From: a virus
Direction: 5' to 3' (one strand)
DNA length: 64,000 bases
IMG/VR virus record: IMGVR_UViG_3300042197_001803
Span: 31,858-95,857 of that record
The notes beneath the pieces were generated by a model, which searched no databases, was not told the DNA's origin, and saw only the letters and a list, made by a program, of their open reading frames with translations. Of this stretch, positions 1 to 64,000 are shown piece by piece; within the stretch, counting starts at the first letter, position 1, and the number at the start of each line of letters is the position of its first letter. Made by a program: the position numbers and the translations under genes.

Positions 1-337
1 AAGCTCTGAATGAGGTTGACTTTGTATCTTCAGCCCCAGCCTGTCTATCATGATGGTCCGTGTGAATAACAAACATTGGTTTACCGTGTGCAAAATCAAC
101 TAAAACAGGCATTGTATCGCCCTGAGCGTCATTCTTTTTAACCGCAAACTCTTTATCGCCATATTGAATTACGTGAGCATCAACAACTTTAATACCATTG
201 TTTTCTAGATATTTTTTCATTGCTAAAGCTGTGGTTACACCATCCAAATCTTGGTGAAAATATATTTCAGCCTTTGGGTATCTTTTAGCCAACTTATTTA
301 TATCTCTAAGTCCGCTCTCTTTAATTAATTTTTTCAT
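1..337 (-). CDS. DHH-family phosphoesterase, N-terminal part
   Basis: The reading frame starts with ATG at 337 and runs off the left edge of the window, so only about 112 residues are visible. It begins MKKLIKESGLRDINKLAKRY and then shows two family motifs: FHQDLDGVTTAL (the metal-binding D-x-D-G element) and IHTDHHD (the DHH signature). DHH proteins are Mn-dependent phosphoesterases that include RecJ, NrnA and c-di-AMP hydrolases. Which substrate this one uses cannot be told from the N-terminus. The ATG overlaps the stop codon of the upstream gene by one base (TAATG), which suggests translational coupling. The N-terminal LIKES resembles the tags on several other proteins in this window. Confidence 0.85.
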   Translation of the reverse strand, partial: MKKLIKESGLRDINKLAKRYPKAEIYFHQDLDGVTTALAMKKYLENNGIKVVDAHVIQYGDKEFAVKKNDAQGDTMPVLVDFAHGKPMFVIHTDHHDRQAGAEDTKSTSFRA

Positions 338-1446
338 TATACAAGTTTTGCGGGTCCGCCAAGTAATCCACCGATTATTGTTGATAGTATATCACCACCT
401 TTTCCAAGTGAAGATGCTGGTGTTGATGATGTTTGAGATGGTAGTGGAGGTGGTGGCGGTGCTTGACCCAATCCCATCTCAGAACTCCATGTTTGTTGTG
501 CTTGTGGTGTTTGAGAATACTCTTCCCATCTTTGTTCCGCGTTAGGAATAGTTTGTTCCAACTCTTCAGGTCCCACAAAATTAGCAACACCTAACCAATC
601 TAAAAATCCTAAATAGGTTTTGGTTCTTCTCATTAATGACCTAGTTGCTGGATTTCCACCGAATATTCTTGGGACTCCAGCATATAGTTTTTGGCCTAAT
701 TTAGCATCTGATTTCATATACTTCCACCAAGAATTTTTCATGTCTTTATAACCACTAAAAACTTTACCTTCTTGTTTGGCGATTTGTTTTAATAATTCTT
801 CTTTTTCTGCAGCGCCTAAAGCCTTTTCAGCTTTAAGTGTTGCACCACTACGACTCGCTTTTGAAAATATTTGAACATATTCTTCAACGGCATTAACCAA
901 CCCTTTACCAAGACCTGGTACTCTACCAACTGAGTTTCGTAACAATTCAACTAATTTTGTTCCCCATGTCGGAGCCTTTTCAACCATTTTTGCAATTGGT
1001 CCACCAGCCTTTTTAGCGGTAGACGCTATTTTAGCAGCATCTTTAGCAACAACCGCCGCTCTAAACGCTTTGGTTGCGGAACCTCCAACTTTTAAAACAC
1101 CAATAACAGGTTTGGCGATAGCGTCTCCTAAGAATGGTAATACTGAAACCCATGATAATATAGCAAAAAGTTTATCACCTTGTCTCCAATAACTTATACC
1201 ATTAACCAAATCAACAATCCCTGTCGGGTCAAAAATACCAACAATATCACCAACAGTATTATACCATTTATCTTCTTTAAGAAGTGGTTTTTTTTCGGGA
1301 TAAACCACTTTTAACATTTCAACAACAATTCTTTTGTCTTTGTTAGATAATTTATTCCATTTTTCATTAAGAATTTTATGGAATTCTTCTTGATATATCT
1401 CAAATATTCTATCTTTTAATTCGGATTCTGTAACTATTTTAGGCAT
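337..1446 (-). CDS. Putative virion protein with hydrophobic segments
   Basis: A 369-residue protein of unrecognised family. It opens with MPKIVTESELK, an I-x-x-E-S element shared with other proteins here. Residues about 65-120 contain a hydrophobic helical stretch with the pattern FDPTGIVDLVNGISYW and LPFLGDAIAKP, which resembles glycine-rich hydrophobic regions seen in phage internal proteins and in linker regions of polymorphic toxins. The middle is basic and Ala/Lys-rich, and the C-terminus carries a poly-proline run (APPPPPLP) and a Gly-rich tail. No catalytic motif is visible. A packaged or tail-associated protein is the best guess; a membrane-active protein is the alternative. An AT-rich element with TATTTATA lies about 15 bases upstream. 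Confidence 0.75.
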   Translation of the reverse strand: MPKIVTESELKDRIFEIYQEEFHKILNEKWNKLSNKDKRIVVEMLKVVYPEKKPLLKEDKWYNTVGDIVGIFDPTGIVDLVNGISYWRQGDKLFAILSWVSVLPFLGDAIAKPVIGVLKVGGSATKAFRAAVVAKDAAKIASTAKKAGGPIAKMVEKAPTWGTKLVELLRNSVGRVPGLGKGLVNAVEEYVQIFSKASRSGATLKAEKALGAAEKEELLKQIAKQEGKVFSGYKDMKNSWWKYMKSDAKLGQKLYAGVPRIFGGNPATRSLMRRTKTYLGFLDWLGVANFVGPEELEQTIPNAEQRWEEYSQTPQAQQTWSSEMGLGQAPPPPPLPSQTSSTPASSLGKGGDILSTIIGGLLGGPAKLV

Positions 1447-1460
1447 ATGATATTTTTTAC

Positions 1461-1470
1461 TATAAATATC
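1461..1470 (-). promoter_or_regulatory. TATTTATA element upstream of 1446 gene
   Basis: The coding-strand sequence GATATTTATA lies 14 bases before the ATG at 1446. The same element precedes many other genes in the window (see findings), so it is listed as a candidate phage promoter element. No -35-like partner is obvious. Confidence 0.3.
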
Positions 1471-1484
1471 ATAAAAATAAAAAA

Positions 1485-1501
1485 GAGGACTTAAAGTCCT
1501 C
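1485..1501 (-). terminator. Rho-independent terminator after methyltransferase
   Basis: On the minus strand GAGGACT, a three-base loop and AGTCCTC form a 7-bp perfect hairpin that is followed at once by TTTTTTATTTTTA. It starts three bases past the stop codon of the methyltransferase gene and separates it from the gene at 1446. Confidence 0.85.
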
Positions 1502-1503
1502 GA

Positions 1504-2355
1504 TTAATGTAATTCTAATTTAACTTGTTTCTTTTCGTCAACAAAATGTTGGACTCTATCTCGAGCTATTTGACAATAATTGGGTGATAATTCAATACCT
1601 AACCATCTTCTATCTAAAATCTCAGCAGCTACACAGGTAGTTCCACTTCCGTTGAAAGGGTCTAAAACAACATCATTTTTGTATGTTAATATTTTAATGG
1701 CTCTTGTTGGTATATCCATAGAGAATGTTGCTTTAGTTAAACTTTTAGTGTCCGCAAAATAGTTCCATTGTCCAAACACTAAATCAATAAATTCTCTTTT
1801 TTGAGCGTCGGTATAAAAAGTTTTGTTTCTTAAATTACCGTTTTTATCTTCAACTTCTTGTATGTTACCAACCCATTCAGGAACTCCTTTAATTTTTTTA
1901 ATGTGATGTTTTTTATAAGCTAAAATTACACACTCTTTAGGGTTATAGATGTACGGTGCTGATGGGCTCATCCAAGAACCCCAAGCGGTTGTTCGGCTCC
2001 TGTGTGGAGAATCCTCTTGTAAATCAACAACTCCAAAAAATTTATAACCAATTTTTTTCATTATTTGCCAAACTTCACTTACCATAAAAACACGGCCACC
2101 CTTGTCTTGCCTATTAATTTCATAAGGAATGTTTATTGCGATACGACCATCATCTTTTAAAACTCTAAAAGCCTCAGTCATCCATCTTTCGGTAAACTTA
2201 AAGTATTCATCAACCAACATGTCATCATCATGAACGTCATATTCAATACCAACTCCGTATGGTGGTGATGTAACAATTAAATCAACACAACCTTCAGGTA
2301 GTGTTTTCATTACTTCAGTACAATCCCCATTTATAATTTTTCCTGTTTCAATCAT
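1504..2355 (-). CDS. DNA methyltransferase, beta class (N4-C or N6-A)
   Basis: This 283-residue protein has the layout of beta-class amino-methyltransferases: the catalytic motif IV TSPPY at residues 29-33 near the N-terminus and the S-adenosylmethionine site DPFNGSGTT at residues 232-240 near the C-terminus, followed by GIELSPNY. TSPPY is typical of N4-cytosine enzymes but also occurs in N6-adenine ones, so the base is uncertain. No restriction endonuclease partner is adjacent, so it is most likely an orphan enzyme that protects phage DNA from host restriction or marks it for packaging or repair. A strong terminator follows. Confidence 0.92.
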   Translation of the reverse strand: MIETGKIINGDCTEVMKTLPEGCVDLIVTSPPYGVGIEYDVHDDDMLVDEYFKFTERWMTEAFRVLKDDGRIAINIPYEINRQDKGGRVFMVSEVWQIMKKIGYKFFGVVDLQEDSPHRSRTTAWGSWMSPSAPYIYNPKECVILAYKKHHIKKIKGVPEWVGNIQEVEDKNGNLRNKTFYTDAQKREFIDLVFGQWNYFADTKSLTKATFSMDIPTRAIKILTYKNDVVLDPFNGSGTTCVAAEILDRRWLGIELSPNYCQIARDRVQHFVDEKKQVKLELH

Positions 2356-2361
2356 TGTATT

Positions 2362-2508
2362 TTATTTTAAGATAAACATTACCCCAAAAATTAGTAATGT
2401 TACGATAATAGTAATGAAAACTAATTTAATAAACAAGTCAAAAGTTTTATAATTTCTTTCAACTTGTTTTTTAGTTCTGCCTTGCCATTCGTCTCTATTC
2501 CACTCCAT
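2362..2508 (-). CDS. Small single-pass membrane protein
   Basis: A 48-residue frame begins MEWNRDEWQGRTKKQVERNY and continues into one hydrophobic helix of about 20 residues (FIKLVFITIIVTLLIFGVMF), ending in LK. The basic, tryptophan-containing N-terminus suggests that it stays in the cytoplasm with the helix in the inner membrane. The start overlaps the end of the DUF3310 gene by 14 bases and the stop lies just before the methyltransferase start, so it fills the gap in this minus-strand operon. The function is unknown; a small holin-like or regulatory membrane protein is possible. Confidence 0.65.
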   Translation of the reverse strand: MEWNRDEWQGRTKKQVERNYKTFDLFIKLVFITIIVTLLIFGVMFILK

Positions 2509-2722
2509 TGTTTTCAAGTTTTTTAATATGATGTTCCAAGTACCAAAGAGCCTTTTTAAGGTCTTCTAATTCTTTTTTAGGGTCTTTCTTACCCGCCCTT
2601 GAGATGTATTTAACAGTATTACCCAAACTAAACCCTAATCCCCAAGCATCAATTACTTTTATCGCTTCATAAACATTATTTTCACCCCCATAATGATTGG
2701 GGTGGTTAATCATTTCTCCCAT
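2495..2722 (-). CDS. DUF3310 family protein
   Basis: A 75-residue protein with the DUF3310 signature in order: HPNHYGG near the N-terminus, EAIKVIDAWGLGFSLGN, KYISRAGKK, then EDLKKALWYLEHHI. The family is widespread in phages and includes part of T7 gp1.7, a nucleotide kinase, but most members are just this short domain with no proven activity. Its position between glutamine synthetase and a methyltransferase gives no direct clue. A role in nucleotide metabolism is an inference from the T7 case. Confidence 0.85.
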   Translation of the reverse strand: MGEMINHPNHYGGENNVYEAIKVIDAWGLGFSLGNTVKYISRAGKKDPKKELEDLKKALWYLEHHIKKLENNGVE

Positions 2723-2727
2723 AATAA

Positions 2728-3969
2728 TCAGTCGTTAAATATTGAACCGTTTCTTCTTTGAACGTTATTAAAATTAAATTGAATTTCTTTTGACGAAACA
2801 TTAGCTTTAGAGTTCATAGTTTCCATGTCAACAACGTAGTCTTCATCGTTTTGATATTCATCAAGTAAATCGTCGTTTTTAATAGTTCCGTTATATTTCT
2901 TTATGATTTCTTCGATGTTTTTCATACCTACATTACTATACATGTTATTTAAAGTATTGTGTAATTCTTCAGCCATTTTCATACTTTCTGAAATTACCTG
3001 TACAATTTGGTATGGATTTGCGTTAGAAGCTGGTCTTCTATCTTCCAAATATCCTTTCCAACCATCATAAGTTTGTTTTGGTATTCTAATTGAAGCCCCT
3101 CTATCACTAACACCGTAAGTAAATTTATCAATAGATTGTGTTTCGTGTTTACCAGTAAGTCTCATGTAATTGTCAGTACCATAAACCTCAATGTGTTTAT
3201 TTTTTCTACTATCAAAAGCCTTAAATATTGAATTAAAGTAGTCTTCACCACCTTCTTCCCTCATTCGTTTGTTTGAGAAATTTGTGTGTAATCCTGAACC
3301 ATTCCAATCTTGATTACCTAATGGTTTTGGGTGATATTCAATATAGTAGCCATATTTTTCAGAAATTTTTTCCATAAAATACCTTGACATCCACAAATCA
3401 TCACAGGCCTTTAATTTACCTTTACCAAACACCTGATACTCCCATTGACCTAGTGCGACTTCAGCGTTAACACCAGTAATATCAATACCAACATTAATAC
3501 AAAACATCATGTGTTCCTCAACCAAATCCCTACCAACTACATTACCCCCAACTCCGCAATAATATTTACCTTGAGGTTCTAATCCAAGATTTGGGTGTTT
3601 TATTGGGTTATGACCTAAAACAGGTCGGTACTTACCTTCTCTAATAAAATATTCCTGTTCAAATCCAAACCAAAAGTTATTATCATCCTCAATTAGCGCC
3701 CTGTGATTTGATTCATGTGGTGTTCCATCAGGATTCATCACTTCACAAAATACATAAACTTTTTTATCGTTTTCTCTATATAGTCTAACAGGTTTTAAAA
3801 TACAATCTGATTTTGACCCCTCAGCTTGTTTGGTTGATGAACCATCAAAATTCCATTCAGGAATTTCTTCTAATGATAGTGGTGGATGACTTAAAATTTT
3901 AATTTTACTTCTTAAGTTTGGTTCAGGTAAATAACCATCTAACCAAACATATTCAATTACTTGTTTCAT
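2728..3969 (-). CDS. Glutamine synthetase, eukaryotic-type (GSII)
   Basis: A 413-residue enzyme that would make glutamine from glutamate, ammonia and ATP. The family markers are clear: WLDGYLPEPNLRSK and EWNFDGSSTKQAEG in the N-terminal beta-grasp domain, the metal-binding GFEQEYF, the ATP/glutamate element GSGLHTNFS, and GASIRIP followed by YLEDRRPASNANPY, which matches the GSII ending closely. About 70 residues beyond the usual catalytic core form a charged C-terminal tail. All key segments look intact, so it is probably active. As an auxiliary metabolic gene it could supply glutamine for purine, pyrimidine and amino-acid synthesis in infected cells. It stands in an operon of phage genes. 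Confidence 0.93.
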   Translation of the reverse strand: MKQVIEYVWLDGYLPEPNLRSKIKILSHPPLSLEEIPEWNFDGSSTKQAEGSKSDCILKPVRLYRENDKKVYVFCEVMNPDGTPHESNHRALIEDDNNFWFGFEQEYFIREGKYRPVLGHNPIKHPNLGLEPQGKYYCGVGGNVVGRDLVEEHMMFCINVGIDITGVNAEVALGQWEYQVFGKGKLKACDDLWMSRYFMEKISEKYGYYIEYHPKPLGNQDWNGSGLHTNFSNKRMREEGGEDYFNSIFKAFDSRKNKHIEVYGTDNYMRLTGKHETQSIDKFTYGVSDRGASIRIPKQTYDGWKGYLEDRRPASNANPYQIVQVISESMKMAEELHNTLNNMYSNVGMKNIEEIIKKYNGTIKNDDLLDEYQNDEDYVVDMETMNSKANVSSKEIQFNFNNVQRRNGSIFND

Positions 3970-3976
3970 ATTTAAT

Positions 3977-4246
3977 TTAATTTATTTTCGTTATGTAATA
4001 CTTGCAAATTTTAAAACTTTTTTTATACCCATCCCTAATAGAAAAAGAAGGTTTTTTAGTAATATGAAAACCTATTTCTTTTTCACCGAACCTAACATAA
4101 AAGTCATAATCGTTAATACCAATTGATAAACGATATTTCAAAAAAGTCACAATATATTGTTTTCCGTGTCCGTCAACAACATACCTATTTGTTTTTAACA
4201 ACGTAGTACCCTTTTGATATTTGACTTTCTTCGATTTCACCTTCAA
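3977..4246 (-). CDS. Hypothetical protein, 89 residues
   Basis: A basic protein rich in Lys, Tyr and Ile, with no recognised domain; the visible pattern alternates short strands (YIVTFLKYRLSIGINDYDFY) and would fit a small beta fold. The ATG at 4246 lies 62 bases inside the preceding gene, an unusually long overlap. A TTG codon at about residue 16 is an alternative start that would nearly remove the overlap. It ends just before the glutamine synthetase start. The function is unknown. Confidence 0.55.
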   Translation of the reverse strand: MKVKSKKVKYQKGTTLLKTNRYVVDGHGKQYIVTFLKYRLSIGINDYDFYVRFGEKEIGFHITKKPSFSIRDGYKKSFKICKYYITKIN

Positions 4247-4373
4247 CTATTAACTGGTCTAAAATTTTTTGTGTTTCTTCTTCAGATACTCTCAAAATAT
4301 AGTTACTTATGTAAGATATGTGAACAGGTAATCTTAATTTTGAGATTAATAATTTATATTGTTTTTGATTCAT
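4185..4373 (-). CDS. Small winged-helix-like protein
   Basis: A 62-residue protein whose predicted pattern is helix-turn-helix followed by a beta wing: LPVHISYISNYILRVSEEET, then ILDQLIVEGEIEES and KGYYVVKNK. This is typical of small winged-helix DNA-binding proteins, with the final YYVV strand as the wing. The assignment is from pattern only. It overlaps the upstream gene by 20 bases and the downstream gene by 62, so the three small genes form one tight cluster. A phage transcription regulator is the likely role. Confidence 0.6.
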   Translation of the reverse strand: MNQKQYKLLISKLRLPVHISYISNYILRVSEEETQKILDQLIVEGEIEESQISKGYYVVKNK

Positions 4374-4560
4374 GATATTCTTTTAACTTGGTTTTAATTT
4401 CACTAATATCTAACCCATCACAATACCATTTATAAACTTCATTAGAAATAGTATCTGTGAATATAAAAGCGTCGGCACTAAATAATTTATCCAAAGATTT
4501 TTCATTTGAGATATACTCTTCAACCATTTTTTGACTCACATATCTTTTATTAAAACCCAT
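4354..4560 (-). CDS. Hypothetical protein, 68 residues
   Basis: A short soluble protein, MGFNKRYVSQKMVEEYISNE at the start and KLKEYHESKTI at the end, with a mix of acidic and basic helices and no recognised family. The end overlaps the next gene by 20 bases and the start follows the upstream gene by two bases, so it is co-transcribed with its neighbours. The function is unknown. Confidence 0.6.
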   Translation of the reverse strand: MGFNKRYVSQKMVEEYISNEKSLDKLFSADAFIFTDTISNEVYKWYCDGLDISEIKTKLKEYHESKTI

Positions 4561-4562
4561 AT

Positions 4563-5345
4563 CTACGCCAATAACTTTTTATTACTTATATTTCTGACGT
4601 TACGTTGCTGATTTATAAAAGAAGATATTTTTCTTTTTGAAATTGGTAATAGAGTTTCTTCTATTGGGAAGATGTCTTTGGACTCAATCTCAAATAAAGG
4701 GTACAAACTTTCGTTATCAGTTTCGTAACTTTTAGAAAAATTAGATAAAATATCTGTAATAGTCAAATCTTTTTGAGGTCCGAAATATATTAATTTGGTC
4801 GTTGTTTTAGTTTGACCTTTAGTTTTATAAACTCTTTTTATTGTGTACTTCCAAACGTATATATCATCACCTGTTTTGAAGTAGAAAAATCCGTTTTTGC
4901 TTTTAATATTGTTTTTATTTTTTTTAATAACCACCTCAACAGAATCATACACAACAGACCATATAGACTTTGCAAAACCAAAGTAATCATACAGTTGTGG
5001 TTGACTATTACTCAATATCTGATGATATTCAACAATCTCTTCTTCCGATAAAACAGGGATATCTTTTGTTTTTAAATCAGTTATTAATAACTCATCATCA
5101 TTTGTTAAAAATTTTTTATGAGTATATAATATTTTATTCTGATTAATTAATGTTTGTATATTACCTAAATGTAGGGATAGTTCAATAAACATTGGGTAAA
5201 CTTCCATGTTTTCCAAATGTTTATTAAGTTTTTGAAAATAGTCTAAAAGTACATATTGTTTTTGCTCCGCATCTAAAATACCTTGGAATATCCAATCAGT
5301 ATCCATTATGAACTCGACTTTTTTATGACCTCTTCTTGCTTTCAT
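4563..5345 (-). CDS. Hypothetical protein, 260 residues
   Basis: No family is recognised. The first 90 residues look helical, while residues about 130-190 (FGFAKSIWSVVYDSVEVVIK, then YVWKYTIKRVYKTKGQTKTT) look like a beta-rich region, and the C-terminus is basic (ISKRKISSFINQQRNVR). The leader reads TTTAAAATAAAATG, an A-rich start region without a Shine-Dalgarno, as in Bacteroidota. It heads the small-gene cluster that leads to glutamine synthetase. Confidence 0.65.
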   Translation of the reverse strand: MKARRGHKKVEFIMDTDWIFQGILDAEQKQYVLLDYFQKLNKHLENMEVYPMFIELSLHLGNIQTLINQNKILYTHKKFLTNDDELLITDLKTKDIPVLSEEEIVEYHQILSNSQPQLYDYFGFAKSIWSVVYDSVEVVIKKNKNNIKSKNGFFYFKTGDDIYVWKYTIKRVYKTKGQTKTTTKLIYFGPQKDLTITDILSNFSKSYETDNESLYPLFEIESKDIFPIEETLLPISKRKISSFINQQRNVRNISNKKLLA

Positions 5346-5387
5346 TTTATTTTAAATATAGAAGAGAATTATTCATAAATGAATACT

Positions 5388-6728
5388 TTAATTAATTCTC
5401 ATTATGTAATAATCTTCCCCATTAATATTAATAGTGTCGTAATTACCGTCATAAGAATTCATTAATCCGTAACCTTCTTCATCCGCTAAACCTTTAGCTA
5501 ATTCGTCTTCATCAACAAAATCTTTAATATTTAACCCATATTCTTTAATATAAAACATTGGGTTGCGTTCTACATCGTACAGTTTATCTTCAAGGACTTC
5601 TTCAATCATTTCGTCGGTAGGTTCTGTACTAGGTACAATTTCTTCTTTCTCAGATTCAAGTTTGTCTATTAGGTTTTGAAAATCCTCATAATAATTGTCG
5701 TAATTTTCGTCATCAGGGTCTAATTCGTTTTGTTCTCTTTCGTAATCTTCGATTTCAACTTCAATTTCAGATATTCTTTGTTCTTGTTCAGGAGTTAATT
5801 CAAAATCATCATCATTAAAATAAACATCAGGATTTTGATATATATCATCTCTCCACCAGTCCTCAAAATAATCTTTTAAATAATCTTCATCTATATAATT
5901 TTCTATAAAACTTTGATTAAAACCTTCAATACCAACATCGTCAATGTAATTTTCAGCGTATTCTAAAACAGCATCATCCATTTCAGTTTCAGTCCCAACA
6001 GTATATTCTTCATCTCTACTAAGTAAATTTTCAAATCTTTGTAAACCATAGTGTTCACCTGCAGGATATAAAACATAAACATCACTTTTGTCACTAATCA
6101 AATCATCAATTTCTTCCTGTAAATTATCAATCTGTTCCTGAAGTTCATCATCTTTTTCATTCCAGTCTTCATCGTCCATACTAAGACTATCTTTTTCAGT
6201 TTCTAATCTTTCGATTTCACTTCTATTTTGACTTATTTTTTCTTTTTCATCTTCACTTAACGATTCTAAAGTCCCATCACCAACCAAATACTCAAAAAGG
6301 GCATTTGCTTTAAGACCTAAATCATCTATATCAGGATTGTTTAAATTCCAATCATCAGATTCTCTGTACTCATCCATTTCATTTGATTTAGCTCTTTGTC
6401 TAGCAGCAATTCTTTTGGTTTCAACAGGGCTACCATAATCAGAAACATACCCTTTAACTTGAGTATTACCTAAATCGGAAATTTTAGTTCTACCAATTGA
6501 TAGATTACCTTGAATGTATCCAATATTACCTAATGAATCTGTTGGTGTGTTTGATAAATCTAAATTACCTGTTATCCATAAAGGTTTACCTTCAAATCTA
6601 GGTAGTTTACTAATACCTTTACCGTGGTAACCCGATAGTTTCATTAATTCCACATATTCTTCAGGTGATATCTTATAGTAAGATTCCTCGGGTAATGATT
6701 GTTCTAATAAACGTTCAAGTTTTCTCAT
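5388..6728 (-). CDS. Acidic leucine-rich/coiled-coil phage protein
   Basis: A 446-residue, strongly acidic protein. It opens with the tag-like MRKLERLLEQS. Residues about 45-95 show LRR-like strands of the kind GNLDLSNTPTDSLGNIG and QGNLSIGRTKISDLGN that are common in phage virion-associated proteins. Two charged coiled-coil stretches follow at about 160-210 (ERLETEKDSLSMDDEDW region) and about 310-365. The C-terminal part has DEDELAKGLADEEGYG and ends in YYIMRIN. No catalytic motif is seen. A structural or packaged protein is the favoured reading. A TATTTATAA element sits directly upstream. Confidence 0.75.
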   Translation of the reverse strand: MRKLERLLEQSLPEESYYKISPEEYVELMKLSGYHGKGISKLPRFEGKPLWITGNLDLSNTPTDSLGNIGYIQGNLSIGRTKISDLGNTQVKGYVSDYGSPVETKRIAARQRAKSNEMDEYRESDDWNLNNPDIDDLGLKANALFEYLVGDGTLESLSEDEKEKISQNRSEIERLETEKDSLSMDDEDWNEKDDELQEQIDNLQEEIDDLISDKSDVYVLYPAGEHYGLQRFENLLSRDEEYTVGTETEMDDAVLEYAENYIDDVGIEGFNQSFIENYIDEDYLKDYFEDWWRDDIYQNPDVYFNDDDFELTPEQEQRISEIEVEIEDYEREQNELDPDDENYDNYYEDFQNLIDKLESEKEEIVPSTEPTDEMIEEVLEDKLYDVERNPMFYIKEYGLNIKDFVDEDELAKGLADEEGYGLMNSYDGNYDTININGEDYYIMRIN

Positions 6729-6730
6729 TC

Positions 6731-6740
6731 TTATAAATAC
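6731..6740 (-). promoter_or_regulatory. TATTTATAA element upstream of 6728 gene
   Basis: The coding-strand sequence GTATTTATAA lies only two bases before the ATG at 6728. It belongs to the recurrent element discussed in the findings. This intergenic region (6729-6802) is divergent and must also serve the plus-strand endonuclease gene. Confidence 0.3.
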
Positions 6741-6802
6741 TATTATATAAAATAAATATTATGTTTGATTTACAAATAAACAAATATTGGTAATATTTAT
6801 TG

Positions 6803-7393
6803 ATGATGGAATCAGGTATTTACATTATCAAAAACATAACTAACAACAAAATATATGTTGGTAGTTCTGTTAATATTTCGTCACGAGAATATAAACATTT
6901 TTGGATGTTAAAAACAGGTATTCACGATAATCATTATTTACAACAATCATATGACAAATATGGTAGGGATTCGTTTATTTTTGAAGTTGCCGAATTGTGC
7001 AGTTATGATGACTTAATAATTAAAGAAAATCACTATATTGATTTGTACCAATCAAATAACCCAAAATACGGATATAATCTAGCTAAAGTTAATGAATTCA
7101 GAAGAAACACATATAATGACGAGGTTAAATTAAAATTATCGACTTATAATCAAAATAAAAATAACAACTTTAAACAATTTTCATTAACAAATATTGAATC
7201 AGGTAATATATTTATATTTGACAATTTAATTGAGGGTGCGAGATACTTAATTAACAACGGTTTTGCCAAAGGTATCGAAAGAAATATTAGGATGAAATTA
7301 TCAGCTTCATTACGCAATAAAAAAGTTAACAACGGTCATAAGGGTACCATAAGAAAAACTTGTTATAAACATAAATTCAATATAATAAACTAA
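6803..7393 (+). CDS. GIY-YIG homing endonuclease
   Basis: About 196 residues. The N-terminal nuclease domain has GIYIIKNITNNKIYVGSS (the GIY and YVG strands), a conserved Arg in SSREYKHF, and the catalytic Glu in IIKENHYIDLYQ with N-P-x-YGYNLA behind it. The C-terminal third (IRMKLSASLRNKKVNNGHKG) looks like a NUMOD-type DNA-binding repeat. This is the standard build of free-standing phage homing endonucleases. It is on the plus strand among minus-strand genes, which fits a mobile insertion. Tandem ATG codons at 6803 and 6806 both fit; the upstream AATATTTATT is the same leader seen at the other homing cassettes. Confidence 0.9.
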   Translation: MMESGIYIIKNITNNKIYVGSSVNISSREYKHFWMLKTGIHDNHYLQQSYDKYGRDSFIFEVAELCSYDDLIIKENHYIDLYQSNNPKYGYNLAKVNEFRRNTYNDEVKLKLSTYNQNKNNNFKQFSLTNIESGNIFIFDNLIEGARYLINNGFAKGIERNIRMKLSASLRNKKVNNGHKGTIRKTCYKHKFNIIN

Positions 7394-7410
7394 ATTAAAA
7401 ATTAAAAATT

Positions 7411-7581
7411 ATGGGCGGATGCGGATGCAAAAACAAATCAAATAACACTCAACAAAGTGTATCATCACAACAACCAAGTCAAAATCAAACCTTGTCTCAA
7501 GTTCAAGCTCAACAAACACAGAACGCTTCGATTCAAGAATCAATTCGTAAGGTTGTTGAAAAGTATTACAATAAAAAATAA
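7411..7581 (+). CDS. Tiny GGCGCK Cys/Gln-rich protein
   Basis: A 56-residue frame begins MGGCGCKNKS, continues with a low-complexity Gln/Ser/Asn region (QQSVSSQQPSQNQTLSQ) and ends in a short amphipathic helix ESIRKVVEKYYNKK. It is followed 24 bases later by a strong terminator, which supports it as a real transcript end. The N-terminal Gly-Gly-Cys-Gly-Cys could bind metal or be acylated, but this is inference. No known family is recognised. Confidence 0.65.
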   Translation: MGGCGCKNKSNNTQQSVSSQQPSQNQTLSQVQAQQTQNASIQESIRKVVEKYYNKK

Positions 7582-7604
7582 TACTTGGTGATTTTATCGT
7601 ATTG

Positions 7605-7627
7605 AAGGGGCTTTACGCCCCTTTTTC
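7605..7627 (+). terminator. Rho-independent terminator
   Basis: AAGGGGC, loop TTTAC, GCCCCTT, followed by TTTC on the plus strand. The 7-bp GC-rich stem is unusual in this AT-rich DNA. It closes the plus-strand pair of the GIY-YIG endonuclease and the GGCGCK protein. Confidence 0.9.
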
Positions 7628-7675
7628 TATTTATACATTTAATTTTTTTTATTATCCTTAATAAAAAATAACTTT

Positions 7676-8482
7676 ATGAATTTTATAAATTTAAAATCTA
7701 ATAGAGGGTTGGTTAATTTATTGGCGGATTTTATTCTATTAGAAATTAATGAAAATGAAAAATACGACACAATAATTGAGGTCTCTGATTTTGGTAGATT
7801 TTTTGTCGTTAATGGAATGACCTCAAGAAAAGATGTAATTAATTTGTCTGAAGTTACTGTTAAATTTAAAAAAGAATATGAAGATTTGATGACCTTACTA
7901 GGTTATGAAGAATTAAATGTAATTGACCTTATAATATACGGTAATGAATTATCTAAAAAAAATGAATTTTGGTTTACTTACTATGATACAGAAAGACCTG
8001 TATATAGCAGAAAAACAATAGATTTAACTTCCACAAATTTAAAATACCAAAAAATAAATAATAACAGTATTGAATTAGATTTTTCTGAGAATACCACAGA
8101 AGGTTTGGGGGTTTTTACGTACTCACCATTAAACATAACTTCTGAATTCCCTTACGGTCATAGTTTTAACATGGGTAGAAATTTTTACTATTATTCAGAG
8201 TATATTTGTAATCATTTGTTTACAATGTTAATGTGTGATGAAATTAGCTTTAAATGTTCAATTAATAAAGATTTAAATGATGATTATAATATCGACATAA
8301 TTTCAAATTCAATATATAAAAAAGAAAAAATAAAATCACTTATATTAGATGTTTTTGACTTTAACTTAGGTAAATTCAAAAACAAAATTTCAGGGTATAA
8401 CTATATCGAAGATATAACTAAACCTTTGGAAAAAAAACCTTGGTTGGTTAAAGATGAAATAAAAAATATGTTAATGTTTTAA
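7676..8482 (+). CDS. Hypothetical protein, 268 residues
   Basis: No family is recognised. Visible features are a helical N-terminus (NLKSNRGLVNLLADFILLE), a stretch FGRFFVVNGMTSRKDVINLS, a central Ser/Thr/Asn-rich part and the unusual FPYGHSFNMGRNFYYYSEYI around residues 160-180. It lies on the plus strand and its end overlaps the minus-strand gene at 8479 by four bases, so the two are convergent without room for a terminator. Soluble; the function is unknown. Confidence 0.65.
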   Translation: MNFINLKSNRGLVNLLADFILLEINENEKYDTIIEVSDFGRFFVVNGMTSRKDVINLSEVTVKFKKEYEDLMTLLGYEELNVIDLIIYGNELSKKNEFWFTYYDTERPVYSRKTIDLTSTNLKYQKINNNSIELDFSENTTEGLGVFTYSPLNITSEFPYGHSFNMGRNFYYYSEYICNHLFTMLMCDEISFKCSINKDLNDDYNIDIISNSIYKKEKIKSLILDVFDFNLGKFKNKISGYNYIEDITKPLEKKPWLVKDEIKNMLMF

Positions 8483-9003
8483 ACTCTTTTTGAATATGAA
8501 ACTACTTGATAGAAATCTTTTTCACCATCACAATAACTTTTAACTAAATTAAGTAGGTTTTTAAACATAAATGCACCAGGTGCTTGTTTTTCACACTTAA
8601 TAAATAATTCAATCATGGCTGAGATAAAGTCGATTTTGAAGGCACCTAAATTATCCAAAGAAAAATAAGAGTCGGTAAAATAGTCGTTATAAATTAACTC
8701 ATAATTATTACGTTCTTCTACACTATTAAATGGTTCCATTATTTCATATATGTCTAACCATTCATTTACATATCTACCAACCTCTTCAGAATCGTGTTCG
8801 CATTTAACAATTAAATCAACAATCCAGTGAGTGTGTGATGGTGCTCTTAATCTAGATTTAGGTGTTTTATATTTTACAATATAATCTAAATCAGGATTGT
8901 GTCCACGACTACCTTGATATATTGCGATTGTACCACCATCAGACAATTCCCAACTTTTTAAAGGATTGTGTAAAATACCATTTTTTCTAAAAGATAAAGA
9001 CAT
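8479..9003 (-). CDS. Hypothetical protein, 174 residues
   Basis: A soluble protein with no family recognised. It begins MSLSFRKNGILHNPLKSWEL and carries a conserved-looking GHNPDLDYIVKYKTP and RAPSHTHWIVDLIVK. The second half is helical. The upstream gene is separated by a strong hairpin, so this gene probably has its own promoter in the AT-rich 9004-9030 stretch. The function is unknown. Confidence 0.65.
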   Translation of the reverse strand: MSLSFRKNGILHNPLKSWELSDGGTIAIYQGSRGHNPDLDYIVKYKTPKSRLRAPSHTHWIVDLIVKCEHDSEEVGRYVNEWLDIYEIMEPFNSVEERNNYELIYNDYFTDSYFSLDNLGAFKIDFISAMIELFIKCEKQAPGAFMFKNLLNLVKSYCDGEKDFYQVVSYSKRV

Positions 9004-9029
9004 ATTGCAAATTTAATATTTTTTTTGAT

Positions 9030-9059
9030 AAAATAAAATCCCTCTCGGGATTTTATTTT
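9030..9059. terminator. Long symmetrical terminator hairpin
   Basis: AAAATAAAATCCC, loop TCTC, GGGATTTTATTTT: a 13-bp perfect stem with A-runs and T-runs on both sides, so it can work in either direction. It overlaps the stop codon of the glutaredoxin gene at 9053 and would end the thioredoxin/glutaredoxin transcript. Confidence 0.85.
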
Positions 9060-9337
9060 GTAAAGTGTTCTTTAATTATGTTAACACCCTCATCAATTTC
9101 GTTGTAATCTCTTTCAGGTGCAAACAAATAAGTTTTTGGATTTCCATCAGGTGATTCAACAATCATAAAGGAAGGTACATAATCGTTTTCAGTCACTTCA
9201 ACGAATAGATTGTACTCATCTTCATATTCATCAATATCTCTATCAACAAATTCAATACCAGCCTCATTAAGTTTTTCTTTCATTTCAACACAATAAGGAC
9301 ATCCTTTCATTGTGAATATAACCAGTAGTTTATCCAT
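9053..9337 (-). CDS. Glutaredoxin-like protein
   Basis: A 94-residue thioredoxin-fold protein with the active site CPYC at residues 13-16 after the first strand (LLVIFTMKGCPYC), then helix VEMKEKLNEAG, the strand FVDRDIDEYED, and YVPSFMIV with the cis-proline that binds glutathione or substrate. It would reduce disulphides, with ribonucleotide reductase as the expected phage-encoded client; the C-terminus of that enzyme is at the right end of the window. Its start overlaps the thioredoxin gene by eight bases, so the two are coupled. Confidence 0.88.
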   Translation of the reverse strand: MDKLLVIFTMKGCPYCVEMKEKLNEAGIEFVDRDIDEYEDEYNLFVEVTENDYVPSFMIVESPDGNPKTYLFAPERDYNEIDEGVNIIKEHFTK

Positions 9338-9653
9338 TCAAAACATTATTTACCACATCTTTTATCATACTTTCCATAAGAACACCTGACTTAGAAAATA
9401 CTTCTTGTCCGTTGTTAAAACCTTTAACGGTTGGGATTGCTCTAATACCTAAACTAGATGATAATTCTCTATTCTCTTCTACATTTAGTGTGTACATTTT
9501 AACGTCTGAACCTTCAGTGTTAACTTCACTAGCAACCGACTCAAAGATAGGTTTCATTAATTTACAGGGTCCGCACCACGGTGCCCAAAAATCAACTACT
9601 AGTTTTTCGCCATTGGCAATTTTTTCGCTTAATAATTCTTGTGTAATTTCCAT
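9330..9653 (-). CDS. Thioredoxin
   Basis: A 107-residue protein with the standard thioredoxin fold: LVVDFWAPWCGPCKLMKP with the active site WCGPCK at residues 26-31, YTLNVEENRELSSSLGIRAI, cis-Pro in RAIPTV, and KGFNNGQEVFSKSG. Length and motifs match ordinary bacterial thioredoxins. It would act as a hydrogen donor for ribonucleotide reductase and other cytoplasmic proteins. It forms a two-gene redox unit with the glutaredoxin. Confidence 0.95.
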   Translation of the reverse strand: MEITQELLSEKIANGEKLVVDFWAPWCGPCKLMKPIFESVASEVNTEGSDVKMYTLNVEENRELSSSLGIRAIPTVKGFNNGQEVFSKSGVLMESMIKDVVNNVLNG

Positions 9654-9657
9654 TTTT

Positions 9658-9975
9658 TTAATTAGTTTTTTTTAAATTATGAATAGTGAAATCAACGATA
9701 TTTGACTTGTCGTTTCCACTTAATATAAATATAGTATTACCATGTTTAATGTAAAATAAAATACCAGTCGCATCATATTCTAATAGAATATCATTGTATG
9801 TTATATTACCGTCTGAATCAACCTTTTTAACCTCCCATAGTTTATGGTATTTTTTTATTGATTTTTCAATGAAATCTTCAGGTTTATATGGTGGTTCAAC
9901 TAAACATATTGAAGGGTAAGTTTTATATTTTCTTACAAATGTTTCAATACAAAACTGCGGTATATCATTAATCAT
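9658..9975 (-). CDS. Hypothetical protein, 105 residues
   Basis: A small soluble protein with alternating strand and helix segments (FCIETFVRKYKTYPSICLVE, then ILLEYDATGILFYIKHGNTI). No family is recognised. It lies four bases upstream of thioredoxin and is likely in the same transcript. Some phage proteins of this shape act as small regulators, but there is no direct evidence here. Confidence 0.6.
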   Translation of the reverse strand: MINDIPQFCIETFVRKYKTYPSICLVEPPYKPEDFIEKSIKKYHKLWEVKKVDSDGNITYNDILLEYDATGILFYIKHGNTIFILSGNDKSNIVDFTIHNLKKTN

Positions 9976-9999
9976 TATTTATAAATTTAATAAACTATT

Positions 10000-11745
10000 T
10001 TAAAAAAAGAAACCTAATTCGTTGGCTAATGAGTTATTATTACATATGTTTTCTGTGTCCCACTTTAACCCAATAAGTTTTTCACCTGAAGGAATGTTAT
10101 ATCTAAGCCTGTCATCATTATCAACAACTAGTTTTGTGTAAAATTTTCTAGCTCCAACTTCAAGAATTGCCGATGGTAATTCAAATTTATTTTTATCCAC
10201 CAAATCGTCAAGTCTTTTATCTAAACACTCTAAAGTATAGTCCCATGTCTCATCAAGTTTGTTGTTAAACCTACCTAAACTCTGTACTCTAGCGAGTTTA
10301 ATAACTCTTTCACCATTATGCCAAATTTTATATTCAATAGTTGCCCTGTCTTTACTTTCAACATCATTTTTTCTTAGTGATACAATAACAGAACTTTCTC
10401 TTCTCAAATACGTTTTAACACAGTTTGATTGAATAAAAGATTCATAGTTATATTCTCTTGAGTCGGTTAGTAATTTAGAATATACCACACCGTATTTAGT
10501 CAGAATAGGAACCTCAACAGTTTTTTTAAACTCATCAGAATATAATCTCTTGAAATTACCATTATTATAACTTTCCAGTTTTTCAGTCCAGTTATAATGT
10601 TCGTCCAAAAAAGAATCATAATTATTTGATTTCCACTTAACATTTTCAATAGGTCTTAATCTATTTAAGAATCTAATATGGTCAAAAAAAGTGTTGATGT
10701 TTATCTCACCAATCAATACTAATTTAAATATCTCAAAAGCATTGTGTTTTTCTTTTGGGTTATCCAACAAATATTGAGAGGTACAATCAACCCCATGATA
10801 AATTTGAGTCTCAATTATTTTCTTAATAACATTATCGTCTTGGGATAGTATGTAATCTTTACCAAATATACTAAATGTGGCATCTAACCCACCAATCTCA
10901 ATAGATTCTACTTTGTGTAAAACTCTTTTTAATTTATCACCACTAAGTTTTCTCATACCCATAAAAGTATCAATAAACTTATTTTTATACTTTTTTAAAT
11001 CTTTTTTAGTTGGTGCAGGGTATAAATTTCTAAACGAAGACCAGTTATTAGAGTATTTTATGTTGTTATTATCCAAATATAATTTATAGATTAAATCATC
11101 ATCGGATAAATTAGGGGTCTGACTTATGTTTAATTTTTTGAAAAATACATTGAATATTTCCGAAGCTGAGTAAACCGCGGGATGTTCAATTAGTTCACCT
11201 GAAGAAAAATTAATTTGTTTTGGTAAATAACTACCAATCACATTTCTAATATATATTTTCATTTCTGCACATGGTGACTTCCAAAAGGAGTTTTTACGCA
11301 TTGCTTTTGAAAATTTTCTTTTCTTGTGGTAATTAGTAATGTGCCCTGAGTAAAACGTATTTGTTTTAGAGTTGAACCCGATGTATTTTAAATGAGTTTT
11401 AACTCTAAAATATTTAGAACCAGCAATTCTAACTCTAGAGTAATCAAAAACTTTAATAACTGTTTTACCTTCGTTCTGTTCAACAAATATAGTAGTCCTT
11501 GACATCTCAACTCTAGCTAAAGGATTACCATAATTTTCTAAAAAATCACTTTCCTTATCTGATTTTGATAGTAAAGTAAATTTACGATTGTAATAATCAT
11601 GTACAGGACCTACTAAATCATCAAATAATGAATCAACATCATTAGTTTCAATATTTTTAATTCTTTTAGGTTTATATTCGTTGTAGTTCTGAAATATTGA
11701 CGTAGAATGTCTTACTAACACTTTAGTATATAATGTCTCCTTCAT
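10000..11745 (-). CDS. PcfJ-like protein, 581 residues
   Basis: The C-terminal region at about residues 430-500 has the pattern of the PcfJ-like domain: FIQSNCVKTYLRR, then SVIVSLRKND, RATIEYKIW and ARVQSLGRFNNK. PcfJ-like proteins occur on plasmids and in many phages; their biochemical role is not established. The N-terminal 400 residues are not recognised and are basic and helical (KKRKFSKAMRKNSFWKSP). The family call rests on motif spacing only. A zone of AT-rich DNA and a weak hairpin separate it from the DUF932 gene upstream. Confidence 0.6.
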   Translation of the reverse strand: MKETLYTKVLVRHSTSIFQNYNEYKPKRIKNIETNDVDSLFDDLVGPVHDYYNRKFTLLSKSDKESDFLENYGNPLARVEMSRTTIFVEQNEGKTVIKVFDYSRVRIAGSKYFRVKTHLKYIGFNSKTNTFYSGHITNYHKKRKFSKAMRKNSFWKSPCAEMKIYIRNVIGSYLPKQINFSSGELIEHPAVYSASEIFNVFFKKLNISQTPNLSDDDLIYKLYLDNNNIKYSNNWSSFRNLYPAPTKKDLKKYKNKFIDTFMGMRKLSGDKLKRVLHKVESIEIGGLDATFSIFGKDYILSQDDNVIKKIIETQIYHGVDCTSQYLLDNPKEKHNAFEIFKLVLIGEININTFFDHIRFLNRLRPIENVKWKSNNYDSFLDEHYNWTEKLESYNNGNFKRLYSDEFKKTVEVPILTKYGVVYSKLLTDSREYNYESFIQSNCVKTYLRRESSVIVSLRKNDVESKDRATIEYKIWHNGERVIKLARVQSLGRFNNKLDETWDYTLECLDKRLDDLVDKNKFELPSAILEVGARKFYTKLVVDNDDRLRYNIPSGEKLIGLKWDTENICNNNSLANELGFFF

Positions 11746-11769
11746 ATCGTAAATTTAATTAAAATAAGA

Positions 11770-11788
11770 GGGAGAGTCAATCTCTCCC
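11770..11788 (-). terminator. Probable terminator after DUF932 gene
   Basis: GGGAGAG, loop of five, CTCTCCC. On the minus strand the stem is followed by TCTTATTTTAATT, a weak T-tract. It lies 12 bases past the stop of the DUF932 gene. Confidence 0.6.
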
Positions 11789-11799
11789 CCAATCACAAT

Positions 11800-12555
11800 T
11801 TAACACATCTCCTCAGCAAGTTCCCAAAGTTTGGTGTTAATCTGACTAACCGCCAAGATGTTTTTCAACCCTTTGAGTTCTGTTTTTCTACCTGAATTTG
11901 AGGTATATTTCAAACCACCTTTAACAAAGTTCTCTTGAATTACGTTGAAGGTTGTCCAAACATCTTTACCCATGTCAGCCTCTCTTTTTGGGTGAACGAT
12001 AGACATAACATCAAGGGCTGTTGGTACACTACCACTTTTCCAACGAAGGTTAATTGCTCGTTTGATGAAAGTAATCCTTTCTTTATCGGTCATTACCTTG
12101 TTCATCATTTTACTAACAGAATTTTCAATCAAAGGTAATCTTGAGGCGAAACTTTCAGTCAATTTTTTCGCATCATCCAAATCAAATCTTTGGTGCTTAA
12201 CATTAAAAGATTCAGAAACTGAAGTAGGTACTGTCAACCCATTACTACAAACAAGTCGGTGTAAGCCAGCACTTACTGAAAATGTTGCCATACCATTGTG
12301 AGAATTGCGAATAATCGCTTCAACCAATGAATCACCTACTTTAGGTAGCTCGCCATTACGGAATCTTAATTCGTGAACTGAATGTACACCTTTACCAATT
12401 TGTTTAACTGATGACACATTCCAACCTTGTTTTTCAAAGTTTTCCAAAATTTCCACGGTAGGTACAAATACGTACCTGTTAGACATTTTAGTTGATGGTG
12501 ATGTTGCAAATACTGATGGTGCAATCTCTTTAATAAGTTCAGGTGTATAAATCAT
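11800..12555 (-). CDS. DUF932 family protein
   Basis: A 251-residue protein with the DUF932 (plasmid/phage-associated) pattern: SNRYVFVPTVEILENFEKQG, the motif VHELRFRN, then NSHNGMATFSVSAGLHRLVCSNGLTV, a very characteristic segment, and a C-terminal helical half with DKERITFIKRAINLRW. Members are frequent in phages and plasmids and some resemble phage-encoded anti-restriction or recombination-associated genes, but the activity is not known. It is intact and ends at a probable terminator. Confidence 0.82.
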   Translation of the reverse strand: MIYTPELIKEIAPSVFATSPSTKMSNRYVFVPTVEILENFEKQGWNVSSVKQIGKGVHSVHELRFRNGELPKVGDSLVEAIIRNSHNGMATFSVSAGLHRLVCSNGLTVPTSVSESFNVKHQRFDLDDAKKLTESFASRLPLIENSVSKMMNKVMTDKERITFIKRAINLRWKSGSVPTALDVMSIVHPKREADMGKDVWTTFNVIQENFVKGGLKYTSNSGRKTELKGLKNILAVSQINTKLWELAEEMC

Positions 12556-12610
12556 ATCAATTATTTTTAATTACATCACAAAGATAGTAATTAATTTTGA
12601 TATAACAAAG

Positions 12611-12898
12611 TTAGTTTAAACAAAATTGCCCGAACTTTGTATCTTGAAATAATTTGTTGGTTTTTTCTACTAATATATCATTCTTTTGGACTTTGAGTAG
12701 TCCTCCAACAATTTCAATAATTTGAGACCTTGTTAGGGAAACGTCATCACCTTTTTCAATGTTAATATAACACTGTTCTTTGACTTTATTAAAAAAATCA
12801 TCTTTATTAATATCACCAATTAATTCTGTAAGAGAACTTGGATTTTTTTCAAAAAAAGAAATAAATTGATTTAAGTATATTTCAACATCTACATTCAT
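12611..12898 (-). CDS. Hypothetical protein, 95 residues
   Basis: A small acidic, helical protein (MNVDVEIYLNQFISFFEKNP, then LTRSQIIEIVGGLLKVQKND). No family is recognised. It stands alone between two larger genes with short AT-rich spacers on each side. The function is unknown. Confidence 0.6.
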   Translation of the reverse strand: MNVDVEIYLNQFISFFEKNPSSLTELIGDINKDDFFNKVKEQCYINIEKGDDVSLTRSQIIEIVGGLLKVQKNDILVEKTNKLFQDTKFGQFCLN

Positions 12899-12933
12899 AC
12901 GTAAATAATTTTTATTGTTATACCTAACAATAA

Positions 12934-14316
12934 TTAATTTACATAATAAAATCCATTACCCTCATCAGATAATTTTTCTTTTAACCTTTCAGGTATTTTT
13001 ATATTACTGTTTGTACCTGCTAAGTTAATGAACGCCAATCCAGGAATGTCCGCAATTGATTCAGGTAAACTTTCAAGGTTAGTGTTATTAGGTAAAGCCA
13101 AGAAGTTTAATGATTTTAAATTACCGATACTATTAGGTAATTTTTTAACAATATTTTGTAAAAGTAATGCCTGTAAATTAGTAAATCTACTTAATGTTTC
13201 AGGAACATCTAAAGCAATATTTTCTTTAGACTTATTATTGATTAGTAAGTGTTCAATATCTTCAGGTAAACTTTCAAATAACTCATCAAAACCGTAAAGA
13301 GCAACAAATTTACCTGCAGAACTGTCAGGATAATTAATCTCAACTTTATTACCGCCTTTATTAACCAATCCTTTAGCAAATTCAGGTTTGAAAAAGTCTT
13401 TAAGTTCTTTCATCGGACCATTTAACATTTCAACCAAATTAATTTGTCTGTCATGTCTGTCCATGTATTGGTTTGACGGGAAGTGGAATTGATATCTTTC
13501 TTGTGGAAGACCTGTTTTCTTACCAACTTGACCCTTATCATCATTAGGGAATACAACATATAATGGACCATCTTTAATATAACCATTAAAATAAGTTAAT
13601 CCAGGTGATGATGTACACCATCTAGACTCACCTTGGTCATATTCGTGAAATCCACCATACCAAATAGCCGCATCTTTACCAATTTGACCTTGGTCAGAAA
13701 CTTTAATTAAAGTCCAATTTGGACCTTCATATATAATTTCACCACCAGCATGGTTAAATCCTTGTCTTGTTTTTTTAGCTTCTTTTTTCTCTAACTCAGC
13801 CTTTTTCTTTTCAGGGATTTGGAAATCTTTAAGAGTATCAAATAAAGTTTCTACTGTAAATTTATTGATGTCTCTTTGGTCTTGAGGTAAGTATTGTTTA
13901 GCTCTTTCAAATTTAGATAGGTCACTAGTAACCTTATATAAATCCTCCATGAATAAATCTCTAGCTCTTTGAACGGCTCTTTTATATTCAGGTGAACGAA
14001 AATCGTACTCTTTTTCTTCAGGAGTTAAAGGGATGTTCACAAAGTTTTTAAGTAACCATTGGGAATACTTACCAACTTTAACTTTTTCCATATCATCAAC
14101 ACTAATTGTATCAATATCACCAAGACCCTCGGGTACTCTAGTTGTTGGGTCAGCAAAAACAATCGCCTTAAGAGTTTCAAAATCAATAACTCCTTTAGGT
14201 TTTTTCTCACCTTCAACACCTTTAGCTTTAGCAGCTGGTTTAACTAACTTATCGTATAATACCTTGAATCTCGACTGTTCAACAATCAAATTGGATAACA
14301 AATCTGTAAATCTCAT
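12934..14316 (-). CDS. Leucine-rich repeat phage protein with WCT module
   Basis: A 460-residue protein. It begins with the tag-like MRFTDLLSNLIVEQSRFK. Residues about 200-300 hold a module with IKVSDQG, ESRWCTSSPG, FNGYIKDGPLYVVFPNDD and YQFHFPSNQYMDRHDR; this WCT/GPLYV/YQFHF pattern recurs in uncharacterised proteins of large phages. The last 120 residues are leucine-rich repeats (LQALLLQNIVKKLPNSIGN and LNFLALPNNTNLESLPESI). LRRs usually bind proteins. The tag and context suggest a virion-associated protein, but this is inference. A GATATTTATTTG element lies upstream of the start. Confidence 0.78.
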   Translation of the reverse strand: MRFTDLLSNLIVEQSRFKVLYDKLVKPAAKAKGVEGEKKPKGVIDFETLKAIVFADPTTRVPEGLGDIDTISVDDMEKVKVGKYSQWLLKNFVNIPLTPEEKEYDFRSPEYKRAVQRARDLFMEDLYKVTSDLSKFERAKQYLPQDQRDINKFTVETLFDTLKDFQIPEKKKAELEKKEAKKTRQGFNHAGGEIIYEGPNWTLIKVSDQGQIGKDAAIWYGGFHEYDQGESRWCTSSPGLTYFNGYIKDGPLYVVFPNDDKGQVGKKTGLPQERYQFHFPSNQYMDRHDRQINLVEMLNGPMKELKDFFKPEFAKGLVNKGGNKVEINYPDSSAGKFVALYGFDELFESLPEDIEHLLINNKSKENIALDVPETLSRFTNLQALLLQNIVKKLPNSIGNLKSLNFLALPNNTNLESLPESIADIPGLAFINLAGTNSNIKIPERLKEKLSDEGNGFYYVN

Positions 14317-14358
14317 ATCAGTTTCTTTTACAAATAAATATCAATAAAATCAAAAATA

Positions 14359-15207
14359 TTAGTAATTCATAATTAAAAGTTCCTCACCCATGTTTTGAGT
14401 CTTTCCTTTTTTAGCCGCAGCCGCTTTAGCAAATTCTTTTTTCTCCCATCGATAAGTCTCTTCAGGGAACCATTCGTGTAAAAGTGGGAAATCATAATAA
14501 GACAAACTAAACTTGCCTTTAATACTATGTAATACATTAGCGAGTCGTTCATGGTCGTTTCTATTAAAATCATGGTTTGAATAATAATCCCCCTCACCGA
14601 CAGAAAAATAAGGTGGGTCAACATAAAAATAAGTCGTAGGATTATCATACTTTTCAATTACCTCTTGAAAATCCATGTTTTCCACAAAAGTAATTTTTTC
14701 AAACATTTTTTGCCACTCCGATTTTTTTAATTTATTCATAAATGAAGTAAATTTTGAATGATACTTACCTTTTAAATCAATAAATTTTGATTTGGATGGG
14801 TTAGCTCCTGAAAATACCTGTGTTAAAACATAAACATATTTTGCGGCAGTAACATAATCGTAAGGTTCTACTCTGAAATCCTCCGAGAATATTTCATCCT
14901 GAAACCTGTTGAATTGTTCAACACATACGGGATTAGTTGGATACACCCCTTTTTCCTGAACCACTAATCTCTCACACTCATCCAAAAGTCGTTGGTGGTT
15001 TTTAATACATGTATATAAATTATAATTTAAAGGGTTTATATCGTTATAAACTACCGTTTTTAAATTTGGATATTTATCTAAATCCATATTAAAAAAACAC
15101 CAAAACATTCCACCAAATGTTTCTACGTATGTTTCCATGTCTTTTGGATAAAATTCATTTATCCATTTTCCTATTCTACTTTTACCACCAATATAACTTA
15201 ATGCCAT
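14359..15207 (-). CDS. dam: DNA adenine methyltransferase (Dam/D12 class)
   Basis: A 282-residue enzyme of the alpha class: ALSYIGGKSRIGKWINEFYP at the N-terminus (S-adenosylmethionine site), ETFGGMFW and YNDINPLNYNLY, and the catalytic DPPY within TYFYVDPPYFSVGEGDYY at about residues 190-205. It would add N6-methyl groups to adenine. No restriction partner is adjacent. With the beta-class enzyme at 1504 it gives the phage two methyltransferases of different families. The LAGLIDADG gene lies three bases upstream, which is the usual placing of a homing gene next to a conserved target. Confidence 0.92.
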   Translation of the reverse strand: MALSYIGGKSRIGKWINEFYPKDMETYVETFGGMFWCFFNMDLDKYPNLKTVVYNDINPLNYNLYTCIKNHQRLLDECERLVVQEKGVYPTNPVCVEQFNRFQDEIFSEDFRVEPYDYVTAAKYVYVLTQVFSGANPSKSKFIDLKGKYHSKFTSFMNKLKKSEWQKMFEKITFVENMDFQEVIEKYDNPTTYFYVDPPYFSVGEGDYYSNHDFNRNDHERLANVLHSIKGKFSLSYYDFPLLHEWFPEETYRWEKKEFAKAAAAKKGKTQNMGEELLIMNY

Positions 15208-15210
15208 AAC

Positions 15211-15894
15211 TTATTTTTTTCTATATTTTTGTTTATTTTTTATTGTTTCAATTACTTCGTCAAATATAAGTCTTTTTCTTTGAAGAAAAAAGTTTGAGTC
15301 AAAATAAAATCCGTAATATATATTTTCAATGTCTTTCATTCCTGACCATCCAATAAATTTATATTCTTTATTTTTTGGTCCGTATAATTTGTTAATGTTT
15401 GTACCAAACAATAAATTCATTCTTTCATTAATGTTGTTTAACATATCCAAAGACCCTCCAACAATTTTTAAATCACCTCTTTGTGAACCATCTCTTTTAT
15501 CGGTATTAATTCTTATACATCCATCACCATCAAAATAACCTCTTAAAAAATGTCTTTCAAATTTTTCATTGATTTGAGGATATTTTACAGAAAATGTTTT
15601 ATTTTGTAATACACCCAATTTTTCTAAATCATTAATTATTTTTTTTCCAGACATAAAAACTTCACAAGTTTCTCTTTTTTTGTTTTTCCAAACATTCATT
15701 TCACCGTCAATGGATTTAATAAATTTCTCTAAGATACCAACATCTTTACTATGTAATTTTAAAGTTAATTGATATCGGTGTTTTTTTGGGTCGTTGGTTA
15801 CGCACCCATCCGCAAATATAAATCCCAAAAAGTAAGCTTTTTCTTCACTGTCTATAGTTTCAAAATAATTTTCATTATATATTTTTTTTCTCAT
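15211..15894 (-). CDS. LAGLIDADG homing endonuclease
   Basis: A 227-residue protein with two motif helices: SEEKAYFLGFIFADGCVTND at residues about 16-35 and HFLRGYFDGDGCIRINTDK at about 115-132, each ending in the D/G catalytic acid. Between and after them are beta strands (YQLTLKLHSKDVGILEKFIK). This is a monomeric LAGLIDADG nuclease of the intein/free-standing kind. The stop codon is just before the Dam start, and the ATG lies 20 bases inside a ribbon-helix-helix gene. The pair mirrors the cassette at 33004-33697. Confidence 0.9.
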   Translation of the reverse strand: MRKKIYNENYFETIDSEEKAYFLGFIFADGCVTNDPKKHRYQLTLKLHSKDVGILEKFIKSIDGEMNVWKNKKRETCEVFMSGKKIINDLEKLGVLQNKTFSVKYPQINEKFERHFLRGYFDGDGCIRINTDKRDGSQRGDLKIVGGSLDMLNNINERMNLLFGTNINKLYGPKNKEYKFIGWSGMKDIENIYYGFYFDSNFFLQRKRLIFDEVIETIKNKQKYRKK

Positions 15895-16030
15895 AATACT
15901 CTTTAACTAAATTTTGAATAAACTTAGAGATACTAATTTCCTCAGTTTTCATTTTATCAAATAGATGTCGGTCAATACTAATTCCGTATTTAACTTTTTT
16001 ATCTTTGTTTTCTTTCTTTGGTCGTCCCAT
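15875..16030 (-). CDS. Ribbon-helix-helix protein, cassette 1
   Basis: A 51-residue protein starting MGRPKKENKDKKVKYGISID and continuing RHLFDKMKTEEISISKFIQN. The pattern is a short beta ribbon (KYGISI) followed by two helices with S-x-S-K-F-I-Q-N-L, as in Arc/MetJ/CopG repressors. Such proteins usually bind DNA as dimers and regulate their own operon. It ends 20 bases inside the LAGLIDADG gene. A paralogue with the same start and overlap precedes the HNH gene at 33004, so the two genes probably travel together. Confidence 0.72.
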   Translation of the reverse strand: MGRPKKENKDKKVKYGISIDRHLFDKMKTEEISISKFIQNLVKEYYEKKNI

Positions 16031-16150
16031 ATATAATAAATATCACAAAATATATTAAAAGTGCGTTAAAAAACAAATAAATTAAGAATTATTTTTATTG
16101 TTTTACTTTATTGATTGTTTTTTCTATTTTTAAAATAAATTAATATTGAT

Positions 16151-16297
16151 ATGGAAACGACAGAAAAAAAGAAATGTAAAAGTTGTAGAAAATTCACTTC
16201 ATACCATTGGTCATTGGTTGTGATTTCTTTCTATATTTTGTTTGCCGCGGTTTACGGTACAATAAAATTAGTAAAAGAACTTATGTTATTGTTTTAA
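16151..16297 (+). CDS. Small CxxC single-pass membrane protein
   Basis: A 48-residue frame, [20 protein letters not shown], then a hydrophobic helix [20 protein letters not shown] and a short tail VKELMLLF. The CKSC pair near the N-terminus may bind zinc or form a disulphide. It is on the plus strand and its end overlaps the DnaJ stop by four bases. The function is unknown; a small envelope protein is the obvious guess. Confidence 0.55.
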
Positions 16298-17208
16298 TTA
16301 GTTCTTTTAAATTTAACGAATAACTTAACAAACATATCCCCACTATTATGATACCCCTTACCTTTAACCCTTAATGGTTTAGAGGTGTCAAAAATATCAG
16401 GTAATTTAATTGATATACTCCCGAGTGGGTGTGGAACCTCTATGTTGTCTTTTTCAAGTTCATCTTTATTAAGATATGAGTTATAGATTAAATCGTCGCC
16501 AATCTTTTCAAAATTATTTTGAGGAACTGATTTAACTCTAATAACTAAATTACCATACATACCATCAATGTAATCACCTTTACCTTGTAACTTTAAAAAT
16601 TGACCGTCGTCAATACCATGAGGTAATTTTATTTTTATACTTTCCAAAACTGACTTAGTTGTTTTACCATTACAACTTAAACAGGTTTTACTATACAAAA
16701 ATCCAGACCCTTTACAGTTATTACACGCCTGTCTAACCATTTGATTGAACATACTATTACCTATCTTATGTACATGAAATCCTTGTCCATTACAAACATG
16801 ACAGGTAATTCTGTCTCCCCCAGAACCATTACAGTCATTACATTGTAATTCTCTATTATATGTAATAACTCTATCACCAGCCAAAAATGAATCTACCGCA
16901 CCTATATTCATTTCAATTATTTTATCGGGAACCCCTCTTTTTCTTGAGGTATAAAATTGATTACCAAATAAATCTTCAAATGGATTAAACCCACCACCGA
17001 ATGGATTTTGTTTTTTACTATCGTACATTTTTCTTTTATTTTCATCTCCCAAAGTGTCATAAGCTTCAGATATTTTTTTAAAATTATCTTCAGACCCTCC
17101 TTTATCGGGATGATGTTCAACCGCTAATTTACGATACGCCTTTTTTATTTCATCTTGTGTGGCGTTTTCATTAACACCTAATACCGTGTAAAAATTATCC
17201 TGATTCAT
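16294..17208 (-). CDS. dnaJ: DnaJ-type co-chaperone
   Basis: A 304-residue protein. Residues 5-65 are a complete J domain with HPD at 33-35 that would stimulate the host DnaK ATPase. A short Gly/Phe linker ([16 protein letters not shown]) follows, then four Cys pairs at about 122-185 ([24 protein letters not shown] and CLSCNGK, the last lacking the usual final Gly), then the substrate-binding C-terminal domains with [12 protein letters not shown]. It is about 70 residues shorter than bacterial DnaJ. It probably helps fold phage structural proteins or remodel host complexes together with host DnaK. Confidence 0.93.
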
Positions 17209-17276
17209 TTACAATATTTATTTAAAACCTTTTTAAGTTATATTTTAATAATATAATCAAAATAAGTTATAAAGTA

Positions 17277-17930
17277 ATGAACTACTCCGAAAATTACCTT
17301 ATAGTTCTTTTTAAGAATAAAAGAAAAAAGAAAATAATCAATAAATTTAAGACTCATAAAAGAGCTAAAGAATTTTTTGATAATTTATTATCGGAATCCA
17401 ATAGTGTAATATTTGATAAACAATACGAAAATGGTGTTAAATCAAAATATGAAATCGCAATATTAGAACGAATGTCAGGTACTATGTTACCAATCTTTTT
17501 AAAAGATGAACTAGGTAGAAATATTAAAGTTGAATTGGATGATGAAAACTATAAAATAATTAAGATTGAGGATTATAAAGAAGACGAGTATATTTTAGAT
17601 TATTCTAATTCAAATAAATTAACAACTAAGGAATTCATTAAGACTTTTTTGGACCCGTCAGGATTCAAATTAATATCTAAATTAAATAATAAGATTATTG
17701 TACAAAACGACGATAAAATAAATTTATTTACACTTAAAAATGAAGATGATTCTTTAAGGTTTGTAGATAGTTTAAGTGAATATTTTAGACTACATAAAAG
17801 GTTTGATTGTATCTTTGTTAAAGATTACTCAACACAACAAAGAAAGTACTTATACGAACTTTTGGTTAATAATGGTTTTCCTAAGAGTTATTTGGTTCGT
17901 CGTTCAACGACTCATCCAGTAAAAACATAA
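17277..17930 (+). CDS. Hypothetical protein, 217 residues
   Basis: A soluble, Lys-rich protein. The first 65 residues (YLIVLFKNKRKKKIINKFKT, then HKRAKEFFDNLL) resemble small phage proteins of alpha/beta shape. The middle is acidic (VELDDENYKIIKIEDYKEDEY). No family is recognised. It is transcribed divergently from dnaJ over a 68-bp AT-rich spacer (17209-17276) with ATATTTATTT, and its end overlaps the minus-strand gene at 17881 by 50 bases. Confidence 0.65.
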   Translation: MNYSENYLIVLFKNKRKKKIINKFKTHKRAKEFFDNLLSESNSVIFDKQYENGVKSKYEIAILERMSGTMLPIFLKDELGRNIKVELDDENYKIIKIEDYKEDEYILDYSNSNKLTTKEFIKTFLDPSGFKLISKLNNKIIVQNDDKINLFTLKNEDDSLRFVDSLSEYFRLHKRFDCIFVKDYSTQQRKYLYELLVNNGFPKSYLVRRSTTHPVKT

Positions 17931-18132
17931 ATTGAACGTTGGATAATTCAATCATAAATTGAGAATGTCCATGGTCAATTTCTCTAAAATTTTTTTGTAC
18001 TTTTTTAAACTCGTCTTTTTTAAGCTCTAATGCAACTGCTATTTTTCCATTTGGAAAAAGTGTTTCTAACCCATCGGAAATCATTGCCAGTTTTTCAATT
18101 ATCCCATCAATACTTTTTTGATTCTCTTCCAT
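17881..18132 (-). CDS. Hypothetical protein, 83 residues
   Basis: An acidic, largely helical protein (IDGIIEKLAMISDGLETLFP and ALELKKDEFKKVQKNFREID). No family is recognised. It is the last of four overlapping small genes (17881-18672) and the 50-base convergent overlap with a plus-strand gene is long for this genome, so its C-terminal boundary deserves caution. The function is unknown. Confidence 0.6.
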   Translation of the reverse strand: MEENQKSIDGIIEKLAMISDGLETLFPNGKIAVALELKKDEFKKVQKNFREIDHGHSQFMIELSNVQFMFLLDESLNDEPNNS

Positions 18133-18290
18133 AGTGATAATTTTTCAGGTTGTTTAGGTAGAATATCTTCTTTTTTTAATTTTTTTATATTGGCGATGAT
18201 GGTTTTTTTTTGAGATTCTAATTCTGTTTTATCCTTTAGTCTCTCCTTCTCCAACCACTCTAACGCCCTCGAGTTCGTCTTCAGTGTCAT
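18099..18290 (-). CDS. Hypothetical protein, 63 residues
   Basis: A basic, helical protein: LEWLEKERLKDKTELESQKK region, then KLKKEDILPKQPEKLSLWKR and a final KKVLMG. It could be a small coiled-coil or nucleic-acid-binding protein. Both ends overlap neighbours (34 and 62 bases), which suggests tight translational coupling. No family is recognised. Confidence 0.5.
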   Translation of the reverse strand: MTLKTNSRALEWLEKERLKDKTELESQKKTIIANIKKLKKEDILPKQPEKLSLWKRIKKVLMG

Positions 18291-18672
18291 CTAACTTAAT
18301 CTTATTGTTTTTTATTTCAAATTGAAGTTCTTTTAAATTGTGTAAATTTTGTTTTTCAAATAATACTTTAAGTTCGTTAACTTTAGATTCAAATAGTTTT
18401 TCTTTTTCTTCTCTTTCTAAATTATATTTAACAATACTTTGAATGTTCTTTGAAGTTAATTCAATGTCTTCTTCATTTATTTCACTAACAAAAGAAAAAA
18501 ATCTATGTCCTTGAATTTGTGATTCTTGTTCTAAAATTTTATCTTCTCTAACAAATTTTTTAGGTAACTTCCATGTATTTGGAAAATTAACATCAAAACT
18601 TAGATAGTTTTTAATTTTTCTAACCGATTGGATATACGGTAGTAATGCTGAAAATTCTTTATATAAACTCAT
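18229..18672 (-). CDS. Hypothetical coiled-coil protein, 147 residues
   Basis: It starts MSLYKEFSALLPYIQSVRKI. The N-terminal half has LSFDVNFPNTWKLPKKFV, a segment with a conserved look; the C-terminal half is a charged helix (LEREEKEKLFESKVNELKVL and beyond) that would form a coiled coil. No family is recognised. It follows a small membrane protein gene by four bases. The function is unknown. Confidence 0.65.
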   Translation of the reverse strand: MSLYKEFSALLPYIQSVRKIKNYLSFDVNFPNTWKLPKKFVREDKILEQESQIQGHRFFSFVSEINEEDIELTSKNIQSIVKYNLEREEKEKLFESKVNELKVLFEKQNLHNLKELQFEIKNNKIKLDDTEDELEGVRVVGEGETKG

Positions 18673-18676
18673 TCTA

Positions 18677-18865
18677 TTAAATCTTGATTAGGTATGTTAA
18701 AATATAAGACAAAGATAAACCAAAAAACATAAGTTCCCTCCCAGACAATATAAACTGTTCGGGAGGGTTTTTACTAAGGGCACTTATAAACCTGAAAATT
18801 GTTCTACTAACATTTAGTGCTGTAAAAATAAAAACGAATAAAAAAATCGTGTCTAATGTATACAT
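18677..18865 (-). CDS. Small two-helix membrane protein
   Basis: A 62-residue protein with hydrophobic segments at residues about 5-25 (LDTIFLFVFIFTALNVSRTI) and 45-62 (LMFFGLSLSYILTYLIKI), joined by a polar loop. Both helices are long enough to span the membrane. Its ATG overlaps the stop of the Hc1-like gene by one base (TAATG). The function is unknown. Confidence 0.6.
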   Translation of the reverse strand: MYTLDTIFLFVFIFTALNVSRTIFRFISALSKNPPEQFILSGRELMFFGLSLSYILTYLIKI

Positions 18866-19041
18866 TATTCGTTTGTTTTCTTTTCGTCTAATATTTCAAG
18901 TCTTAATTGTTGTAGTAGTGATTTAAGTTCCTGAGCTTGTTTTCTTGCTCTGGTTCCTGCACTTTTGTTACCTTTGTAAAATTTAGTAACATCGACTGAT
19001 AATTCTTCAGTCAATAATTTAATTTTTTCTAAAGTTTCCAT
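18865..19041 (-). CDS. Histone H1-like (Hc1-type) protein
   Basis: A 58-residue protein: METLEKIKLLTEELSVDVTK followed by FYKGNKSAGTRARKQAQELK and a helical tail. The core K-F-Y-x-G-N-K-x-A-G-T-R-x-R-K is the signature of the short Hc1-like proteins of Bacteroidota. These are basic nucleoid-associated proteins. In a phage the likely roles are compaction of phage or host DNA or use as a chromatin mimic. The family call is from the motif. It is coupled to the next gene by TAATG. Confidence 0.82.
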   Translation of the reverse strand: METLEKIKLLTEELSVDVTKFYKGNKSAGTRARKQAQELKSLLQQLRLEILDEKKTNE

Positions 19042-19119
19042 TTTTTTATATTTTTAAAGTTTTTATCTTAATCTAAGATTAGTTTTTTTTATTATATAGT
19101 AAACAATAACTGAGTTTTT

Positions 19120-19587
19120 TTAATTTTTCAAATTTCTATCCAAAGTCTTATAAATTGTAGCTATCATATCTAAATCAGACTTGGTAAATGGTTTTTTAAC
19201 ATCGAATAGGTCATTGAAGAAGTTACCTATTGACTTTCTAACCTTATCGTCAGTTTGATTGTAAAATATGTCTTTAAAGAAAGACTGAAAATATTCGTAG
19301 TGGTCACCCTTTTTTAAGAATTTAATATTTTCTTTTTCAAAATTCTCAACGGTTTTGTTCCAACACCAATCAAAGTGTTTAACATTATCGTCCTCTGACA
19401 TTACTATTTTAGTTTCATTAGGTAATGTATTTTCACCCAAATAGGTATCAACTATAATTATGTTTAATGAATGTGAAAAATCAGAAAACAAATCTAGTTT
19501 TTCAGGTATGATATTGTTTACCCTAAACCATATGTCAACATCCTCAGGATTCAACGGTTTTGTTATATAATTAAAAAAATTCTCCAT
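19120..19587 (-). CDS. Hypothetical protein, 155 residues
   Basis: A soluble protein with a helical C-terminus (KPFTKSDLDMIATIYKTLDR) and an N-terminal DIWFRVNNIIPEKLDLFSDF. No family is recognised. Its ATG lies inside the 3' arm of an 11-bp hairpin (19580-19606) that also looks like the terminator of the gene upstream, so its translation may be controlled by folding of the message. It has a His and several Trp/Cys residues (HFDWCWNKTVENFEK) but no identifiable active site. Confidence 0.65.
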   Translation of the reverse strand: MENFFNYITKPLNPEDVDIWFRVNNIIPEKLDLFSDFSHSLNIIIVDTYLGENTLPNETKIVMSEDDNVKHFDWCWNKTVENFEKENIKFLKKGDHYEYFQSFFKDIFYNQTDDKVRKSIGNFFNDLFDVKKPFTKSDLDMIATIYKTLDRNLKN

Positions 19588-19606
19588 AGATTTGGTCTAT
19601 GGAGAA
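19580..19606 (-). terminator. Hairpin: terminator that contains a start codon
   Basis: On the minus strand TTCTCCATAGA, loop CCAAA and TCTATGGAGAA form a perfect 11-bp stem, and TTTTTTT follows directly. It lies 28 bases past the stop of the 540-residue gene. The ATG of the next gene (19587) is inside the 3' arm, so the same element can end upstream transcripts and hide the start codon when the message folds. Confidence 0.75.
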
Positions 19607-19634
19607 ATAATAATTAATAATATAATAATGTAAA

Positions 19635-21257
19635 TTATTGTGTTTTTTGATTGTAACCCATTAATGATTTCATTCTACCAAATTCCTCATTAATTTTTTG
19701 AGCTTTTTTAGGGTCAATAGATTCTAACTTAGTCATAATTTTATCACCCTCATCCTCACCTGTCTTATCGTTAACAATAGGTTGTGGTGCTTTATTGTAT
19801 GCCTTTCTTTTAATCTTAGCTAACAAATTATCTTTTCTAATTTTATTTCTTTTTTTGTTAACATCAGACTTACCTGTGTTTGCCCACTCAGGATTATTAC
19901 CTGTTCTTGAAGAACCTTCAATATTGTCTGTTACCCAATCTTCATTAGGACTTATTCCGTCATAATCCAAATTCTCTAAACCAGCTGCGGTAAAATTATC
20001 AATATAATCTTGAACAGCTCCTGATGGTACATAAGCCTTTTTACTCATTTTTGCTAGCTCTCCGTTTCCTTTTGGAAAGAAGTCGGGATTCTCTTTGTAT
20101 TCACCTTTAGAACCATCTTTAAGATATTCTTTCATTTTTTTAGCGGTGGCCTTTAAAGCATCACTATTTTCTTTACCATCTTTAGCATGAATTTGTTTAT
20201 ATTTTTCTAAACCTTTAGCAGTTCCTAATTTTATATTAGATTTCTGTTCTTCCATAATAATTTTTTCAATTAATTTAATCATTTCAGATTCTTTAAGTTT
20301 AACTGATTTTTTCTTGTGTTCAGAACCCGCATACCCTTTAATATTTTTAGCAAAGTTCGCCATTTTAACCACTGATGGATTATCAGATTTCATAGCTTTA
20401 TCTATACATTTTTTAGTTACTTCACCTTCTTCAGATGCTAAACCATTTCTTTTACACCAAGAACCAAATTTACCTTCAGTTCCTTTCTTCTCAATTTTTT
20501 CAGTAGCTTTTTGTATGAATTTTTTACCTTCTCCTAAATTTGAAGTGTCTTTATATTTTTTACCACCTAACTCAAAAGTACCACCTTTAGGGGTTTGTTT
20601 TAATTTAGCGGTAAAAGCATTACCTTCCTCAGTTTCACCTTCTTCAGAAACCATTTCACCAGCTCTAAATCCTGCAGGTGTTCTGAAATTAGGGTCGTTA
20701 ATATTCTTACCTTTACTCTTCATACTTCTAAGTTTTTTAAAATCAGCACCTGTGATTTTACCTTTTGGTTCTGCAACGTCAATTTTGTGTTGTTTTCCGT
20801 GAAGTTCTTCGCTCATTTCTAACTTTTTATGATATCTACAAGCCTCTTCATTGTATTCTTCAGAATCTTTAGAACAAAATCTGTTAACCCTATCTAATGG
20901 GTCACCATCATCATCCGCTGACGTTATTTCTAAATTATCTTCCATAGATATTTCTTCTTTATCTTCAGCAACATAATCAAATTCTGTAGATGCGTTTTTT
21001 AAATAACCTATTTCTTCTTCATACATTCTGTTAGACCCACACTGTTCACAAGTTTCACCTTCTTTCATTTCACCACCACATTGTTCACATGTTTCCATTT
21101 TTTCGTTAACTTCAGATGACATCATTTCGTCAACTTCTTCATCGGTTGGGATTTTATTTTTTATCTTGGAAACTAATTTATTGGCTTTTTCCTCCAAAGT
21201 TTCATTAATAACCTTATTTATTAAACTATCTATGTAAGTTTGATTTAATTTTTTCAT
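19635..21257 (-). CDS. Long motif-rich protein, probably virion-internal
   Basis: A 540-residue, highly charged protein. It opens MKKLNQTYIDSLINKVINET, a tag like those of other proteins here. Residues 55-76 are a zinc-ribbon-like element with CEQCGG and CEQCGS. Around 260-320 is GKFGSWCKRNGLA, KKCIDKAMKSDNPSVVKMA and FAKNIKGYAG, a pattern common in uncharacterised large-phage proteins (WCKR-G, CI-x-K, K-x-A-x-FA-x-N). The end, INEEFGRMKSLMGYNQKTQ, is also a recurrent phage tail motif. It may be a scaffold, core or packaged protein; a maturation substrate is possible. A TATTTATAA element precedes the start. Confidence 0.78.
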   Translation of the reverse strand: MKKLNQTYIDSLINKVINETLEEKANKLVSKIKNKIPTDEEVDEMMSSEVNEKMETCEQCGGEMKEGETCEQCGSNRMYEEEIGYLKNASTEFDYVAEDKEEISMEDNLEITSADDDGDPLDRVNRFCSKDSEEYNEEACRYHKKLEMSEELHGKQHKIDVAEPKGKITGADFKKLRSMKSKGKNINDPNFRTPAGFRAGEMVSEEGETEEGNAFTAKLKQTPKGGTFELGGKKYKDTSNLGEGKKFIQKATEKIEKKGTEGKFGSWCKRNGLASEEGEVTKKCIDKAMKSDNPSVVKMANFAKNIKGYAGSEHKKKSVKLKESEMIKLIEKIIMEEQKSNIKLGTAKGLEKYKQIHAKDGKENSDALKATAKKMKEYLKDGSKGEYKENPDFFPKGNGELAKMSKKAYVPSGAVQDYIDNFTAAGLENLDYDGISPNEDWVTDNIEGSSRTGNNPEWANTGKSDVNKKRNKIRKDNLLAKIKRKAYNKAPQPIVNDKTGEDEGDKIMTKLESIDPKKAQKINEEFGRMKSLMGYNQKTQ

Positions 21258-21270
21258 TTTACTTTTTTAT

Positions 21271-21280
21271 TATAAATATC
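21271..21280 (-). promoter_or_regulatory. TATTTATA element upstream of 21257 gene
   Basis: Coding-strand GATATTTATA, 13 bases before the ATG and directly downstream of the stop of the preceding gene. It is one of the clearest copies of the recurrent element described in the findings. Confidence 0.35.
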
Positions 21281-21293
21281 AATTATTTTCAGT

Positions 21294-22361
21294 TTATTTT
21301 GAGTTTTTGTTTTTTTCATATTCATAAGCTAAAATTGTTTTAATCACATTTTCACTTATATTATGTTCTTTACTTACTTTTGATATTACCTTCTTAAGTG
21401 TCTCGTTTTCAAAAATATTTAAAGCTTTAATATCACCTTGGTTACAATATGGAAATGTCTTACATTTCTTTTTAACCTGAACAAATTTGCCTCCAGGTAT
21501 TTGTGGTTTTGAAGCCCCTCTAAAATCTTTTTTGTTCATTGATTTAGCCCACATTTTAGGTGTTGAATATTGACCAGCAGAGGATGAGCTAGTCGCTTCT
21601 TTAGCTTCAATTTTTTGTAATTTATCGTAATACTTTGGGTCTTCAAATAAATGGTCCATCGCGATTTCTTTAGCCTTACCTCTATCGTCAGTATGTTCCA
21701 TTTCAACCTTAATACCTTTGTTGAGTTGTTTTTTTAATTCTTTTTCAACCAACCCAATATCTTTACCTTTTTGTTTGTTTTTATTAACAAGGTCTTCAAA
21801 AGTTTTGTTATCCGCTTTACCACCTTTTAGTTTTTCCTCAGACATTTGTTTTTTCTTTCTACCTTGACAATGAGCCCTTTGCGAAAAACCTTTTGGGTTT
21901 TTACAATCAATACTTTTTTTATATTTTTCTGACCACTTTTCTTCTACCTCTTCCGATTCATAAACAAAACCACCTTTAACTTTTTTCTTTGGTTGTTCAT
22001 CTTTAAACATACTATCAAGTCTTTTAGGTTCAGTGGTAAATAAAGGTTGACTATATCCACCAGCTGACCCCGCACCTGTAGCCTCGGTTGTTTCTCCATC
22101 TTCACCCATAATAGGTTTCATAGATGTTAATTTACCAATAGGTTTTTTAATTTTCTTTTTACCAGTTAAATCACTTACTTTCATGGTTTTAATAGGTCTT
22201 CTAATTATTTGTTCGTTACTTTCGTCTTCATTAGTAGGGACAGCATTAATGAACTGATTAACCGACATAGCACCTTCGGGTCCTTGGATAACGTTCATAT
22301 CGCTAGCGGTCTTTCCGATTGCGGTTTTTAAATTTCCTGATAAGTTTAAGTTTTTAAGCAT
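21294..22361 (-). CDS. Motif-rich protein with DUF5661-like segment
   Basis: A 355-residue protein made of short motifs. EATGAGSAGGYSQPLF at about residues 92-107 and EATSSSSAGQYSTPKMW at about 254-270 are related repeats. Between them lie YKKSIDCKNPKGFSQRAHCQ at about 147-166, a Cys-containing motif common in phages, and GIKVEMEHTDDRGKAKEIAM followed by DHLFEDPKYYDKL at about 216-250, which matches the DUF5661 pattern. Later come KKKCKTFPYCNQGDIKAL and a helical tail. It lies beside the 540-residue gene and is probably functionally linked (virion-internal or assembly protein). The exact role is unknown. Confidence 0.78.
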   Translation of the reverse strand: MLKNLNLSGNLKTAIGKTASDMNVIQGPEGAMSVNQFINAVPTNEDESNEQIIRRPIKTMKVSDLTGKKKIKKPIGKLTSMKPIMGEDGETTEATGAGSAGGYSQPLFTTEPKRLDSMFKDEQPKKKVKGGFVYESEEVEEKWSEKYKKSIDCKNPKGFSQRAHCQGRKKKQMSEEKLKGGKADNKTFEDLVNKNKQKGKDIGLVEKELKKQLNKGIKVEMEHTDDRGKAKEIAMDHLFEDPKYYDKLQKIEAKEATSSSSAGQYSTPKMWAKSMNKKDFRGASKPQIPGGKFVQVKKKCKTFPYCNQGDIKALNIFENETLKKVISKVSKEHNISENVIKTILAYEYEKNKNSK

Positions 22362-22599
22362 TTTTTAATCTAGGTTCCCAATAACTTCTTTGAGTCCACA
22401 TAAAATTGTAAAACTCTCTGAATATTTTTATGGTGATATCTTTAACATCACCTTTTAATTTACCTCTTTTAATTTCTTGAGCAACTAAATCAATCATTTT
22501 GTCTTCGTGTTGACGCAAAGTACTAGAACCAAGAAAATCTTTAATTTCTTTTCTAATCATTGTTTCAATTTCTCTTTTTTCAGTTTGAGTTAGAGCCAT
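22354..22599 (-). CDS. Hypothetical protein, 81 residues
   Basis: A charged helical protein: ALTQTEKREIETMIRKEIKD, then HEDKMIDLVAQEIKRGKLKG and a Trp/Tyr-rich end FMWTQRSYWEPRL. It overlaps both neighbours by eight to ten bases. The conserved look of the C-terminal aromatic cluster suggests a binding surface. No family is recognised. A structural accessory role is likely by context. Confidence 0.65.
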   Translation of the reverse strand: MALTQTEKREIETMIRKEIKDFLGSSTLRQHEDKMIDLVAQEIKRGKLKGDVKDITIKIFREFYNFMWTQRSYWEPRLKNA

Positions 22600-23027
22600 A
22601 TTCCAATCAATATTGAGGTTGATATTATTCCAATAACCGAACCTATCTTATAAAAGATACCTTCGGTTTTTCTTCTTTTAATTTCTTTTTTTAAATTATC
22701 TGTTAATTCTTTAGAAATCTTTAGTTGTTCGTCTTTTAAAACTATAATACATTGATTATTTGTGTCTTTAATAGTCAATAGTTGTATAATACTATCTTTA
22801 ACTTCTTCTCTACTTTCAATTAGGGATATTTTTTCTTGGTATAATTTAACTTCTTCTTCACACCCATCCAACTTTATTAAATCTTTAACAACCTCTTTAG
22901 CGGTTTCCTTACTAAGAATAACTTTAGTTGTGTCGGTTAATTTAACTTTATTTTTTACCGTATCTATTTGTGAAAAACAATTCAAGGTCATTAACGCCAA
23001 AATTGTCAACATTACGAATTTTTTCAT
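22590..23027 (-). CDS. Secreted protein with C-terminal anchor, spanin-like
   Basis: A 145-residue protein with a signal peptide MKKFVMLTILALMTLNCFSQ (residues 1-20). The LNC could be a lipobox with an unusual residue before Cys, or cleavage could follow FSQ as in many flavobacterial exported proteins. Residues 40-120 are a charged coiled coil and residues about 127-144 (IGSVIGIISTSILIGIWL) are a transmembrane helix. A secreted or lipid-anchored N-terminus, periplasmic coiled coil and membrane-anchored C-terminus is the topology of unimolecular spanins. Its first 80 bases overlap the preceding gene, as in Rz/Rz1 pairs, and the amidase gene is close by. Confidence 0.7.
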   Translation of the reverse strand: MKKFVMLTILALMTLNCFSQIDTVKNKVKLTDTTKVILSKETAKEVVKDLIKLDGCEEEVKLYQEKISLIESREEVKDSIIQLLTIKDTNNQCIIVLKDEQLKISKELTDNLKKEIKRRKTEGIFYKIGSVIGIISTSILIGIWL

Positions 23028-23289
23028 CAGTATTTCTTTTAATTATGTTAATAGTTTTATCAACTTTTTCTATTTTATTTGTTATATTAGATATATCACC
23101 ATTTAATGTTATTATCTTATTATTAATTTCGGTGTTAATTTTACTAATAGAATCCACGTTAGTTTGTAATGATTTTATTTTGTCTTCATACTTTTTAACA
23201 TCGGTTTTAATAGTATTAACACTAATTAAATTAATAATTAATAAAATTGCTATAACAGATAATAAAACAAATTCTTTAGTGATTTTCAT
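22948..23289 (-). CDS. Membrane-anchored coiled-coil protein, i-spanin-like
   Basis: A 113-residue protein with an N-terminal transmembrane helix (KEFVLLSVIAILLIINLISV, residues 5-24) followed by about 75 residues of coiled coil (KKYEDKIKSLQTNVDSISKI onward) and a short ending LELFFTNRYGKK. This is the build of Rz-type inner-membrane spanins. Its end overlaps the start of the next gene by 80 bases in another frame. Together they would join the inner and outer membranes after the amidase has cut the wall. No sequence family is recognised, so the call rests on topology and position. Confidence 0.65.
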   Translation of the reverse strand: MKITKEFVLLSVIAILLIINLISVNTIKTDVKKYEDKIKSLQTNVDSISKINTEINNKIITLNGDISNITNKIEKVDKTINIIKRNTDEKIRNVDNFGVNDLELFFTNRYGKK

Positions 23290-23290
23290 A

Positions 23291-23899
23291 TTATTCTACG
23301 TCTTTAGTTTTCTTTCTCGATGCTAATATTTTAGCCCATTTAGATTTAAATTTTTCGTAATATGTTTTTAGTTTTTCAATCAGTTCCAAAAAATTCTCAT
23401 CTGTTTTAATCATATCACCATTGATATATATACCATTCTCTTCTCCAATTGAAAAGAAGAATTCTAAATCAAACTCGATTAATTTACCTGACCACTCAAC
23501 ATTTTGTGGAAACACATTTAAACTATTGAAATCTACTAAATCAGAAACTTCATTGACAAACTCTTCCATTGTCTCTTGGAAAGCAACTTTTTCATCAGTA
23601 GTTAGTTCAACATCTTTTTTGTCTTTACCATTTAACACTAAAATACCGCCAGATATTCTATAACCTTGTTTTTTATCTTTACTTGGGTCTGTTTGGTCTT
23701 CAATTGTATCTTCAACCGATTTAGTTATATTAATTTTTTTAGTCACATTGTCGTCAGTCAAATCAACACCTTGTTCAGTTATAATTCCGTATTTACTACG
23801 AATTCTTTCATAATCCTCATTAAGATTATTATTACTTAACATCTCTCTAGATGCTCTTAATAATTGTTTTATTTCATCATGTGTATTCTTCATTTTCAA
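23291..23899 (-). CDS. Hypothetical protein, 202 residues
   Basis: A charged, helical protein. The start is MKMKNTHDEIKQLLRASREM and residues about 30-42 read YERIRSKYGIITEQG, which contains the same I-T-E-Q element as the tags on other proteins. The middle has YRISGGILVLNGKDKKDVEL and the end is basic (KSKWAKILASRKKTKDVE). No family is recognised. It lies between the amidase gene, which overlaps its start by 23 bases, and the spanin-like pair. It may be a virion or lysis-linked protein. Confidence 0.65.
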   Translation of the reverse strand: MKMKNTHDEIKQLLRASREMLSNNNLNEDYERIRSKYGIITEQGVDLTDDNVTKKINITKSVEDTIEDQTDPSKDKKQGYRISGGILVLNGKDKKDVELTTDEKVAFQETMEEFVNEVSDLVDFNSLNVFPQNVEWSGKLIEFDLEFFFSIGEENGIYINGDMIKTDENFLELIEKLKTYYEKFKSKWAKILASRKKTKDVE

Positions 23900-24482
23900 G
23901 TTTCTTTAAAAAGTATTCAAAATTAAATGATGGGTTAATGTCTGTATACATAATATCATAATTACTTCTACTAACAACACCTTCATATTTTTCAATTCCA
24001 TTTATTTTAGTATTGTGCCCAATAAATTGTGGTTTTATTGACATTTCTGAGAATATTTTCTTACACAATTCAATTGTTTTTTCGGTTTGAATTTCTGTGT
24101 AAGGTTCCCAAAAAAAGTAATCTCTCCACTTTTTTTCGTACACTTTACCTTTATAAATATCACCAATCCAATTAATGTAATAATCTTTTAGGGGTTCTTT
24201 ATTTAACCAACCCAAATTTTCTAAAGAAATAATAATACCGTTCCTGTTTATATTTGGAGAGTCGAATATATTTGAGTGTTCAATGTTGTTTAACAACTGA
24301 ATTATGTCACCATTTCTGGTAATAATATAATTTGGGATTTTGTTGTAGTTACCGTTAAATCGGTACGTTAAAGAATTTATATAACTATCGTACTCTCTAC
24401 CAGTATGAATTAAAATTATCTGATTTTTTTTCTTTTGTTTGCCACTTGGACTAAACTTGTTATTTTTTACTATATCTAACAT
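23877..24482 (-). CDS. N-acetylmuramoyl-L-alanine amidase (endolysin)
   Basis: A 201-residue protein of the amidase_2/PGRP fold. It has the first zinc ligand in IILIHTGREYDSYINSL, the substrate strand PNYIITRNGDIIQL, the conserved IISLENLGWL, a Trp/Tyr-rich insert, and the second ligand in IKPQFIGHNTKINGIEKYEG. These positions fit Zn-dependent amidases that cut the bond between muramic acid and L-alanine. There is no signal peptide, so it needs a holin. It stands in a cluster with the spanin-like pair and membrane proteins, the expected lysis context. Confidence 0.85.
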   Translation of the reverse strand: MLDIVKNNKFSPSGKQKKKNQIILIHTGREYDSYINSLTYRFNGNYNKIPNYIITRNGDIIQLLNNIEHSNIFDSPNINRNGIIISLENLGWLNKEPLKDYYINWIGDIYKGKVYEKKWRDYFFWEPYTEIQTEKTIELCKKIFSEMSIKPQFIGHNTKINGIEKYEGVVSRSNYDIMYTDINPSFNFEYFLKKLENEEYT

Positions 24483-24503
24483 TAACCATAGTGGTTCAGT
24501 AGT

Positions 24504-25289
24504 TTATTTTACATAACTTAATCTCTTAATCCCATCATCTGTAGTGGTGGTTGTTGTGGTATCGACAGTATGTCCATTTTCATCATACATTTCACCAATT
24601 TCATTCACATAATATTTAACAGGTACCTCAACTATTTTTTCAACTTCCTTGATGACTTCAATTGGTTTTTCAACTTCTTTAATAACTTCAACAGGAACCT
24701 CGACTATTTTTTCAACTTCTTTAATAACTTCAACAGGAACCTCGACTATTTTTTCAACTTCTTTAATAACTTCAACAGGAACCTCGACTATTTTTTCAAC
24801 TTCTTTAACTTCAATGTTATTTTCATTATTGTCTTTATATTTTATAAAGAAATGTAAAGAAGTTAATGATATGATAGGTAGTAAACCTCCTTCTAAAAAT
24901 GCCAACCATCTTTTTAATGAAATAATATCACCTACATCTGAACCTAAACTTTCCCACACAGGTAATGTTAACTCAACCCAAGCTTTGAATAACTCACCAT
25001 TAGCGTCTATTTCTTTATAGGAGTAAAAGATATTACCTATCATTTGAATAAATGTGACTAATCCAAACATAAACCAAACCCCACCTTTTATTTTATTAGT
25101 GGCGGCAACCAAAGCGGTCATAGCCCCAACCTCAATAGCGATAGATAAGTATATGGCCCAGTTAATTGGGTTTGCGATATCATACCACGAAACTACGTGT
25201 GATATTGAAATACCCGCAACGAGAACAATAGGGACTAAAAACATAGCCCTATTAGGATTATTTTTTATCCACTCAATAATTCTCTTCAT
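24504..25289 (-). CDS. Polytopic membrane protein with VEVPVEVIKEVEK repeats
   Basis: A 261-residue protein. Residues 15-32, 40-60, 70-90 and about 125-148 are hydrophobic helices (for example FLVPIVLVAGISISHVV and GGVWFMFGLVTFIQMIGNIF). From residue about 160 to 225 the protein is a tandem repeat of a 14-residue unit, VEVIKEVEKIVEVP, with one shortened copy, and it ends in a Thr-rich tail (VDTTTTTTTDDGIKRL). The hydrophobic part fits a holin-like role next to the amidase. The charged repeat should form a long stiff helix or beta-like rod in the cytoplasm or periplasm. No family is recognised. Confidence 0.7.
   Translation of the reverse strand: MKRIIEWIKNNPNRAMFLVPIVLVAGISISHVVSWYDIANPINWAIYLSIAIEVGAMTALVAATNKIKGGVWFMFGLVTFIQMIGNIFYSYKEIDANGELFKAWVELTLPVWESLGSDVGDIISLKRWLAFLEGGLLPIISLTSLHFFIKYKDNNENNIEVKEVEKIVEVPVEVIKEVEKIVEVPVEVIKEVEKIVEVPVEVIKEVEKPIEVIKEVEKIVEVPVKYYVNEIGEMYDENGHTVDTTTTTTTDDGIKRLSYVK
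24619..24808 (-). repeat. 42-bp tandem repeat inside membrane protein gene
   Basis: Almost identical 42-bp units (coding for the 14-residue unit VEVIKEVEKIVEVP) repeat about four times, with one unit shortened by 12 bases. Near-identity at DNA level shows that it expanded recently, and that copy number could vary between isolates. Confidence 0.85.
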
Positions 25290-25579
25290 TATTTTTGTAG
25301 TTCTGAAATTTCTTTATCAATTTCTGTTTGACGATTAACATCTAACATTTTTCTGTCAGTGGCCTGAATCATCCTTTTTTCGGATTTTAAACCTTCAATT
25401 TTAATTTCTCTTCTTAATTGAATCGATAATGAGTCGACACTTTTATCAACTGATTTAACTTCTTTCGTGATTTTATCTACTCTACCATTGGTTGAGCATG
25501 TCTTCAAAAAGATGATTAAAACTAAAATTGTTGTAATTCTAACACCCCATGTGTCAATAAAATTTAAAATATTTTTCAT
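25289..25579 (-). CDS. Small membrane-anchored coiled-coil protein
   Basis: A 96-residue protein with an N-terminal helix (ITTILVLIIFLKTCS, residues about 16-30) and a charged helical rest (VDKITKEVKSVDKSVDSLSI onward). One Cys sits at the end of the membrane helix. It stops just before the repeat protein gene and may form a functional pair with it (for example holin and antiholin), which is inference from context. No family is recognised. Confidence 0.65.
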   Translation of the reverse strand: MKNILNFIDTWGVRITTILVLIIFLKTCSTNGRVDKITKEVKSVDKSVDSLSIQLRREIKIEGLKSEKRMIQATDRKMLDVNRQTEIDKEISELQK

Positions 25580-25608
25580 AGTTATATTTTTTTATTTAAT
25601 AAAAGTAA

Positions 25609-25640
25609 AAAACCTTCTACTATAATAAATAGAAGGTTTT
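25609..25640 (-). terminator. Rho-independent terminator after sigma gene
   Basis: AAAACCTTCTA, a 10-base loop, TAGAAGGTTTT: an 11-bp perfect stem with TTTTTTACTTTT following on the minus strand. It starts eight bases past the stop codon of the sigma gene and insulates it from the membrane/lysis cluster. Confidence 0.88.
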
Positions 25641-25648
25641 CACCATTT

Positions 25649-26449
25649 TTACATATAGTCAAATAATATTGAGCTATCGTTTCGTAATTTTCTTAAAGCC
25701 TTTTCCTTAATCTGTCTAACCCTTTCTTTGGTTAAATTAAAATCACCACCAATATCCTCTAAAGTTCTTGGTGTTCCTGTCAACCCAAAATAGTCCTCAA
25801 TTATACATTTTTCTCGGTCATCCAAAGAAGATAATAACCTCATCAAATTTTGTTTTAATAAATCTGTTGTATTGAATGACGCATCGGGCATTTCCGCGTC
25901 AGGGTTTTTAACAACATCAATAAGTGTATCACCATCTTCGTTAATTTTCATGTCTAAATCAACAATGGATGGGAGACTTTGATATTTTTTATCCAAGGTA
26001 CCACCATTACTTTCAACCTCTTTTTTAGCTCTATGCAAATCCTGAACCACATTTACAGGTAGTCTTATGGTTCTTGCGTTATCATTAAGTGACTGTAATA
26101 TTGATTGTTTAACCCACCAAACAGCATATGAAATAAATCTAAGGTTCTTACTCCAATCAAAATTTTGAATCGCCTTCATTAAACCTAAATTACCTTCAGC
26201 AACCAAATCAGGAAAATCAAGACCTTGATTTTGATATTGTTTTGCAACAGTAATAACAAACCTCAAATTACCTTCAAGTAACTCCTTATTAATCTTATCT
26301 CTATCCGAATCAGTAAGGTTACCAGAATTAATTAATTTGGCCAATTCTCTCTCCCTTTCAGGTGTCATGACCTTAATCTTACGAATGTCCTTTAGGTAGT
26401 ACTGAATTTCTTCTTGGTTGATAGGAATTGTTGAATTTTTTTCTTTCAT
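25649..26449 (-). CDS. RpoD-like sigma-70 factor
   Basis: A 266-residue sigma factor with region 1.2 (YYLKDIRKIKVMTPERERE), a complete region 2 (LRFVITVAKQYQNQGLDFPD, EGNLGLMKAIQNFDW, then FISYAVWWVKQSILQSL with the Trp residues that melt the -10 element), a region 3 part, and region 4 with the helix-turn-helix DIGGDFNLTKERVRQIKEKA. It is close in size to RpoD of Bacteroidota (about 290 residues) and would recruit host RNA polymerase to phage promoters. It is much closer to a housekeeping sigma than T4 gp55. It stands alone between a terminator and the next gene. Confidence 0.93.
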   Translation of the reverse strand: MKEKNSTIPINQEEIQYYLKDIRKIKVMTPERERELAKLINSGNLTDSDRDKINKELLEGNLRFVITVAKQYQNQGLDFPDLVAEGNLGLMKAIQNFDWSKNLRFISYAVWWVKQSILQSLNDNARTIRLPVNVVQDLHRAKKEVESNGGTLDKKYQSLPSIVDLDMKINEDGDTLIDVVKNPDAEMPDASFNTTDLLKQNLMRLLSSLDDREKCIIEDYFGLTGTPRTLEDIGGDFNLTKERVRQIKEKALRKLRNDSSILFDYM

Positions 26450-26457
26450 ATATTTAA

Positions 26458-27012
26458 TTAAATTGTTTTTGAGTATTTTTCTAAAATTTGTTTTTCGATA
26501 TCGGTTAGCGAAGATAAGCCTTTTTCTGATATTTTATCTAAAATATCATCAATAGTTGGTTCTTTTTTCTTAGTTTTTAAATTTGTTAATTCAAAATCAT
26601 CATCAACCTCATCTTCCTCGTTCAACAACTTAATAAACTCAAATTCGCTAATTCTATCGTCAACATCGTTTATCGATTCTTGTGCCTCAATCTTAAGACC
26701 TGACATAGTTTCACTATTATCAATATCAAATAGATGTTCGTAAATACCTTTAGTCAAACTTACTGACAATTTGTCATGGTTATAAGGTACCAAAACATGG
26801 ACAATATTTGAACCTGAAAATATAATACCTAAAAACTCTTTAATGTCATCAAACGTTTCGACAGAGCTAAATGTGAATATTGCCGACGATTGTCCGTAAT
26901 AAAATTTTATATTTTTAGAGTTAGCTATAACCGAGACTTCATTAGCAACACTTTCAATAAATTTATCTTGTTCTTTGTGTTCCCCAAAAAGGAACATAAT
27001 GTAATCACTCAT
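26458..27012 (-). CDS. Hypothetical acidic protein, 184 residues
   Basis: The N-terminal 100 residues form an alpha/beta pattern (YIMFLFGEHKEQDKFIESVA, then HVLVPYNHDKLSVSLTKG). The acidic C-terminus ends in TIDDILDKISEKGLSSLTDI followed by EKQILEKYSKTI; a helix pair of this kind (LDKIS-x-G-x-x-SLT-x-x-E) also occurs at the end of Bacteroidota rhomboid proteins. It lies nine bases upstream of the sigma gene, and may be an accessory to it. The function is unknown. Confidence 0.65.
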   Translation of the reverse strand: MSDYIMFLFGEHKEQDKFIESVANEVSVIANSKNIKFYYGQSSAIFTFSSVETFDDIKEFLGIIFSGSNIVHVLVPYNHDKLSVSLTKGIYEHLFDIDNSETMSGLKIEAQESINDVDDRISEFEFIKLLNEEDEVDDDFELTNLKTKKKEPTIDDILDKISEKGLSSLTDIEKQILEKYSKTI

Positions 27013-27065
27013 ACTGTTTAAGTTATTGTCTTACAAAATTACATCAAAATTATTGAATAACCAAA

Positions 27066-29435
27066 TTATTGAGAGACAAAACTAATATTGTCTTCTTTTC
27101 TAATTTTAATAATGTTATCCGCCCAATTATTAACCAATGGATTGTGGGTGATTACAAATATCTTTTCAAAATATTCTTTTATTTTGCTAAAGAATTCAGA
27201 AACCATGTCAAGATTATCATTAGATATCTTACCAAAAACTTCATCGAATACAACTATATTTGGTTTAGGTAATGAACATATTTTACTTAATACCGCTCTT
27301 AAAGCTAAAGAAGCTATAGTTCTTTCATATCCTGAACCTGATGACATTAACTTTTCTATCTGAGTGTTGTTATCAATCATAATAAATTCAACCTCATTTT
27401 TATCGTTAATTCTAATTTCAAGTCTGAAGTGAGAACTGTCCTCAAGAAGTCTTTGTAATTCAGAATTAATTAATGGCATCATTGTTTTCATAATCATTTT
27501 TGAAATCCCATTTTTACCAAAAATTTCTAAATATATTTTAAATATTTTTTCTTTTTCCGCCTCTTCTTCTATCTTAATAATTGTTTCTTTATTTTCTTTA
27601 ATTTTGGTAGTTAAAGTTTTTATTTGATATTCAAGATTATCAATGTTTCTTTGAGTCTGTGTTTTTTCCCTATCAAGTTCATCTAATCTTAAACCAGCTT
27701 TAATTATTAGACCGTCTGTTTTGTTGTTTTCAGCAATCTTATCCTGAACTTCATTATACCTATCTAATTTAAGATTTAAAGCTTGAATTTTAAGATTGAT
27801 ACTTTCAATACTTACTTCATACTTTTCTTTGATAAGTTTGTTTTTCTCGTACTCATCGAATTCTTTCTTAAGTTTTACGAAACCTTGTTCTTTGCTGTTT
27901 AAATCCTGCATTAACTTAGTTTTTTGGTCTTTATGCACGATAAACCCATCAAGTTCGGCTATTTTAGAGTTAGTTATTGCCGCGTTCATTAACTCAATAC
28001 CACAATGTTCACATTTGATTCCACCCTCAACAGAAGACTTTAAAGTATTGATATCGGATATTTGCGTATCAATACGTATCAAATCTTTATAAACCTCAGC
28101 AACTTCTTCTTTAACCAAATCATGTTCATCTTCGTGATAATAAGATGAAGGTTCAATAACTTTAACATCTTGTAATTGTTTTTCAACTTTAACCCTATCG
28201 TTTATAAAGTTATTAATTTCTTCTTGAACTTTGTTAGGTGAAATTAAACTAATGTCTTTATCAATGGTATGTTTACTTTTTAATAAATTATCTCGGTATT
28301 CATTACCTATTGTTATTTTACCTAATATTTCTTTTAAAGATTCTTTTGAATTATCTATGTCAATATTATATTCACCAATTTTAATTGCGTATTCTTCATT
28401 ATCTGTTTTTAATTTTTCACTACTATAAACATTAGATAACATTGATTTAGAAAATTGACTATATATTTCCTTTGCAACATCTTCTTTTCTTTTAAGAAAA
28501 TCTAAACCCATAAATCGTGATAATACCTGACCTCTAGCGGTTGGTTTAGAATCTATTAGTTCTTCTAAGTTAGTTGCGGTTGTTAAAATTGTCATTAAAA
28601 AATCGTCTTTTGAGCCAATTGAAGTTTTAATGAACGCTTCTGTTTCTCTCCTTTGTTCACCAGTAAAATTTTGTAAACTACCATCTGATAGTTTTTTAAA
28701 AAAATCTAATTCGGTTTTAACATTCCAATCACCTGATTTAGATTTTTTTCTCTCAATATTTCGGATAATTATATATTCATCCCCATCGATAATAATTTCA
28801 CCTTTAACATGAACTTTATCTCGATTGGTAAACCTATTAAATACTTCTTCAGCTTTACTTGTTTTAGTGGTTTCATTAAAGAAAAGAAATAATAATAAAT
28901 CAACGGTTAATACAGTTTTACCACCAAAATTAGGCGGATTAGATTCAACAACATTAATACCATTACACTTATCAAAATCTAATTTTTGGTTCTCACCGTA
29001 GGATAAGAAATTTGAAAACTCTATATTTTTAATATACCATCTCTTAAACGGTGCCACATCGCTACTAGTTGCCGCCAATTGATTATCAACTACCGAATTT
29101 AATTCAACTATTTTATCGGTTAAACTTTCATCGTACTTAGTCTTAAGGTAAGTTTTAATTAAATCAAGTTGGTAATTTTCATCAAGAATGTTAAATGAGA
29201 TGTCAACATTATTTTCAACCTCTTCAGTAATTTTAGTTTTGGTAATAACATTAACATTATTAGTTACATACTTTTTTTGAAAGTAGTGTCTTACGCTTTT
29301 TATTTTTTCTTGTGTAAAATTTTCAGCATAATCTTCCCATATTACCTGAATATAGGGATTATCTAAATTTTCGATATTAATATCTTTTATCATTATTTTA
29401 TAATTAAATTCTACATGTGGATTAAATAAATCCAT
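27066..29435 (-). CDS. Recombination nuclease ATPase subunit (gp46/SbcC/Rad50)
   Basis: A 789-residue SMC-type ATPase. The Walker A GGKTVLTVDLLL is at about residue 170 after FSNFLSYGENQKLDF, the zinc-hook CEHC is at about 475 in the middle of a long coiled coil, the signature-like SSGSGYERTIASLALRAVL is near 700, and Walker B NIVVFDEVFG is near 730 with ITHNPLV after it. It would work with the gp47/SbcD nuclease at 30929 in end processing and recombination-dependent replication. The first 135 residues before the ATPase have no recognised motif and make it longer than T4 gp46 (560). Confidence 0.92.
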   Translation of the reverse strand: MDLFNPHVEFNYKIMIKDINIENLDNPYIQVIWEDYAENFTQEKIKSVRHYFQKKYVTNNVNVITKTKITEEVENNVDISFNILDENYQLDLIKTYLKTKYDESLTDKIVELNSVVDNQLAATSSDVAPFKRWYIKNIEFSNFLSYGENQKLDFDKCNGINVVESNPPNFGGKTVLTVDLLLFLFFNETTKTSKAEEVFNRFTNRDKVHVKGEIIIDGDEYIIIRNIERKKSKSGDWNVKTELDFFKKLSDGSLQNFTGEQRRETEAFIKTSIGSKDDFLMTILTTATNLEELIDSKPTARGQVLSRFMGLDFLKRKEDVAKEIYSQFSKSMLSNVYSSEKLKTDNEEYAIKIGEYNIDIDNSKESLKEILGKITIGNEYRDNLLKSKHTIDKDISLISPNKVQEEINNFINDRVKVEKQLQDVKVIEPSSYYHEDEHDLVKEEVAEVYKDLIRIDTQISDINTLKSSVEGGIKCEHCGIELMNAAITNSKIAELDGFIVHKDQKTKLMQDLNSKEQGFVKLKKEFDEYEKNKLIKEKYEVSIESINLKIQALNLKLDRYNEVQDKIAENNKTDGLIIKAGLRLDELDREKTQTQRNIDNLEYQIKTLTTKIKENKETIIKIEEEAEKEKIFKIYLEIFGKNGISKMIMKTMMPLINSELQRLLEDSSHFRLEIRINDKNEVEFIMIDNNTQIEKLMSSGSGYERTIASLALRAVLSKICSLPKPNIVVFDEVFGKISNDNLDMVSEFFSKIKEYFEKIFVITHNPLVNNWADNIIKIRKEDNISFVSQ

Positions 29436-29445
29436 TTTTTAGTAA

Positions 29446-29661
29446 TTAGACTGTTTTTGTTTGTACCACTTCAAAAGGAACTTCTTCACCATTAAAATTG
29501 ATATTTAAATCATTTGTTTTACCTGAAAACTTAGCTTTAATCTGTTCCATTTGAGTTTCAAACATTTTCATGTATTCTTTTTCCATTTTTTTCTGTTGAG
29601 CTTTCATTTTTTGATTTCTAGCGGCAACTTTTTTTCTGTGTTCTTTTGCTCTTTTACCCAT
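29446..29661 (-). CDS. Small basic Lys/Met-rich helical protein
   Basis: A 71-residue protein, MGKRAKEHRKKVAARNQKMK then AQQKKMEKEYMKMFETQMEQ and a short beta-like end NGEEVPFEVVQTKTV. The first half is strongly basic and could bind nucleic acid. It is followed, at 11 bases, by the gp46-like gene. No family is recognised. Confidence 0.6.
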   Translation of the reverse strand: MGKRAKEHRKKVAARNQKMKAQQKKMEKEYMKMFETQMEQIKAKFSGKTNDLNINFNGEEVPFEVVQTKTV

Positions 29662-29667
29662 TTTATT

Positions 29668-29859
29668 TTATTTTTTAGTTTGTTCTTTATAATCTATAAT
29701 GAATCCAATTGCAACAATCAAGTTCATCCCTAAACTAGCCAATATTTCGTGGACATCATCATAAACATTATTCATTAAATGTATATGTCCTACCATCCAA
29801 AAAGGTATTGACAGATTTTGACTAATCCATACAATAGTGAACTTGGTGAATCTTTTCAT
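29668..29859 (-). CDS. Small membrane protein, 63 residues
   Basis: Two hydrophobic segments, TIVWISQNLSIPFWMVGHIH and ILASLGMNLIVAIGFIIDYK, with a basic C-terminus (KEQTKK). Its ATG overlaps the stop of the next upstream gene (TAATG). The tight coupling to the DUF1360-like gene suggests a membrane pair. The function is unknown. Confidence 0.55.
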   Translation of the reverse strand: MKRFTKFTIVWISQNLSIPFWMVGHIHLMNNVYDDVHEILASLGMNLIVAIGFIIDYKEQTKK

Positions 29860-30215
29860 TATAAGTGTTTATTTGGTCTGTTTTCCTCAAACCACTCAAT
29901 AATACCATTAAATGCCCAAACAAAACCTGACGCTAACATACCATCAAAAAACCAAGAAAAGGCGGGATGTATGTTGAACAGTGAGTTGGCTGGTGAATAA
30001 AATGCTATTGATAAGAAAAATCCTACCCATGTTGAGGTACACATCATACAACTTAATAGGTCTGAAATAAACATCCCTACTTGATTGAATGGTGAGTACG
30101 GGTTAGTACCCCATTTACGTAAAAAGTCTCTAAACCCATTAAAAATTGAGCCATAGACTAAAATGTTTGATTGTCCATACGCAATCAATAACCAAATTAA
30201 AATTAGTGTTATCAT
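29859..30215 (-). CDS. Membrane protein, DUF1360-like
   Basis: A 118-residue protein with three hydrophobic segments. The central SDLLSCMMCTSTWVGFFLSI, with its Cys-x-x-Cys before a Trp-Gly helix, resembles the C-x-x-C-x-x-x-W-x-G core of DUF1360 proteins of bacteria and phages. The charged end (WFEENRPNKHL) would be cytoplasmic. A role in the phage-infected envelope is likely, but the family link is by pattern only. Confidence 0.55.
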   Translation of the reverse strand: MITLILIWLLIAYGQSNILVYGSIFNGFRDFLRKWGTNPYSPFNQVGMFISDLLSCMMCTSTWVGFFLSIAFYSPANSLFNIHPAFSWFFDGMLASGFVWAFNGIIEWFEENRPNKHL

Positions 30216-30928
30216 AAATTTTCTATTATATTTGAACCTTTCATATAAACCGCACCTGTTTGACTATTATTTGTCATCGAGTTTTTTAGTTTATCCTCAA
30301 GTTCGTTTATTTTTTCATTTTTTAATTTTAAGTCTTTTCTTAAATTCTGTAAAGTAGTCTCCAACATTTTAACTTTGTTTTCGTCTATAGGAATGTCTAA
30401 ATTACGTCTAAGTTCATCTAATTCCATGTCCTTTTTAGACATTTCATTTTGGAAAATATTTTCCATTTCGGTTATTTTAGTGGAAAATATTTGTACCTCT
30501 TTTTGAGATTCTTCGAGTTTAATGGAAAATTCTTGTTTTTCTTTTACCAACTGTTCTATTTTTTCAAACAGTTCGTTTTCAGTATTTTTGTCGGAAATAT
30601 ATTCTATTTTTGAGACAATTTTTTCAACAGGAACCTCCTTAATAACTTCTTTTTCAATAATTATTTCTTTAATAACCTCAATAGGAATTTCCTTAATAAT
30701 TTCAACCTCTTTTATCACTTCAACAGGTATTTCCACCCGTTTTTCACGGATTACCTCAATTTCCACTTGTTTTTCATCTTCTCCACCCGTTTTTCCCAAC
30801 AATCCATACTTTTTAATATCAAATCCCTGTTTAAAACAATCCTGAATAAATTTATTAATATCTGTTATACCATTCAGCATACAGAATTCATAAATTTCCT
30901 TATTGTTTTTTATTTCAACAGAATACAT
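30212..30928 (-). CDS. Coiled-coil protein with IPVEVIKE repeats
   Basis: A 238-residue protein. Residues 1-48 form a small globular part (NGITDINKFIQDCFKQGFDI). Residues about 55-105 are a degenerate repeat of the type VEIPVEVIKEVEIIKEIPIE, related to that of the membrane protein at 24504. From about 110 to 225 it is a long coiled coil (KIEQLVKEKQEFSIKLEESQ onward) that ends in TNNSQTGAVYMKGSNIIENL. It lies between gp47 and the membrane gene at 29859. It may be a scaffold or tether; no family is recognised. Confidence 0.65.
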   Translation of the reverse strand: MYSVEIKNNKEIYEFCMLNGITDINKFIQDCFKQGFDIKKYGLLGKTGGEDEKQVEIEVIREKRVEIPVEVIKEVEIIKEIPIEVIKEIIIEKEVIKEVPVEKIVSKIEYISDKNTENELFEKIEQLVKEKQEFSIKLEESQKEVQIFSTKITEMENIFQNEMSKKDMELDELRRNLDIPIDENKVKMLETTLQNLRKDLKLKNEKINELEDKLKNSMTNNSQTGAVYMKGSNIIENL

Positions 30929-31708
30929 TTAAGCGTTTGCCAATTTTTCAGTACCGTTAATAATGTCGTCAAATGATTTTAATCTAAAAGATAAAAATGG
31001 TTTTGGGTTATCCAAATCAACAAATTCATAAGAATCATTCAATACGTCATAGATACCAAACCCATGTTTTTTTATCGTTTCACCATAATTTTGTTGAATT
31101 GTTGAACCAACCATGTAAGCTTTTTTCTTGTTGGGGATATCAAATATTTGTCGCTTATGTATGTCACCACATAGTACAAGGTCAACCCCGTTGAACTTAG
31201 ATGAATCAAAACCACTCTCAAATTTATATCCGATGTCAGTAGATAAGCCAATAACTGGTCCGTGAAATAAACCAATCTTAATCCTATCTGTTGTTGGAAT
31301 TTCAGGAGGTAGGTTGTGTTCCATAAGTGAGTAAACAACCCACTCAATGTTTTCATCTTCGTAAGTACCTCTGTTTTTGTAATATACAATATTTTCATTC
31401 TGTAATGAATCGATAATTGGTGTTAAAGCATCCAATCTTTGAGTGTTATTCTCAAGAAAGTCGTGATTACCAATAATAATTATCGTCTTAGATATTTTAG
31501 CACATTCACTCAAAACCCAAGAAACCATTTCAATTAATTCAGGGGTCATTTGATTTTTACTGTGTACCAAATCACCAGTAAAAACTATACGGTCAGGTTT
31601 AATTTCCTTAAATCGCGACAACATGTCTCGAATAATGTCTCGATATAAATCATGGTCTTTAAAAAGACGAATATGTAGGTCTGAGAAATGTACTAATTTA
31701 CTAATCAT
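30929..31708 (-). CDS. Recombination nuclease subunit (gp47/SbcD/Mre11)
   Basis: A 259-residue calcineurin-type phosphoesterase. All five metal motifs are visible: HFSDLHIR, DRIVFTGDLVHSK, IIIGNHDFLE, KIGLFHGPV and LVLCGDIHKRQ. It pairs with the gp46/SbcC ATPase to open and trim DNA ends. At 259 residues it is shorter than T4 gp47 (339), with most of the C-terminal capping domain missing. The four genes between it and gp46 break up a pair that is normally adjacent. Confidence 0.93.
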   Translation of the reverse strand: MISKLVHFSDLHIRLFKDHDLYRDIIRDMLSRFKEIKPDRIVFTGDLVHSKNQMTPELIEMVSWVLSECAKISKTIIIIGNHDFLENNTQRLDALTPIIDSLQNENIVYYKNRGTYEDENIEWVVYSLMEHNLPPEIPTTDRIKIGLFHGPVIGLSTDIGYKFESGFDSSKFNGVDLVLCGDIHKRQIFDIPNKKKAYMVGSTIQQNYGETIKKHGFGIYDVLNDSYEFVDLDNPKPFLSFRLKSFDDIINGTEKLANA

Positions 31709-31907
31709 TTAACTGTTCTTTATTTTTAATTTCAATACTACCTAAAGAACTTGCTTTTCTCCATCTTTCTTTAAAAGATGCTACATCAAATTCTTCATCA
31801 TTAACTTGACCCATTTTTTCAACTATGGGTGTAATCTCAATGTGTTTATTTTCAAGTTTACCATAAAGGTAACCTTCTAACCAAATGTAAAATTCTTTAT
31901 GAGTCAT
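31701..31907 (-). CDS. Hypothetical protein, 68 residues
   Basis: A small soluble protein, MTHKEFYIWLEGYLYGKLEN then KERWRKASSLGSIEIKNKEQ. The aromatic N-terminal helix (F-x-x-WLEGYLYG) is a frequent feature of short phage ORFs. It ends eight bases inside the gp47 gene and its start is coupled to the gene upstream by TAATG. The function is unknown. Confidence 0.6.
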   Translation of the reverse strand: MTHKEFYIWLEGYLYGKLENKHIEITPIVEKMGQVNDEEFDVASFKERWRKASSLGSIEIKNKEQLND

Positions 31908-32128
31908 TATTTATCAAAAAGTTGGAAGTCTTCATTTACATGTCCGCACTTTTCACACATATAAGTTGGAAAAGGTACTAATGTGTCCTCAGAGCTTCCA
32001 GTTAATAATTTAGGAACTTTTTTTATCAATGTGACTTCTTTGAAGAATTTATTATCACACATCTCACAAACAACAGTTTCTTGTTGTTTTAAATCGATTT
32101 TAGGTTTTAAAATATCATCCATAATCAA
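31907..32128 (-). CDS. Zinc-ribbon protein, 73 residues
   Basis: Two Cys pairs, VVCEMCDNKFFKE and TYMCEKCGHVNEDFQLF, about 30 residues apart with a beta-rich insert form a rubredoxin-like zinc ribbon. Such small proteins usually bind nucleic acid or another protein. It is in the operon between the PD-(D/E)XK nuclease and gp47, which suggests a replication or transcription role. No family is recognised. Confidence 0.7.
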   Translation of the reverse strand: MIMDDILKPKIDLKQQETVVCEMCDNKFFKEVTLIKKVPKLLTGSSEDTLVPFPTYMCEKCGHVNEDFQLFDK

Positions 32129-32138
32129 ATATAATTAT

Positions 32139-33002
32139 TTATAGTTTATTAGTCAAATAGTTCCCCATCTTCATATTTAATACCGTTGTTATAACATCTT
32201 TAGGTACTCTAAACTCTTCATATTCACTATTTTCCTTTAATAAAACAACAATACAACCATAAACTTTCAAGTTTTCAAATTCAGTTCCTTTTAACATTTC
32301 AACCAATAACTTTCCGTAGAATGGTAATTGTGTGTAGTAGTGCCCCAAAGCATTGTCAGGTAAATTATGAAATGGTGGTTTCATTTTTTTGGTAAACTGG
32401 TTAACTTCGAAGTTTTTGGGTTTATTTGTTTTATAGTCAGTAATTAGAAACCCATAACCATTTTTTTCTTTATTTTCAATTAACCAACAATCATCACCTT
32501 GACCAGTATATCCCAATTCAGGGTGCCCCAAAACGATTTCAGTGTCTAATAAAACAGCATTTCGTTGTTTCATAAGTTCCAAAAAATTAGAACCCGCAGT
32601 TACCATAGAATCACTTTTTAATATTTGTGTAAAATCACAATCAAATTCAGGTTGTCTAACTTCTTTAATTAAACCAAATAACTCAATTGATTTTTTTTCT
32701 AATAAATAATGAGTTCTTGAACCCATATTAGTTGAGTATGTTCCAGCATCAGACCATTCTTTCAATAATCTTTCCTTTTCTTTAATATCACCTTTAGCCT
32801 TTTTTTCCGCTATTTCATCAGCAGGAAACTCATCATAAAACAATTTCATAATTTTAGATACCGAAGACCAATCATCCCTGATTTTACCATATTTATCCAT
32901 CATAGTGTATTTATGGAATTTTTCTTCAAATGTAAGATGAAATTCTTTTCTTTTTTCATCCAAAACATGTCTGATTTGATTTGCTATTTTATTTAAATTC
33001 AT
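32139..33002 (-). CDS. PD-(D/E)XK family nuclease
   Basis: The start chosen is the ATG at 33002 (MNLNKIANQIRHVLDEKRKE, 287 residues), because the longer frame from 33035 would lie inside the HNH gene. Catalytic elements: helix with SRTHYLLEKKSIELFG, DTEIVLGHPELGYTGQGDDC with the Asp, and YGFLITDYKTNKPK, the D-x-K strand; a YYTQLPFYGKLL helix follows. This is the build of Cas4/RecB-like and phage-exonuclease nucleases. With gp46/47 and primase nearby, a role in DNA end processing or recombination is likely. Confidence 0.82.
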   Translation of the reverse strand: MNLNKIANQIRHVLDEKRKEFHLTFEEKFHKYTMMDKYGKIRDDWSSVSKIMKLFYDEFPADEIAEKKAKGDIKEKERLLKEWSDAGTYSTNMGSRTHYLLEKKSIELFGLIKEVRQPEFDCDFTQILKSDSMVTAGSNFLELMKQRNAVLLDTEIVLGHPELGYTGQGDDCWLIENKEKNGYGFLITDYKTNKPKNFEVNQFTKKMKPPFHNLPDNALGHYYTQLPFYGKLLVEMLKGTEFENLKVYGCIVVLLKENSEYEEFRVPKDVITTVLNMKMGNYLTNKL

Positions 33003-33003
33003 A

Positions 33004-33555
33004 TTATTTTTTTCCTTTTTTATAATTTTCATCACACCATAATGGTTGGAGATTTGTATAATGACAAAGTGTATAAACTTCTTCCTCTGTTTTTGCCGAA
33101 GCTAGTGGTATTATATGGTCTATATGCCACCCTGTGTGTTTATAATTGTCCCAAGACATACCTTCGGTAAATCGTTCTTCAAGATAAATTTTTAATTCTT
33201 TTGGAGAACAACCCACAATATTAAAAGTGTTATTTGTTTTTATATCAAAATTAACACTTTTAATAAAATGTTTAACTCTGTTTCTAATATTAACTTTTAA
33301 CTTATACAAAGTGTCATTATCATAATTGTTTTGATGTCGATTGTTTCTACTTTTTTTAACCGATTGATTATTGTTTTTTTGATAGTTAACCTGTCTTAAT
33401 ATTTCATTTTCTCTATTCTTATAATAAAAATTTTTATACTCTATCGATGTACATTCTCTACATCGATATCTTAAACCATCAGGTGTGTACTTATCTTTAT
33501 TATATTCACAAAGTAATTTTTCAACACCACATTTTTTACAAATTTTTGTGTCCAT
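33004..33555 (-). CDS. HNH homing endonuclease
   Basis: 183 residues from the ATG at 33555 (MDTKICKKCGVEKLL); a GTG at 33561 is less likely. The N-terminus has a zinc-binding pair KICKKCGVEK and YRCRECTSIEY. The HNH core is GWHIDHIIPLASAKTEEEV followed by CHYTNLQPLWCDENYKKGKK, with the usual His, Asn and His/Lys residues. It has the build of a free-standing homing nuclease. It sits directly before the PD-(D/E)XK gene and overlaps the ribbon-helix-helix gene upstream by exactly 20 bases, as in cassette 1. Confidence 0.88.
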   Translation of the reverse strand: MDTKICKKCGVEKLLCEYNKDKYTPDGLRYRCRECTSIEYKNFYYKNRENEILRQVNYQKNNNQSVKKSRNNRHQNNYDNDTLYKLKVNIRNRVKHFIKSVNFDIKTNNTFNIVGCSPKELKIYLEERFTEGMSWDNYKHTGWHIDHIIPLASAKTEEEVYTLCHYTNLQPLWCDENYKKGKK

Positions 33556-33697
33556 TTTCACGATAATCTTTTAATAATTTATTTACTAAAGATGACAAAT
33601 TAATATGAAGATTCCTATAATAATTTAAAAGCTCAGGTTCTAATGCAACAGATACTTTAGTTTTTTTTTCTTCTTCTTTTTTCTTAATTCGTCCCAT
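33536..33697 (-). CDS. Ribbon-helix-helix protein, cassette 2
   Basis: A 53-residue protein, MGRIKKKEEEKKTKVSVALE then PELLNYYRNLHINLSSLVNK and a basic tail. The strand KVSVAL and the two helices match ribbon-helix-helix repressors. The MGR-x-KK start, size and position are the same as in the protein at 15875, although the bodies have diverged. It probably controls the cassette or helps the nuclease bind. The leader TATATTTATTTAATATG is like that of cassette 1. Confidence 0.72.
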   Translation of the reverse strand: MGRIKKKEEEKKTKVSVALEPELLNYYRNLHINLSSLVNKLLKDYRENGHKNL

Positions 33698-33740
33698 ATT
33701 AAATAAATATATTAAAAAGTGTGATTATTGTCAATTTTAT

Positions 33741-34085
33741 TTAAATCCATTTAATTATTTTTAATTCTTTATTTAATTTATTAGATAAATCAATGGAACT
33801 TTTAGTTCCTTTTGAAACTCCATCCCAAAACGCGAAAACAATATCAGAGTTTTCAATTATATCTTTATTTCTTCTAAATCCTGCCGATTTTCCGTACTTG
33901 TCCCATTCTGGGTAAAAAATTAAAACTTCTTTGTTTTTTTCTTTAGCCCATCTTTCACCTAAAGTATCAGCTCCTTTAGCACCTCCACTAACAATTAGTG
34001 TTATTGTGTTTTCATATTCTAAAAGAGTTTCAAGAACTAAATCATAGTTATTAAAACTTCTACTACCAATTATAGCTGCTTTCAT
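33741..34085 (-). CDS. SLOG-family protein (YspA/DUF2493-like)
   Basis: A 114-residue Rossmann-like protein with MKAAIIGSRSFNNYD, VSGGAKGADTLGERWAKEK, YPEWDKYGKSAGFRRNKDII and VFAFWDGVSKGTKSSIDL. These match the short SLOG proteins (YspA/DUF2493) that bind nucleotides or nucleotide-derived ligands. Phages carry them often; the suggested roles are sensing or cleaving NAD- or cADPR-like signals, perhaps against host defence, which is inference. It lies between primase and the HNH cassette. Confidence 0.88.
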   Translation of the reverse strand: MKAAIIGSRSFNNYDLVLETLLEYENTITLIVSGGAKGADTLGERWAKEKNKEVLIFYPEWDKYGKSAGFRRNKDIIENSDIVFAFWDGVSKGTKSSIDLSNKLNKELKIIKWI

Positions 34086-34086
34086 A

Positions 34087-34992
34087 TTAAAATTTCATTT
34101 CGTAATAATATTCTTTAATATCACCTTTTAAATCACAAACATCCTTATCTATAGGTAGCTTAACAATTTTAACCTTACCATAAAGTTCACCACCACTTAT
34201 TTCTTCATATAACCTTACAGCATCACCCCAAGCATCACCATCAAGACAAATTGTTATATTACCCTTAGCTTTATTATATAATGAATTAAAAAGTAGTTCA
34301 CTCATATGTTTACCCAGCATGGGAATACTGTTTTCCAAAAAAAATCCATCAAACACACCTTCAACCAAATATATATCTTTATCCCAATCTATTAAATTTT
34401 CATTGAAAATTATTTTATCTTTTTCAGCTTGTGGGTTTTTATATTTTGCTTTAGTGTTTGGGTCCCAGCTTCTTGCTATATAATAATTTAATTCACCTTT
34501 TGTATTATATGATGGTACAACTACTCTACCTTTGTGTGAACCTCTATCACAAAAACCAATTTGATATTTTTCAATCATATAATCGGTAATTCCACGATTA
34601 TATAAGTAATTTATTGCCTGTCTTCTTACAGGGTAAATCTTACTCGAATCTTTGAATAGAGTGAATGACTCAGGTAATTTTAATTTTGGTAGTTTTTTTT
34701 CAGTAGGCTTATCGTTTTCAGGTTGTAAAATTTTATAAACTTTTTTTTGTTTTTTATTACCAAACTTATCAAAAAATTTATTTAGAGAACCTTTTGTGTT
34801 ATTAACATCACCACAACTCCAACATTTAAAGACGTGATTATGGTAGTTAATTTCTAAATTACCTTTGTCTCTATCTTCATCACAGACGGGGCAGTTAAAG
34901 GCAACCTGACCTTTGGACTCGTAGTGTTGCTTCTCGTCCCCAAGAATTTCTCTCAGTAATTCTAAAAGTATTTCTTTATCATCAGTCATCAT
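34087..34992 (-). CDS. DNA primase (CHC2 zinc finger, TOPRIM)
   Basis: A 301-residue DnaG-like primase. The zinc finger is FNCPVCDEDRDKG with FKCWSCGDVNNTKG at about residues 27-65; the RNA polymerase core starts near 115 (YLYNRGITDYMIEKYQIGFC, then GRVVVPSYNTKGELNYYIAR); the TOPRIM domain has DIYLVEGVFDGFFLEN and ITICLDGDAWGDA near 205-255 with the catalytic Glu and Asp pair. It is short, like T4 gp61 (342), without the DnaB-binding domain. It would make primers for lagging-strand synthesis. Confidence 0.92.
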   Translation of the reverse strand: MMTDDKEILLELLREILGDEKQHYESKGQVAFNCPVCDEDRDKGNLEINYHNHVFKCWSCGDVNNTKGSLNKFFDKFGNKKQKKVYKILQPENDKPTEKKLPKLKLPESFTLFKDSSKIYPVRRQAINYLYNRGITDYMIEKYQIGFCDRGSHKGRVVVPSYNTKGELNYYIARSWDPNTKAKYKNPQAEKDKIIFNENLIDWDKDIYLVEGVFDGFFLENSIPMLGKHMSELLFNSLYNKAKGNITICLDGDAWGDAVRLYEEISGGELYGKVKIVKLPIDKDVCDLKGDIKEYYYEMKF

Positions 34993-35077
34993 TAAAATAT
35001 AGTCATAATTATTATCTTAATCAACCTTCACAAGTTTTTCATTAGTATTATATTTATTTAAGTAGAATAGTAGAATA
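34993..35077. promoter_or_regulatory. Divergent promoter region, primase and fibre genes
   Basis: An 85-base very AT-rich spacer between the minus-strand primase gene and the plus-strand 71-residue gene. It contains ATATTTATTTA at 35050-35060 on the plus strand, 18 bases before the ATG. Promoters for both directions should be here, but no consensus is known. Confidence 0.4.
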
Positions 35078-35293
35078 ATGCCAATTGACATAACAATAAA
35101 CAATATTTCAGGAGCTTCACCATACGATGTTTATCTTTGTGATAACCCAGTTAGTGTTTGTGTTTATATAGACACAGTTTCATCACTACCTTATGTTTTT
35201 CAAGTTCCGTCTCTTATGTCAAATGATAACGATTTTAATTTAAAAATTGTAGATAATAATGGGTGCACTACCTATCAATATTTAAGTATCTAA
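35078..35293 (+). CDS. Small SprB-like tail-associated protein
   Basis: A 71-residue protein, [20 protein letters not shown] then [20 protein letters not shown] and a final [18 protein letters not shown]. The order of G-x-x-PY-x-V, a beta-rich core and V-D-x-x-GC is like a shortened SprB-type repeat unit. It is coupled to the fibre gene by TAATG at 35291-35295, so both are made together. It may be a chaperone or tip subunit of the fibre. Confidence 0.6.
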
Positions 35294-37908
35294 TGCAGGT
35301 AACAACAATCATAAGAATAATCTCTTGTACTGACTTAACAGTATACTATGCGTATTATAGTGACCCGTTGATACTGTTACCAGGTAAAATCTATAATTTT
35401 AGTTTTACAATGGGTTCAACAATCCCTGATGGATGTTACACTTACGTACAAGATGAAATGCCTGGAGTACCTATAACAGGAACTGTATTATCAGTTAATG
35501 GTGGTCCTTACGCAAATTGTGAGGAATGTTTTATTGCACCTCCAACCCCAAGTCAAACACCAACTCCAACAGTAACTCCAACTAATACTGTAACACCTAC
35601 TAGTACTCCAACTCCAACAGTAACTCCAACTAATACTGTAACACCTACTAGTACTCCAACTAATACTGTAACACCTACTAGTACTCCAACTCCAACAGTA
35701 ACTCCAACTAATACTGTAACACCTACCAACACTCCAACACCCACACCAACACCATGCGGTTGCGAATGTATGACAATTGATTCAACATTATCATTTTTCG
35801 CCACAGGTAATACTAGTAATCCAAATAATGTAGCATATTACGAATATTATGATTGTAATAGTAATTTAGTCACTATTGTAGACAATAATATAGGGTATTT
35901 TAATATATGTGTTAGTAATTGCAATTTAGTTAAAGCGTATTTTTGGAGATTAGACGTTTATTACGAATCCACCTCTTTCCCATGGAATCCATTTACAGGT
36001 CCTGGTATAAATGCTGTTTGTAATGGAACCCCATGTTGTAATCAAAGTGATTGTGGTGCACCACCACCAACTTTACCTCCAACACCCACACCAACGACAA
36101 CACCTACACCAACCATAACATCTACACCAACACCAACGGTTACTCCTACGGTTACCCAAACGGTTACCCCAACAAAAACGCCCACTCAAACACCGACAGT
36201 AACTCCAACCATAACACCAACCTCAACTGTCACTCCAACAGTTACACCTACCGTAACACCAACAAGAACCCCAACTAATACCCCTTCAATAACACCAACA
36301 AACACACCAACAAAAACTGTAACACCTACTGTTACTCCAACAACAACACCAACACCAACACCAACACCTGTTGGTTGTTTTGAAAATTATTGTATAACGG
36401 GGACTGGTGATTCAGGTATTGACGACAATTATACTAGTGGTGGAACATATAATGGAGCTTTGTATTGGGTTGGTAGTGTAAATGGGTTATACATTTATTA
36501 TGATACAACTAATAGTCAATGGTGTTTATCAGCATCTTTAGGTGGTTCATGTATTTTATCAGGTAAATCACCTTGTGTTTCAACATGTCCTGATTTATGT
36601 CAAGATTATTTTTTCATAGGTATTTGTCCAACTCCAACTCCAACACCAACATTACCTTGTGATGTTAATTTTGAAGTGTTGTTTGATTGTGAATTTACAC
36701 CGACCCCTTCAATTAGCCAAACACCTACAGTTACACCAACAGTTACCGTAACCCCAACACCTTCAAATGTTTGTTCAGTTATTGGTGTCGACGCAACAAT
36801 TAATTCATATACACCAACTCCAAGCCCAACACCTAGTTTGACACCATCAAACACGCCAGCGGTTGTTAGACCTTGTAATTTTACAGGTAATGTTAGTTTT
36901 AATAATGTTAATGAAATTATTAGATGTCCATTTAGTAAACAATTCCAAGATTGTTTTAATGGTGAAATGTATTTTACAACAAATGAAATTAATAACCCAG
37001 GTGGTGGAAGTGTTGAACAATTTATGGTTTTTGAAGCTTTGGTTGATGGGTCATCAAGATGTGTTTCCTATATAGGAGATAATCAAGACACAATAGGTAT
37101 AAATCAAGTAGAGCTAAGGTATGGTCCTTTTGGATATTCTAATTTGGGCGACTGTATTAATTGTAGTCAGTTTGAAAGTCCAACCCCTACACCAACTTCA
37201 ACGGTAACCCCAACACCAACATTAACTCCAACACCAAGTAACACGCCAGTGGAAAACGCTTATTATGTTTATGTAAGATGTGACGATGAAAGAAAATATG
37301 TTGTTCAGACATCACCAGGTCCAACAACAAATATTAACACATCATTTATAAGTTTAGTCGATAATAAATGTTGGAAATTCTTGTATGTTTCATCAGGGTT
37401 CCCATCTATTAATCCTCTATATGATGTAATTAATTACACAGGTAATTATTTCACGCAAACAACTAACCAATCATTTAAAACTTGTGAATTATGTAATGCG
37501 GCTTTAATCGCGTCCACAACCACAACAACTTCAACGACTACACTATCACAACAAAATTATATAATAAACTATAGTGTTACAAAAACTGTGGATTGTTCTA
37601 CAACAATTGGTAGAATATTGGTAAATGGAGTTATTAAATACAGTATTACAACAGGATTAGCACCTGGTAATTATTCAGGTAATTTTACAGTAAAAGACAA
37701 TGATGTTGTTATTTTTGATTTCTCAACTATAGCACCGTCGCCATCATGTACAGGATTAATTCCTACTATATCAATATCGGACACTAAAGGAATAGTTAAT
37801 GAGTATGCAGAATACGGATTACCTAATCAAACAATATATGAAACATTTGTTGTAGATTATAATTGGATTGGTAATACAATACAAATATTGTCCAGTACCA
37901 CCACATAA
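35293..37908 (+). CDS. Fibre-like protein with Thr/Pro linkers and Cys domains
   Basis: The ATG at 35293 ([14 protein letters not shown], 871 residues) is preferred because it overlaps the preceding stop in a TAATG. Six or so small Cys-containing domains of 60-110 residues alternate with Thr/Pro runs such as [20 protein letters not shown] (from about residue 85), [20 protein letters not shown] (about 260) and shorter ones. The domains often end in C-x-x-C ([28 protein letters not shown]). A Thr-rich run ([11 protein letters not shown]) comes near the end. It has no signal peptide. It is most likely a tail fibre or virion-surface adhesin. Confidence 0.75.
35541..35755 (+). repeat. Thr/Pro linker repeats, first block
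   Basis: Tandem near-identical units such as ACTCCAACTAATACTGTAAC and CCTACTAGTACTCCAACT encode [13 protein letters not shown]. The high DNA identity shows recent expansion. Antisense reading frames of Gly-Val repeats seen here are a by-product. Confidence 0.85.
36062..36372 (+). repeat. Thr/Pro linker repeats, second block
   Basis: A longer, more degenerate block of CCAACA/ACTCCT-type units that encode about 100 residues of TPT, TVT, TNT and TKT steps. It separates two Cys-containing domains of the fibre protein. Confidence 0.8.
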
Positions 37909-37910
37909 AA

Positions 37911-37938
37911 AAAATATCGTGTATAAACACGATATTTT
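37911..37938. terminator. Bidirectional terminator between convergent genes
   Basis: AAAATATCGTG, loop TATAAA, CACGATATTTT: an 11-bp perfect stem with A/T runs on both sides. It lies between the ends of the plus-strand fibre gene (37908) and the minus-strand RuvC-like gene (37963). Confidence 0.85.
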
Positions 37939-37962
37939 AAACAATCATATAAATAAACGATA

Positions 37963-38562
37963 TTACCAAATACCTTCTTGTTTCATGTGTCCTAAAACAC
38001 AACAATAAGCATCTGTTTGGTCAAAATTCTCTTTTTTAAGTGTATTATTTTTGGTGTAAGACCACTGTATTTGAGGTTCTCTTTTTGCAACTAATTCCCA
38101 AATTATCATTTTTTTATCACAATCTTTAGGATAGTTACCAAACAATACATACTTACCTTTATTATTAGGTTGAACCAAGTGAGGGAATGCGTTTTTTCTT
38201 GAGTTGTAAGTTGAAATAAATTCGGGAACAATACCTAAAATTCTGTAAATCTTTTCAGTAATAAGTGTGTTATATCTTAACAAAGTTTGAATTGTGTAAA
38301 TGTTATTACTATTTAGTAAAGGTTCTTCAATTATAACTTTTGTTATACCCAAATCTTTATATTCATTTAGTTTAGTTTGAAATATATCACTTTTTAAAAG
38401 AAGTTCTTTTATTTTATTTTCTTCTTTTGGTTTTGGAACAGGGGATACATGGGTCAATTCTAATAATTCTTTTGTTTTAATATCAAAAAGTGCCCATCCA
38501 ATTGTTTTTGTTGAGATGTCTAATCCCAATACTTTAGGACTTTCTTTTGAAATTTTTTTCAT
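37963..38562 (-). CDS. RuvC-like Holliday junction resolvase
   Basis: A 199-residue RNase H-fold protein with VLGLDISTKTIGWALFD (first catalytic Asp), VIIEEPLLNSNN (Glu) and NFDQTDAYCCVLG (last D-x-x-D pair) in the RuvC order. It would cut branched DNA during packaging or recombination, in place of the T4 gp49 endonuclease VII. A Lys-rich region separates the first two motifs. It is isolated by the terminator and an intergenic region of 77 bases. The candidate element GATATATTTACAAT is upstream. Confidence 0.82.
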   Translation of the reverse strand: MKKISKESPKVLGLDISTKTIGWALFDIKTKELLELTHVSPVPKPKEENKIKELLLKSDIFQTKLNEYKDLGITKVIIEEPLLNSNNIYTIQTLLRYNTLITEKIYRILGIVPEFISTYNSRKNAFPHLVQPNNKGKYVLFGNYPKDCDKKMIIWELVAKREPQIQWSYTKNNTLKKENFDQTDAYCCVLGHMKQEGIW

Positions 38563-38639
38563 ATTTTTTTGCGTTACCTAATAATTAAATTAATCTATTT
38601 TAATATATTGTAAATATATCTCAGATTTTAAGTGATTAT

Positions 38640-41162
38640 TTAGAAATCAAACTTAATTAGGAATTGTTGAATTCCTTGTCTTAAAACTGGTGATTGTAGT
38701 TTTGAAATAACCATCAAATCTTTATCTGAATCGTATAAACCAACTTCAGTAATGTAAGATTTAGTTCCTTGTGTCCATGTAGGGTTTGAAGTTGATAAGA
38801 ACTCGGCTTGACCCAAATTAATCTTATACCTCATTTCATATATGGTGGCCTGTATATCAGTTTCTAATGAACCGTAAAAATAATATTCATCACCAAAGTT
38901 TAATTGGGTACCACTAAAACCTGCCTGAGTAATATCAATATAATCACTTAAATCATAGTTAGACGCATTATCGTACAACTCTTGAGTAATAACAAACGTA
39001 CTACCAGTTAAACCGCTTTGAGTTATATATCCATTTACCGTTGAAGCGGTTAACTGACTTGTGAAATCAATTATTTTCCACTCTTCAGGGTCAGGTCTTG
39101 TATCACCAGAAACTTTTTGACAAATAATCTCAAATTTATTGGCAAAAAATCCACTACCTAAATCACAAAAAGTAGGACAAATAGTTGTCGTTGTGGTCGT
39201 GGTACCTATTGTAGTTGTTGTGGTCGTGGTACCTATTGTAGTTGTTGTGGTTGTGGTTGGGGAATCCGCTGGTTGTGATAAACAAGCAAATTCAGGACCA
39301 AACCTTACTCCAACATTTTGTGATGTGATTGGTTGGCAATCAATATTAGGACCTTGTATCTTTTGATAGTAGTTACAATGTAAAGAATCTGTATAATCTA
39401 AAGTATTGGTAAATCTATAAGTAACATACAAATATTCTGTATTACCTGTTAATATACCAACAAAAGATTCACCTTCAGTATTACAAGTATTTGGTGTAAC
39501 TAATGTTAATTTAGGTGCTGGTAATGTCCAATTTCTATTTGATTTATATGACATCGCTGCGATAATTTCCTCATCGTCAATAACAATAATTTGTTGGTCA
39601 GGAAATACTTTACCGACTCTACTTGGGAATCCATCATCGTTTGGGTTATCATCCCATAAGTGGTAATATCTTAAACCTGGAGTATTCATATCAACATTTT
39701 TAGTTGACTCAATATATTCAACTTTGAATAAACCAAAATCTTCAAACCCTGGCGGGTCAACCCAAAATGTTTGTCCATAACAACAATCAGGATTTTTATG
39801 CCACATAATCCAAGGTATGTGTAATCTGAAGTTTCTTGCTTGTCCTATGGCATTCGGGTTTGTGTCATCAAATGGTTGTAATGCGAATTTTTCACCATAG
39901 AAGAAATCAATTGTTTGATTAGTATAATGAATAATAGCAATGGCTTTTTGGTCTTTAGGTTCTAATCTAACTCTTTCATCAAATGAATTATAATAAAAAA
40001 CAGAACTAGTATCTGTTTGACCGCTTGATGATGCGTAACCTAAATACTCTTTAGTGCCCAAATAATTTATTGAACCGAATTCAGTGTAGTTCTTATGTGT
40101 GTTGGAGAATATACCAGCTGGTGTTTCAGACCAAGGAATATTCATATTCCATATTTTAACATCAAAAGCATCTGTATTACATACTGATTCAAAATTAATA
40201 ACATCATCATTCCAATGTCTTGATGGTGTTATTGAATCGTAAAGTGATGTCATGTTTGGTGGGTATATTAATGTCCTTGCATAACATTTATTGGAGTATG
40301 TTGAGAAATCAGGTGTTGCTCTATCTAAAGTATATTCGTCTAAACATATTCCAACAATCTTGTATGTTAAAATGTGATAACAACTATTAATAGAAACTAA
40401 ACAATCAGGTGGTGGAGGAGGTGGGCACGCTCTACTTGGTGTTGGTGTTGGGCAAAAAGTCGCTGACGGGGTGGGAGTAGGTGTTGGTGATGCACATGGG
40501 TTTCCATTAGTTGCTGATGGTGTTGGGGTAGGTGTTGGTGAAGTGTTAATTGTTGGTGTCACCGATGGTGTGGGTGTAGGTGTTAGTGGTATTGGGTATT
40601 CACAATTACAGTTGTTTTTACCATTACCGTCATAATAAATTGTAATTATATCCCCAACGGCAGGTAATCTAACTATGTCCGTATTACATCCTGAATATAC
40701 CAATTTTATTGTAGTACCACCTGTTACTGTGGACATATCAACAATGTAGTTAGAGTTTATAACATAAAAATTATTAGTTAAAGCACTCCAATTTATAGTT
40801 GTTGCCGTAGTATCACCAGTGAAAAACCCTCTCATTACAGGTCTATTATATACAGGACTAACAACAGAATCCATATAAGGTATTCCATAAGTGTTACCTG
40901 TAATACCATCAACATAATATGGGTATTTTACATGTTGTTTATTTGATTCAGGAACACCACTAATGTTTTGGGCGTTAAACCCAGGCTCAAGTACATTACT
41001 ATTTGTTTGGTTGTATGTTGATGGTAAGGCGTTATACGAAACTTCACTATCACCAACTTGGAAATACGAAATATTAAATCTTCCTTGTGATAGTTTTTGT
41101 CTACCAGCGTCAGTTAATCTTGTGTTGACTAAACCAGAAGTATTTTTTAAAATAAAACCCAT
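38640..41162 (-). CDS. Tail fibre/collar-like structural protein
   Basis: An 840-residue protein. The N-terminus MGFILKNTSGLVNTRLTDAG, with RQKLSQGRFNISYFQVGDSE, is typical of phage tail/fibre proteins that attach to the baseplate. At about residues 190-255 is a Pro/Thr linker (PTPTPSVTPTINTSPTPTPT), and at about 640-665 a Thr run (TTTTTTTIGTTTTTTTIG). The C-terminus SYITEVGLYDSDKDLMVISK, followed by LQSPVLRQGIQQFLIKFDF, resembles the end of fibre/collar proteins. The middle is beta-rich. It is probably a virion-surface protein. Confidence 0.78.
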   Translation of the reverse strand: MGFILKNTSGLVNTRLTDAGRQKLSQGRFNISYFQVGDSEVSYNALPSTYNQTNSNVLEPGFNAQNISGVPESNKQHVKYPYYVDGITGNTYGIPYMDSVVSPVYNRPVMRGFFTGDTTATTINWSALTNNFYVINSNYIVDMSTVTGGTTIKLVYSGCNTDIVRLPAVGDIITIYYDGNGKNNCNCEYPIPLTPTPTPSVTPTINTSPTPTPTPSATNGNPCASPTPTPTPSATFCPTPTPSRACPPPPPPDCLVSINSCYHILTYKIVGICLDEYTLDRATPDFSTYSNKCYARTLIYPPNMTSLYDSITPSRHWNDDVINFESVCNTDAFDVKIWNMNIPWSETPAGIFSNTHKNYTEFGSINYLGTKEYLGYASSSGQTDTSSVFYYNSFDERVRLEPKDQKAIAIIHYTNQTIDFFYGEKFALQPFDDTNPNAIGQARNFRLHIPWIMWHKNPDCCYGQTFWVDPPGFEDFGLFKVEYIESTKNVDMNTPGLRYYHLWDDNPNDDGFPSRVGKVFPDQQIIVIDDEEIIAAMSYKSNRNWTLPAPKLTLVTPNTCNTEGESFVGILTGNTEYLYVTYRFTNTLDYTDSLHCNYYQKIQGPNIDCQPITSQNVGVRFGPEFACLSQPADSPTTTTTTTIGTTTTTTTIGTTTTTTTICPTFCDLGSGFFANKFEIICQKVSGDTRPDPEEWKIIDFTSQLTASTVNGYITQSGLTGSTFVITQELYDNASNYDLSDYIDITQAGFSGTQLNFGDEYYFYGSLETDIQATIYEMRYKINLGQAEFLSTSNPTWTQGTKSYITEVGLYDSDKDLMVISKLQSPVLRQGIQQFLIKFDF
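39185..39258 (-). repeat. 27-bp Thr-codon repeat
   Basis: Two and a half near-identical units encode TTTTTTTIG. The unit is a recent duplication in the structural gene. Confidence 0.75.
40434..40600 (-). repeat. Thr/Pro linker repeat in 840-residue protein
   Basis: A block of about 165 bases that encodes TPTPTPS-type residues, interrupted by two short Cys-containing pieces. It is related in sequence to the linkers of the neighbouring fibre genes. Confidence 0.75.
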
Positions 41163-41165
41163 GTT

Positions 41166-41174
41166 TATAAATAT
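41166..41174 (-). promoter_or_regulatory. TATTTATA element upstream of 41162 gene
   Basis: The coding strand reads ATATTTATAAACATG, so the element stands three bases before the start codon. It is one of the copies with the tightest spacing. Confidence 0.35.
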
Positions 41175-41188
41175 AACATTTTAAATTT

Positions 41189-42487
41189 TTATGTTGTTAT
41201 TCCACCAGTACTATAACCCCCAACGCTTCCTGATGAACCTTCATTTATGTTTATTATTTCAACATTACAACAAGAACAACCATTTATAGAAGCTGTTGTA
41301 ATACTATAAGTATCCAAACTTTCACCAACAAGACATTTCAATAAAGTTTTAGATACTGTTGTTGTTGTGTTTAATACGACAACATCACCACTGTTTATAG
41401 TTACTGAATTCCAAATATCATTGGTTGTCTTTTTATACACTATAGTATCTTGACAACCTGGTATTGTATTTTGAGAAATTGATACCCCTACAGAGCTCAA
41501 AGGAGGTGATTGAGGAATACCATTAATTGTTAAAACTGTATTTGTTGTAAGTGTTGATGTTGTTGGTGATGGTGCAGAACTAAATAAATTAGAATGATTT
41601 AATTTAAGATTTAAAGAAACCCCACTTGGTAACGGTGGTGTTACATTAACAGTTGCCGTCACTTGATTTGTCTTTAGAGTTGGGGTATTACTAATTGTTG
41701 TCACTACAGGTGTAATACTAACACTATAAGTCACAGGTTGTTGACTATTTGTTAACACAACAGAACTATAAAAAGTATTTGAATTGCTATCAGTTAATAC
41801 AAGTGTGTAAGTACCACTACATAGATTATTGAATATTGCTGATGAAGATTGACTAACTCCATTATCTATCGAATATTGATACGGTGGCGTACCACCATAT
41901 GGTTGGAACACTATACTTCCGTCACACTCACAGGTAGGTCTGTTTGTTATAACTGAAAAACCTAAAGGATTTGTTGTTAGACAATTACCTTCATTACTTA
42001 TTAGGTTACCAGCTCCACCGCCAACGGTATACCAACCTGTTAAAGGAGGGTACGATGAATTTGAGACTATTTGATATGGTAGGGTTCCTCCACTTACTCT
42101 CCATTTATTTAATGATGTGTCAAAAATTATTAAATAATTTGTGTCATCAGATATCCACGATTCATAACCATTGTAAAGACCATTAGGGTTAAAATGTAAA
42201 GCAAAATCACCATCAATTACAATACAAAAATCGTAAGTTTGTACTGGATTTTCAACAGGAAAACTTTGATTTATTTTACATAATTCATTATATAAATAAA
42301 GTACTGTTGTTTCATCAGGTACTGTAACATAATAACCTGAAGTTAGTTCACTTAATGTAACACCGCTAGCAGGTGTGTAGTACAAATATTTTAAGGCAAT
42401 ATTGTTATTATTTATTGTATTATAATAAATTGTATAAGGACCTGGGGATGTTCCTCCTGTTATAGTAACTAAATAATTTTGACTCAT
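41189..42487 (-). CDS. SprB-repeat tail protein, 432 residues
   Basis: The ATG at 42487 ([12 protein letters not shown]) is preferred over one 12 bases upstream, because it overlaps the preceding stop in an ATGA. Residues about 1-170 are beta-rich, with [20 protein letters not shown] and [14 protein letters not shown], a module that also occurs in the fibre protein at 35293. Residues about 178-255 are a clear SprB repeat: [26 protein letters not shown], then [16 protein letters not shown]. The rest has Thr/Pro-rich strands. It is probably part of the virion surface. Confidence 0.75.
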
Positions 42488-43500
42488 TCTGTAATACAAT
42501 TAGAACTTCCAAGGTTTATGATTTCAACATAATCAGGTGCACTAACACTGCCTTCACAAGCACATAATGATAAATAATACCCTGTGAATACATAGGATTC
42601 TACAGGATAATTAGGTCCCAAACAATATCTATAATATATTGTTGGTGTTGTTGTTAGGTAATCAGGATTTCTAAATTCATATCTAACACAATCACAAGGA
42701 CCAACAAAAGTGCTTGGTGTTGGGGTTGGTGTTGGTGTTTTTGTTGGTGTTACAGTTTTTGTTGGTGTTGGTGTTGGTGTAGGACTACTATTAGGGGTTT
42801 TAGTTGGTGTAGGTGTGGGTGTTGGTGTGTTAGAAACATTAGGTGTAATAGTAGGTGTTGGCGTAATCGTAGGTGTGGGTGTATTAGTCGGTGTTGCAGT
42901 TGGGCTTGGTTCTGTGACAAAATTTTGAACTGATGCACTGAATGAACAATCATATTCTGAAGTTAACTCACAAGTTGTGGTGGCGCTAAAGTCACCATAA
43001 TAATCAATTACCGTAGCACTATAGGTACCAACAGTTAAGTTTTGAATCGCAGGTGCTATATTACCATTACTCCAAATAACAGTGTATGGTGGAGTTCCGC
43101 CAGTAATCGATACCGACATTTCACCATCGGCTGACGTTGGTGAAGATGGATTTGAAATTACACATTCAATCTCCATTGGAAAAATTGTTATTACATTACA
43201 CTCATTAACTGGTTGTGGTTGAATGGGTAATGGTGTAGGAGTTGGTTCTTCGCAGGGATTTTCAAGTAAACACGCGTAACAATCAGAACCGTAGTATAAC
43301 GTTTCAACTACATCACTATATATTGGGGAATCATTAGGAACTAACCCTTCATAATAAACACCACATATTGTTTGTGTTTCGGTTATTACTTTATATGTTA
43401 CACCAACAATAAATGGTTCTACAGGTATAAACTCAATACCAAAGTAGTTATCCTTATCATTTGGATATTCACAACAAGTCCTAAAATATAAAAATCCCAT
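42484..43500 (-). CDS. SprB and Thr/Pro-linker tail protein, 338 residues
   Basis: The first 85 residues are a Cys-containing domain that ends in [20 protein letters not shown]. Residues about 110-180 form a SprB repeat ([20 protein letters not shown], then [16 protein letters not shown]). After this comes a Thr/Pro linker (about 195-260, [20 protein letters not shown] and more) and a final Cys-containing domain that begins [14 protein letters not shown]. The order is domain, SprB, linker, domain. Its end overlaps the next gene by four bases. Confidence 0.78.
42709..42905 (-). repeat. Thr/Pro linker repeat in 338-residue protein
   Basis: Repeated units of GTTGGTGTTGGTGTT type on the plus strand encode TPTPT on the minus strand. 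The low complexity invites recombination with the similar blocks at 35541, 40434 and 45012. Confidence 0.8.
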
Positions 43501-43512
43501 TTATGTTTAGAT

Positions 43513-43525
43513 TATAAATATAAAT
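43513..43525 (-). promoter_or_regulatory. Double TATTTATA element upstream of 43500 gene
   Basis: The coding strand reads TTTATATTTATA 12 bases before the ATG at 43500, after the glycosyltransferase stop. It would give the SprB/linker genes downstream their own start. Confidence 0.35.
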
Positions 43526-43532
43526 AATCGTT

Positions 43533-44498
43533 TTATTGTTTTTTGATTATTTCTTTCATAAGTTCTACGTATTTTTTTGTAGCACTATTGTTGTCCACAT
43601 AATCAAAGTAATTAATATTTTCTTTTAGTTTTTCTAACGGGTTAACATTTATGAAATCACCTTTAAAAAATTTTGTGTTTTTTAAGTCTGCGGTTACACC
43701 TGCCATATGTAATATTGGTCTCTTTTCATAAATTTTGATATCATCGGTTGCCCAAGAAAAATCAAGTTCTTTTGTTATTTTAGTTTCTTTATCAAAATAC
43801 CATAAGTTCCATAATAAAGACCACATTTCTGCAGTCCAAAATTGTATCTCACCAGGATTAATTGGGAATCTTCTCTGATAATCCAACATTTGATTATATA
43901 ATGGAGTACAATCCATATATATCTTTTCCCAAATCATCCAATCTGTTTTTTTAATAATGTATTGACCGCCACCAGAATTATCTTGGTTACATTCAACACA
44001 TTGGGGGTCAATACCTACCACATCACACATTTCTTGTAACAATTGTCCTTTACCTGAATTTGGGTGAGTTTTTTCATATCTTTCACAACAATCCATAATA
44101 TAGTTGTAACCTATATATCCAATAGTGTCGGACAAATAAATAACATCATCTTTAAGTAGTGATTTAAAATTTGGTAGTTCTCTAAAAATTATATCAGAAT
44201 CATGTAAGAAAAAACAATCACCGTGTTCAGGAAACTCTCTAAGCCATTTATAAATTAAAAATGGTTTTATACTTGGTATATATTTTTTATCTTCTCTATC
44301 ATCTAAATAATGATGAATATTAATACCTAAATCTTTTAAAGATAAAGATTCTTTAGTTGGTTCCGTATTTGGTGTTACTATACCTAATAAAACATGTATA
44401 TCTTTTGGATTTATACCTTTTTGTATAAAATTTTCAACATAAACTCTAATTTGCCAATGAAAATAAGGTACGTCAGGTTGTGATGTAACAAACAACAT
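43533..44498 (-). CDS. Putative glycosyltransferase (GT-A type)
   Basis: A 321-residue protein. VPYFHWQIRVYVENFIQKGI with IHVLLGIVT at the start and GDCFFLHDSDIIFRELPNF at about residues 92-110 are visible; the D-S-D is in the place of the metal-binding DXD of GT-A enzymes. Later come SGGGQYIIKKTDW and GEIQFWTAEMWSLLWNLWYF. The layout is like the peptidyl-serine galactosyl- and hydroxyproline arabinosyl-transferases. The exact sugar and acceptor are unknown. It lies among genes with mucin-like Thr/Pro linkers, which makes glycosylation of those tail proteins an attractive guess. Confidence 0.65.
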   Translation of the reverse strand: MLFVTSQPDVPYFHWQIRVYVENFIQKGINPKDIHVLLGIVTPNTEPTKESLSLKDLGINIHHYLDDREDKKYIPSIKPFLIYKWLREFPEHGDCFFLHDSDIIFRELPNFKSLLKDDVIYLSDTIGYIGYNYIMDCCERYEKTHPNSGKGQLLQEMCDVVGIDPQCVECNQDNSGGGQYIIKKTDWMIWEKIYMDCTPLYNQMLDYQRRFPINPGEIQFWTAEMWSLLWNLWYFDKETKITKELDFSWATDDIKIYEKRPILHMAGVTADLKNTKFFKGDFINVNPLEKLKENINYFDYVDNNSATKKYVELMKEIIKKQ

Positions 44499-44554
44499 AT
44501 TTTTTTATTATTAAATATAGTTCATGTTATTTTGTAATAAATGATATTTCAGGA

Positions 44555-44564
44555 GATATTTATA
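44555..44564 (+). promoter_or_regulatory. TATTTATA element upstream of 44569 gene
   Basis: GATATTTATATAATATG: the element is four bases before the start codon of a plus-strand tag-like gene, in the divergent spacer 44499-44568. Confidence 0.35.
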
Positions 44565-44568
44565 TAAT

Positions 44569-44748
44569 ATGAAATTACTCAAAACAATAACTAAATTAGT
44601 TTTAGAATCTAAGGATGCTTTGGATAGAGCCGCTGAGCGAGGTGTTAGTGAAAAAGAATTGGATAGGTTGGAAAAAAACTACATTGATTCATTAAAATTG
44701 ATGAAATTGTATGAGAATATTGGGAAATCTAATCCTGATAAAAATTAA
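44569..44748 (+). CDS. Small tag-like protein, 59 residues
   Basis: The protein begins [20 protein letters not shown] and continues [20 protein letters not shown] with a short tail. The first part has the form of the N-terminal tags on other genes (hydrophobic-x-x-L-V-L-E-S). The rest is a charged helix. It is alone on the plus strand within the minus-strand tail operon and its end overlaps the SprB gene stop by four bases. It may be a packaged peptide or a tagged accessory protein. Confidence 0.6.
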
Positions 44749-47432
44749 CATCCGCCACCAATTGGTGAGCACTCTATCCCTAATACCCCACTTCCACTGA
44801 TATTAAATACTTGATTCACCCCACCTTGTTTCAAGAAACCACCCCAAAGGAATAAACCTGTCAATGAGTCATTAATATATATTGTAACACCATTTGTTAA
44901 CGATGTTACACCATATGTTGTGTATACTGTTATTGTTGAACCTGTGACATCACAAAGACCACCAACACAATATGATGAATTCCAAATAACTGTATGAGCT
45001 CTGTATAACGGACTTGGTGTTGGGGTTCTTGTTGGTGTAACAGTAGGTGTTGTGGTAGGTGTAATAGTAGGTGTTACTGTAGGAGTCGTGGTTGGTGTTG
45101 GGCTAGCAAATTGTGTTGGTGTAGGAGTTGTGGTTGGTGTAGGACTTGCAAACATTGTTGGTGTAACTGTAGGTGTGGCCGTTGGTGTTGGTGAAGGTGT
45201 TTTAGTTGGTGTTAATCCTGGTGTTACTGTTGGTGTTGGTGTTACATTTGGTGTTCTAGTTACTGTAGGTGTTGGTGTTGGTGAAGGAGGTACATCACAA
45301 GCAACACAAGAAATATTGTAAAATATTACCATATCAATCAAAACTTGCTTGTCAGATAATGTCACATTAGGGTCACAATTACTTAAAATTTTAATTATGT
45401 TATTTTCAGGGTCTATTATAACATTTCCAATACCACTTTCAGTTTCTAAAACTTCTTCTATTGTATCATACCACAAATTGTCGGATGGATAATCATTTAA
45501 TGTCGTACCTGTATAAAAATTCTTTGATGCTATAGTAGTACCCAAAGTAATTTTAACTTGGAATACAGCACTATTTAATACACAATTAACATCATCAATA
45601 GTAAGGTCATAGAAACCTTCATTTAACATTTCTCTAGGACCTTTTTTAATTTGGATTCCGCTATTTGTAAAATTAGTATCACAAATAGAATATGTTTGGT
45701 AAGACGTAATTAAGTTAGTACCTTCAATAACAACTGATTTTTGTTTAGTACATCCCAAACTATCTGTTACGGTTAATGTGTAGGTACCTGCGGATAAGTT
45801 ATTAACAGTTAAACCAGTTTGACCATTAACGTTACTACTCCAAACCAAATTAAACTGAGGCTCTCCATCAGTAATAAACGCAGTTATCGAGCCATCATTT
45901 CCATTTGTAGTATTAATACCTGCTAAAATAAAATCAACATTTGTTGATGGGTCAACAAAATATGATGTAGTGATTGTACATCCCGTTCCATCGGTAACTG
46001 TAACTACATTATTTCCTGACGCTAAATTAGTGAACGTATATCCACTATCACTTGTTGGTCCGAATACAGATGCGTTAGCAATAAATGTGTATGGTGGAGT
46101 ACCACCTGAAATACCCAATTCAAGAGACCCATTTGAAAGTCCGCAAGTAGTACCAGTAGTACTACCTGTTAAATTCATAGTAGATAGATTATTAATTGTG
46201 TATGCACTTGTAAACGTACAAACACCGTCTTCAATAGTTAAATTATACGTACCAGCCGATAGATTGGTAAACTGCCAAGTCTGACTTGTGGTTGCTTGAG
46301 ATACACTACTACCATCAGGATATTCTAATGTGTATGTGTAGTTGCCTGACCCACCAAATATTGATATAGGGTTTAATGAACCACCATTATTACCACATAA
46401 AGTAGGATTAACACTAACACTTGTTATTGAAAATCCACCAGGTGGTAATACAGAAGTTGTTGTAGTGAATGTACATAAACCCGCATCAGTTACCTGTATT
46501 GTAAACACGCCAGGTGCTAAATTAGTAAACTCATATGTCGGTTCAAACGTTATTTGAATTGTTCCGTTAGAACCTGAATAATAATATGGTGCAGTACCTC
46601 CAGTTACTGTTATTTCAACCCTTCCGTTTGAAGTAAAACAGTCAGGGTTTGTTGTAACTAAAGAACCTAATCCGATTGGTGGTACATTTGGAACTGATGT
46701 TGATTTTGTTACCGCACATCCTGTTGAGTCTGTAACGGTAACGCTATATCCACTTGCGGTTAAACCTGTTATACTTGATGTGGTTTCTCCGTTATTCCAC
46801 AAATATGTGTATGGTGGGTTACCTGTAATACCAGTTACGAATATTTTACCCGAATCTACTGAACAGCCCGCGTCTGCAACAACATAAAAACCAAAATCAA
46901 CGGTAGTTGAGCTTTTTACTATACATGTTTGAGTTTTACCTGTACACCCACCCCCATCATCAACAACAATATAGTAAGTATCGGCAGTTAAAAACCCATC
47001 AAAAGTTATTGTACCGTCAAATGAACTACCAGATGTTATAAAAAGATTGTCATCATTATATAAACTAAATGTTGCGGTACCATAATAGTTTGTTGTTGAT
47101 GCTGACAAACTACCGTTATTTAAACCGCAAGTTGTATTACCAATTGCGGTTATTGAAGCGCAAGTTCCGCTAGAGATATAAATATTAACAGGTAATATGG
47201 TATTAGTTGGTGTACAACTATCAATAATATTAATGGTATATGTGTCGGCAGATAAACCTGATATTGAGTATTGTGTTACTCCAACACCTAAAGCTGTGGT
47301 TCCTGATGCGGGATTAACCCATTGAATACTATAATCAGGCGCACTGCCTAAGATGTCTATGGTAAACGCTCCTGAGTTTGTATTACTACAGTCGCCAGTT
47401 ATTGAAATATTATATCCTAAAACACAAGACAT
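44745..47432 (-). CDS. Seven-repeat SprB-type tail adhesin with linker
   Basis: An 895-residue protein. Residues 1 to about 560 are about seven SprB-type beta repeats of 75-85 residues. Good examples are [20 protein letters not shown] with [17 protein letters not shown], and [20 protein letters not shown] with [11 protein letters not shown] bridging domain ends in [14 protein letters not shown], then comes a Thr/Pro linker of about 105 residues ([20 protein letters not shown] onward), and a small Gly-rich C-terminal domain ends in ECSPIGGGC. There is no signal peptide or type-9 secretion tail, so it is a virion, not a host-surface, protein. It is probably a receptor-binding or decoy component. 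Confidence 0.8.
45012..45290 (-). repeat. Thr/Pro linker repeat in 895-residue protein
   Basis: About 280 bases that encode TPT/TVT/TAT steps with two copies of [11 protein letters not shown]. Similar to the other linker blocks, and a hot spot for length change. Confidence 0.8.
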
Positions 47433-50400
47433 TAACTACATGTAATATTAAAGTTTATTCCGACATTTAAATTAAAATTTAATCCTACATCGGAAACCGA
47501 ACATATTAAATTATAAATAACCACAGTATCATTATTTGTAAAATAATAATCATATCCGTAGTTTTTTAAATCGTTAAGTGCGGCAATTAAGGCGTTGTCC
47601 CAATCTGATATTGATGGTGAACTCAAAGATGAATCTATGTAACCAACACCATTAAAAAATGAATAACTAACAATATCGTTATTATTTATTTTTATATCAA
47701 CAAACCACTCAGTATTTAAAGTATTAAGTTGACAATCGTTTAATTGATATCCGTTATCAACCAAATAATTATTTAAAACATAACCCAAAACACCATTAAA
47801 ATTAATAATTGTTCCACTGTTATACCAAGGGTACTTACCACATTCAACAACTTGTATATCACAGTCATATCTAAAAATATTTGTAGTTAATTCACATGGT
47901 TTACAAGGAATAGGTACTAATTGACAACCCTCCTGTCTTCTCCAAACAAATTTTTGTCTATGAAATATTGAGTTTTCGTACCTAACACCAGTATTCCAAA
48001 TTGTTGTTGCTGGTATCATCTGTTCAACCAACCTAATCCAATAATCACCCAATCCTTCAACATACTCAATCATTGTTTTATAGTTAAAGTTATTATTTTC
48101 AATACCAGCCTGTTGTTGTGATTCCAAATATTTCCAATATATCGAAGCTAATGTTGGGTATCCACCTGTTTTACCATCAGTGGCAAATTGTCTATTTCTT
48201 ACGTTAATTGTATTTAACCAAAATGTTTGAGCGAACTCAAAAAATGTATTCCTTTTTGGTTGTGGGTTTATCGTAGTCCAATCAATACCACCTCTTTGAG
48301 GGTACAAATACACTGGATTTGGGTCACAATAAGTAGGTGCAACATATCCCAAACCTTGGTTAGGTATTGGATAATTAAATTGTCTTGACATGTACCATAC
48401 GTCATATGCAAGTCCTTGTCCAGGATTTAAAAATAAATCAACGTTTTTAACATTTAACACTAGTCTTTCATCACTAACATTGTATCTAGCATTAATATTA
48501 GCATCCAAATTAGACCTTAACCCAACTTCATAATCAGCCCAACTTTTGTTATTATCAATTGTTGGTGTTAAATAATAACCTAAATTCATAAAAGGAAATT
48601 TCCTAAATTTATTTAAGTATACTTGACCGTAAGAATAAGGTTGTAATTTAGTTTGATAGTTAGGATTTGACCCCGTAAAAACACTATTTGTTAAGTCAAC
48701 TTCTTCAGGTGCTCGGTGTTGTGGTGTTTGTTCAAACCAACCACTACCTATTTGAAAATAATATGCTTCACTGTCTTCAATAGCTCTAGGATAACCTTCC
48801 TCATCCATTGGGTATTCATCTATTGTTATGTTCGCGTCTTGTATTATTGTTTGAGTTGTAAATCCTGTATACGGATTACCAAATATAAAGAAAATATTAC
48901 CATCTTCTAAAGTTGGTAATTCCTGAACATATGTACCACCAGATATTGTGACAAACTGAGTGTTAAATTGGTTAAGATTTATTCTTTGGTCGGCTAAGTA
49001 AACATACTCATTAAACTCAACTAAGGCCTCAGGAGCCCCAATAAGCCTCATAAGTATTTCTATAGATTTTCTAGTACCTTTTGATTTAAAAAGATATGCT
49101 GAGTTTAATATTAAGTTTCTATAATACTGATAGTTTAATTCATCAGGAGTACTAGATTTAGATAATCCTGAATAAAGTGATGGTTCACTATTTTTTTGAC
49201 CAAAAACCGAACTTAAAAAAGCGTCATTAGTTATTGGAGAAATATTTGTGGTCCACCCTAATGTTTGGGCTAAGTTTTTAAGTAATTGGGAAGGTATGTC
49301 ATTACCAACATTATAATTCACCGAATTCATATAAGCCAAAGCGTCTATGAATTTTTTTGTTTCATCAAAACTTCTACCGTATATCTGTAAAACTTTTTCC
49401 ATTTTTTGAGTTACAGTATCAAACTCTCTGAACGCATCGGTTATAAAAAATCTAGACACTAAATTTGTTGTAAACTCATCAAAAAATGCACTTGTTTCGT
49501 TCAAACTTTCTAAATAATTTTCAAATGCTTTAGATACAATATCTAAATTCCAACTACCATCTAAACTCCATGTAATATTTTCATACCCTGTATAATATTG
49601 ACCATTTTCTGTTTGTCTGGGTACTTGAAAAGTTGCTGTATATATTGGGGAGGTTTCTCTATTTAATAAAAAGTTTTCTACTTCATCTAAATCTTCATTA
49701 AAAATTCTGTTCACCTCAAAATCATTTGGTCTGATAACTAAATTATCATAAGTGAAATTTTGACCTGAAAATGGGTTGCCTTCAACAACAATAGTTAAAG
49801 TACCAAATTCTATGTTTTGAGTTGGGGTTATTCTTAAAACCGAATACCCCGCACCACTGTAATACAAAGAATATTTACTGTAATTATTTGTCATGTCTCT
49901 CAATGGAGATACTCCTATTTCTCGTAGTTCTAAATTTCTTGCGGAGTTAACTGAGAAATCAACGTCAAATGGATTCCTTAACTTTGAGACATCTAAATCG
50001 AAACTAGTTTCGTTAAATATTGAATTGTATACTATATTTGTCGCGGTTACCCCTGTTACATAGTTTATACCCATAAAGGTTGATTCTATGGCTGCAGGAA
50101 ACTTACTAATAATTGTTTGAACTGATGTTGAGAGTCTTTTAACCATTGACCCATATAGAGTAAAATTGGTAATTTGACTTAGGTCAAAATTAGGATATAC
50201 TTTAAAATTATTTTCAAAAATCGCCTTTGATTGAGCAACACTTTCAACACCCATAGACTCTAAACTAATCGGGTCTGAGAAGGTACCAGTATTAAAATTT
50301 CTATTAGTCTTTTCTGTTACACCTGTAGTAAATTGGAAATTACCTTGCGTTAATCCACCTCCAGCAACTAACTGAAATCCAACTAAATTGTCGGAAAATG

Positions 50401-50452
50401 TTCCAGCTCCAGTTGCGGGGGTAGGAGGACAGATGTATTTTTTATTCGCCAT
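47432..50452 (-). CDS. Large baseplate/tail protein, 1006 residues
   Basis: It begins [20 protein letters not shown]. The middle has [35 protein letters not shown] and [20 protein letters not shown], the pattern of gpI-like tail/baseplate proteins. Later come [40 protein letters not shown] and Cys-x-x-Cys elements ([10 protein letters not shown]), with a beta-rich end. It is coupled by TAATG to both neighbours (stop at 47432, start at 50452). A baseplate wedge or hub-associated role is likely; the exact T4 counterpart is not clear. Confidence 0.78.
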
Positions 50453-51360
50453 TATTGAGTAATGTTTGTGAAGTTTTTGCTAAAATCAATATTATCACCT
50501 CTATCTTGTCTAACCTCATATAACAATTCATTAAATTGGTCACGAATTTCATATAGATTGTATTGTCTGTATATATTGTTGCTAGTATCGTACATTGTGT
50601 AGATACCGTCGTCAATAGATTTAGTTTGATTACCAAACAATGCAATTGCTAATGTAGAGAAGTCGTGTTCAGCCATCTCAATGTCTAAAGTTATTGGGTT
50701 AAAGAATGTATTTGTTATAATAATATTTTGATTTGGCTGACCAATATATGGTGTTGCGTTTGGTTTGTTAGTTGGTGATGAAGATGGTGATAGAGTACAA
50801 AAAATTAAATTCGTATTATTATCGGTGTATCTGTATCTTATAGCCTTTTGTGATGTATTGGTTAAGTTCTGTATAACAGGTTCACAATAAAAAGAAGAAG
50901 TAATTACTCTAAAAAAATTAGGTATTTTAGTTCCATCGGCATTTAGATATTCAATTCTAAATCCAACTAACCCTTGATTAACGAATTTGTTTCTAAATTG
51001 TGATGGTACACTATTTAGGTCAATAACCAACCCTTTTACGTTGGGTAATGCTGATAATACACCGCAATCTAAAATTGTACATCTAATTTGAGCTGGCCTA
51101 ATGTATAAAGTATAAATTCCAATCCTATTAAATTGGTCAGCAGGTAATCTTAAATTATATAAACCACCTAATATTTCAATATTAGGATTACCACCTGTTG
51201 ACGCGTTATTAAAATAAGGTCTTAGAATCGCCGCGGAATCAAGTTTAGTTAATATAAAATTTTCTGTTTCATCCCTAGATGGGGTATAATTCAGAATAAT
51301 CTCCACATCTTCGGGAGATACATCTGCGGGTCTTATAGTACCATAAACACCAGTTGCCAT
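50452..51360 (-). CDS. Structural (baseplate) protein, 302 residues
   Basis: A beta-rich protein, MATGVYGTIRPADVSPEDVE at the start, then DETENFILTKLDSAAILRPY, LPADQFNRIGIYTLYIRPAQ and at the end IYRQYNLYEIRDQFNELLYE. It has a short Ser/Pro-rich bit (SPSSSPTNKPNATPYIG). No exact family is recognised but the position between two tail genes and the composition support a virion role. Its ATG overlaps the homing endonuclease stop. Confidence 0.72.
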   Translation of the reverse strand: MATGVYGTIRPADVSPEDVEIILNYTPSRDETENFILTKLDSAAILRPYFNNASTGGNPNIEILGGLYNLRLPADQFNRIGIYTLYIRPAQIRCTILDCGVLSALPNVKGLVIDLNSVPSQFRNKFVNQGLVGFRIEYLNADGTKIPNFFRVITSSFYCEPVIQNLTNTSQKAIRYRYTDNNTNLIFCTLSPSSSPTNKPNATPYIGQPNQNIIITNTFFNPITLDIEMAEHDFSTLAIALFGNQTKSIDDGIYTMYDTSNNIYRQYNLYEIRDQFNELLYEVRQDRGDNIDFSKNFTNITQ

Positions 51361-52139
51361 TATATTTCTTTTTTAATTAATTTATTATTTTTTTTATCAA
51401 CAACGATAATTTCAACATTACCAATATTTTCATTAACATATTTAATTTTTAGTAATTGTTTATTTTCAAAATCATTTTTAAAACGATTTTTAGCATTACC
51501 AAGTAAAATTTCAAAAGTGTAGTCAGACTTTATTTCAATATATTTACCATCTAAAATAAAATCAGGATAATATAATCCAAAAGGTGTTAATATTGGGTCG
51601 CAGTTATTTGGTAATTTTTTATTTTCGTTAATCAATTTTTCTATATAAAACTTTTCAAACGTACCTTGGCAAGTTAATCCTTTTATTTTGTAGAATTTAC
51701 AAACACCACCTTTAATTTTTCTTTTACCACTTAAATTAATTTTGTTTTGAGCTTTTTTCATATTAGATTTGACATCATCTGATAATCTCACACCAGTTTT
51801 TATAATTTTCATCGCCTCGCTTTTATTTCTTCTATAGTTAGATTTTTGTAAATATTTATCGATAAACGATTTAGATAAGTTAAGTTTTTTTGAAATTTCG
51901 TTAGGTGACTTAAATTCGTCACAATACATTTTTTTTATTTCATTTTTCTGTGATTGGTTTAAAGTCAACTTTACCCCGTTACTTTTTGGTTTTTTTAATA
52001 ATCCTTCAGATTTTAATATTTTTATTATGGGTGTTTTACTAACATTGAAGAATTCACCAATACGTAAACAACTTAAACCAATAGAATATAATTCTTTAAT
52101 TTTAATTATCTCATTTGTAGTAAACACTTTTTGTCTCAT
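51360..52139 (-). CDS. Homing endonuclease, PD-(D/E)XK-like with HTH
   Basis: The ATG at 52139 (MRQKVFTTNEIIKIKELYSI, 259 residues) is preferred over one at 52172 that would lie inside the upstream gene. Two helix-turn-helix segments come first: LRIGEFFNVSKTPIIKILKS and SPNEISKKLNLSKSFIDKYL. After a basic middle with a NUMOD-like KGGVCKFYKIKGL and FEKFYIEKLINEN comes GLYYPDFILDGKYIEIKSDY at about residue 195, a P-D-x(n)-E-x-K nuclease core. It interrupts the baseplate operon, as homing genes do. The leader has GAATATTTATTATTATG. Confidence 0.75.
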   Translation of the reverse strand: MRQKVFTTNEIIKIKELYSIGLSCLRIGEFFNVSKTPIIKILKSEGLLKKPKSNGVKLTLNQSQKNEIKKMYCDEFKSPNEISKKLNLSKSFIDKYLQKSNYRRNKSEAMKIIKTGVRLSDDVKSNMKKAQNKINLSGKRKIKGGVCKFYKIKGLTCQGTFEKFYIEKLINENKKLPNNCDPILTPFGLYYPDFILDGKYIEIKSDYTFEILLGNAKNRFKNDFENKQLLKIKYVNENIGNVEIIVVDKKNNKLIKKEI

Positions 52140-52164
52140 AATAATAAATATTCTTTTTATGTTT

Positions 52165-53355
52165 TTATCCAATATTAATTATATTAAAAAATCCGTATCC
52201 GTATTTTTCAAGGTCACCAATATTATTTATTTCACCAAGTCTTTCAATTCTCTCCAATCCTGATTGTTTACCTCTCTCAATAAAAATATTACTTTGAACT
52301 TCCGCTTCATCAATAACATTAAGTAAAACTTCATTTTTTGTAATCGCAGAACATATTACCATGTCAGAAGTTAACCCTGATGATTGGACTGAGAAAATTG
52401 TGGTTCCGTCATTATAATCGTAATAATCAATTTCATTTACTGTGTAAGCGGTATATAGTCCATTTTGAAATTCTCCCCAAACAACACCAATACTACCCGA
52501 AGTACCAGTTACTGGTACACCTATTTTAAACTTACCACCCCATAACTGACTTCTTTTACCATAAACTTGTAAGTCAGCTAACGTTGATTTTGAATATCCT
52601 GTAATGGTAAAAGGTACTGTGGTAAAATTACTTATATCATTTATTTGAGCATCACAAGTTGAGTCTCCACTAAAAATGTAATCATACATCAATTGTGTTC
52701 CTGACCAACTACCCCCTGAAGGTATAAAATAAGCGGTACCGTTTGGGTTTGTTATTGTAGTTCCAGTTGATGGTATATTAACCTCTTTTTGTATTACATT
52801 TGACCCCCATGGACTCATCCCCGACATTGAGATTAAGTAATCCCCGTTTTGTGCATATGTGTGTGAATAAAAATTAGGGGATGTAGTCGTTACTGTTTGT
52901 ATTGGTGTACCATCACCCCAATCAATATAATAATTAGATAATTGTAAATATTTTTTAAATTCAGTGTCGCTTGTATTATAAAATCTAATCACATATCCAT
53001 TTGGGTCTGTAATTGTATCAGCAGAAAACAAAAAATTAGTCATTGTTTCTTTTTGTAAAACAAAACCATCAAAAACATTGTAGTATCCAATATCAACGGC
53101 AGTTTCAGTTAAAAGTATTGGGACGGTAAGACCTGTTAGTAATGAAGTCCCGTTAGTTCCCCCTGATAAAATATCAGTCATTGATGAATAAACATATGTA
53201 CTACCAGTTATAAACTTAGTAACTTGTCTAGTTAATACATCACAGCAAAAAGGTATTATCTCATCATCAATATATGGTGAATATAAATTAACCTTAAAAA
53301 CATCATTAAGGACTACCTCAGGTGAAATTCTAATATGATAAGTTCTGTAATCCAT
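52165..53355 (-). CDS. Tail protein with PKD-like domain
   Basis: A 396-residue protein, MDYRTYHIRISPEVVLNDVF at the start. Residues about 140-200 form a PKD-type Ig-like domain: NYYIDWGDGTPIQTVTTTSP, then FYSHTYAQNGDYLISMSG. The C-terminal part has IFIERGKQSGLERIERLGEI and ends in YGYGFFNIINIG, a pattern like a baseplate attachment segment. Its ATG overlaps the stop of the next gene. The PKD domain may help in adhesion to host polysaccharides. It is in the baseplate operon. Confidence 0.72.
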   Translation of the reverse strand: MDYRTYHIRISPEVVLNDVFKVNLYSPYIDDEIIPFCCDVLTRQVTKFITGSTYVYSSMTDILSGGTNGTSLLTGLTVPILLTETAVDIGYYNVFDGFVLQKETMTNFLFSADTITDPNGYVIRFYNTSDTEFKKYLQLSNYYIDWGDGTPIQTVTTTSPNFYSHTYAQNGDYLISMSGMSPWGSNVIQKEVNIPSTGTTITNPNGTAYFIPSGGSWSGTQLMYDYIFSGDSTCDAQINDISNFTTVPFTITGYSKSTLADLQVYGKRSQLWGGKFKIGVPVTGTSGSIGVVWGEFQNGLYTAYTVNEIDYYDYNDGTTIFSVQSSGLTSDMVICSAITKNEVLLNVIDEAEVQSNIFIERGKQSGLERIERLGEINNIGDLEKYGYGFFNIINIG

Positions 53356-54152
53356 TATGGGTTTATATATTCATACCAGTTTATTGGTGTTCCAACACCT
53401 ATTCTATTGTTTGTAATAATATCGTATAATTTATATGTGTTATTTGTATAATCTAACTCAACTTTGATATAGAATTGTTCAGATTCATTAAACAAAAATT
53501 TATTAGGTAATAAAGCTTGTGGTGTTCTCATCATTCTAACAAACACACCTAATCTGGCGTCAAAAAACTTGCAACTCATATAAAAAGTTGTTAAGTCAAT
53601 AAATTCTAATTTTCTTAACCAATAAAAAAAGAACCCTTCAGAATCACCAACATAATCAAGAGTCATTGATGGTTTTTTTATATTAACACTTGGACTATAG
53701 GTTGATAATATCACACTCTCGGTCGCACCTTGTTGTACGGGTAATATAACCGTAAAATAGTTGGTTTGAGATGTACCTGTATTTGTATCGTAGAAATCTA
53801 ATTTAAAAAACGACTTTGAAAATGGATTTTCAAAATAGTAAAGTTGTGGTACTGAAAAACCTTCGGTTAAATAACTATTCACCCAATCAGTAGTAACAGA
53901 TGTATTTACATTATTATTGTTATCAAAAAAATAAAAATCGTAATTTACTCTTGTTTGTTGAGTAACACCATAACTATCATGCGCAAATCTTAAAATTTCA
54001 AAATCTGTTGCAGTACCAATTACTTCTTCAATAACATCTCTTTGATACACATCAATACTATCGTCTCTACCATAGAAATCCCATTTAAGTTCAACAGGTA
54101 AGTCAATGTATTTACCAGTATCGTTTATTATAAATCTAAATTTATTATTCAC
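53355..54152 (-). CDS. Structural (baseplate) protein, 265 residues
   Basis: A beta-rich protein that begins MNNKFRFIINDTGKYIDLPV and has ELKWDFYGRDDSIDVYQRDV and later RKLEFIDLTTFYMSCKFFDA and RLGVFVRMMRTPQALLP. No family is recognised. It overlaps the next gene by eight bases and the preceding gene by one, so its stoichiometry is probably matched with its neighbours. A baseplate or tail-fibre-base role is inferred from context. Confidence 0.7.
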   Translation of the reverse strand: MNNKFRFIINDTGKYIDLPVELKWDFYGRDDSIDVYQRDVIEEVIGTATDFEILRFAHDSYGVTQQTRVNYDFYFFDNNNNVNTSVTTDWVNSYLTEGFSVPQLYYFENPFSKSFFKLDFYDTNTGTSQTNYFTVILPVQQGATESVILSTYSPSVNIKKPSMTLDYVGDSEGFFFYWLRKLEFIDLTTFYMSCKFFDARLGVFVRMMRTPQALLPNKFLFNESEQFYIKVELDYTNNTYKLYDIITNNRIGVGTPINWYEYINP

Positions 54153-55926
54153 AAGGGTCTACAACTGGGTCGATTATCAAGAACTGGTCAATATAATTAG
54201 TTCCTTCAGGTATTATTCTAAATACAATATCTTTATATGGGTAATGTTTTCCATTTAGGAATGGATAATTAACACCTAAACCATTACTATCAACATAACC
54301 ATATTCATATATGTCTCTCCAAATAAAAGAATCTTCTTTTTCTGAAAAATAAGAATAATCAGGTACTCCCGCAACTTCAGTTTTGTCCCCTGACTCAATG
54401 TAGTCAGAATACACTCTTAATGTAATTGGAAAATGAGGTTGGTAGTAATATCCGAATGGGTTTGCCGCATTATTTGTTGTTCTAAATACAAATGGATTGT
54501 AAGTTAATTTATGAAACAAATTTGAAATAACTCTTTCATATTGGTCATAGTTATTCCATTCACATAAATCACCATCCAAAGTATCATCCTTCTTTAAAGA
54601 CTGAACATAATTAAACACTAAATCAGTACCTCCAGGACCTAATAAATTTCCTAAAGGTGGGTTAGTGTATGAATCCATAGGAAAATTAGTATCTGAATTA
54701 TTATTAATTAATGCCCACCAATTACTAGAATTACCATTAACCAAAGGTAAGTTAAAACCAAAACCTTGTTTAATACCAGTATAATTACCATAACCAAACA
54801 TTAAACCAAAATAACCTTTCCACATAACAGTAAAAAACAATTCGGTTATTGGTCTTTTTTGATTATCTAATATTGGCGCAATATCAATATCAGTATTAAA
54901 TGTTAATGTATATGTTTGAGCACCTTCTCTAATTGAGACTCTTGATTGTCTATTTGGTGTAAATCCACTACTTTCATATTTCTTTTTATTACCAAAAATA
55001 TTTTGTTCGAACCCTGCATTAACTAAAACCGCATCTTCTGAGTTTGTTAAAATTTTATGTCTTCTAACGTAGTATTCTGATATAGTGTCGTTTGGGTTTT
55101 CAATATCAATAATTCGTTTGAATGTACCAGTTACATTATTGTTAAAAGTATTACCTAAAAATCCAATGTTTATTATGTTAACCACATATTCCTCGCTACC
55201 TGCAGTTCCATCCCCTAAACTAAAAACCTGAAATGTATCGGTTCCTACATAACTAAAACTTAATTTAACAAATTCACCAACCGAAACACCATGTTTTATC
55301 GGACTTCTTAACGCAACAATATCTAAACCCCTACTTGTTGTGTTTTGTACAACAAATGGTATTCCGTCACCAGAAATCCAATTCAAGTTTATTCCCGTTT
55401 TTGGTTCGACAGCACTTAAATTTTTATTATAATCATTTTCAAACGCGTAACTCATAAAGAAGTTCCAATTATAACTTGACGCACTTTTTGGTATAAATAA
55501 CCTATGAAATTCTCCGTTTGAATTAGGTATTGTATACCCACTAACATTGTAATCAGTTCTAATAAAATCAAATTCATTGTATTGTGGGAACCCAGACCAA
55601 GCTATTGTTGTACCACTTTGACATTGAATTGATGCCGCAATGTCCGCGTTAACATAATATAAATTATTTTCAAGTGGAACGTAATTTGTTGACCCAGTAT
55701 ATGAATTCATAAATAATAATTCAAACTTGCCAGTGGGTCTAAATATTGTAGATTTTTGTCTTTCATCATTAAAGACCTGTTGTAACTCAATATTGATAGT
55801 TCTATCAAACTCAATGTTTTCTTTAAAGGTTTGAATTAACGGCACTTTAAGTCCTATGGTAGTATCGGGAGCCGATTTGTACCTTAATGAACCTAAAACT
55901 ATCCTTGTTTCTTTTGTGTTACCCAT
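54145..55926 (-). CDS. Structural (baseplate) protein, 593 residues
   Basis: A large beta-rich protein, MGNTKETRIVLGSLRYKSAP at the start, then TFKENIEFDRTINIELQQVF and many aromatic strands (YDQYERVISNLFHKLTYNPF and so on). It has no signal peptide or enzyme motif. Its ATG overlaps the stop of the 1734-residue protein by one base. It is probably a wedge or outer baseplate component; the T4 counterpart is not clear. Confidence 0.72.
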   Translation of the reverse strand: MGNTKETRIVLGSLRYKSAPDTTIGLKVPLIQTFKENIEFDRTINIELQQVFNDERQKSTIFRPTGKFELLFMNSYTGSTNYVPLENNLYYVNADIAASIQCQSGTTIAWSGFPQYNEFDFIRTDYNVSGYTIPNSNGEFHRLFIPKSASSYNWNFFMSYAFENDYNKNLSAVEPKTGINLNWISGDGIPFVVQNTTSRGLDIVALRSPIKHGVSVGEFVKLSFSYVGTDTFQVFSLGDGTAGSEEYVVNIINIGFLGNTFNNNVTGTFKRIIDIENPNDTISEYYVRRHKILTNSEDAVLVNAGFEQNIFGNKKKYESSGFTPNRQSRVSIREGAQTYTLTFNTDIDIAPILDNQKRPITELFFTVMWKGYFGLMFGYGNYTGIKQGFGFNLPLVNGNSSNWWALINNNSDTNFPMDSYTNPPLGNLLGPGGTDLVFNYVQSLKKDDTLDGDLCEWNNYDQYERVISNLFHKLTYNPFVFRTTNNAANPFGYYYQPHFPITLRVYSDYIESGDKTEVAGVPDYSYFSEKEDSFIWRDIYEYGYVDSNGLGVNYPFLNGKHYPYKDIVFRIIPEGTNYIDQFLIIDPVVDPCE

Positions 55927-58900
55927 TATAAAACTATTCTATTAGTATCAACCCATTTAGTTGTGAATCTATCAAAAGCACTTTTACCTCTTTTTAAACC
56001 AAAATAAAAGTGATATGGTGCTCCAACAGTAACCGCACTCCCTTCATTACTTGGTTCAGGGTAATTAGCTGCTACTGTATTTGGGTCGGCACTTATTACT
56101 ACCGTATCTAAATTAGGAGGTATAGGAGAATTACTGTCTACAGAATAAATATACCCTTTAAAATTTTGTGATTGACTATTGTTGTTTGTTCTTGTGTATC
56201 TTGAAGATTGCTCCGTTCTATCTAAAGATTGATATCCGTGAACAAAAAATGTAGAAGCGGTTATTGGGTTAGCATACCATTCATTGTCTTGTGAGCCAAA
56301 TATATTACCACCACCAAAATCATTATCTTTAATAAGCCATTGATAAAATGGTACTTTTTGTGTAAAGACCTTAAAATAACTAAATGTACATCCTGTAGAT
56401 GGTATTGGTGGTGTGTAAGGATTTATTATAGTTCTTTTGGGTGAAATATAATCCCTTGTTTGAGTATCAGAACTAAAAAATACACCAAATATTTGGTCTG
56501 AAAAAGTACTTAAAGTATTAATGTATACAGGATTTTGAACACCTGGTATATTACTGTCAGGGTAGTTAAATGGGTCAAATGGTGATACACCAAGTTCTGA
56601 ATTAACTGAAATTGATTGAGCGTAATCACCATCAATCATATTATTATTTCTAGTAAAATAAGTAAGTATATTATTACCATTTATTAGTTGTGCTAAGAAA
56701 TTTTCATTTGCCAATCTGGTTAAAATGAATAAATTTAATAAATCACTAACATCAGAATATGTCGTATTTACTAATTTATTTGCAACATAACCATCATAAT
56801 CATCAGACATAACTAATTCTTGTGTGTAATAATTTCTAGGTCCCAAATCCATTAATGTTGTTGGGAAATTCAAGTTAAAATCATTACCACCATAATCAGG
56901 TAATGTAATTCCTAAAAAACTTGAAGGTCCTGGTTGAGGTGCTCCAATAAAGGAACCTGTTGATGCTTCGTAAGGACTACTTCTATAATAGAAATTATTA
57001 GTTCCACCAGTGTAAACGTTCTCATATTGACCGTGTAAACTAACAACATCTTTACAATAATTATAAGTTGGTTGATTAGGATTACTAGCAAAAGGACTAG
57101 TGTAAAACACATCGTTTTTAAATGTAAACGCATATAACGTACCATTAATCCAATTGTTTGTAAATATATGACCAAATACGTTTCTACAAGCACCAAATAT
57201 TATAAGTAGTCTTGATACCCATTCTGTTAACAACAGAAAATCTTTGGGTAATGATAAAAATGGAGTCGTTACAAAAACATAACAACTACCATTAGAAAAT
57301 ATAGTACCACCAGCAATTGGGTCTTTAAAACAATTATCAGTCGAAGGTTTAACCCCAAAATTAACTACACCATTAATTGTTGATGATGAATAACACCCTA
57401 ATGGTACCATGCTTCCACATTGTGATGACTGAACAACATTAGCGGTAATTGAACCACCATATTCATTTTCAGTACTATCTAATGTTGCACCTGTAAGAGA
57501 AGGTGATTGATTTAGTCCAACACCAACTGGTGGTACATTTGTTCCATCATCGTTAATAAGGAATGTGATAAAATTAGAATTAGTGTGTAGTGGGAAACTA
57601 TTATTTAAATTATCATTAGTTGTAGTTGATGTTGGTAATCTATCAGACCTCATAACTATCTGATTTCCACTAGAACCTAAACCATAAGTTAATTGTGTTG
57701 TTGATGGATATCTTGGTGCGATATAAGTAATATTATAAGAACTCGGACCAATAACAGGCTGATTATCAGGTGTTGATAAAATTACTCCGCCTAAATTAAA
57801 TGGTGGTAAAGTACTATAGAAAGCCGAACCACCCTCAACCACTTCATTTGGGTAATAACCTCTAGTATTAGGTAAAACATTTAAAGCATAATTTAATGAA
57901 CCAACAAATGGAAATGGATTTACATTTGAGTCGGTAAATTCTAATGTAAATCTATTATCAAGTGCTGGGTCTATTATAGTTCCTTTAATTGGGTCTGAAA
58001 CAACACCAGTCACAGTATTAAAATTATCTAATCTAGAGTAATATGAAGGTAAATTAGAAGTAAAAGCGGTAAAACCTGCTTGATTTATTGAAGGTGCGGG
58101 CACAAAATGATATGAATCATAATATAATTTTGTATTACTATATAAACTGGTATCAGTATTATTTGTTAAATTGTGTTCTATATTCTTGTAACCGCCTTGT
58201 ATTGGTATGTTTAATTTGTATTTACCACTAACAACAACTTGACCCCAAGAGTTGTGACCAAATAATCTACTTAAATCATATTTACAATCACTTCTTGTTG
58301 AATTTGGGTCGACACCTCTAACTAAGAAAATAATTCTTTGATTTAAGAAATTATTATAAACCGTTGTATAATCCAATAAAAGAGGGTTACCATTCACATC
58401 AAAATTGGTCCATATACCTTCATTAAATGGTCCATTCTTTTCCCTCTCAATTTGATAAAATCTCATTGAATTAAAAATAAATCTACTTGGTAAGCTGTTT
58501 GGTAATGTACTACCTGTTAATGTAGAATATTCACTTAAAGTCATACCTGTAATAACTTGGAAATATTCAATGTCTATAGGGAACCTAGCGTATGTCGCAT
58601 CATCAACTAATTGTTGACTTTTATAATTAACGGTAACGGTTCCTGATGGGTTTGCGGGATTACTACTAGACACAGTAAATAAATTACCTGAATTATTAAT
58701 AGTTGTACCTGTTATAGCATTAGAACCGAATAAATTACCCAAAGTATAACCTGTTAAATTAGGGTCTTGACTTAATTTTGGGTCTTGGAATGTAACAATG
58801 TTACCCGTTGAAAAAGTGCTAGCGTTTGATGGTTTGGTAATTATAGCAATTACGTTATCATAATGAAAATCTGCTGAGTTATCAACAGTGTTAAAACAAA

Positions 58901-61130
58901 CTCTAATTTGATTAACACCACCTTCAGTATTAAAAAATTTAGCTTTAGTATTAAAAAGATTTAATCTTTCCATTATAGTTAAGCTCGTAGTAAAGGCTAC
59001 TGTTGTATCCCAAGCGTCGTCAGGTGATTGAGATAATACTTGTAAACCAGAAACTCTTGACGATGGTGTTGGGTTATTTGTATTTACAGGTGAACCAATC
59101 ATTAAAGATTGATATCCATCTAACTCGGTGTCATAATTAAATGGTAATGTGTTAGGTATTGAATAATAGTTAGGTGAAACAAATGGTGTTAAAACACCTA
59201 AAGCACCAGTTTCCGCCGCGGAGCTGTACGCGTCACCTAAACCAAGTTGGTCAGGATTTGATTCAACAGGAACTCCGTCTTGACAATTACAGAATTCACA
59301 AGTAGGGTATGATAATACAGGTATTTGTACATTTCTAAAAGCGTTCGTAATATCATCTATTTTATCAAGTATTCCACCTAATTCATCAATTTCAGGACAT
59401 GCTATGTCAGTCCAAAAAGCTAAAATATCAACAATATTACAAATAAGTATAATTATTAGAAAAACAGTAGAAACCAATATCTTAAGTATTGGATTTAATA
59501 TTAACATTAAAAGAGCCAATACGTGAAGAACTATTAATAAATTGTATAGAATAGGCCTAAAAACAAACATTACAATATTGAACAACAAATATATAATATC
59601 AAATTGTAAGTATCCGTCATTGGTTGGAAATTTATAAGTATCACTTTCACATTCAGAATCTAAGATATCTTTAACACCTATAATTCTATAAGCATCATAT
59701 CCTTTTCTATATCTTGTAATTAATTGTGAAACCGTATAAACTTTATTGTATTGAAACTCGTAAAATCTATCCTCACAATTAATTGCTTCTTGAATCATTT
59801 GTTGTCCAATAGTGGTGCCCGTATCACCGTAATCGTTCCAATCAACACTAAAAGCATACGAATTCTGTGAATCAACATAATTCTGTATTTGTTGTGGTAA
59901 TAATGGAGGTATTTTTATAGGGTCAACCCTATTACCATTATTAATCGTCCAACCATATTCTTTAATATTAGGAACTAAATAATATCCTCTTTTAACAGGG
60001 TCAGCTGTTAAAGATGGTGATTGATTCCATTTAACTTTGAATCTGTATTTTCCTTTCGTAGGTATTCCGACTTCAGGGTCATCAGATAAAACCTGTTCAC
60101 CAAATTCATTAGTTACTACATAATCCAAATTCATTGGTAAATCAATTAACCAAGTACCGTTTTCATCTATAACCTGACCACCTTGCTCCAAATCAAATTG
60201 TTCAAGCAAAGGTCGACCAACGATATCCTTTTGTATTGTTTGTCGTATAGCAAGTATTTCGCCAGGACCTGCAACTAAATCACACAAAGTACCCGCTTTA
60301 GGTAGTGATTTACAATTTCTTTTTAGAAAACTATCATCATTACTTGATATTAAAGAACCCATAAAAATAGCGGTAGGTCTAATATCAATATTAGCTTCAC
60401 CACTTAAATCAAAGTCAGTTCTTGTAATACCTAAATTACATATTTCAGGTTGACCCCATAATGGTTCAACTTCAATAGTCCTATTTATAGTTACAATTTG
60501 AGGTAGTTCTCTAAGGTTTGTTGATGACTTAAACTTGGTACCCGACACTTGTTTATCGGTTGCAACCCCCATTCTAATTAAGTCTTGTGGTGATAATGAA
60601 AACTCACCAATATCAGATAAGTCCACATCAACCACAATAGTTTGGGAACCAACAGGAACACCAAATATCATATAGTCACCACTATCATTTGTTATTGCGG
60701 TATACTTAAAATATTTGTCGTAAACTTGTATTAGTGTAGGATTTGTTAGAACGTCTTCTCTTGTAAAGAAAGTACCTGTTGGTTTATGTCCAGAGTGTTG
60801 CTGTTTGTATGGTAATAAATTATATCGATACCCATCTTCATTAACATCACTTAGTGTTTTGTAAGGATATATGTCAGTAACCACAGGATTATCTTCATCA
60901 ATCGAATCTAAAGGAATAAAAACAGAAACTTTCGCATTTGGTATACCAAATCCGTTATTAACACTAACTCTACCAACAATGACTCCATAGTCAGAGCACA
61001 TTCTTGTATAAATTTGGCTTTGTAAAATTTTTAGGGAAAGTATTTCAAGATATTCAAACTCTTGGTCAATTAAAATTTTAATTGAGCTGTCAACACCTGG
61101 CTTAGTTCTTATTCTGTATGAATTCGACAT
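55926..61130 (-). CDS. Giant baseplate-like protein with membrane helices
   Basis: A 1734-residue protein. The first 200 residues include YGVIVGRVSVNNGFGIPNAK and AITNDSGDYMIFGVPVGSQT, the pattern of a carboxypeptidase-regulatory-like Ig domain. Residues about 508-570 are a cluster of strongly hydrophobic helices (LLIVLHVLALLMLILNPILK, then ILVSTVFLIIILICNIVDIL), a rare feature in a virion protein. A CEFCNC motif follows near 610, and the remaining 1100 residues are beta-rich with many Asn/Ser/Gly. It is the first gene of the operon after gp6. It may be a large wedge or tail-tip protein that touches the membrane. Confidence 0.78.
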   Translation of the reverse strand: MSNSYRIRTKPGVDSSIKILIDQEFEYLEILSLKILQSQIYTRMCSDYGVIVGRVSVNNGFGIPNAKVSVFIPLDSIDEDNPVVTDIYPYKTLSDVNEDGYRYNLLPYKQQHSGHKPTGTFFTREDVLTNPTLIQVYDKYFKYTAITNDSGDYMIFGVPVGSQTIVVDVDLSDIGEFSLSPQDLIRMGVATDKQVSGTKFKSSTNLRELPQIVTINRTIEVEPLWGQPEICNLGITRTDFDLSGEANIDIRPTAIFMGSLISSNDDSFLKRNCKSLPKAGTLCDLVAGPGEILAIRQTIQKDIVGRPLLEQFDLEQGGQVIDENGTWLIDLPMNLDYVVTNEFGEQVLSDDPEVGIPTKGKYRFKVKWNQSPSLTADPVKRGYYLVPNIKEYGWTINNGNRVDPIKIPPLLPQQIQNYVDSQNSYAFSVDWNDYGDTGTTIGQQMIQEAINCEDRFYEFQYNKVYTVSQLITRYRKGYDAYRIIGVKDILDSECESDTYKFPTNDGYLQFDIIYLLFNIVMFVFRPILYNLLIVLHVLALLMLILNPILKILVSTVFLIIILICNIVDILAFWTDIACPEIDELGGILDKIDDITNAFRNVQIPVLSYPTCEFCNCQDGVPVESNPDQLGLGDAYSSAAETGALGVLTPFVSPNYYSIPNTLPFNYDTELDGYQSLMIGSPVNTNNPTPSSRVSGLQVLSQSPDDAWDTTVAFTTSLTIMERLNLFNTKAKFFNTEGGVNQIRVCFNTVDNSADFHYDNVIAIITKPSNASTFSTGNIVTFQDPKLSQDPNLTGYTLGNLFGSNAITGTTINNSGNLFTVSSSNPANPSGTVTVNYKSQQLVDDATYARFPIDIEYFQVITGMTLSEYSTLTGSTLPNSLPSRFIFNSMRFYQIEREKNGPFNEGIWTNFDVNGNPLLLDYTTVYNNFLNQRIIFLVRGVDPNSTRSDCKYDLSRLFGHNSWGQVVVSGKYKLNIPIQGGYKNIEHNLTNNTDTSLYSNTKLYYDSYHFVPAPSINQAGFTAFTSNLPSYYSRLDNFNTVTGVVSDPIKGTIIDPALDNRFTLEFTDSNVNPFPFVGSLNYALNVLPNTRGYYPNEVVEGGSAFYSTLPPFNLGGVILSTPDNQPVIGPSSYNITYIAPRYPSTTQLTYGLGSSGNQIVMRSDRLPTSTTTNDNLNNSFPLHTNSNFITFLINDDGTNVPPVGVGLNQSPSLTGATLDSTENEYGGSITANVVQSSQCGSMVPLGCYSSSTINGVVNFGVKPSTDNCFKDPIAGGTIFSNGSCYVFVTTPFLSLPKDFLLLTEWVSRLLIIFGACRNVFGHIFTNNWINGTLYAFTFKNDVFYTSPFASNPNQPTYNYCKDVVSLHGQYENVYTGGTNNFYYRSSPYEASTGSFIGAPQPGPSSFLGITLPDYGGNDFNLNFPTTLMDLGPRNYYTQELVMSDDYDGYVANKLVNTTYSDVSDLLNLFILTRLANENFLAQLINGNNILTYFTRNNNMIDGDYAQSISVNSELGVSPFDPFNYPDSNIPGVQNPVYINTLSTFSDQIFGVFFSSDTQTRDYISPKRTIINPYTPPIPSTGCTFSYFKVFTQKVPFYQWLIKDNDFGGGNIFGSQDNEWYANPITASTFFVHGYQSLDRTEQSSRYTRTNNNSQSQNFKGYIYSVDSNSPIPPNLDTVVISADPNTVAANYPEPSNEGSAVTVGAPYHFYFGLKRGKSAFDRFTTKWVDTNRIVL

Positions 61131-61201
61131 GATAATCTTTTATGATAAATAGTTTATAACCTATTTTTAAAAGATAAATCATTTTCAGATAAAATAAATT
61201 A

Positions 61202-63040
61202 TCAAGAGAAATTAACTGTTTTAAGATTTTTAACCCTAACATTTATATCTTTACCAGGGTATCTAACTTGATATGTTTGATTTGGTTGAGCAAAAATGGT
61301 ATCGTCAATTAATTCAATTTGTCTTGTTTCATTATTAACATATCTTTGAGATGTTTGTGATGATGAATATTGACCGCCCACTTTATTAAAAAATAACATA
61401 TCAGATAAAGCAATAACACCATTTTCACTTTGAATTAATCTTCTTAATTCGGATACAAAGACATTTTGACCCATTTGTCTATTCAATGGACTAAAGAATT
61501 CTGTTACAATATTAATAATTTGTGAAATTACAGTTCCTTGGTTTTGACTATTATCTAATACAACATCAATAGTAATACCTAAATCTATAACATTTGCAGT
61601 TTCAATTGAAATGTAATCATTTATCATTCTATAATTTGATAAATAATTAGCCACATTATTCTTAAGGGTATTTGAAACAATTTCAGTTAGTGAACCAGCT
61701 TCATCATAAGATAACATTTGAATCTTTATCTTATTGTTTTCTTCGGTTATAGCAACTTTAGCGGGAGCACCGAATTGAGATGGCATTGTTCTAATTAAAG
61801 AATCGTAGTCATTAACAGTTACCGCTCTGTTCTGAGCCGAGAAGTTAAATGAAACCAAGTTTCTAACTTCTTCAGTGGTCGGGAAATTAGCCCCACCAAT
61901 TGCCGCGGTTACGTTAGTACAACTCAATGACCTAACAACTGTAGTATTAACAGATTCTGAAGGTCCGTTAACAAAAAATGAAACAGTACCAATTTGTGTT
62001 ATTACATTAACACCTAAATTTGACGCTGTACCACCACCAATTCTATACTGAACAAAAAGTGTTGAGTTGGCTTTTAATACACTACCAAGTGCAAAGTTGT
62101 TTGAGTATTTATTTAAATTTAGTGTATACCCGTTTCTTGCAAATTCTCTTAATTGTTCGTCGGCCGATTGACTACCACCACCAAAAGTCATTTTTAAGAA
62201 TCCTTCGGGTGTATATTCAGTAATGAACTTATCATTAGTCTCAATATATCTACCAACTTTGATACCAGGTGAATCTGAAACTTTTGTAGGGTCTTCAATA
62301 AAAACTCTACTTTCAGCCAAGGCTTTAACTTCATACCATCTATTATCTAAACCTAAAAACTCTTGTGTTGTAGGTACATTAGCATATTGTGTACCATCTT
62401 TAAGTAGTACACTAGTTACCCCTAATACATTTTTTTCAGGTAAAAATATTTCTAAAAATGGTTTTACATCAACAGGTGTAATAACTCTTTTAAAAACTTT
62501 AGTTGTACCATTAACAACAGTTTCTCTTTTAACAATAGTATAATTGATTAATTTATTGTTAGCGTCAAAATTAGGTATTTTTAATCTGTTAGGGAATCCG
62601 TCACCACCGATAGGTGATGCAAAGTCAATGTCATAAACAGTTTCAAAAACTTGACCACCACCATTTACTTGTGAACCTCTTCGTAATATACCACAATATC
62701 TAATATCTTCTTTATCACCAAAAGCGGGAACCGTAATTGAGAAATCAACTAAAGCGACTGAGGGTCTCATACCAGGAACTTTTAATCCGTATGTTCTAGC
62801 GATATTAAAAATAGATGACCTTTGTTGAGCATATTGTAATACAGTTTCCTGAATACTTCTGTCGATATTAAAATGTAAATTATCAGTAACCGCAGCATTT
62901 AAATCCATCAATACTGAGAATACCGATGCGTCATTGAAGTTATCAATGGTTTCAGGATAATAAGTTCTTGTAAAATTTATTAACTCAGTTCTAATGGATT
63001 GGAAATCCCTAGTGGTGTACGATATTTTTTTATTGGCCAT
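61202..63040 (-). CDS. Baseplate wedge protein (gp6/baseplate J-like)
   Basis: A 612-residue protein with the T4 gp6-like start ISYTTRDFQSIRTELINFTR, then DASVFSVLMDLNAAVTDNLH and RTYGLKVPGMRPSVALVDFS, and the typical baseplate_J body FNFSAQNRAVTVNDYDSLIR with LRRLIQSENGVIALSDM at the end. This forms the inner wedge ring of the baseplate. It lies next to gp25, as in T4. The leader has CTATTTATC for the following gene at 61130. Confidence 0.92.
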   Translation of the reverse strand: MANKKISYTTRDFQSIRTELINFTRTYYPETIDNFNDASVFSVLMDLNAAVTDNLHFNIDRSIQETVLQYAQQRSSIFNIARTYGLKVPGMRPSVALVDFSITVPAFGDKEDIRYCGILRRGSQVNGGGQVFETVYDIDFASPIGGDGFPNRLKIPNFDANNKLINYTIVKRETVVNGTTKVFKRVITPVDVKPFLEIFLPEKNVLGVTSVLLKDGTQYANVPTTQEFLGLDNRWYEVKALAESRVFIEDPTKVSDSPGIKVGRYIETNDKFITEYTPEGFLKMTFGGGSQSADEQLREFARNGYTLNLNKYSNNFALGSVLKANSTLFVQYRIGGGTASNLGVNVITQIGTVSFFVNGPSESVNTTVVRSLSCTNVTAAIGGANFPTTEEVRNLVSFNFSAQNRAVTVNDYDSLIRTMPSQFGAPAKVAITEENNKIKIQMLSYDEAGSLTEIVSNTLKNNVANYLSNYRMINDYISIETANVIDLGITIDVVLDNSQNQGTVISQIINIVTEFFSPLNRQMGQNVFVSELRRLIQSENGVIALSDMLFFNKVGGQYSSSQTSQRYVNNETRQIELIDDTIFAQPNQTYQVRYPGKDINVRVKNLKTVNFS

Positions 63041-63046
63041 ATACTA

Positions 63047-63505
63047 TTAAATATTTAATATTATAAAATCTGAAGATTCTAAAGCGGTGTCGGTTATTGT
63101 ATAGTCAATTTTAACTTTGGCTGTGTGTTCCATTGTACCAATACCAGGAACTCTATAAACACGAGTATCATTATTACTAATATAAGTTCCTTTATCTTCT
63201 TCACCATCTGACGCTGCAGTAACACTTATGTTGGTTATTGTTATACCTGGCATATAAGTTTCAACCGCCTGTCTTATTTCTGCAGAAATCTCAGAAAAAG
63301 TAGGACCATCTAACGGTTCAAATATATATTCATATAATCTTGTTCCAAAATCAGGTAAAAAATATCTGCTACCTTTTCTAGTTAAAATCAAATGAATTAA
63401 ATCGGTTCTGATTTCTTCGTCATTAAAATCCGATAAATCAAAATAATTTCCAGTGAAAGAATCTCTAAACGGAAAATTAATACCGTATGTTTTACCATCT
63501 GCCAT
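63047..63505 (-). CDS. Baseplate wedge protein (gp25-like)
   Basis: A 152-residue protein of the gp25/GPW family: NFPFRDSFTGNYFDLSDFND, then LIHLILTRKGSRYFLPDFGT and RLYEYIFEPLDGPTFSEISA, the hallmark of the family, and VETYMPGITITNISV. It connects the baseplate wedge to the tail sheath. It is the first gene of the tail operon in this window. A TATTTATAA element at 63534-63543 lies 28 bases upstream of the ATG. Confidence 0.93.
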   Translation of the reverse strand: MADGKTYGINFPFRDSFTGNYFDLSDFNDEEIRTDLIHLILTRKGSRYFLPDFGTRLYEYIFEPLDGPTFSEISAEIRQAVETYMPGITITNISVTAASDGEEDKGTYISNNDTRVYRVPGIGTMEHTAKVKIDYTITDTALESSDFIILNI

Positions 63506-63533
63506 AATAATAAATATATGTTTGGAATGTTTC

Positions 63534-63543
63534 TTATAAATAC
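63534..63543 (-). promoter_or_regulatory. TATTTATAA element upstream of gp25
   Basis: Coding-strand GTATTTATAA, between the ribonucleotide reductase terminator and the gp25 start. It is a good candidate for the promoter of the long tail operon. Confidence 0.4.
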
Positions 63544-63555
63544 TGATAAAATAAA

Positions 63556-63577
63556 AATCCCGACTTTTGTCGGGATT
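63556..63577 (-). terminator. Terminator after ribonucleotide reductase
   Basis: AATCCCGAC, loop AAAA on the minus strand, GTCGGGATT: a 9-bp perfect stem with TTTATTTTATC following. It lies 14 bases past the stop codon and separates the reductase from the tail operon. Confidence 0.88.
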
Positions 63578-63590
63578 GTTTAATTATTTG

Positions 63591-64000
63591 TTAAGAAGAA
63601 CACCCAAAACACTCAAATTCAGAATCCGCTGGTTTTTTTGTTAGATTTACTTTAGGTGGTTCAGGTGCAACTTTTGGTTTTTCTATTTTTGAAATATCAA
63701 CCGCTAAGTGTTTAGCCCCTGTTGAAATTGCCTTAGTCCTAACATAATAACACATAGTCTTTAACCCATTTTTCCAAGAATGGAAGTGTGATGATGTGAT
63801 TTTTGAAAGTGTTGGATTAGCCATATAAATGTTCATTGATTGGGTTTGGTCAATAAATGGTGCTCTGTCCGCTGCCATGTCAATCAATTCTCTTTGTGAG
63901 ATTTCCCAAATAGTTTTATACTTTAAAATTAAATGTTCAATTCTTTTAACTTTTTTATTGTAATTTTTGTCCTCAGGGTCAAGGTAATTATTGAAGTTAA
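63591..64000 (-). CDS. nrdA: Ribonucleotide reductase large subunit, C-terminus
   Basis: About 136 residues are visible; the frame continues past the right edge (an apparent TTG start at 63887 is just an internal codon). It contains [49 protein letters not shown] and ends in ECFGCSS, the C-terminal Cys pair that is re-reduced by thioredoxin or glutaredoxin. This matches class I NrdA. The redoxins at 9053-9653 are the likely partners. It would make deoxyribonucleotides for phage DNA. Confidence 0.92.

Follow-up and report, generated by a model that had tools for sequence, protein, structure and literature searches.

The window, the whole 64,000-nucleotide stretch of DNA that was analysed, belongs to a virus record consisting of a 95.9-kb contig. 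The ORF under study (43533-44498) lies in a region downstream of the baseplate wedge genes at 61202-63505 and, judging from the sequence, these genes mark a baseplate/tail module (Table 1). Thr/Pro linkers are found in the neighbours at 44745-47432, 42484-43500 and 38640-41162, all on the minus strand, and in that at 35263-37908 on the plus strand. This last gene, oriented opposite to its neighbours, encodes 66 TP dipeptides and matches PHROG 15511, whose function is unannotated. An earlier note on this DNA had described a GT-A-like gene with a D-S-D motif, set among tail genes whose neighbours carry such linkers; both descriptions held, since the 321-aa product contains D100-S101-D102, four neighbours have linkers and the wedge genes lie upstream of the region. 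That note overlooked the poly-Thr blocks at 39183-39257, which turned out to be the informative feature. Elsewhere in the window, a membrane-like protein (24504-25289, minus strand) has VEVPVEVIKEVEKI repeats and a T7 run near its C-terminus (24540-24560). The SprB repeats, together with a relative of the enzyme in a Chryseobacterium phage, suggest a possible Bacteroidota host.

Table 1. Features of the predicted glycosyltransferase region in the window.
Feature	Position	Strand	Remarks
Predicted GT-A glycosyltransferase, PHROG 4417 family	43533-44498	-	321 aa, ATG start; D100-S101-D102, H264-x-A-G, K279-G280
Tail protein with Thr/Pro linkers and three T7 blocks	38640-41162	-	840 aa; likeliest candidate acceptor
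Poly-Thr tract TTTTTTTIGTTTTTTTIGTTTTTTT, three T7 blocks	39183-39257	-	proposed O-glycosylation acceptor; mixed Thr codons
Thr/Pro-linker protein	35263-37908	+	881 aa; T5-S-T3 tract at 37513-37542; possible second acceptor
Tail protein with SprB-like repeat	41189-42499	-	one T4 at 41357-41368; acceptor role improbable
Thr/Pro-linker protein with SprB-like repeat	42484-43500	-	adjoins the glycosyltransferase gene; no T run of 4 or more
SprB-repeat tail protein with Thr/Pro linker	44745-47432	-	895 aa; homologues also in contigs without the glycosyltransferase
Baseplate wedge gene, gp6-like	61202-63040	-	PHROG baseplate-wedge match
Baseplate wedge gene, gp25-like	63047-63505	-	PHROG baseplate-wedge match

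A predicted GT-A fold in a phage family without annotation

Along its entire length the window protein matches PHROG 4417, a family labelled 'unknown function' (E 1.9e-72). Distant members also give full-length matches to this profile, with values down to E 4e-156 in Bacillota. Searches of the enzyme in Pfam, NCBIfam and PADLOC returned nothing, and a sequence search against solved structures gave chance matches only. Membership of CAZy GT8 or GT24 was also considered and is not supported by sequence: none of 40 family members matched a Pfam glycosyltransferase, and no solved structure was matched.

We therefore rely on structure prediction and motifs for the assignment. An AlphaFold (AF2) model built from 40 homologues reached a pLDDT of 96.7 and a pTM of 0.93. 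The top 50 PDB matches listed by Foldseek were all GT-A enzymes, the best being the UGGT catalytic domain (E 1.6e-6, probability 1.00), and glycogenin, XXYLT1, the ABO transferases and WbbM were also among them. TM-scores to GT8, GT24 and GT6 structures were about 0.34-0.47 on the query. We take UGGT to be a GT24, glycogenin a GT8 and the ABO transferases GT6 enzymes, and these families to be retaining. D100, D102, H264 and K279 are invariant in the 40 homologues, the first two within a DxD metal-binding motif (D100-S101-D102), and the H...KG arrangement resembles the metal/phosphate motifs of GT8. What the protein shares with GT8, GT24 and GT6 enzymes (glycogenin, UGGT, XXYLT1, ABO) is thus the fold, the DxD and the H...KG arrangement, while sequence similarity to them is undetectable in Pfam or among solved structures. 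By its modelled fold and conserved motifs the window protein is a GT-A glycosyltransferase; fold prediction and comparison with glycosyltransferase families, the check that the earlier note had proposed for its assignment, thus pointed to a retaining GT-A fold with a probability of 1.00.

Full-length relatives were found by tblastn in 74 named phage records, with about 32-38% identity among the matches listed. They also occur in 257 viral contigs, so the ORF is not a chance reading frame. The 74 phages mostly infect Lactobacillus, Enterococcus, Staphylococcus and Lactococcus, with the addition of Chryseobacterium phage MA9V-3 and one Arcanobacterium phage record; genome matches were Bacillota in 35 of 35 cases by record titles. 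The PHROG 4417 enzymes are therefore a widespread phage family without functional annotation. The gene has structural genes around it, which in Bacillota phages encode capsid and tail proteins; in phages of Enterococcus, Staphylococcus, Lactococcus and Lactobacillus it neighbours the major tail or head protein. It comes directly behind the major tail protein in phiFL1A and follows the major head protein in bIL285 and 9183. SA2 and TPWB06 have it close to the major tail protein, and LpeD and iLp84 next to a small protein rich in Thr. In phiFL2A (L620:6416-7233) the homologue matches in two pieces and only a small gene is annotated; this copy may be frameshifted or misannotated.

Poly-Thr tags and the enzyme in Bacillota phages

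All 115 enzyme loci from two broad scans (L104-L218) encode an 8-aa segment with at least 6 Thr. In these phages poly-Thr is carried by one or both of the major head and tail proteins, or else by a separate small protein, and T6-T7 runs are commonest. In phiFL1A, for example, the head protein ends in ...TTTTTKPTTTTTKPTTTTTTTQG and the tail protein in ...TTTTTTTQASSK; in Lacticaseibacillus phage iLp84 the head and the tail protein both have TTTTTTTSK. Homologous core proteins were compared with and without the enzyme to tell linkage from chance; like all our enzyme/tail counts, those that follow draw on related sequences and cannot be read as independent events. The iLp84-type head protein carried the poly-Thr tail in 26/26 enzyme-positive and 1/30 enzyme-negative cases, the lone exception having an enzyme fragment at the contig end. 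For the L153-type head protein the counts were 56/56 versus 2/15, and both exceptions were contigs ending 99 bp downstream, so that in all three discordant head-protein cases the contig stops just past the head gene. The phiFL1A-type tail protein was tailed in 3/3 enzyme-positive versus 0/7 enzyme-negative relatives. The bIL285-type tail protein has its tail together with the enzyme (TTTTTTTTTRHD in bIL285), and seven of seven fetched relatives without the enzyme lack it. A Bacillaceae-type tail protein family (161 genomes), tested after the hypothesis had been set although a few enzyme-positive members had already been seen, had the tail in 8/8 members with the enzyme in the locus versus 0/23 others. 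Two of these 23 (G160 and G180) encode the enzyme about 1.5 kb upstream, and there poly-Thr is found on a small separate neighbour and not on the tail protein.

Head and tail proteins of the same phage lose their tails jointly, at core identities of 94-99% and 91-97%, respectively. In iLp84 the tailed head and tail proteins are more than 2 kb apart, and flanking DNA is 90-97% identical where tails and enzyme are absent. Among close relatives, one locus (L093) has enzyme and tails and another (L094) has neither, with tail proteins 91% identical; a further pair (L090 and L092) differs likewise at 88%. In the phiFL1A family, identity patterns imply at least two separate enzyme/tail switches.

Poly-Thr insert and Thr/Pro linkers in the window's own group

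The tail proteins next to the enzyme in the window had no relatives among named phages, so the control group was taken from a scan of viral contigs with the baseplate protein gp6. The contigs recovered were mostly fragments, leaving five usable enzyme-negative loci (G007, G008, G010, G012 and G016), all of which lack the enzyme but retain Thr/Pro linkers and tail genes homologous to those of the window. Their five homologues of the 38640-41162 protein have 5 TPTP units each, and enzyme-negative records of 208 kb and 88 kb contain many TPTPT sites. The poly-Thr insert of this protein, however, is absent at one identical site in all five contigs, and a T run of at least 5 occurred in 46/49 enzyme-positive homologues versus 0/5 enzyme-negative ones (again counts of related sequences). 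Since the linkers are kept where the insert is missing, the enzyme is tracked by poly-Thr and not by the Thr/Pro stalk. The 38640-41162 product is most likely the acceptor in the window phage, as far as gene content can indicate.

These results bear on the earlier proposal that the gene glycosylates tail proteins on their TPTPT linkers. The distribution of the enzyme does indicate structural proteins of the virion as acceptors, but the linkers are probably not the site: they do not co-vary with the enzyme, contrary to the co-occurrence that the proposal predicted, and the Bacillota relatives examined carry poly-Thr instead of TPTPT.

Properties of the poly-Thr tracts and discordant cases

Runs of 6 and 7 Thr are the most frequent both in Bacillota phages and in the window group. 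Different Thr codons are intermixed, and identical ones adjoin each other at close to the expected rate (0.28 versus 0.27 and 0.37 versus 0.42). Together, the run-length peak and the mixed codons point to selection on the peptide; microsatellite slippage as the origin of the tracts is unsupported, given the mixed codons. The residues that follow poly-Thr were shared by the head and tail protein of the same phage in 28 of 68 cases against 4.8 expected by shuffling, a suggestive match in counts uncorrected for kinship.

Several cases do not fit. L253, whose mosaic record resembles a prophage and encodes an Ig-type head protein, keeps ETTTTTTTSK in its tail protein, and the enzyme was not found within its 40 kb. 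An enzyme-negative contig of the window group (L433) has a single T6 run, and the enzyme-positive Enterococcus phage 9183 has only TTTDPVTTTSTTRQ, with a longest Thr run of 3. For ORFs with tracts of T10 or longer, the enzyme lay inside 8 of 68 loci, with 2 more at record level, which far exceeds the background of a few hundred enzyme contigs among 2.9 million. Most long poly-Thr proteins in phages nevertheless have another explanation. Around T10 tracts without the enzyme, four glycosyltransferase matches were found among 121 neighbours (families shown: GT2 twice, GlcNAc and GT25); being so few, such neighbours leave poly-Thr in general unexplained. Runs from T10 to T30 or more were common in phage proteins without the enzyme (L445-L524).

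A proposed peptidyl-threonine glycosyltransferase

The fold, the motifs, the gene neighbourhood, the near-perfect co-occurrence of enzyme and poly-Thr and their joint absence in near-identical relatives are directly supported. Because the poly-Thr tails and insert vanish with the enzyme while the Thr/Pro stalks stay, the enzyme is very probably a GT-A peptidyl-threonine O-glycosyltransferase acting on poly-Thr blocks of the phage's own virion proteins. We infer its catalysis, Thr as the acceptor, the retaining stereochemistry and the surface display. The enzyme would be soluble, metal-dependent and retaining, and would take sugar from a nucleotide-sugar donor and attach it to hydroxyl groups of clustered Thr, in blocks of about T6-T7 that are often repeated with spacers of 2-4 residues. 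In Bacillota phages the blocks are C-terminal tails of the major head protein, the major tail protein or both, or tails of small separate Thr-rich proteins; in the T4-like tail module of the window, the block is an internal insert in the 38640-41162 protein. Dense O-glycosylation of a patch of the virion surface would result.

It is improbable that the acceptors are instead the long TPTPT stalks of tail fibres. These linkers resemble mucin or Pro-rich acceptors and occur in most of the best 80 enzyme loci, but same-group contigs retain them without the enzyme (all five homologues with their 5 TPTP units), and the Bacillota relatives examined bear no such stalks. Another possibility, to which we give very little weight, is that the enzyme's substrate is phage DNA or a polymer of the host cell wall, with the tails hitchhiking as passengers in its cassette. 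A published account names DNA or the host envelope as frequent targets of phage glycosyltransferases (PMC12619734), and in many phages only a short distance separates the enzyme from the tailed genes, so that linkage could contribute. Hitchhiking is however difficult to reconcile with head and tail proteins that lose their tails together with the enzyme across the more than 2 kb separating them in iLp84, within otherwise conserved flanks, or with an association that spans unrelated virion proteins, small separate proteins, an internal insert and several gene orders.

That poly-Thr consists of neutral or structural linkers generated by slippage, associated with the enzyme through shared ancestry, is hardly credible. 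The loci are indeed related, and tracts of T10 or longer are common in phage proteins without the enzyme; yet the mixed codons, the near-expected rate of adjacent identical codons and the lengths peaking at 6-7 speak against slippage, and close relatives switch both features at once (L093/L094, L090/L092). 

Returning to glycosylation of poly-Thr, we consider it reasonably likely, if less so than the enzymatic activity itself, that tag and enzyme form a portable module of two parts, present in phages from at least two bacterial phyla: a tag of about T6-T7 suited to almost any virion protein and a dedicated cytoplasmic peptidyl-Thr glycosyltransferase. The two would be gained or lost together and could be exchanged for Ig-like decorations of the capsid.

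With this proposal, a phage family whose annotations read only 'unknown' or 'hypothetical protein' acquires a function. Glycosylated virions and their modified residues could then be predicted from sequence, and virion glycosylation would extend from mycobacteriophages to Bacillota phages and, by inference, to those of Bacteroidota. If the portable-module reading is true, it would represent a simple O-glycosylation code of bacterial type. A tag-directed cytoplasmic Thr glycosyltransferase is also a possible tool for making mucin-like glycopeptides.

Relation to known systems and possible alternative decorations

The nearest described system is virion glycosylation in mycobacteriophages. As described in published accounts, phage-encoded glycosyltransferases of Che8, Corndog and Myrna glycosylate the C-termini of capsid and tail-tube proteins (Freeman et al. 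2023, as cited in PMC12619734 and PMC12363180). The earlier note's statement that no phage system of this kind was described is thus too broad, although the enzymes and the tag of Che8 do differ. In the present case, too, the predicted glycosyltransferase is associated with C-terminal tags of head and tail proteins. Che8 gp108-110, however, comprise a GT2/methyltransferase fusion, gp109 without a Pfam match and a GT25-like gp110; none of the three matches the PHROG 4417 profile, and the A2 profile gave no significant match to them with filters off. The longest Thr run in the Che8 capsid and tail proteins is 1, unlike the poly-Thr seen here. By these features, all tested on Che8, the present case would work like the mycobacteriophage system yet appears to be no member of it. 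In the literature consulted, where coverage of subscription papers was thin, we came across no account of phage poly-Thr tags. Mucin-type O-glycosylation of clustered Thr likewise involves dense Thr blocks and spacers containing Pro or Ser, as proposed for the acceptors here; unlike in that system, the enzyme would work in the bacterial cytoplasm on virion subunits, and no relationship to GT27 was seen.

Phages without the enzyme may fill the position of the tag differently. In L. casei-type phages (L228-type) lacking the enzyme, a Big_2 Ig-like domain is encoded in another frame at the end of the head protein (around 9000-9300 in L228). Since it starts where the tail would be, different surface decorations seem to alternate in this slot, and the sequences of L228 and L253 suggest a frameshifted capsid decoration in the poly-Thr slot. 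A Big_2 domain in another frame likewise starts at the place of the poly-Thr tail in iLp84-type phages without the enzyme. Such a decoration is a protein domain, as opposed to a tag plus an enzyme, and the shared position suggests that Big_2 domain and poly-Thr tag are interchangeable surface decorations. In Staphylococcus phage SA2 (L086:6667-6930) and Arcanobacterium phage TPWB06 (L088:6720-6926), an overlapping ORF composed of 65% T/S/P starts within the end of the major tail protein, and is possibly a frameshift-extended poly-Thr tail.
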